Below, in pieces: positions 1-28,451 of a DNA stretch of 28,451 nucleotides; within the stretch, counting starts at the first letter, position 1, and each line of letters begins with the position of its first letter. A program made the translations under genes and the position numbers. Under the pieces are notes generated by a model. It was not told where the DNA came from. It ran no database searches and saw only the letters and a list, made by a program, of their open reading frames with translations. The DNA is from a virus. The stretch lies in IMG/VR virus record IMGVR_UViG_3300047323_000223, positions 1 to 28,451 of that record. One strand, 5' to 3'.

Positions 1-2
1 TT

Positions 3-452
3 CAAAACGACGTGAAGGCCTTTATCGTTCAGGCCCTGGCGTGCTTCGACACGCCCTCACAGGTTGTTGAAGCGGTCCAGAAAGAATATGGGGTATCGGT
101 TACCCGCCAGCAGGTGGAAACGCACGACCCGACGAAGACATCGGGCAAGGGGCTGGCAAAGCGCTGGGTGACGATGTTCGAAGACACTCGGAAGCGATTC
201 CGCGAAGAGACAGCTGAGATCCCGATCGCCAATCGTGCGTTCCGCCTGCGCGCCATGAACCGCTTCGTGGAGAAGGCCGAGACGATGAAAAACATCGGCT
301 TGGCCATGCAGATTCTAGAACAGGCCGCGAAAGAAACCGGCGACATGTACGTCAACCGCAATCGGAAGGACGAGCCTGATGACGAGCCGGCAATTCCGAC
401 CCGTATCCAGGTCGACGTAGTGGATGCGAGGAAGCCGAATGCCGAGCCTTAA
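3..452 (+). CDS. Small terminase-like protein (DUF2280 family), 5' end cut by window
   Basis: The frame is open from the left edge. A GTG at 12 is possible, but the codons before it (Q-N-D-V-K-A-F) continue the conserved start of DUF2280 proteins, so the true start is probably upstream of the window. The roughly 148 visible residues are charged and helical: a helix-turn-helix-like N-terminal part (SQVVEAVQKEYGVSVTRQQV, a DNA-binding look) followed by a long helix with many Arg and Glu. DUF2280 proteins sit directly before large terminases in many Pseudomonas phages and are taken as the DNA-recognising small subunit; that role is inferred from position. Its end overlaps the start of the large subunit gene by 14 bases, which suggests translational coupling. 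Confidence 0.8.
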   Translation, partial: QNDVKAFIVQALACFDTPSQVVEAVQKEYGVSVTRQQVETHDPTKTSGKGLAKRWVTMFEDTRKRFREETAEIPIANRAFRLRAMNRFVEKAETMKNIGLAMQILEQAAKETGDMYVNRNRKDEPDDEPAIPTRIQVDVVDARKPNAEP

Positions 453-1740
453 TGTTCCGCAGGCTCACTTCCTCACGCTGCCTCACAAATTCCGCGCATT
501 CGTTGCAGGGTTCGGCTCAGGTAAGACCTGGGTGGGATGCTCGGCGCTGTGTAAGCACTTCATGGAGTGGCCTGGCGTCAACGCTGGCTACTTCGCGCCG
601 ACTTACCCGCAGATCCGGGACATATTCTACCCGACGGTGGAAGAGGTGGCCCACGACTGGGGGCTGAAGACCAAGATTAACCAGGCGAACCACGAGGTCC
701 ACATTTACAGCGGCCGGCAGTATCGCGGCACTGTGATTTGCCGGTCGATGGAGAAACCGCAGACCATCGTCGGGTTCAAGATTGGCCACGCCCTAGTGGA
801 TGAGCTGGACGTGTTGACGTCGATCAAGGCGCAACAGGCTTGGCGCAAGATCATTGCTCGGATGCGTTACAACCTGCCGGGGCTGAAGAACGGCGTTGAT
901 GTGACCACCACGCCGGAAGGTTTCAAGTTCGTCTTCTTGCAGTTCGTGAAGCAGCTGCGCGACAAGCCGAAGCTGAACGAGATGTACGGCTTGGTGCAGG
1001 CCAGCACGTTCGACAACGAGCTCAATCTGCCAGGCGACTACATCGAATCGCTGATGGAGTCGTATCCACCGCAACTGATCCTCGCTTACTTGAACGGCCA
1101 GTTCGTCAACCTGACGTCCGGTTCGATCTACCACACGTACGACCGCAAGCTGAATCAGTGCTTCGACACTGTGCAGCCAGGTGAGCCGCTGTTCATCGGC
1201 ATGGACTTCAACGTCGGCAAGATGGCAGCGGTGACCCACGTCAAACGCGAGCAAGGTTTGCCCCGCGCAGTCGATGAGCTGATGGATGGCTACGACACGC
1301 CGGACATGATTCGACGCATCAAAGAACGCTACTGGGAGCATACCGGCAACGACTACAAGAAGACTTGCGAGATCCGGATCTACCCGGACGCCTCGGGTGA
1401 TTCGCGCAAGTCGGTCAACGCAAGCGTCACCGATATCGCCATGCTCAAGCAGGCTGGCTTCACAGTCATCGCGCCGGCGGCCAACCCGCCAGTCAAGGAC
1501 CGGATAAACGCCATGAACGCGATGTTTTGCAATGCGCAGGGCGAACGGCGATACCTGGTCAACCCGTTCACATGCCCGACCTATGCCGACGGCCTCGAGC
1601 AACAGATCTGGGCGCCCAACGGTGAGCCGGATAAGAGCCAAGGCAACGACCACGCCAACGACGGCGGCGGTTACTTCATTCACCGCGAGTACCCGATTAT
1701 CAAGCCGGTCACCGCTATCAAAATGGGATACGCCCGATGA
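439..1740 (+). CDS. terL: Terminase large subunit (packaging ATPase/nuclease)
   Basis: The 433-aa motor protein pumps DNA into the prohead and cuts it. Walker A is GFGSGKT near residues 24-30 and Walker B is LVDELD near 119-124. The C-terminal half has the RNase H-like nuclease signature: an Asp in GMDFN near 255, the YPDASGD block, and a late DHANDGG block. Length fits Terminase_6-type subunits. An in-frame ATG lies at 424, but the ATG at 439 has GAGGAAG four bases upstream and begins MPSLNVPQ, a more typical start, so 439 is preferred. The stop overlaps the portal start as ATGA. Whether packaging is cos or headful cannot be read from the sequence. Confidence 0.95.
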   Translation: MPSLNVPQAHFLTLPHKFRAFVAGFGSGKTWVGCSALCKHFMEWPGVNAGYFAPTYPQIRDIFYPTVEEVAHDWGLKTKINQANHEVHIYSGRQYRGTVICRSMEKPQTIVGFKIGHALVDELDVLTSIKAQQAWRKIIARMRYNLPGLKNGVDVTTTPEGFKFVFLQFVKQLRDKPKLNEMYGLVQASTFDNELNLPGDYIESLMESYPPQLILAYLNGQFVNLTSGSIYHTYDRKLNQCFDTVQPGEPLFIGMDFNVGKMAAVTHVKREQGLPRAVDELMDGYDTPDMIRRIKERYWEHTGNDYKKTCEIRIYPDASGDSRKSVNASVTDIAMLKQAGFTVIAPAANPPVKDRINAMNAMFCNAQGERRYLVNPFTCPTYADGLEQQIWAPNGEPDKSQGNDHANDGGGYFIHREYPIIKPVTAIKMGYAR

Positions 1741-3152
1741 GCAACGATGTCTCCTTCAAGCGGGCGGACTACATCGAAGTGCTGGACCGCTGGGCTACCG
1801 TACGCGACGTCTGCGCCGGCCAGCACCGGGTGGTTTCTCGGTTGCCGTACATCAACGCACACGACAAGTCGCCAGAGAACGTTGACCGAAATAAGTCCTA
1901 CCGCGAGCGTGCGGTGTTCAAGAACGCTACTGGTCACACGCGTAATGGTTTGCTGGGATTGGCCTTCCACAAAGACCCGACGCTCTCCGTGCCGAAGAAG
2001 CTGGAGTACTTACAGGACAACGCCAACGGATCCGGGGTGAGTATTTACCAGCACTCGCAGGGCACGCTGGAAAAGGTGCTTGAGGCTGGTCGTCACGGTC
2101 TGTACGTCGATTACCACCAAGATAATGGTGCTGGTGGTCACTCGGTGATCCTGTCGTACTGCGCCGAGGACATCATCAACTGGCGCACCGGTATGGTGAA
2201 CGGCCACAACGTGCTGACGTTGGTCGTTCTGCGTGAGATGCCCGAGATCCAGGATGGGTTCGGCTTCAAGGTGGTCGAGCAGTTCCGTGAGCTTGCACTT
2301 GAACCTGAAGGCTTTGTCTGCCGAGTTTGGCGTCGATCAGGTCCAAGAGGTGGTGGCCCACTTGAGGTCACGGACACATTTACTCCGGAGGGCATTACCG
2401 GGCGCCTCAAAGAAATCCCGTTCACATTCGTCGGTGCACAGAACAACGATCCAACAATCGACGAGTCACCGCTGTACGACATCGCAATGATCAACCTGGG
2501 GCATTACCGCAACAGCGCTGACTACGAAGACAGCGTCTTCTGGTGCGGCCAGGCTCAGCCATGGATCTCCGGCCTGGATGAGCAGTGGCGCGACCATATG
2601 GAGAAAAACGGCGTTTACGTTGGCTCTCGGGCGCCAATGCTGCTTCCCGCTAACGGCGCATTCGGCTACGCGCAGCCATTGCCGAACACCCTGGTCAGGG
2701 AGGCGATGAACGACAAGAACCAAATGATGATCGAGCTGGGCGCTCGCATGGTCGTCGCTACACTGGCGGCCAAAACGGCTACAGAGTCCCGCGGCGATCA
2801 ATCCGCGTCGACATCGGTGCTCGCCGGCTGCGTGGCCAACGTCAGCGAGGCCTATACCCGGGCGATCATGTGGTGCGGCCAGTACATGGGCGTCAGTGAC
2901 AAGGTCGCCTACCAGGTGAATCAGGAGTTCGTCGAGCTCACGGCTGACCCGCAGATGATCACAGCCTTGGTTGGCCTGTGGCAGAACGGCGGCTTCGCGA
3001 AGGCGGATCTGCGGGCCTACCTGCGCAAACTGGGCTTGATTGCCCCAGAGCGCACTGACCAGCAGATCGACGGCGAGCTTCAAGAGCAGGGCGACGGCCT
3101 GGGCCTGGATGACGAGGTAACACCAAATGGCGGCAAACCAAGCAATCCTTGA
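1737..3152 (+). CDS. Portal protein (DUF4055-type)
   Basis: The 471-aa protein directly follows the large terminase by an ATGA overlap, the standard position for the dodecameric portal ring through which DNA passes. The N-terminal text (ADYIEVLDRWATVRDVCAG, then RERAVFKNATGHTRNGLLG) matches my memory of the DUF4055 family, an established portal-like group in siphophages. The middle is mixed alpha/beta. Near residues 345-365 is a helical MVVATLAAKTATESRGD segment typical of the portal stem/wing. The C-terminus is acidic and glycine-rich. The call rests on family recognition plus position. The gene overlaps the next one by 26 bases. Confidence 0.88.
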   Translation: MSNDVSFKRADYIEVLDRWATVRDVCAGQHRVVSRLPYINAHDKSPENVDRNKSYRERAVFKNATGHTRNGLLGLAFHKDPTLSVPKKLEYLQDNANGSGVSIYQHSQGTLEKVLEAGRHGLYVDYHQDNGAGGHSVILSYCAEDIINWRTGMVNGHNVLTLVVLREMPEIQDGFGFKVVEQFRELALEPEGFVCRVWRRSGPRGGGPLEVTDTFTPEGITGRLKEIPFTFVGAQNNDPTIDESPLYDIAMINLGHYRNSADYEDSVFWCGQAQPWISGLDEQWRDHMEKNGVYVGSRAPMLLPANGAFGYAQPLPNTLVREAMNDKNQMMIELGARMVVATLAAKTATESRGDQSASTSVLAGCVANVSEAYTRAIMWCGQYMGVSDKVAYQVNQEFVELTADPQMITALVGLWQNGGFAKADLRAYLRKLGLIAPERTDQQIDGELQEQGDGLGLDDEVTPNGGKPSNP

Positions 3153-4215
3153 CGCCACGATCCGGCACGCTGTCTTCCTCGAAAAGCTGAAGGCGGGGGA
3201 GGTCGGCAAGTTTGCACCTTTCCTCAAGGAAATTGACCGCTCGATCCGCGACCGACTCACCCAGGCGGACCTGACCGACTACAACGTCAAGCGTCTGGAG
3301 GCGCTATTGAAGGAAGTCGACAGCCTGTTGTTGGGCATCTTCGACCGCTACAGCGTGCAGCTGAACCTCGACCTGATCGACATTGCCAACTACGAAGCCG
3401 AGTTCGAGGCGACGAGCTTGGCCAGGTGTGCGCCGGTCGGCGTGTCGCTGGACGTGGCGGCGCCGACGGCGGCGGCCATCAGGGCGGCAGTACTAACGAA
3501 TCCACTCAGCGTGCGTGGCACCGGCGGCGGGAAGCTGCTGAAGTCGTTCATTAAGGGTTGGACCACGGCCGAGCGCGAGCGCGTCACCGGCACGATCCGG
3601 CAGGGATTCTTCGAGGGGCTAACGAACTTTCAAGTCATCCGCAACATTCGCGGCACCAAGGCGGCAGGGTACAAAGACGGCATCCTGGCAACGACCAATC
3701 GCAATGCAAGCACGGTCGTGCATACCGCGATTCAGCATGTTTCGTCACAGGCGCGCATGGAGGTAGCCAAGACCAACACGGATATCGTTTCCGAAGTTGA
3801 GATGGTCGCCACTCTGGACAGCAAAACCAGCCAGCAATGTCGCTCGATGGATAAGCGGCGGTTCCCGGTCGACTCCGGCCCTCGGCCACCGTTCCACCCG
3901 AATTGTCGCACCACGTTCGTTCTGCTGACCAATCTCAGCGAGATGTTCGCAAAGGGAGCAACACGGGCCTCAATCGGAGCTGATGGAGCAGGGCAGGTCA
4001 GCGCGAGCCTCGACTATTACCACTGGCTTCAGCAGCAGCCTGCATCGTTCCAGGACATCGCGATCGGCCCGGTGCGGGCAAAGCTGTTCCGCGAAGGCGG
4101 ACTAAGTGTCCAGCGCTTTGCCGAGCTGCAGCTGGATCGTAACTTCGCGCCGCTGACCTTGGTACAGATGAAGATCTTGGAACCACTGGCTTTTGAGCAA
4201 GCAGGCATTTTCTAG
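3127..4215 (+). CDS. Phage head morphogenesis protein (Mu gpF/SPP1 gp7-like)
   Basis: The 362-aa protein carries, near residues 228-263, the hallmark of the Mu F-like minor head family: TLDSKTSQQCRSMDKRRF, then PPFHPNCRTTFVLL, with the conserved Cys and the HPNCR motif. The N-terminal 150 residues are mostly helical with a lysine/glutamate-rich start, and a central Arg/Thr-rich region (TTAERERVTGTIRQG) precedes the motif. These proteins bind the portal and are packed inside the prohead, where some are thought to be ejected with DNA. Start ATG 3127 has GAGGT at 3114-3118. It is translated from within the end of the portal gene. The family call is firm; the exact role in this phage is inferred. 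Confidence 0.9.
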   Translation: MAANQAILDATIRHAVFLEKLKAGEVGKFAPFLKEIDRSIRDRLTQADLTDYNVKRLEALLKEVDSLLLGIFDRYSVQLNLDLIDIANYEAEFEATSLARCAPVGVSLDVAAPTAAAIRAAVLTNPLSVRGTGGGKLLKSFIKGWTTAERERVTGTIRQGFFEGLTNFQVIRNIRGTKAAGYKDGILATTNRNASTVVHTAIQHVSSQARMEVAKTNTDIVSEVEMVATLDSKTSQQCRSMDKRRFPVDSGPRPPFHPNCRTTFVLLTNLSEMFAKGATRASIGADGAGQVSASLDYYHWLQQQPASFQDIAIGPVRAKLFREGGLSVQRFAELQLDRNFAPLTLVQMKILEPLAFEQAGIF

Positions 4216-4229
4216 CCTGCCGGCGTGGC

Positions 4230-4805
4230 TCACTGAGGTCTAGAGCTGACCACTGTAAATGGATTGTCGAATGGGTCCTTTCCTTGGAGCTCGATCCGTT
4301 GGTGCTCTAGGGACACGATCTTGTACTCATCTGAACTACCAGGAACATATTGCTTATTCATGTCAGGGAGTGAATATCCGCTCAACTTCTCCAGAAGCGG
4401 AATCGGCATCTCCAGATCGCCGCTTTTAAAGCTCGATGGTTCAGTGCGTAAGCCTGTCAATGTAAAGGTCAGGAACTCGTCGTCAGCCGTCCAGGTGCCT
4501 GAGCCTTTTGCGAGAACCACAGCAGAAAATGGCTTGTCGGCAGCGCCGCCTGAGAATTTGAGGGTTCCGTTCACGTTGTATCGCCCGTTACGGAAGTATT
4601 CAGTGATGCCGTTGAAGGCGACAGTCCCGCCTGGAACTGGATGTTGGTAGTTGCTTTCCCAGCGTCCGAGAAAGGCTGGGTTGTACTTCGGGCCTGATTC
4701 GTGAAACGCGGCGTATATCGACGCGAGACCTGAGAGCAGGGCAATGAATAGTCCGGCTTGGACATATCCCTTTCGTGCAAAAGCTTTGATCGTTTCGAAG
4801 TTCAT
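4230..4805 (-). CDS. Reverse-strand membrane-anchored moron protein, unknown function
   Basis: The 191-aa protein lies antisense to all neighbours between two head genes. The N-terminus is cytoplasmic and basic, followed by one transmembrane segment (residues about 15-34, QAGLFIALLSGLASIYAAF). The rest is probably periplasmic, with a beta-rich, lipocalin-like rhythm (FLGRWESNY, then GTWTADDEFLTFTLTGL). No catalytic motif is recognised. Base composition is more AT-rich than the flanking head genes. This is the pattern of a moron, a cargo gene expressed from the prophage, and a single-pass anchor with a periplasmic domain would suit superinfection exclusion or envelope modification. That function is inference. 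No terminator is seen in the 14 bases separating it from the convergent head gene. Confidence 0.75.
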   Translation of the reverse strand: MNFETIKAFARKGYVQAGLFIALLSGLASIYAAFHESGPKYNPAFLGRWESNYQHPVPGGTVAFNGITEYFRNGRYNVNGTLKFSGGAADKPFSAVVLAKGSGTWTADDEFLTFTLTGLRTEPSSFKSGDLEMPIPLLEKLSGYSLPDMNKQYVPGSSDEYKIVSLEHQRIELQGKDPFDNPFTVVSSRPQ

Positions 4806-4892
4806 TTCATAACCTGGTCGTTTAATAACGTCGGCATTTTGCCACTATCGTTCCTATTCAACCAACGCCGGCTGACGCAGCCACGGTTTACT

Positions 4893-4917
4893 AGCCCTGC
4901 CTCTGCGGGGCTTTTTT
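4893..4917 (+). terminator. Rho-independent terminator before the scaffold gene
   Basis: An 8-bp stem (AGCCCTGC with GCGGGGCT, one G-T wobble, CTCT loop) is followed by six T. It sits between the reverse moron and the scaffold gene, 42 bases before the scaffold start, so it lies inside the late operon rather than at its end. See the findings on recurrent hairpin modules. Confidence 0.75.
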
Positions 4918-4919
4918 CT

Positions 4920-4934
4920 GCCCGCCAGGCGGGC
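4920..4934. repeat. Short perfect inverted repeat GCCCGCC-A-GGCGGGC
   Basis: Seven-base arms around one base, directly after the U-tract of the preceding terminator and before the AGGGGA ribosome site of the scaffold gene. In RNA it would form a tight GC hairpin with an opened loop. It may insulate the ribosome site or extend the terminator. Confidence 0.5.
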
Positions 4935-4959
4935 CAATCAATCCCCAGGGGATACCATC

Positions 4960-5724
4960 ATGCCTTTCGACTTTGACCCGGCCGCTCATGGCCTTAACCT
5001 CGACGAAACACAGGTTTCTGCGCTGAAAACCGCTCTGGGCGGCGAAGTGCAAAAGTATCTGGATAGCGAGGTGACCGGCCTTAAGTCCAAAAATCAGGAG
5101 CTCATCGGCTCCAATAAGACCGTCAAAAGCGAGCTGGACAAGCTGAAAGGTCAGTTTGAAGGCTTGGACATCGACGCAGTGCGCGGCCTGCTTACCAAGG
5201 CAGGCCAAGACGAAGAAACCAAGCTGCTGACAGAGGGCAAGGTGGACGAAGTCTTCAACCGCCGAACCGAACGTTTGCGTGCTGATACCGACAAGCAACT
5301 GAAGGCCATCACCGCACGCGCCGAAAAGGCAGAAACCTTCGCCGCCAAGTTCCAGGGCAAAGTCCTGGGCGACTCTGTGCGCGGCGCAGCACTGAAAGCC
5401 GGCGCTCTGCCGGAAGCAACCGACGACATCATTCTGCGCGCCAAGGGCGTGTTCTCACTGAATGACGAGGGCGAAGCGGTCGCTGTCGATGAGTCTGGCC
5501 AGACCATCCTCGGCAAAGACGGCAAAACCCCACTGACTCCGCTCGAATGGGCGGAATCGCTGCGCGAAAGCGCACCTCACCTGTGGCCAAGGGCTTCAGG
5601 GACACAAGCCCCGGGCGGGGGTGGCGGCCAGGCTGCATTCAAACGCTCCGAAATGACCTCCGAGCAAAAGCGCGACTTCCAGCGCAAGCACGGCCAAACC
5701 GCATACCTGCAATTGCCTAAGTAA
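4960..5724 (+). CDS. Capsid scaffolding protein
   Basis: The 254-aa protein is directly upstream of the major capsid gene. It is acidic and highly helical, with a heptad-like coiled coil over residues about 45-130 (KSKNQELIGSNKTVKSELDK, then ADTDKQLKAITARAEKAE), a Gly-rich linker (GTQAPGGGGGQ) near 215-225, and a short basic C-terminal helix (SEQKRDFQRKHG). This is the usual design of phage scaffolds: a coiled-coil core and a basic tail that touches the coat protein. No protease motif is present. The role is inferred from architecture and position rather than sequence identity. ATG 4960 has AGGGGA eight bases upstream. Confidence 0.82.
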   Translation: MPFDFDPAAHGLNLDETQVSALKTALGGEVQKYLDSEVTGLKSKNQELIGSNKTVKSELDKLKGQFEGLDIDAVRGLLTKAGQDEETKLLTEGKVDEVFNRRTERLRADTDKQLKAITARAEKAETFAAKFQGKVLGDSVRGAALKAGALPEATDDIILRAKGVFSLNDEGEAVAVDESGQTILGKDGKTPLTPLEWAESLRESAPHLWPRASGTQAPGGGGGQAAFKRSEMTSEQKRDFQRKHGQTAYLQLPK

Positions 5725-5736
5725 GGGGATTCACCC

Positions 5737-6687
5737 ATGGCTACAACCGTTAACAGCGACCTGATCATCTACAACGATGAGGCGCAAACCGCATACCTGG
5801 AGCGCGTCCAGGACAACCTCGATGTGTTCAACGCATCGTCCAATGGCGCGATCGTCCTCGACAACGAATTGATTGAGGGCGACTTCCGCAAGCGCTCCTT
5901 CTACAAAATCGGTGGCTCGCTGGAGCATCGCGACGTCAACTCCGTCGGCAAGGTAACCGCCAAGAAGATCGGCGCCGGCGAAGCCGTGGGCGTCAAGGCT
6001 CCGTGGAAGTACGGCCCGTACCAGACCACCGAAGAGGCGTTCAAGCGCCGCGGCCGTCCGGTGGAAGAGTTCTCCCAGATCATCGGCGCTGATGTGGCCG
6101 ACGCTACCCTGGAAGGCTTCATCCAGTACGCCACCGCCGCACTGCGTGCTGCTATCAGCTCCAACGCCGGCATGGTGGTCACCGCAAACATCGAAACCGA
6201 TGGCAAAAAGACCCTGACCCGCGGCATGCGCAAGTTCGGCGACAAGTTCGGCCGCATTGCTCTGTGGGTCATGCACTCCAGCGCCTACTTCGACATCGTC
6301 GATGAAGCCATTGCCAGCAAGGTCTACGAAGAAGCCGGTGTTGTGATCTACGGCGGTCTGCCGGGCACCCTCGGCAAGCCGGTACTGGTGACCGACACCG
6401 CTCCGGCGGACGTAATCTTCGGCCTGCTGCCGAACGCCGTGGTGATCACCGAATCCCAGGCCCCGGGCTTCCGCTCCTACAACGTGGACGACGAAGAAAA
6501 CCTCGGTATCGGCTACCGCGCCGAGGGCACCGTCAATATCGACGTGCTGGGTTACAGCTGGAAGGACGCCGTCGGCGGCGCGAACCCAACCCTGGCGGCC
6601 GTTGGTTCCGCAGCCAACTGGGTCAAGCATTCCGACAGCGACAAGGTCACCGCCGGTGTGATGATCACCCTGACGACCACTCCTTAA
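5737..6687 (+). CDS. Major capsid protein
   Basis: The 316-aa shell protein follows the scaffold by 12 bases with a strong AAGGGGA site. Its sequence is typical of phage coat proteins of the Gp13-like/HK97-fold group: an N-terminal arm (DNLDVFNASSNGAIVLDNEL), then near residues 170-200 the KFGDKFGRIALWVMHSSAYFD segment, and GGLPGTLGKPVLVTDTAP near 207-225, the usual core motifs of this family. The C-terminus is beta-rich (YNVDDEENLGIGYRAEGTVN). Codon use is strongly biased to frequent codons, as expected for the most abundant virion protein. No separate maturation protease is encoded nearby, so assembly probably proceeds without proteolysis. Confidence 0.92.
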   Translation: MATTVNSDLIIYNDEAQTAYLERVQDNLDVFNASSNGAIVLDNELIEGDFRKRSFYKIGGSLEHRDVNSVGKVTAKKIGAGEAVGVKAPWKYGPYQTTEEAFKRRGRPVEEFSQIIGADVADATLEGFIQYATAALRAAISSNAGMVVTANIETDGKKTLTRGMRKFGDKFGRIALWVMHSSAYFDIVDEAIASKVYEEAGVVIYGGLPGTLGKPVLVTDTAPADVIFGLLPNAVVITESQAPGFRSYNVDDEENLGIGYRAEGTVNIDVLGYSWKDAVGGANPTLAAVGSAANWVKHSDSDKVTAGVMITLTTTP

Positions 6688-6733
6688 CGCTCACCCCTGA
6701 CAGCGGTCAGTAATGGCCGCTACGGAGATTTCC

Positions 6734-7306
6734 ATGGAACTCATCTATTCGACTCAAAGCTCCGGCTTTGACCCAGACAAGCGCTATCGCAATCCGGAGC
6801 ACTTCGATCGCCCAGAAGCCGGAGTAACCGGGGTTGTCGTCGTCGGCGAATGGCCGAAGGTGGTTGAAGCCTACGAGAGTGTCGGCGTCGAAGTGACGCT
6901 GAAAGAGACCGAATCGCGCCAGGTACTGGTTGTAGGAGCCGCTGATAACTTGACTGAACTGCAAGAGCTGATCGGCAAGCTGCGCATCGAAAGCGATACG
7001 GTCCGGGCTGTGATCGACGGGCTCGACGCCGGCGAGATTGAAAAGCCTGAAGCAGGCGAGCTCGCAATTCGGCTGTTTTATTCGCTCGACGGCATTCGCG
7101 CGCAAATGGTGGAGCTGTCCGCTACGCGCGATGATCTCGCAGCGGAAAACGAGACGTTGCGCAACGAGCTCGCTGAGTTGAAGGCAGGTGAAGGCGTGGA
7201 GGTAGAAGCCCTGAAGGCAAAACTCGATGCTGCTGGCGTGACCTATCGCGCCAACGCCTCGAAAGAATCCTTGGAAAAGCTCGTCTCTGAACTGCCCAAG
7301 GCGTGA
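6734..7306 (+). CDS. Head-region protein with coiled coil and C-terminal HeH/LEM-like domain
   Basis: The 190-aa protein has an N-terminal mixed region, a coiled coil near residues 125-155 (ATRDDLAAENETLRNELAEL) and a C-terminal helix-extended-helix unit (LKAKLDAAGVTYRANASKES then LEKLVSEL) that resembles HeH/LEM-like domains common at the ends of small phage head proteins. An in-frame ATG exists at 6713, but the ATG at 6734 has GGAG at 6724-6727 and gives the plausible start MELIYSTQ. It lies between the capsid gene and head-tail connector genes, so a role in head completion or DNA-end binding is possible but unproven. Confidence 0.72.
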   Translation: MELIYSTQSSGFDPDKRYRNPEHFDRPEAGVTGVVVVGEWPKVVEAYESVGVEVTLKETESRQVLVVGAADNLTELQELIGKLRIESDTVRAVIDGLDAGEIEKPEAGELAIRLFYSLDGIRAQMVELSATRDDLAAENETLRNELAELKAGEGVEVEALKAKLDAAGVTYRANASKESLEKLVSELPKA

Positions 7307-7368
7307 TACTGCAGGCTGCCGATAACCCGGCAGCCAATCATTCAAAACTCAATCCAGCGAGTTGATCC

Positions 7369-7872
7369 ATGACACTCATCATTGAGGACGGTACAGGCGT
7401 AGTAGGTGCCGAAAGCTACGCGAGCGCCGCGGACCTGGTCATGTACGCCGGTAAGTTCGGTGTGACCATCCCTGCGGACGAGCCAGCACAAGAAGCGCTG
7501 CTGCGTCGGTCCGCTTTGGCGATGGATGGCATGACATGGAAGGGGCGCAAGACGGATAGCGATCAGGCTCTGGCCTGGCCGCGCCGCGGGGTTGAACTGG
7601 ACTGCCAGATTAAGCCTGACAACTATCTGCCCGCCCGAATTCAATACGGTCAGATGGCTTTGGCCGCTGAGATTCACCAGGACGATATCGATCCGGTGGA
7701 GAAGCGCAAAGGTGCAATCACCCGTGAGCGCGTCGAGGGCGCCGTTGATCGCGAGTACGCGACGATCTCGAACACCAGCGGCCGACTGTTGCCGGCAGCG
7801 CCGGACCGGCCGAGTGCTACGCAGTTTGCTGACTATCTACTCAAGCGCGGGTTGTTTGCTGTCCGCGCGTAG
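7369..7872 (+). CDS. DnaT-like head-tail connector protein
   Basis: The 167-aa protein begins MTLIIEDGTGVVGAESYAS, the recognisable opening of the phage family named DnaT-like ssDNA-binding protein, which always sits after the major capsid gene. The pattern AESYASAADLVMYAGKFG, then ALLRRSALAMDGMTWKGRKT and ALAWPRRGVE is characteristic. Despite the family name these proteins are thought to be gp6/gp15-like head-tail adaptors, a view resting on position and predicted helical fold. The start has only a weak ribosome site. Gene order supports a role in capping the portal. Confidence 0.8.
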   Translation: MTLIIEDGTGVVGAESYASAADLVMYAGKFGVTIPADEPAQEALLRRSALAMDGMTWKGRKTDSDQALAWPRRGVELDCQIKPDNYLPARIQYGQMALAAEIHQDDIDPVEKRKGAITRERVEGAVDREYATISNTSGRLLPAAPDRPSATQFADYLLKRGLFAVRA

Positions 7873-7878
7873 TGCAAT

Positions 7879-7884
7879 TATCCT
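7879..7884 (+). promoter_or_regulatory. Possible moron promoter -10 (TATCCT)
   Basis: TATCCT lies 17 bases after TTGCTG (7856-7861), overlapping the end of the preceding gene and about 44 bases before the membrane protein gene. Both boxes are imperfect, so this is only a candidate for independent expression of that gene. Confidence 0.25.
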
Positions 7885-7927
7885 AGCCAAAAAATAATGC
7901 ACCAAATGGGCAAAGGAAGGCTACGAC

Positions 7928-8239
7928 ATGATTGGTTCAGGGATTATTGCGACGTTATTGGCTTTGGCAATTTTTATGGTTGCCATTTTTGAGTGGTTCT
8001 ATTTGTGGATCCTGTGCGCATTCGGCAGACAGCGAGCTCTAAAAGCTGTACGACGAACGCTTGGGCCACTCCTTTCTCAATCACTGATCGCAGTCATTGC
8101 GATCACATCGATTTTTCTTTTGTACTTCTTTCATGATGATCGGCAAATTGATCTGCTGACTCTGTTTTCAGGTGTGCTCATTCCCGCACTGGGAATCGCA
8201 TACCTGCGCTCAGGAGTGGATCTCGAAGCAGCGTCATAA
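7928..8239 (+). CDS. Small three-helix membrane protein, probable moron
   Basis: The 103-aa protein has three hydrophobic spans: residues about 5-32 (GIIATLLALAIFMVAIFEWF onward), 51-69 (SLIAVIAITSIFLLYFF) and 78-97 (LTLFSGVLIPALGIAYL). A basic loop (RQRALKAVRRT) lies between the first two. Size and topology would fit a class I holin, but the position between two head-tail genes is wrong for lysis, and the late cluster's lysis genes are 18 kb away. Base composition is lower in GC than its neighbours and intergenic gaps are longer, which points to an inserted cargo gene. AAGGAAGG precedes the ATG. Function unknown; inner-membrane superinfection exclusion is a reasonable guess. Confidence 0.7.
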   Translation: MIGSGIIATLLALAIFMVAIFEWFYLWILCAFGRQRALKAVRRTLGPLLSQSLIAVIAITSIFLLYFFHDDRQIDLLTLFSGVLIPALGIAYLRSGVDLEAAS

Positions 8240-8263
8240 GCCGATACCTGAGCTGGAGCAATC

Positions 8264-8635
8264 ATGGCCACCTTCTACGACGAAATGGCCGTGATGGCTC
8301 TGGATATGATCACAGAGTTCGGCCAGCCTGTGACCATTCGAGCAGTCACCGTCGGCGAGTACGATCCGGAAACCGGGACGGCGCCGCCGGACACCATCAC
8401 CGAGCAGACCGCCCATGGCATCCTGCTCGACTTCACCGGCCAAGAATTCCAAACCAACAGCCTCATCAAGCAGGGCGACAAGAAGCTCAAGATCGCCGCG
8501 AAGGGGTTGGCGTGGGTGCCTGATCTGCTGAACAAGGTCATTGTCCAAGGTCGTGCCTGGTCGATCGTCCCACCGCTGAAAGAGATCAACCCAGCCGGTA
8601 CGCCGATCCTGTACGAATTGCAGGTTCGATCATGA
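8264..8635 (+). CDS. Head-tail joining (stopper-like) protein
   Basis: The 123-aa protein lies between the connector gene and a gp10-like gene and ends with an ATGA overlap. The sequence is predominantly beta (VTIRAVTVGEYDPETGTAPP, then HGILLDFTGQEF and VIVQGRAWSIVPP). The phrase 'VTIRAVTVGEYDPETG...' is typical of small siphophage head-closure proteins that begin by describing a beta-barrel. Its role in plugging the portal channel and joining the tail is inferred from position, size and fold. Confidence 0.68.
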   Translation: MATFYDEMAVMALDMITEFGQPVTIRAVTVGEYDPETGTAPPDTITEQTAHGILLDFTGQEFQTNSLIKQGDKKLKIAAKGLAWVPDLLNKVIVQGRAWSIVPPLKEINPAGTPILYELQVRS

Positions 8636-9285
8636 GCAAGTACTCGGGCCTCAATGGCAGCTTCGCCGAGAACATCCGCCAATTTGCTGAGCAGGCCAAG
8701 GTCGGACTCGACGCTACGTTCCGTGAGATCGTGATTGAGATCGGCAGCAGCGTCATTCGCATGTCGCCAGTGGGCAATCCCGAGATCTGGGCGGCAAACG
8801 TTGCACATCGCCAGGCCAACACCGCGGCGGCTGACTCCTACGACTTCAAGGTGGCGGTGCGCAATACGGTCATCAACTTGACCGACAGCAACTTCACCAA
8901 GGCCGGCAAGCTGAAGCGCGGCGTGAAGTACGCCAAGCCCCTGACCAAGACCGAGCGCGACCAGAACTACAACGTGAACGGTCTGGTCGCGGGCAAGGGC
9001 TACGTCGGCGGGCGTTTCCGGGGTAACTGGCAGTTCTCGATTGATACCCCGGCCGACGGCGTTCTTGATCAAATCGACCCATCGGGCAATGTATCGGTGG
9101 CCGTGCTGAGAACTCAGGTGCAGTCGCTCACTATCGGCCAGACCGCGTACCTGGTGAACAACCTGCCGTATGCGGTGCCGCTTGAATACGGGCATTCGAA
9201 GCAGGCGCCCGGCGGAATGGTCCGAATCACCCTGGCCCGCTTCCAACAGATAGTCGATGAAGCCATCAGGAACAATCAGGTATGA
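8632..9285 (+). CDS. Neck / tail-completion protein (HK97 gp10-like)
   Basis: The 217-aa protein is translationally coupled on both sides by 4-base ATGA overlaps. It begins with a helical part (FAENIRQFAEQAKVGLDATF), then IEIGSSVIRMSPVGNPEIWA. It ends with NNLPYAVPLEYGHSKQAPGG and a final helix, the pattern (YA..lE.G.S.QAP.GM) typical of HK97 gp10-type neck proteins. That C-terminal motif is diagnostic for the family. It should form part of the head-tail interface with the preceding stopper and following tail terminator. Confidence 0.8.
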   Translation: MSKYSGLNGSFAENIRQFAEQAKVGLDATFREIVIEIGSSVIRMSPVGNPEIWAANVAHRQANTAAADSYDFKVAVRNTVINLTDSNFTKAGKLKRGVKYAKPLTKTERDQNYNVNGLVAGKGYVGGRFRGNWQFSIDTPADGVLDQIDPSGNVSVAVLRTQVQSLTIGQTAYLVNNLPYAVPLEYGHSKQAPGGMVRITLARFQQIVDEAIRNNQV

Positions 9286-9698
9286 GCCACAACATCATCG
9301 CCTCGATCTACGAGGCCAAGCTGATCGCCTGGGCGAAGGCTTTGCCGGTGCCGTTGAGGGTCGTCGTCGAGAATGAGGCTTACGAGCCCGCCGATGGCAT
9401 CACCTACCTGCGAGCCTTTACGCTGCCTGGCGACACCGCAAGCAACACGCTCGGCGGCGACCACAAGCTATACACCGGCGTGTTTCAGGTCAGCATCGTG
9501 ACGCCATCGGGTAAATACCGCGGGGCGGCCGGTGCGCTGGCCGACCAGATCGCCGCGCTGTTCCCGCTGTACGAGCGCAACACGAAGGGCGCGCTGACGG
9601 TGGTGACCATGACCCCGGTCGACCCTGGCCCCGGCATTCCCGACGACACGACCTTCACGGTGCCCGTGTCGTTCATGTACCGAGCCGACACCAACTAA
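9282..9698 (+). CDS. Tail terminator protein (DUF4128-like)
   Basis: The 138-aa alpha/beta protein starts with a helix (IIASIYEAKLIAWAKALPVP) followed by beta strands (YLRAFTLPGDTASNTLGGDH, GVFQVSIVTPSGKYRGAAGA) and ends MYRADTN. This matches my memory of DUF4128 proteins, which resemble lambda gpU and cap the finished tail tube. Position between the gp10-like neck gene and the tube gene supports the call. It is coupled to the upstream gene by ATGA and followed by a hairpin, which marks the end of this translational block. Confidence 0.8.
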   Translation: MSHNIIASIYEAKLIAWAKALPVPLRVVVENEAYEPADGITYLRAFTLPGDTASNTLGGDHKLYTGVFQVSIVTPSGKYRGAAGALADQIAALFPLYERNTKGALTVVTMTPVDPGPGIPDDTTFTVPVSFMYRADTN

Positions 9699-9718
9699 TC
9701 CGCCCATTGGGCAAACCC

Positions 9719-9742
9719 AGAACCCGCCATTGAGCGGGTTCT
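9719..9742 (+). terminator. Hairpin before tail tube gene (terminator-like, no U-tract)
   Basis: A perfect 9-bp stem (AGAACCCGC with GCGGGTTCT) has a CATTGA loop and no run of T afterwards. The core nearly repeats the hairpin before the endolysin gene at 25997. Without a U-tract it may act as an mRNA stabiliser or processing site that boosts the tube gene message. Confidence 0.6.
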
Positions 9743-9767
9743 GTCATTTCTGAAAAGAGGAAACCCC

Positions 9768-10415
9768 ATGAGCGTTTTTCTACCCAATGGCTCGACGGTC
9801 GGTATTGCGGCTTCGTACGACGCGCCGATCATTTTTACCGCGATCACCAATGCAACCGAAGCTGTTGTGTCGTCGGCGGGCCACGACCTTGAAGCCGGCG
9901 ACTTTGTTGAAGTCACGTCCGGCTGGGCTCGCCTAAGCAACCGTGTTGTTCGCGTCAAAACCGCGACCACTGATTCGTTCGTGCTTGAGTCGGTCAATAC
10001 GCTCAATGCAGCACGCTTCATCGCTGGTGCGGGCGGCGGCTCGGTTCGCAAGATTCTGAGCTGGGTGCCAATCAGCCAGGTCACGGAGTCGAGCAAGTCC
10101 GGCGGCGAGCAACAGAACATCACCTACTCGTTCCTCGAGGAAGACGATGAACACCAGATCCCGACGTCCAAGTCGGCGCTGTCGTTCACGCTGACTATGG
10201 CCGATGACCCGGAACTTCCACACAACGACGTGCTGTTGGAAGCTGACGACGACAAAAAGCCCCGCGCGGTGCGTATCAACCTCGCCTCGGGTGGCGTCAT
10301 CGCCTACAACGCTTTCGCCTCGTTCGATAACGTGCCCTCGCTGACTAAGAACAACATCATGGCAGTCACCGCCGTGTTCGCCGTGGTCGCAAAATTCATC
10401 CGTTACGGCGCATAA
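9768..10415 (+). CDS. Major tail tube protein
   Basis: The 215-aa beta-rich protein is located between the tail terminator and the frameshifted chaperone, the invariant place of the lambda V-type tube subunit. It has an N-terminal strand pattern (GSTVGIAASYDAPIIFTAIT), a turn-rich middle (GHDLEAGDFVEVTSGWARLS, VSQV-like motif SWVPISQV) and a C-terminal FASFDNVPSLTKNNIMAVTA segment that recalls tube proteins closing with a strand and helix. It is preceded by AAGAGGAAA and a hairpin, as expected for a highly expressed gene. Hexamers stack around the tape measure protein to form the tail. Confidence 0.88.
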   Translation: MSVFLPNGSTVGIAASYDAPIIFTAITNATEAVVSSAGHDLEAGDFVEVTSGWARLSNRVVRVKTATTDSFVLESVNTLNAARFIAGAGGGSVRKILSWVPISQVTESSKSGGEQQNITYSFLEEDDEHQIPTSKSALSFTLTMADDPELPHNDVLLEADDDKKPRAVRINLASGGVIAYNAFASFDNVPSLTKNNIMAVTAVFAVVAKFIRYGA

Positions 10416-10424
10416 GGGGTATTC

Positions 10425-10802
10425 ATGGCCAAGTTCAAACTGATCCAGAACCCCACCTTCAAAGCTGACGTGATGCTTCCTACGGTCGGTGGCAATCCTG
10501 TGAAAGTGGGGTTCGAGTTCAAGTATCGCGACCGTGCCGAGCTGGCCACCCTCTATGCCGGCTGGGGGGAGCGACACAAGGCGCTCGGGGAGAAATCAGA
10601 AGAGACTGGGTTGGAGCAATTCACCGACCTGCTGATTGACCTCCAGGTGGAACAGCTCAAGGCAATTGTCGTTGGTTGGGATGTCGATGAAGACTTCACC
10701 GACGAAAACCTCCGCATCCTGGTCAGCTCGATCAGCGCCACCCCCAGCGCGGTGTTGGCGGCCTACTCCGAGGCATACAGCAAGGCCCGCTTGGGAAACT
10801 AA
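10425..10802 (+). CDS. Tail assembly chaperone, zero-frame product (gpG-like)
   Basis: The 125-aa protein is the analogue of lambda gpG. It has a beta-rich start (KFKLIQNPTFKADVMLP), then helices (LEQFTDLLIDLQVEQLKAIV) that resemble phage tail assembly chaperones. It ends at TAA 10800-10802, immediately after the slippery heptamer. It is not part of the virion; it coats the tape measure protein and recruits tube subunits. The strong AAGGGG site sits nine bases before the ATG. The zero-frame product is expected to be the major form, with a minor fraction extended by the -1 shift. Confidence 0.85.
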   Translation: MAKFKLIQNPTFKADVMLPTVGGNPVKVGFEFKYRDRAELATLYAGWGERHKALGEKSEETGLEQFTDLLIDLQVEQLKAIVVGWDVDEDFTDENLRILVSSISATPSAVLAAYSEAYSKARLGN

Positions 10803-11113
10803 TCAGCGTCGCGCGCGCCCTCTATCAGCCGACCATCCAAGGCCAGGATGCTTTCGGGTTCTCGGCTGAAGACTACGGCGACGAGGCCGAAGTCTGGCCA
10901 GACACCTGGCCTGCGTTCCAGGTCTTCGAGGCCATGAGCACCCAGTGGCGTACAGGCGCGTGCGGCGCTACCGGTCTGGATTACACGTCAATCCGCGATG
11001 TCGCGGGCTTCCTCGGTTTAACCCGAGCCCAGGCCACCGATATTTTCCCGGATATCCGCATCATGGAAGCCGAAGCCCTGCGGGTGATGGCGGAACAGAG
11101 GGACAGTAAATGA
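10425..11113 (+). CDS. Tail assembly chaperone, -1 frameshift fusion (gpGT-like)
   Basis: The coding sequence is 10425-10799 joined to 10799-11113, giving 229 aa. After the shift the text reads LISVARALYQPTIQG, then FGFSAEDYGDEAEVWPDTWP and AFQVFEAMSTQWRTG, with the GLDYTSIRD motif. This C-terminal part is the DUF1799-type T domain, which is open in the -1 frame with no start codon of its own before a mid-domain ATG at 10934. It ends at TGA 11111-11113, overlapping the tape measure start as ATGA. In lambda the T part binds the tube protein while the G part binds the tape measure. The frame, heptamer and domain order all agree with that model. Confidence 0.88.
10793..10799 (+). promoter_or_regulatory. 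Programmed -1 ribosomal frameshift site GGGAAAC
   Basis: The heptamer G-GGA-AAC is in exact zero-frame register (codons TTG GGA AAC then stop TAA) and fits X-XXY-YYZ. Slippage re-pairs as GGG AAA and continues CTA ATC AGC in the -1 frame. The stop codon directly after the heptamer and a following GC-rich stretch (GCGTCGCGCGCGC) could raise efficiency. Lambda uses GGGAAAG at the same place. Confidence 0.93.
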
Positions 11114-14100
11114 CCACCAACTTCGCGTCCCTGGGCATCGAGATCAATTCGTCGTCGGCAGTCAAGGCCGCTGGTGATTTGGACAAACTGGTCGATTCGG
11201 CTGTTGATGCCGAAAAGGCAATCGACGACCTCGGCAAGACCGGGGCCGGGCTGGCCGACACCGGCAAGAAGATCGTCCAGGCCGAGCGGGAAGTTGCTCA
11301 GGAGATCGACAAATCGACTGGCGCCGCTCAGCGTCAGACCGAGGCAAGACGGAAATCCGGTGCAAGTGCTACCAGCGAAATCGCCATCATCAGCCAGCTC
11401 GACAAGGCAATGTCCGGCAACATCGGCAGCATGGAGCAATTAGTTCAGGCGGAAGGGTTGCTGGAGCGCGCACGGAAGGGCGGGCTGGTCACCATTGAGC
11501 AGCAGGAGGCCTATCAGGATCGCCTCGGTAAATCTTACGACAAGATCGAAAAAGCCGAAGCGAAGGAAGTCGCGCAGAAGCAACGTTTGATCGATGCAGA
11601 GAACCGTCAGATCGAAGCGCTGAAACGCACCGTCAACGGCATCGATCCGGTGACCGCGAAGCTGGCCAAGTTAGAGGCTCAGGAGAAAGCGCTTGAGGCC
11701 GCTCATGAGGCGGGCATCATTGATGCAAACCGTTACAACGAGTCACTGGCCAAGATCGGCAAGGACAGGGCGGGCCTGACGGAAGTCGCCACCGGCTTCG
11801 ACAAATTGAAACTCGGCACCCGCCAGGCGCAGGAAAACGTCGTACAGCTAGGGAATGCCCTGTCCTCGGGCGACTGGGGCAGTGGTGTGCGAGCCGTGGC
11901 CCAACTGGGTGCTGGTGCTGGCAGTGCTGCAATCGGATTTGCAGCGATTGCAGCGCCTATTGCCTTGGCCGCAGGCGCGCTTGCCGTACTTACCAACGCC
12001 TATTACCAAGGCAGCAAGGAGGCACAGGAATATAACAAGTCGCTGATCCTGACCGGCAATTACGCCGGCACCAATGCTGGCGAGCTCGCCGAAATGGCAC
12101 GGCAGATCAGCGCGACAGTGGGCACGACAGGCGCTGCAGCTGATGTGCTGGCGAACCTGGCAGGCAATGGAAAGATCGCCAGTGCAAGCTTCGTCGAGAT
12201 TTCAGAAACCGCCTTGGCGATGGAGAAAGCCACCGGCAAGTCTGTCGACGCTACGGTCGCGGAGTTCGTCAAGATTGCGGATGACCCGGTTGCCGCGGCG
12301 AAGTCGCTGAACGATCAGTACCACTTTCTGACCGCAGCGGTGTATGCCCAGATCGTTGCTCTGAAGGAGCAAGGCGATGAGATTGGGGCATCAAAGCTAC
12401 TGACCGACAGTTATGCGGACGCGGTGAAGGGGCGCGCTGGCGAGATCATTCAGAACCTCGGGCTTGTTGAGAAAGCCTGGCTCGCGATTCGAGGTGAAAC
12501 CGCGAAGACACTGGATGCGCTGAAAAACGTCGGTCGTGATCAGGATGATCTACTGCGCATCACCGAAATCACCCAAAAGTTGGCGTATCTGCAATCTACT
12601 TTGGGCACAGGCTATGAGGATGGCGATGCGAAAAAGCGAATGGAATCGCTACAGGATGAGTTGAACCTGCTGCAAGACAAGCAGGTGGCCCAGAAGGACA
12701 ACGCGAAGTTTGACAGTGATCACGCTCGCACCCAGAAGGAAGGGATTGAGGCTGAGATAAAGCTGAAGGCGATCAGCGATTCAAACCTCACCAATGCCGA
12801 AAAGCGCAACAAGCTGATCAAGGAGTATCAGCGGTCAGTCGACGATCTTCGCAAGGCGAATCCGGATAGCCCGCTGGTCAAGCCTGATTACGTGGCGAAG
12901 ACAATCCAGAACATCAAGGACAAGAATAAAGATCCCGCCGTAGCTGCTGGCAGCGTCGACCTGACCGGCTTCAACGATGCCAAGAACCAACTCACGGCGA
13001 TTTTGGCCGAGTACAGCAACGCCCAGAAGCAACTGGATGCTCAGCAGAAGGCCGGGCTTATCTCCCAGGCGGAGTACGCGCAGAAGCGTGATGGCCTGAT
13101 CGGCAACGAACGGGATGAAGTCACAGCTGCATACGAGGCCGAGATCGCGGCGCTGGAAGCTGTAAAGAACAAGTCCAGCACCACGGCAGCGCAGCGTATT
13201 CAGTTGGACCAGAAGATCGCTGACGCACGCACAGCCATGGTCAAGGCGCAGAAGGATGCGGACAGCCAACAGGAAGTGCTGGCCACCGCCGAGACAGGTC
13301 GTCTCGACAAGCAGAAGTACGCGATAGAGCAGTACGTCGCAGCCCTCGGGCAGCAACAGAAAGCTCTGGAGCTTGCTGGGCAGCGCGCAGTCAATGGCGT
13401 CGGCCAGGGGGATCGGCAGAATGCGCTCAACGGCGAGCTGAACAGCCAGCAAGACCGGTTTGCTCAGCAGTCTCTGGACCTTGCCAATCAGCAGTCTGAC
13501 CCATCACGGAAGATGGACACCGAAGAGTTCGAAAAGAAGTCGCGAGCGCTCGCAGACGCGAACAAGAAGGCCACCGACCAGATCCGGCAGAACTATGCCG
13601 ACGTCGAAGCGGCGCAGGGTGACTGGACGAAGGGCGCTACATCGGCCTGGGCCAATTACCTGGACTCCGCCCGGGACATTGCCGGGCAAACGCGGAACCT
13701 GTTCACCAATGCGTTCAGCTCCATGGAGGACTCGATCGTCAACTTCGCCATGACCGGGAAAGCATCGTTCGGGGACTTCGCGAAATCGATTCTGGCGGAT
13801 ATGGCTCGCATTGCAACTCGACAGGCCAGCTCGGCATTGCTGGGTAGCTTGGTCGGGGCAGCAACGAACTACTTCGTTGGTGGTGGCAGTAGCGGGCTGG
13901 CCTCCGGCTCTGCCGGTGCTGCGTCGTCGGCCGCAGGAGCGTCTCAGGCTGGATATACCAACGTCGACTTCTCTGGCTACAGAGCAGCCGGTGGACCTGT
14001 CGCCCCCAACTCTCTGTATGAGGTCAACGAACTGGGGCCGGAGCTGTACAACGAGGGCGGCAAGTCCTTCCTCATGACTGGCGCGAATGGCGGCAGCGTG

Positions 14101-14340
14101 ACACCGCTGACGTCTGGCGCAGGCCCTGGTGTCGGTGCACTCGGCGGCCCTGGTGGCGGAACAACGATCAGTGTGCAAGTCATGGTGGCCAGCGATGGAT
14201 CAACCAGCTCTGCGACTGACGATCCTGCTTACCAGCAGTTCGGCAAGGACTTGGCCGACTTCGTTGATCAGCGTTACCAGAAGCTGGTGAGCATCGATCT
14301 GCGCCGGGGCGGAAAAATCAACAGAGCTATCACGGGGTGA
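11110..14340 (+). CDS. Tail tape measure protein (lambda gpH-like)
   Basis: The 1076-aa protein sets tail length. At about 1.5 angstrom per residue it predicts a tail near 160 nm, somewhat longer than lambda's. Residues 1-230 are helical and coiled (DLDKLVDSAVDAEKAIDDL). A hydrophobic, Ala/Gly-rich block lies near 258-300 (AAIGFAAIAAPIALAAGALA). A long charged helical middle follows. The lambda tape-measure C-terminal domain lies near 837-920 (WANYLDSARDIAGQTRNLF, then FGDFAKSILADMARIATRQA). A Gly/Ser-rich tail with GYRAAGGPV and ELGPELYNEGGKSF is typical of this family. The long frame has no interruptions. Confidence 0.96.
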   Translation: MTTNFASLGIEINSSSAVKAAGDLDKLVDSAVDAEKAIDDLGKTGAGLADTGKKIVQAEREVAQEIDKSTGAAQRQTEARRKSGASATSEIAIISQLDKAMSGNIGSMEQLVQAEGLLERARKGGLVTIEQQEAYQDRLGKSYDKIEKAEAKEVAQKQRLIDAENRQIEALKRTVNGIDPVTAKLAKLEAQEKALEAAHEAGIIDANRYNESLAKIGKDRAGLTEVATGFDKLKLGTRQAQENVVQLGNALSSGDWGSGVRAVAQLGAGAGSAAIGFAAIAAPIALAAGALAVLTNAYYQGSKEAQEYNKSLILTGNYAGTNAGELAEMARQISATVGTTGAAADVLANLAGNGKIASASFVEISETALAMEKATGKSVDATVAEFVKIADDPVAAAKSLNDQYHFLTAAVYAQIVALKEQGDEIGASKLLTDSYADAVKGRAGEIIQNLGLVEKAWLAIRGETAKTLDALKNVGRDQDDLLRITEITQKLAYLQSTLGTGYEDGDAKKRMESLQDELNLLQDKQVAQKDNAKFDSDHARTQKEGIEAEIKLKAISDSNLTNAEKRNKLIKEYQRSVDDLRKANPDSPLVKPDYVAKTIQNIKDKNKDPAVAAGSVDLTGFNDAKNQLTAILAEYSNAQKQLDAQQKAGLISQAEYAQKRDGLIGNERDEVTAAYEAEIAALEAVKNKSSTTAAQRIQLDQKIADARTAMVKAQKDADSQQEVLATAETGRLDKQKYAIEQYVAALGQQQKALELAGQRAVNGVGQGDRQNALNGELNSQQDRFAQQSLDLANQQSDPSRKMDTEEFEKKSRALADANKKATDQIRQNYADVEAAQGDWTKGATSAWANYLDSARDIAGQTRNLFTNAFSSMEDSIVNFAMTGKASFGDFAKSILADMARIATRQASSALLGSLVGAATNYFVGGGSSGLASGSAGAASSAAGASQAGYTNVDFSGYRAAGGPVAPNSLYEVNELGPELYNEGGKSFLMTGANGGSVTPLTSGAGPGVGALGGPGGGTTISVQVMVASDGSTSSATDDPAYQQFGKDLADFVDQRYQKLVSIDLRRGGKINRAITG

Positions 14341-14343
14341 TCC

Positions 14344-14685
14344 ATGGCGATTGAGCGATTCACCTGGCAAATCGAAAAGGGTGCCACTGGCGATATCAAG
14401 CAGCGCACCCGGAGCAAACAGTTCGGCGATGGTTACGAACAGTCTGTCTCTGACGGGATAAACAACAAGGTGCAGTCCTGGCCCATCAGTCACACCGGCA
14501 GTGCGGAGCGGATCAAGGAAATAATCGCTTTCCTCGATCGCCACAAAGGCGCGAAAGCATTCCTGTGGATGCCGCCTCTCGGTGAGCTCGGCCTCTACAA
14601 GTGCCCGAATGGCTACCAGCCTTCACATAAGGGCGGTTCGGTTTACACGCTGACCGCCACCTTCGAACAAACCTTTCACCCCTGA
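14344..14685 (+). CDS. Minor tail protein M-like
   Basis: The 113-aa protein corresponds to lambda gpM: FTWQIEKGATGDIKQRTRSK opens the family pattern, followed by QFGDGYEQ and a C-terminal FLWMPPLGELGLYKCPNG, then LTATFEQTFHP. The QFGDGYxQ motif and final F-E-Q-x-F/Y are hallmarks. It works with gpL, gpK, gpI and gpJ to build the tail tip (distal initiator). It begins three bases after the tape measure stop, so translation is likely coupled. Confidence 0.93.
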   Translation: MAIERFTWQIEKGATGDIKQRTRSKQFGDGYEQSVSDGINNKVQSWPISHTGSAERIKEIIAFLDRHKGAKAFLWMPPLGELGLYKCPNGYQPSHKGGSVYTLTATFEQTFHP

Positions 14686-14696
14686 GGTAATGCCGC

Positions 14697-15449
14697 ATGG
14701 CTTTGATTACGGACATCCAGAAGCTGGAGCCCGGCGGGGAAGTGCGTCTATTTGAAATCGACGGCACGGAGTACGGTGCGGATGTGCTGCGCTTCCATGC
14801 TCACGCGATTCCGCACACGCCGGCTGAGTTGCTGGCGTACGAGGGGGCGCCTGACGAACTGCCGGCGAAGTCGATCATTTGGCAGGGCAACGAATACGCT
14901 GCCTGGCCAGTGCAGATTGAAGGCATCGGCGCAGACAGCAGCGGCAGCGCTACACGACCGACGTTTATGGCTGGCAACGTCAACGGGCGAATCACCGCAC
15001 TGTGCCTTGCCTTCGATGATCTGCTGAAGTTTCAGCTGACCGTACGCGAGACGCTGGCGCAGTACCTGGACGCCGTGAACTTTCCTGAAGGCAATCCGAC
15101 CGCAGACCCGACACAAGAGGCACTGGAAATCTGGTTCATCGACCAGAAGACCGGTGAGGATGGCGAGGTCGTGCAGTGGGATCTGTCGTCACCCGGTGAG
15201 ATCGATAACCACGGGTTGCCCGGGCGCCAAATGACGACCTTCTGCCACTGGGCAATGACAGGCGGGTACCGCGGCCCTAACTGCAGCTACACGGGCGGCG
15301 CGATGTTCGATGACGACGACAATCCTACTGACGACCCCAGCAAGGACGAGTGCAAGGGCGGACTCAAGTCCTGCAAATTGCGCTTCGGCGAGAACAACCA
15401 ACTTCCCCACGGCGGGTTCCCCGCTGTTTCCCTGATCGCACGGAGTTGA
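14697..15449 (+). CDS. Minor tail protein L-like, iron-sulphur tail-tip protein
   Basis: The 250-aa protein matches lambda gpL. Four cysteines sit at residues 183, 196, 219 and 226 (TTFCHWAM, GPNCSYTG, KDECKGGLKSCKLRFG). The last two intervals (22 and 6 residues between cysteines) equal those I recall for the 4Fe-4S ligands of lambda gpL, so iron-sulphur binding is well supported. An N-terminal ITDIQKLEPGGEVRLFEID block is family-typical. The C-terminal GGFPAVSLIARS also fits, although the FPG motif is reduced to FPA. It forms the hub connecting the tube to gpJ. GAGGT precedes the ATG. Confidence 0.93.
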   Translation: MALITDIQKLEPGGEVRLFEIDGTEYGADVLRFHAHAIPHTPAELLAYEGAPDELPAKSIIWQGNEYAAWPVQIEGIGADSSGSATRPTFMAGNVNGRITALCLAFDDLLKFQLTVRETLAQYLDAVNFPEGNPTADPTQEALEIWFIDQKTGEDGEVVQWDLSSPGEIDNHGLPGRQMTTFCHWAMTGGYRGPNCSYTGGAMFDDDDNPTDDPSKDECKGGLKSCKLRFGENNQLPHGGFPAVSLIARS

Positions 15450-15451
15450 CC

Positions 15452-16216
15452 ATGCGCAAGCACATCTTGAGCGCGATCCAGGCTCACGCGGTTGCTGAGT
15501 ACCCGAAAGAGTGCTGCGGCCTGTTGCTGGGCATCGGTCGCAAGCAGCAGTACTACCCGTGTCGGAATATCTCTACCGAACCGAACGAAGAGTTTCGAAT
15601 TGATCCGGAGGAATATGCCGCGGCGGAGGATATTGGCGAAGTGATCGGCATTGTTCACTCGCATCCTGATGCTACGAGCCGGCCGTCACCGCGCGACCTC
15701 GCCATGTGCGAAGCGACCGCGATGCCGTGGCATATCCTCAGCTGGCCCGAGGGTGATTTGCGGACCGTGATGCCTACTGGCGATGTCCCTTTGCTGAAGC
15801 GTCCGTTCGTGCATGGCGCATGGGACTGCTGGCAAATCTGCGCCGACTGGTACAAGCGCGAGTGGGATCTTGAGTTCGAAGCCTTCAAGCGCGCTGATGG
15901 CTGGTGGGAAAGCACCGACAACACCAGCCTGTACGAGGCGAACTACGAGGCGGCCGGCTTCTATAAGGTCGACCAACCGCAACGTGGCGACATGATCGTG
16001 ATGGAAGTAGGGCGGACGGTTTACCCAAACCATGCCGGGATCTTCCTCGGCACCGATCCGGCATTACCAGGTGAAGACTCGGCCACCTTCGGTCCCGGGC
16101 CTTTTCTTCTGCATCACCTATACGGCCGCCCGAGCGAGATCATCGTCTTCGGCGGACCATGGCTTGACCGAACACGCCTGATCCTCAGGCACAAAGATGC
16201 ACAACCAGCCACATGA
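15452..16216 (+). CDS. Tail tip peptidase K-like (JAMM metallopeptidase + NlpC/P60)
   Basis: The 254-aa, two-domain protein corresponds to lambda gpK. The first half has a complete JAMM motif: Glu20, His69-Ser-His71 and, after seven residues, Ser79-x-x-Asp82 (HSHPDATSRPSPRD), a zinc peptidase signature. The second half is NlpC/P60-like, with Cys126 in WDCWQICADWY and His194 in NHAGIFLG. It is thought to cut peptidoglycan or process tail-tip proteins during assembly and infection. The open frame extends upstream into gpL, but the ATG at 15452 with GGAG seven bases before it gives the family start. In lambda gpI follows directly; here 2.7 kb of cargo intervenes. Confidence 0.93.
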   Translation: MRKHILSAIQAHAVAEYPKECCGLLLGIGRKQQYYPCRNISTEPNEEFRIDPEEYAAAEDIGEVIGIVHSHPDATSRPSPRDLAMCEATAMPWHILSWPEGDLRTVMPTGDVPLLKRPFVHGAWDCWQICADWYKREWDLEFEAFKRADGWWESTDNTSLYEANYEAAGFYKVDQPQRGDMIVMEVGRTVYPNHAGIFLGTDPALPGEDSATFGPGPFLLHHLYGRPSEIIVFGGPWLDRTRLILRHKDAQPAT

Positions 16217-16223
16217 TTGATAG

Positions 16224-16799
16224 CTATGCCGAAGTTCGTGGCAGGGTCGTCTGATCAATACTGCAAAGGAAGTTATGCAACCATGAGAGAAGAGTTCCGT
16301 GATCCCGTGCAGATTGAGCGCGGGAATAAATCGTTATCAGATATTGTGGCTCGTTTCCGCGCAGTGAAAATGTTCGATAGGCCCATTCCACATTTTGATG
16401 AAGTGCATCCTCAAGGCCTGGATGTATTGAGCAGTTCTCGCTCACCCACAACACCCACTGCTGATGAATAGCCTTTATTGCAGTCACTTCGCGCGAAAGC
16501 ACTTCATCGCGCGGCGTAAATTCGACGTAAGAGAAATATGCTCCATCTACGCCTGTAAGACAGCCTAATGTCATAAATGCTCTTCCCGGAGCGTTCATTG
16601 ACACAAGTAAATCCCTCAGGCCGTTCTCGGTTGTGGCTTCATGAATTTTGTCAATTAGTTCCGGATTTTCGACAAGGTCGATCCCGCCATTATTGCGATC
16701 GCCATTCACCGAGATCTCTGCTGATTTGAAAGGCCAAAGCTTGTAGCCCGAAGTGTCATCATCATCGTTCTTTATCGATGGTATTTTCTTTGCAGTCAC
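16224..16799 (-). CDS. Reverse-strand cargo protein, unknown function, GTG start
   Basis: The protein of 191 aa is read from GTG 16797-16799. GGAGG (complement of 16805-16809) lies five bases upstream, which makes this start better than a TTG at 16838. The N-terminus is lysine- and aspartate-rich (KKIPSIKNDDDDTSGYK), then come mixed helices (PELIDKIHEATTENGLRDLL) and a final aromatic, soluble domain with Trp/His/Cys (HQQWVLWVSENCSIHPG, then LLSWLHNFLC). No signal peptide or membrane span is seen. I do not recognise the family. It is the first gene of the island splitting gpK from gpI and its stop is 7 bases past the gpK stop on the other strand. Lysogenic conversion or anti-phage defence is possible but unproven. 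Confidence 0.65.
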   Translation of the reverse strand: MTAKKIPSIKNDDDDTSGYKLWPFKSAEISVNGDRNNGGIDLVENPELIDKIHEATTENGLRDLLVSMNAPGRAFMTLGCLTGVDGAYFSYVEFTPRDEVLSREVTAIKAIHQQWVLWVSENCSIHPGLEDALHQNVEWAYRTFSLRGNEPQYLITIYSRAQSARDHGTLLSWLHNFLCSIDQTTLPRTSA

Positions 16800-16839
16800 A
16801 TTGACCTCCAGGTCATAAACGCGCCGAAATTGGCGCAAT

Positions 16840-16872
16840 CCCAGTCCTTGGGCTTGCAGGCAAAGGACTGGG
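16840..16872. repeat. 10-bp inverted repeat between two reverse cargo genes
   Basis: CCCAGTCCTT and AAGGACTGGG are perfect arms around a 13-base loop. It lies after the 47-aa gene and before the GTG-start gene on the minus strand. There is no U-tract on either side, so a plain terminator is unlikely. It could be an attenuator, processing stem or regulator site. Confidence 0.6.
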
Positions 16873-16883
16873 GTAGTGTAAAT

Positions 16884-17027
16884 CTAGTCTTTAACTTTTT
16901 TCGATGTAGGTGGTGGAGGTGAAAAAAAATCATCAGGCAGTTTTTTCTTATTTTTAACGCTGTCGTTAAATTCTTCGTTTCCTGTGACTTTCTTCAGTTT
17001 TTCTGCGGTTTTCTGATTATTGCTCAT
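16884..17027 (-). CDS. Small 47-aa lysine-rich protein overlapping the DUF6338-like gene
   Basis: ATG (complement of 17025-17027) starts inside the end of the upstream DUF6338-like gene with an 11-base overlap, in a different frame. The product begins MSNNQKTAEKLKKVTG, has NEEFNDSVKNKKK, and finishes with a PPPP stretch and SKKVKD. It is highly charged, helical at the start and probably disordered at the end. The tight overlap, short length and proline run look like a small partner made in step with the membrane protein. It is below usual gene-calling size limits. No family is recognised. Confidence 0.55.
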   Translation of the reverse strand: MSNNQKTAEKLKKVTGNEEFNDSVKNKKKLPDDFFSPPPPTSKKVKD

Positions 17028-17619
17028 CTTTGTCTTCTTTAATGAATTCAATGAATTTTATATCTGAGATATTAATAATTATTGAGTCAATATTATTATT
17101 TGCGTGAGTCGTCTCATCATCCATCCAACGTGGGTCTCCAATCCATATTACTCCGATCGATATTTCGTTTGGGTAGGATTTTACAGAGCCGCACAGGCGC
17201 CTATCGTCCTTGAAGTTTACAATTACACTGCTTTCTGAGTGTTGCCTTAAAATGTGTATGAAGTCATCTGCAGATGCTTTCTTTGTTATCTTGTATTTTC
17301 TGGCTCTGTCGAAAATTATGTCTCGATTACTTGCGTAAGCTAGTGTGCAACCCATTATTATTGCAAGAAGCATTGAGTATATTGTTGTGTGCTCGGTCTT
17401 CCATGCTCCAAGGCTTACGAAGCCACCTAGATAATAAGTCAGTTTTTCAATTAGCCCAATTACTAAACTTATTATTGCTGTTAGTACTAGCGCTTGAAGC
17501 ACTCGCTCAAACTGAGTGGGCTTTGGTGCCGATGCGAACCAATAAAAGGTCATCATTGCAAGAAATCCAGGAAGCAATTGCTGTAAAACCGGAATCATTT
17601 TGTCTAAAGCTTCGTCCAT
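17017..17619 (-). CDS. DUF6338-like membrane protein, cargo
   Basis: The 200-aa protein begins MDEALDKMIPVLQQLLPGFL, which I associate with DUF6338 proteins found in prophages. There are three likely membrane spans: residues about 15-29 (LLPGFLAMMTFYWFASAP), 42-58 (LVLTAIISLVIGLI) and 80-98 (YSMLLAIIMGCTLAYA). A cytoplasmic C-terminal domain of about 100 residues follows, rich in charged and Ile/Asn residues (VIVNFKDDRRLCGSVKSYPN, an SH3/LSm-like strand pattern, then WIGDPRW). The DNA is clearly more AT-rich than the tail genes, a sign of separate origin. Function unknown. A membrane sensor with a small strand-rich domain beside a tiny basic partner would fit phage-exclusion cargo, but that is inference. 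Confidence 0.68.
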   Translation of the reverse strand: MDEALDKMIPVLQQLLPGFLAMMTFYWFASAPKPTQFERVLQALVLTAIISLVIGLIEKLTYYLGGFVSLGAWKTEHTTIYSMLLAIIMGCTLAYASNRDIIFDRARKYKITKKASADDFIHILRQHSESSVIVNFKDDRRLCGSVKSYPNEISIGVIWIGDPRWMDDETTHANNNIDSIIINISDIKFIEFIKEDKDEQ

Positions 17620-17705
17620 TGAAAGGGATTACCTTGTCCTAAAAATGCTGAAGTCAAAATGCTACTATCCGATGACGCCGTCCTGCCACTGGCATTCCAT
17701 CCACG

Positions 17706-17721
17706 CTGGATATATATCCAG
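17706..17721. promoter_or_regulatory. Perfect 16-bp palindrome CTGGATATATATCCAG, possible operator
   Basis: Fully self-complementary, in the intergenic region between the reverse DUF6338-like gene and the forward 58-aa gene, about 85 bases before each. A TATAGT box for the forward direction starts 11 bases downstream. Placement and symmetry suit a dimeric repressor or a phage-encoded regulator controlling divergent cargo. Confidence 0.5.
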
Positions 17722-17731
17722 TAATAGGCGT

Positions 17732-17737
17732 TATAGT
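17732..17737 (+). promoter_or_regulatory. Candidate -10 box TATAGT for the forward cargo gene
   Basis: Five of six matches to the sigma-70 -10 box. The -35 region would fall on the 16-bp palindrome and has no good match, suggesting control by a protein bound there. The 58-aa gene follows about 60 bases downstream. Confidence 0.35.
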
Positions 17738-17796
17738 GTTGATCTTTAGGGAAAATGGCAGTATCAGATGCAGGCATTCCCAACTTGAGGTCGCAC

Positions 17797-17973
17797 ATGA
17801 CTAAAGAAAATGAGCTCGTAATTACTAACCCACTACTGGGGATCCCGTTCAAGGAGGCGCCTGACGGAACTCCAATGGAAGGGCTGACGTTTAAGACGCG
17901 AGAGGAGATGCAGGCGTTTATTGATGCGCACTGGCCGGAACCTCCCGTTGAAATGGTTGCGGTTTCGAATTAA
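17797..17973 (+). CDS. Small 58-aa hypothetical protein
   Basis: The product begins MTKENELVITNPLLGIPF, contains GTPMEGLTFKTREEMQAFID and ends AVSN. It is acidic and soluble, with one clear helix near residues 35-45. An in-frame ATG at 17755 would add 14 residues and has AGGGA before it, but the ATG at 17797 with GAGGT eight bases upstream gives a more compact start. The gene is followed by a strong terminator at 18026, so it forms a single-gene transcription unit with the candidate promoter at 17732. No family recognised. Confidence 0.6.
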   Translation: MTKENELVITNPLLGIPFKEAPDGTPMEGLTFKTREEMQAFIDAHWPEPPVEMVAVSN

Positions 17974-18025
17974 ATGGGCGCTGCCAGTTAAGCGGTACCG
18001 TTTTGCATTTTCCAAGACTTTGAAG

Positions 18026-18052
18026 AAGCCCAGTCTAGCGCTGGGCTTTTTT
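18026..18052 (+). terminator. Rho-independent terminator after the 58-aa gene
   Basis: Stem AAGCCCAG with CTGGGCTT (8 bp, perfect), loop TCTAGCG, then six T. It closes the small cargo gene and separates it from the lipoprotein genes. Confidence 0.88.
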
Positions 18053-18099
18053 CTGGCCCCTAGTGCATCATTGCCCGCATTTCCACAGGAGTGACCTAT

Positions 18100-18441
18100 A
18101 TGAAATTGGTCGTAGGGGCTTTGGCTCTGTTGCTGCTTTCTGGCTGCACCGATAGCGGTCCAATTAAGGTCGGTCCGGACACCTACACGATTTCAACACG
18201 CGTTCCTTTCGGCGGCCCTGCTTCTGCGAAAGGGCAAGCCCTGAAAGAGGCAAACGTATTTTGTGAATCTCAGGGTCGGGAAATACTCCTCGACCACATG
18301 CAGGCGAGTGAGTGCGCCTTGCACGGTGGCTGCGGTGAGGCTGAGATTTATTTCTTCTGCCTGGCGAAAGGAGATCCGCAACTGAAGCGTCAGAAATATA
18401 GCCCTGATCCGACGCAGAAGATTGAGATCGATCAGCGCTGA
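18100..18441 (+). CDS. Cargo lipoprotein 1
   Basis: The product of 113 aa has a lipoprotein signal peptide: MKLVVGALALLLLSGC, with lipobox LLSGC and cleavage before Cys16. Residue +2 is Thr, so outer-membrane location is likely. The mature part has GPDTYTISTRVPFGG, then KGQALKEANVFCESQGREIL and two further Cys pairs (ECALHGGCGEAEIYFFC), suggesting disulphides in the periplasm. An upstream GTG at 18091 is in frame but sits on the GGAG ribosome site, so ATG 18100 is chosen. Similar small lipoproteins occur in Pseudomonas prophages, and some phage lipoproteins block receptors of competing phages; that role here is inference. Confidence 0.8.
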   Translation: MKLVVGALALLLLSGCTDSGPIKVGPDTYTISTRVPFGGPASAKGQALKEANVFCESQGREILLDHMQASECALHGGCGEAEIYFFCLAKGDPQLKRQKYSPDPTQKIEIDQR

Positions 18442-18464
18442 AGCTGCTTGGCAATAAAGGCGGC

Positions 18465-18473
18465 TGCTATAGT
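18465..18473 (+). promoter_or_regulatory. Candidate extended -10 promoter TGCTATAGT for lipoprotein 2
   Basis: TATAGT is five of six to consensus and is preceded by the TG of an extended -10. A TTGGCA sits 14 bases upstream of TATAGT, too close for a standard -35. The lipoprotein 2 ATG is 27 bases downstream with GAGGAAG. Confidence 0.4.
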
Positions 18474-18500
18474 CGCTCGCTTTCAGGACGAGGAAGAATC

Positions 18501-18848
18501 ATGCGGATTTTGATAGGCGCGATGGCGGTGACGCTGTTGGCGGGGTGCACTACACCTTCGGATTTGTTGAAAGGGTCTCCTGAACTGGCCGGCACATCTA
18601 ACAAAGACCCGAAGGCTTACGCGTTGTGCGTTTACCCATCTTGGCAGGACTATCGATCCAGCTCCGTCATGAGCGAAACCACGAGCGGTTATCGCATTGT
18701 GGCTGGCAGCGAAATGAATGGTCAGACGGATGATGTGCTGGACATCAAAAAGGCGACGATTGGCAGCGTTGTGAAGCTGTATCAGCGCGCCGCCTGGCAG
18801 CAGATGGGACGAGGAGAACTGAAAAGCTCGTTCAATCGATGTCTTTGA
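18501..18848 (+). CDS. Cargo lipoprotein 2
   Basis: The 115-aa protein has signal peptide MRILIGAMAVTLLAGC and lipobox LLAGC with Thr at +2, so outer-membrane sorting is expected. The mature part carries NKDPKAYALCVYPSWQDYRS, then TSGYRIVAG and a C-terminal VVKLYQRAAWQQMGRGE segment ending FNRCL. The two cysteines after the lipid Cys probably form a disulphide. The ribosome site is GAGGAAG. It follows lipoprotein 1 by 59 bases with a possible promoter of its own and is followed by a terminator at 18864. Small prophage lipoproteins of this type recur in Pseudomonas genomes; function is not established. Confidence 0.8.
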   Translation: MRILIGAMAVTLLAGCTTPSDLLKGSPELAGTSNKDPKAYALCVYPSWQDYRSSSVMSETTSGYRIVAGSEMNGQTDDVLDIKKATIGSVVKLYQRAAWQQMGRGELKSSFNRCL

Positions 18849-18863
18849 TTACGGAAACAGAAT

Positions 18864-18885
18864 GCCGCCTCCGGGCGGTTTTTTT
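18864..18885 (+). terminator. Terminator directly upstream of the gpI ribosome site
   Basis: Stem CCGCC/GGCGG with TCCG loop and seven T, followed at once by ATGTCTGGAGAAAGAGC and the gpI ATG. It ends the cargo island. It would also stop late transcription entering gpI unless antitermination operates. Confidence 0.78.
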
Positions 18886-18902
18886 ATGTCTGGAGAAAGA
18901 GC

Positions 18903-19484
18903 ATGGCAGCACAAATGATTGACTATCAACCTATGACCACCATCAAGCTTTACGGGCAGCTGCGGCAGTTTGGTCGGTCTTTCAGGCTTTCTGTTCGGTC
19001 GCCTGCGGAGGCCGTTAAAGCTCTTTGTATACAGATCCCAGGATTCGAGAAATTCATTTCGAACGCGAAGTCTCGCGGCATCGAATTCGCTGTCTTTCGG
19101 GGCTCAAAAAACCTAGAAGAAAAAGAGTTGAGTTTTGGTGGCTCTGGCGAAATCCGCATCGCGCCGGTCATTAGCGGGAGTAAGCGCGGCGGGCTCCTTC
19201 AAACCATCGTCGGCGCAGTACTAATCGTCGCGTCGTTTATTCCTGGGTTTCAGGCACTTCTTCCTGTTGGTATTGCTCTGGTTGCCGGCGGTGTAATCCA
19301 GATGCTGAGCCCTCAAGCACAAGGATTGAAAACCAGCGCCGCACCCGAGAACACCCCGGGTTATGCCTTCGGTAGCGCCAAGAACACCACGGCATCCGGC
19401 AACCCGGTTCCGCTCTGCTACGGAAAGCGCCGGGTGGGCGGGGCGATCATCAGTGCCGCGATTTACGCCGAAGATCAGATGTAG
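18903..19484 (+). CDS. Tail assembly protein I-like
   Basis: The 193-aa protein corresponds to lambda gpI, an assembly factor needed for the tip but generally not kept in the virion. It opens with an ubiquitin-like beta-grasp pattern (TIKLYGQLRQFGRSFRL, then AVKALCIQIPGFEKFI). Two hydrophobic stretches follow, near residues 100-118 and 122-136 (LLQTIVGAVLIVASFIPG, LLPVGIALVAGGVIQML). The C-terminus is a polar GNPVPLCYGKRRVGGAIISA motif that is the family signature. GGAGA precedes ATG 18903. Sitting after the cargo island, it restarts the lambda order K-(cargo)-I-J. Confidence 0.92.
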   Translation: MAAQMIDYQPMTTIKLYGQLRQFGRSFRLSVRSPAEAVKALCIQIPGFEKFISNAKSRGIEFAVFRGSKNLEEKELSFGGSGEIRIAPVISGSKRGGLLQTIVGAVLIVASFIPGFQALLPVGIALVAGGVIQMLSPQAQGLKTSAAPENTPGYAFGSAKNTTASGNPVPLCYGKRRVGGAIISAAIYAEDQM

Positions 19485-19504
19485 CCACATCACGACCAAC
19501 GCAG

Positions 19505-19525
19505 CCGCCCATGAGGCGGTTTTTT
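19505..19525 (+). terminator. Terminator-like hairpin directly upstream of gpJ
   Basis: Stem CCGCC/GGCGG, loop CATGA, then six T, then ATTGCCTGGAGAAAAGC and the gpJ ATG. Almost identical layout to those before gpI and the endolysin gene. Confidence 0.75.
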
Positions 19526-19542
19526 ATTGCCTGGAGAAAAGC

Positions 19543-22500
19543 ATGGGCGCAGCACAGCAGCTCGATATTTATGGTGCAAAAGGCGGATCGGATAAGCCCA
19601 AGACCCCGACCGAAGCACCGGACAGCCTGCGCTCGGTTGCAGTGGCCAAGATCCTTATCGCAATGGGTGAAGGGGAGTTTGCCGGTAATCCGACCGCGCA
19701 GGACATTTATCTCGACAACACGCCGCTGCAAGACCCTCAGGGCAACATGAACTTCCCGAACGTGAAGTTTGAGTATCGCAACGGTTCTGTTGAGCAGGAT
19801 TACATCCAGGGTATTCCTTCGGTAGAGAACGAAACGACTCTCGGAATTGAGTTGCGCAGCGGCACGCCGTGGGTACGAGCGATCACCAATACCGAACTGT
19901 CAGCGGCGCGCCTGCGCTTTGCGTGGCCAGCCCTGCAATCGGTCGATGCCAGCGGCAATGTGAATGGCTACCGGATTGAGTACAAGGTCGAGCTAGCCAC
20001 GGACGGCGGCGCCTATCAGCAGGTTCTGAGCGAGGCCGTCGATGGCAAGACGACCAGCACCTACGAGCGCACTCGGCGCATTGATTTGCCGGCCGCAACC
20101 AGTGGCTGGCTGATCCGCGTCACCCGTGTCACGCCGAACCAGAACAACAACAAAATCGCCGACACCATGCAAATTGCCGGTTTCACTGAGGTGATCGACG
20201 CCAAGCTGCGCTACCCAAACACCGCGCTGCTCTACATCGAATTCTCGGCCGAGCAGTTCCGCAGTATTCCCGCGGTGACTGTCGATACCAAACTGAAAAT
20301 TATGCCGGTGCCGAGCAACTACAATCCGGAAACACGAAGCTATACCGGGATCTGGGACGGCACCTTCAAGCAGGCCTGGACGGACAACCCGGCGTGGATG
20401 ACCTATGACATCACCGTCAGCGATCGATTCGGACTTGGCCGGCGGATCAAGCCATGGCAGGTCGATAAGTGGGAGCTATACCGGATCGCTCAATATTGCG
20501 ATCAACTGGTACCCGACGGAAAGGGCGGCCAGGAGCCGCGCTTCATCTGCAGCCTGAACCTGCAAGCTAAGGCCGATGCCTGGTCACTGCTGCGCGATAT
20601 CTCTGCGATTTATCGCGGCATGACCTACTGGGCTCAGGGTCAGGTCTTCACGCTGTCCGACATGCCGCGCGCCACCGACTTCGACTTCGCCTACACCCGC
20701 GCCAACGTCATCGCCGGAAAGTTCACTTACTCCAGCGCCTCCGAACGCACCCGCTACAGTCGCGCCCTGATCAGTTACGACAATCCGGCGAACAACTACG
20801 ACACTGATGTCACAGCGGTGACGGATGCCAAGCTTCAGCGGCGCTATGGCGACAATCCACTGGAGATCAGCGCCATCGGCTGCACCCGCGAATCGGAAGC
20901 GCAGCGCCGGGGTAAGTGGGCGCTGCTGACCAACTCCAAGGACCGTGGCATCAGTTTTAAGGTGGGTCTGGATGGTCGTATTCCGTTACCGGGCTACGTG
21001 ATTCCTGTGGCTGATGAGCTGCTTGCTGGTCGCGCCATCGGTGGGCGAATCTCAGCGGCTGCCGGCCGGGTCATCACGCTGGACCGGGACACCCAAGCCA
21101 AGACAGGCGACCGGCTGATCTTGAACCTGCCTAACGGTAACTGCGAAGGTCGCACTGTGCAGTCAGTGGTTGGCCGGGCGGTTACGGTCACCACGTCCTA
21201 TTCGGTTGCGCCAGAGGCAGAGCTTGTCTGGGCGCTCGATGCTGACGACCTGTCCGTGCCGCTATACCGAGTGACCTCTGTATCTCGACCAGAGGCCGGC
21301 GTGTTTGAGATATCGGCCGTCCAGTACGACCCGAGCAAGTTTGCGCACATCGACACCGGCGCACGCCTGGAAGAGCGTCCGATCAGCGTGATTCCGATCA
21401 CCGTCGTTCCGGCGCCGGCCAGCGTGACCGTTACGTCGAACTCGGTCGTGTCCCAAGGCATCGCCGTCGCCACCATGACCATCACCTGGCCTGCGGTGAA
21501 CGGCGCGGTTGGGTACGACGTTGAGTGGCGCAAGGACAGTGGAAACTGGATCAAGCTACAGCGCACCGGGACGACCAGCGTTGATGTGGTGGGTATTTAC
21601 GCCGGCGCCTACGTGGCGCGGGTGCGTGCTGTGAGCGCCTTCGACATCTCGTCGATCTGGCGCAATTCGATCCTGACCAACCTGAAGGGGAAGGAAGGTT
21701 TGCCGCCGGCGGTGTCGTTCCTGACGGCCACGCCGCTGCTGTTCGGCATCTACTTGAAGTGGGGCTTCCCGGCTGGCGCAGAGGATACGCAGCGGACAGA
21801 AGTCTGGTATGGCCCGACGACCAGCCAGGCGGCCGCGACCAAGCTGACCGACCTGTCGTACCCGCAAAGCGATTTCTCGATGCTCGGCCTGGCCGCAGGC
21901 GTGACCTTTTACTTCTGGGCGCGCCTGGTGGACCGGATCGGCAACATCGGCCCGTGGTACCCAATTGGTATCGGCGTGCAGGGCCAGTCGAGCTCTAACG
22001 CGTCCCCGATCCTTGCAATGATCGGCGGCCAGATCACCGAAACAGAGCTTGGCCAGGACCTGCGTGACGAGATCGAAAAGATTCCAGGACTTCAAACGCA
22101 AATCGATGCGCTGGACGAAAGCTACGACCCAACAAAACCCTACGTGAAGAACGCGATCGTGCGCTCTGGCCAGCTGCTGTATCAGGCCAAAGTCCCGGTG
22201 CCCATCGACAAATCGCCGCCGAACACCACCTACTGGCTGGACGTGGGGCAGTCGGTTGAAAGTGCAAATGGGTTGGCACAGCAGGTGGCCACCAACACGA
22301 CTGACATCATCGAGATCGACGGCGAGCTCACTGCGCAGGCGACAGCGTTTCAAGCATTGCGGGCGTCCTCTCGCGACGACAATGGTGAAGGGGATCTGGC
22401 GGATGCCCTGAAGGGCTGGACCAGCACCGCCGCGATCGCTTCGGAATCCAAGGTTCGCACCTCTGAAAACGAAGCGATGGCGCAGCGGATCACTACCTTC

Positions 22501-23100
22501 GACGTCGCCATCGGCGAGAACGCGGCGAACATCACTGAACTGGAACAGGTGGTCGCCACCAACGAGTCAGCGACGGCGACGACGATCGGCCAGCTGAGTG
22601 TTTCGGTTGGACAAAACACCGCCGCGATTCAGCAAACATCGACGGCCTACGCCGACACCGCCGGCAAGCTGAACACGATGTGGTCGGTGAAGATGCAGAT
22701 CACCGCAGGGGGGCAGTACGTAGCAGCCGGAATCGGATTGGGCATCGAGAACACAGGTGCGGGCCTGCAAAGCCAGTTCCTGGTCAGCGCGGATCGGTTC
22801 GCCATCGTCAACACCATCGCCGGCGGTGCCATCTCGGTTCCGTTTGCGGTGCAGGGTGGCCAAGTGTTCATGAACTCGGCGTTTATCGCAGACGGCACGA
22901 TCACCAACGCCAAGATCGGCAGCTACATCAGCTCGACCAACTACATCGCCGGCCAGCAAGGCTGGATTCTCAATAAAGACGGAACGCTGGAAATCAACGG
23001 CATCGTCCCCGGTCAGGGGCGGCTGGTGATCAACTCGCTGAACGTCTCGGTCTACGACGCGAACAACGTGTTGCGTGTCCGGCTCGGTTATCTGGGGTGA
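19543..23100 (+). CDS. Tail tip / host specificity protein J-like
   Basis: The 1185-aa protein is the central tail-tip protein and the counterpart of lambda gpJ (about 1130 aa). The open frame extends left to 19363, but ATG 19543 with CTGGAGAAAA upstream and the family start (GAAQQLDIYGAKGG) is correct. In order: hub domains to about 600 (YNPETRSYTGIWDGTFKQAW motif, then FGLGRRI), two fibronectin type III-like modules near 622-705 and 725-810, a carbohydrate-binding-like insert near 861-905 (YVKNAIVRSGQLLYQAK, then YWLDVGQ), a helical region, and a DUF1983-type segment near 1045-1140 (MWSVKMQITAGGQYVAAGIG, then FIADGTITNAKIG). It binds the receptor or carries the fibre base. Confidence 0.95.
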   Translation: MGAAQQLDIYGAKGGSDKPKTPTEAPDSLRSVAVAKILIAMGEGEFAGNPTAQDIYLDNTPLQDPQGNMNFPNVKFEYRNGSVEQDYIQGIPSVENETTLGIELRSGTPWVRAITNTELSAARLRFAWPALQSVDASGNVNGYRIEYKVELATDGGAYQQVLSEAVDGKTTSTYERTRRIDLPAATSGWLIRVTRVTPNQNNNKIADTMQIAGFTEVIDAKLRYPNTALLYIEFSAEQFRSIPAVTVDTKLKIMPVPSNYNPETRSYTGIWDGTFKQAWTDNPAWMTYDITVSDRFGLGRRIKPWQVDKWELYRIAQYCDQLVPDGKGGQEPRFICSLNLQAKADAWSLLRDISAIYRGMTYWAQGQVFTLSDMPRATDFDFAYTRANVIAGKFTYSSASERTRYSRALISYDNPANNYDTDVTAVTDAKLQRRYGDNPLEISAIGCTRESEAQRRGKWALLTNSKDRGISFKVGLDGRIPLPGYVIPVADELLAGRAIGGRISAAAGRVITLDRDTQAKTGDRLILNLPNGNCEGRTVQSVVGRAVTVTTSYSVAPEAELVWALDADDLSVPLYRVTSVSRPEAGVFEISAVQYDPSKFAHIDTGARLEERPISVIPITVVPAPASVTVTSNSVVSQGIAVATMTITWPAVNGAVGYDVEWRKDSGNWIKLQRTGTTSVDVVGIYAGAYVARVRAVSAFDISSIWRNSILTNLKGKEGLPPAVSFLTATPLLFGIYLKWGFPAGAEDTQRTEVWYGPTTSQAAATKLTDLSYPQSDFSMLGLAAGVTFYFWARLVDRIGNIGPWYPIGIGVQGQSSSNASPILAMIGGQITETELGQDLRDEIEKIPGLQTQIDALDESYDPTKPYVKNAIVRSGQLLYQAKVPVPIDKSPPNTTYWLDVGQSVESANGLAQQVATNTTDIIEIDGELTAQATAFQALRASSRDDNGEGDLADALKGWTSTAAIASESKVRTSENEAMAQRITTFDVAIGENAANITELEQVVATNESATATTIGQLSVSVGQNTAAIQQTSTAYADTAGKLNTMWSVKMQITAGGQYVAAGIGLGIENTGAGLQSQFLVSADRFAIVNTIAGGAISVPFAVQGGQVFMNSAFIADGTITNAKIGSYISSTNYIAGQQGWILNKDGTLEINGIVPGQGRLVINSLNVSVYDANNVLRVRLGYLG

Positions 23101-23103
23101 ACT

Positions 23104-23460
23104 ATGGCTTCATTTGGCTTGCGTGTTTTTGATGAAAACGGTGGCCCATCCATGGACACCAACAGCTTCACCTACCAGGTGATCTGGCAGGGCGTGATCG
23201 ACTTCAGTGGAGCCACGCCCAGCTACACGCTGAGCATCCCGGGCTTCAACCCGGCCAACTGCGTGTTCATGATCATTCCGACCAGGGCACAGGATGTGCA
23301 GTCATCCGAAACTGACGGTAGCGGGAACACCAAATCCTATCCGTACGTCACTACCTCGGCAGGGCAGGTGGTCGTTCTGCCTAAAAACCCCTCGGCCAGC
23401 GCGTCAACACTTCAAACAAGGATTGTCGCCAAGGCCTACGCGGTGAGGTTCGCAACATGA
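23104..23460 (+). CDS. Tail tip accessory protein, DUF6453-like
   Basis: The 118-aa protein starts three bases after gpJ. It begins MASFGLRVFDENGGPSMDTN, the opening I associate with small tip proteins of the DUF6453 type that decorate gpJ or link fibres. The rest is beta-rich (SYTLSIPGFNPANCVFMIIP). Its N-terminus shares the F-G-x-(4-5)-D-x-N pattern with the next gene, which suggests duplication of a docking module. Position makes a structural role likely; the exact site is not known. Confidence 0.68.
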   Translation: MASFGLRVFDENGGPSMDTNSFTYQVIWQGVIDFSGATPSYTLSIPGFNPANCVFMIIPTRAQDVQSSETDGSGNTKSYPYVTTSAGQVVVLPKNPSASASTLQTRIVAKAYAVRFAT

Positions 23461-24116
23461 GTTTTGGATTTCAGAGCATCAACGACAATGCATTTGTTCA
23501 GATTGACGCGGAAGCCCCCAGACTTTGCATGCTCACCAAAGGGGTGTATTCGGGGACTACCAATGCGTCGGGGGTGTTTGCCAGGGCAATCACAAGCCAG
23601 GACCCGCCGCTAGTGTTCATTCGCCCGGATCAGGGCGCGATCCAGGTTCCGATATCGGTATGGTTCACCGGTGGGCCGGGAAACTGGACCGGGTTCACCA
23701 TGAAGGCATCCAACGTCAACGCAACTTTAAGCGGCCAGTATTTCGCGGCAGCCTGGGCGTCCATGGGTACGGCAGCATATGGGCTGCGGTTGTGGGATCA
23801 GAACGCGGCGCTTGTTTACGACAGTGGCGCGCCGGCGGTTGTCGTGACCTTCGCCGCAGGCAACTGGACGTACCTCGGAGACGAGCAACTGACCGTGGGC
23901 CACCGGTATATCTGGGGGATTAACAAGATGCTCGGCTCAGGCGAGTACGTGTCCCTGAACCCTTTCGCCATGAACTGCCACAACAATGCGTCGGGTGGCG
24001 GTTGCGCACTTGGCGTCGATTACGCCAACGGCAGGATCATGATGTACAGCCTCGCCACAACTGCCTGGACTGACCAAGGTCACCGTCCATTCCTCTGCGC
24101 CAAATTACTGGCCTGA
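23457..24116 (+). CDS. Tail tip accessory protein 2
   Basis: The 219-aa protein overlaps the previous gene by ATGA. It opens MSFGFQSINDNAFVQIDAEA, similar to the start of its neighbour, then a Gly/Trp-rich all-beta domain (GGPGNWTGFTMKASNVNA, then WASMGTAAYGLRLWDQN). The N-terminal docking piece with a distal beta domain suggests a short side fibre or a tip-bound adhesin. Composition is somewhat like tail spike domains, but no catalytic motif is recognised. Confidence 0.65.
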   Translation: MSFGFQSINDNAFVQIDAEAPRLCMLTKGVYSGTTNASGVFARAITSQDPPLVFIRPDQGAIQVPISVWFTGGPGNWTGFTMKASNVNATLSGQYFAAAWASMGTAAYGLRLWDQNAALVYDSGAPAVVVTFAAGNWTYLGDEQLTVGHRYIWGINKMLGSGEYVSLNPFAMNCHNNASGGGCALGVDYANGRIMMYSLATTAWTDQGHRPFLCAKLLA

Positions 24117-24154
24117 CTTCTTCCGCTCCGCACATTTCTTTCTGGAGATACTCA

Positions 24155-28451: not shown

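What the first reader, a model, noticed from the sequence alone, without database searches (positions are those of the whole stretch)
16217..18902. 2.7-kb cargo island splitting gpK from gpI
In lambda-like tails K and I are adjacent. Here six small genes on both strands are inserted, with an AT-rich core, their own terminators, candidate promoters and a palindrome, and the tail order resumes cleanly at gpI. Such a site inside an essential operon is probably a moron hotspot that may hold anti-phage or envelope-modifying genes. The combination of an unknown soluble protein, a DUF6338-like membrane protein with a tiny partner, and two lipoproteins does not match a defence system I know.
Basis: partly seen in the sequence, partly recalled or inferred. 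Interest (0 to 1): 0.72.

Follow-up and report, generated by a model that had tools for sequence, protein, structure and literature searches.

The report
Prophage cargo dock with dedicated promoter
A stretch between two tail genes of a Pseudomonas virus is a swap-in, swap-out slot whose genes run against the tail genes and carry their own conserved on-switch, so a dormant virus can probably express them while its other genes are silent, most likely to fend off rival viruses.

Summary
The island is real and is a hotspot. In 94 complete K-I intervals from close relatives (gpK mostly 81-99% identical) the gap runs from -16 bp (empty, K touching I) to 4.65 kb and holds about 150 ORF families. The minus-strand genes (C-B-A here) sit behind a conserved promoter-like block, CCAGT-N20-TAGTAGC, with a CTG-N10-CAG dyad upstream. 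In 2.48 Mb of loci it occurs 155 times, all antisense to the tail operon. Eight whole Pseudomonas assemblies hold it 0-2 times. A promoter-only scan of viral contigs found 109 sites, at least 81 beside gpK. A hairpin leader with compensatory changes precedes the K-proximal gene. In relatives the slot often holds a small + ORF after gpK, at least 22 of them mimicking pieces of host-specificity protein J, convergent with a minus-strand gene of about 82 aa: like Tab/anti-Tab and Tai/Ati defence pairs. Relatives also carry HEPN/AbiU2, HSDR_N, TIR-like, NYN and toxin domains. In the window, A is a moron family, C a membrane protein with an Sm-like domain plus tiny partner B, E a mobile lipoprotein, F a quasi-core lipoprotein. 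Defence function of the window's own genes is inferred, not shown.

The parts
15452..16216 (+). gpK (JAB + NlpC/P60), left border of the dock
   Evidence: Pfam Prok-JAB 2.9e-20 and NLPC_P60 1.4e-7; PHROG 30
16224..16799 (-). Gene A, 191 aa, GTG start behind GGAGG; soluble protein of unknown fold; moron family (phrog_18578) found antisense in late regions of Mannheimia, Pasteurella and Acinetobacter phages
16800..16873 (-). Conserved leader of gene A: hairpin 1 (16840-16873), hairpin 2 (16821-16836), RBS-containing hairpin (16802-16815)
   Evidence: 225 copies in the loci, all on the minus strand; fold z = -3.7; covariation on 20 diverged copies
16884..17027 (-). Gene B, 47 aa, proline-rich tail (PPPP); overlaps the end of C; tiny partner seen next to DUF6338 in other loci too
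   Evidence: partners c46/c60 next to c6 in L018, L046, L067, L071
17017..17619 (-). Gene C, 200 aa, DUF6338: N-terminal membrane helices plus C-terminal Sm/LSm-like barrel
   Evidence: Pfam PF19865 1e-9; AF2 mean pLDDT 66; 57 PDB matches with E <= 1e-3, the 50 listed nearly all Sm/LSm chains or snRNP/spliceosome entries
17661..17721 (-). Promoter-like block of operon C-B-A: TAGTAGC (17661-17667), CCAGT (17688-17692), dyad CTGGATATATATCCAG (17706-17721)
   Evidence: exact match, only one in the window; 155 relatives, all minus strand
17797..17973 (+). Gene D, 58 aa, uncertain
   Evidence: ORF with GAGG upstream; no homologue in the loci
18100..18441 (+). Gene E, 113 aa lipoprotein; 88-100% identical in most of 21 viral loci with differing neighbours
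   Evidence: lipobox LLSGC
18501..18848 (+). Gene F, 115 aa lipoprotein (phrog_914); quasi-core late gene next to gpI
18864..18886 (+). Terminator-like stem-loop before gpI, conserved in relatives
18903..19484 (+). gpI, right border of the dock
   Evidence: Pfam Lambda_tail_I 1e-7; PHROG 32 3.5e-72

Best explanation
The K-I interval is a cargo dock of Pseudomonas siphoviruses. Its minus-strand operon C-B-A is a prophage-expressed moron set with its own conserved promoter (17661-17721), reading against the tail operon, with a hairpin leader in front of its last gene. In the lysogen, when late transcription is off, the operon is expressed. In the lytic cycle, late plus-strand transcription runs through the dock, opposes the antisense operon and makes the lipoproteins E and F. 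The cargo most likely hinders competing phages: in relatives the same slot and switch hold small proteins paired with J-mimic ORFs, and known defence domains. Shown: the hotspot, the antisense strand bias, the promoter-like block and its near-confinement to these docks, the leader and its covariation, and the J-mimics in relatives. Inferred: transcription in the lysogen, shut-off in the lytic cycle, and the anti-phage function of A, B and C.
For: Gap from -16 to 4654 bp next to nearly constant gpK. Promoter block: 155 of 155 unique copies antisense to the tail genes, spacing 20 in 133, 0.3 expected per spacing; median 33 nt to the first start codon where no leader intervenes; 0-2 copies per 5-7 Mb Pseudomonas assembly; promoter-only scan of 2.9 million viral contigs gives 109 sites, at least 81 beside gpK and more beside F/J or the tape measure gene. 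Same block in P. aeruginosa phages AUS531phi and vB_Pae_U2. Leader: 16 double-sided changes against 6.7 shuffled (0/500), slid versions 0-2. Cargo in relatives: HEPN_AbiU2, HSDR_N, NYN, YafO, SocA/Panacea, TIR-like effector. Gene A family is antisense in late regions of phages of three other genera. JBD26 Tab is a minus-strand moron in a late operon with its own promoter and blocks tail assembly (PMC10884400).
Against: No expression data. No defence match for any window gene, and A's structure model is poor (mean pLDDT 59, no PDB match with E <= 1e-3). The window lacks a supported J-mimic partner. TAGTAGC is not a consensus sigma-70 -10 box, so which factor reads this promoter is unknown. Some cargo in relatives is not defence-like (antirepressors, LysE).
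Confidence: 0.6

Rival explanations
1. The CTG-N10-CAG dyads are LexA (SOS) boxes: the minus operon is silent in the lysogen and switched on by DNA damage, so the cargo acts during induction (toxin, lysis timing, host takeover) rather than as standing defence.
For: CTG-N10-CAG sits at one of two fixed offsets 17 bp apart in nearly all of 133 promoters (87 at -54, 42 at -37); the window dyad CTGGATATATATCCAG is close to the AT-rich SOS consensus of E. coli (own knowledge).
Against: The centre in most copies is G+C-rich (CCAGGCAT, ACGAATCC), unlike known LexA boxes (own knowledge); with TAGTAGC as -10 the dyads centre near -41 and -58, a geometry more usual for activators.
Confidence: 0.2
2. The dock carries lysogenic-conversion genes for host fitness or surface change (membrane protein C, lipoproteins E and F), not anti-phage genes.
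For: C is a membrane protein, E and F are lipoproteins; other dock cargo includes a LysE exporter and an acetyltransferase domain.
Against: The most frequent minus-strand cargo in relatives is small proteins of about 82 aa, often convergent with J-mimics; several dock genes have defence or toxin domains; F does not follow the J C-terminus.
Confidence: 0.2
3. Neutral recombination scar: the gap between K and I merely tolerates insertions, and conserved blocks are homologous-recombination linkers without regulatory role.
For: Short conserved blocks alternate with variable genes, as in phage mosaic junctions; the E region is 95% identical to L007 over 0.5 kb and then diverges.
Against: Strict antisense strand bias (155/155), fixed 20-nt spacing, near-constant distance to the start codon and compensatory changes in the leader stem are not expected of linkers.
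Confidence: 0.06

Closest known systems
Tab / anti-Tab of P. aeruginosa phage JBD26 (PMC10884400)
   Same: Small minus-strand gene inside a late operon with its own promoter; convergent plus-strand small gene right after the preceding late gene; prophage-borne
   Different: Site is between terminase genes; no sequence similarity of Tab to the dock families (best profile E 0.025 in a two-sequence search); Tab's upstream DNA lacks the dock promoter; in this window the convergent partner is not supported
Tai / Ati (phi80 and relatives, PMC11364771)
   Same: Prophage defence aimed at the C-terminal region of central tail fibre J, with a cognate neutraliser; dock J-mimics copy parts of J 800-1160
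   Different: Not compared by sequence here; phi80 genes lie upstream of the packaging genes in a non-contiguous operon; the dock neutraliser would be a J decoy
P2/P4 defence hotspots (Rousset et al., PMC9122126)
   Same: Conserved flanks, variable content including defence genes
   Different: Here the dock splits the tail operon, cargo is antisense, and a shared promoter and leader mark it
DUF6338 family (PF19865)
   Same: Gene C is a member above Pfam's cut-off
   Different: Family not characterised; here linked with a tiny proline-tailed partner and predicted to end in an Sm/LSm-like barrel

Membership tests
Phage moron / accessory hotspot | Constant flanks with variable, dispensable content, including an empty allele | tested here: met
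   94 intervals, gap -16 to 4654 bp, 150 clusters
Phage moron / accessory hotspot | Promoter of its own in front of the inserted genes | tested here: met
   Conserved block at 17661-17721 minus, 155 relatives; met as sequence only, activity not tested
Phage moron / accessory hotspot | Expressed in the lysogen | not testable with these tools
   needs RNA-seq or 5' RACE
Tab-type tail assembly blocker | Sequence homology to Tab | tested here: not met
   Dock families against Tab: best E 0.025 in a two-sequence search
Tab-type tail assembly blocker | Convergent late-operon partner that neutralises it | tested here: inconclusive
   Small + ORF after K in 139 of 162 relatives, J-mimic in at least 22; not supported in the window; neutralisation not tested
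DUF6338 | Pfam gathering score | tested here: met
   38.7 bits against 26.5
Known anti-phage defence system | PADLOC model match | tested here: not met
   No match for A-F at E <= 1
Cor/Llp-type receptor-masking lipoprotein | Lipoprotein type matched to the receptor-binding end of J | tested here: not met
   F versus J C-terminus Mantel 0.09, p 0.09; versus gpI 0.42
LexA-regulated (SOS) promoter | LexA binding and recA dependence | not testable with these tools
   Only the CTG-N10-CAG spacing was seen

The most novel reading that the evidence does not exclude
Pseudomonas siphoviruses share a plug-in defence dock in the tail operon (K-I, also chaperone-TMP and I-J), marked by a promoter class of its own and a structured leader. 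Its minus-strand small proteins block the tail tip of rival phages by binding defined segments of J, and each is neutralised in the phage's own lytic cycle by a late-expressed miniature copy of that J segment acting as a decoy.
Probability: 0.33. Interest if true: 0.88.

Novelty: new variant of a known kind. Interest (0 to 1): 0.68.

Why it matters
A promoter and leader that occur almost only at these docks give a sequence handle for finding prophage cargo across Pseudomonas viruses, including many small unannotated genes that current defence libraries miss. The J-mimic partners would make target-mimicry self-immunity directly testable and would point to the exact tail segment each defence protein attacks. 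It also poses an open question: what reads a promoter with no sigma-70 consensus that appears about once per lysogen genome.

Tried and rejected
Receptor-masking by lipoprotein F: rejected, F follows gpI rather than the J C-terminus. Plus ORF 16283-16471 as a partner of gene A: open and with a conserved ATG in 9 homologues, but substitutions peak at A's third codon positions, i.e. its own second. Leader as a known RNA: no credible Rfam match. Leader covariation within close relatives: no compensatory change in the ten core pairs; it appeared only with diverged copies. Leader as a coding stretch: looked at by eye, variable positions do not favour third codon positions, not pursued. Tab homology of the dock families: none. 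Fold of gene A: model too poor, PDB matches meaningless; no PDB sequence relative. DUF6338 in papers: one hit, not opened. Literature searches found no description of the K-I dock or its promoter, within open-licence papers only. One DUF6338 scan of viral contigs found no relative, though relatives turned up through gpK.

Full report
Observation. The window is a 28,451-base IMG/VR virus record. L (14697-15449), K (15452-16216) and I (18903-19484) are identified by Pfam and PHROGs. Between K and I lie three minus-strand genes (A, B, C) and three plus-strand ones (D, E, F), with G+C down to 0.37. The sigma-70-like sites are at chance level, and the clear terminators lie before gpI and gpJ on the plus strand.

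Hotspot. 80 viral contigs with the closest gpK (90-99%) and further loci found through gene E or A gave 94 complete K-I intervals (the window included, a duplicate of it left out). The gap is -16 bp in L026 (K touches I), 424-467 bp in four that hold only the gpI-side lipoprotein, and up to 4654 bp. Simple ORF calling gave 419 ORFs in about 150 clusters; some single ones will be spurious. Cargo in relatives includes HEPN_AbiU2 (L096), HSDR_N (L084), a TIR-like effector match (L070), NYN (L100), YafO (L041) and SocA/Panacea (L056), and across the set also YhaV, zeta toxin, antirepressors and a LysE exporter. The sample is biased to close relatives of this gpK and contains a few near-duplicate contigs.

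Promoter block. Upstream of the minus-strand operons lies CCAGT-N20-TAGTAGC, preceded by either CTGtCCaGGCATCCAGCGTGGATGgAAtg (type I, 85) or GCCTGTACGAATC (type II, 38). There are 155 unique copies in 2.48 Mb, every one antisense to the tail genes; 133 have spacing 20; about 0.3 per spacing would be expected by chance. CTG-N10-CAG falls at one of two offsets 17 bp apart (87 at -54 and 42 at -37 in 133). The first start codon follows at a median of 33 nt (interquartile 30-36) unless the leader intervenes. In eight whole Pseudomonas assemblies the exact core occurs 0-2 times, while the control (pattern read backwards) occurs several times per genome. A promoter-only scan of viral contigs returned 109 sites: at least 81 have gpK as nearest tail gene on the left, most of the rest have F, J or the tape measure gene nearby.

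Leader. The gene next to K is preceded by a conserved element: 225 copies in the loci, all minus-strand, 144 distinct. 33 stretches of the genome collection hold its core exactly, 32 of them titled Pseudomonas. In close relatives the stem drifts on one arm without compensation. In diverged copies, including the independently found P. aeruginosa phage U2 copy, 4 of 11 pairs show double-sided change; 16 cells against 6.7 shuffled, 0 of 500, and 0-2 when slid. Most diverged copies were found with a hairpin search, so this support leans somewhat towards the structure.

Partner ORFs. In 139 of 162 distinct loci a small plus ORF starts near the end of gpK. Of 130 tested, 22 match gpJ at E < 0.01, against 0 reversed, 0 shuffled, 1 of 146 minus-slot proteins and 2 of 381 other interval ORFs. 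They copy different J segments: 800-860 (7, all with minus family M1), 1040-1095 (10, seven with M0), 1093-1132, 1118-1165 and 945-1005. In phage U2 a related pair sits between I and J, with the same promoter; in other contigs the leader and minus gene sit between tail chaperone and tape measure. The minus-slot families have no PADLOC match, and those in PHROGs are of unknown function. Published precedents: Tab/anti-Tab (PMC10884400), Tai/Ati, which targets the J C-terminus (PMC11364771), Tha/Ith (PMC11087260). That the mimics are decoys is inference.

Window genes. A has homologues antisense in late regions of Mannheimia, Pasteurella and Acinetobacter phages, in the last between the gpM side and the tape measure gene, so it is a travelling moron; its fold is unresolved. 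C is DUF6338; the model (mean pLDDT 66) has membrane-length helices and a C-terminal barrel with 57 PDB matches at E <= 1e-3, the listed ones nearly all Sm/LSm. B and other tiny proline-tailed ORFs accompany DUF6338 in four other loci. E is 88-100% identical in most of 21 viral loci with differing neighbours. F is near-universal and follows gpI.

Verdict. The dock, its switch and its leader are well supported as sequence features. Expression in the lysogen and anti-phage action of this window's cargo are the most likely reading but untested.

Noticed in passing
window 4230-4805 (-): Another antisense gene, 191 aa, with a possible N-terminal membrane helix by eye, inside the head operon between the Mu-F-like gene and the gene before the capsid gene; upstream it has GATAGTGGCAAAATGCC, similar to the dock's TAGTAGC-N4-TGCC. 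No Pfam or PHROG match.
   Followed up: partly
L112, L117, L118, L125, L134, L158, L194, L230, L250: Second dock between tail chaperone and tape measure gene with the same leader and minus-strand genes of about 80-160 aa.
   Followed up: partly
L327 4378-4799 (vB_Pae_U2): Third dock site, between gpI and gpJ, in a P. aeruginosa phage with the same promoter block and a partner/minus gene pair.
   Followed up: partly
window 18864-18886 and 19503-19526 (+): Similar terminator plus RBS modules before gpI and before gpJ (84% over about 40 bases), conserved in relatives; odd inside a late operon unless it is antiterminated.
   Followed up: no
L326 5239-7951 (Medea1): In phage Medea1 the K-I slot holds an HTH regulator, an Arc-type protein and a Rha antirepressor, i.e. 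regulatory rather than defence cargo.
   Followed up: no
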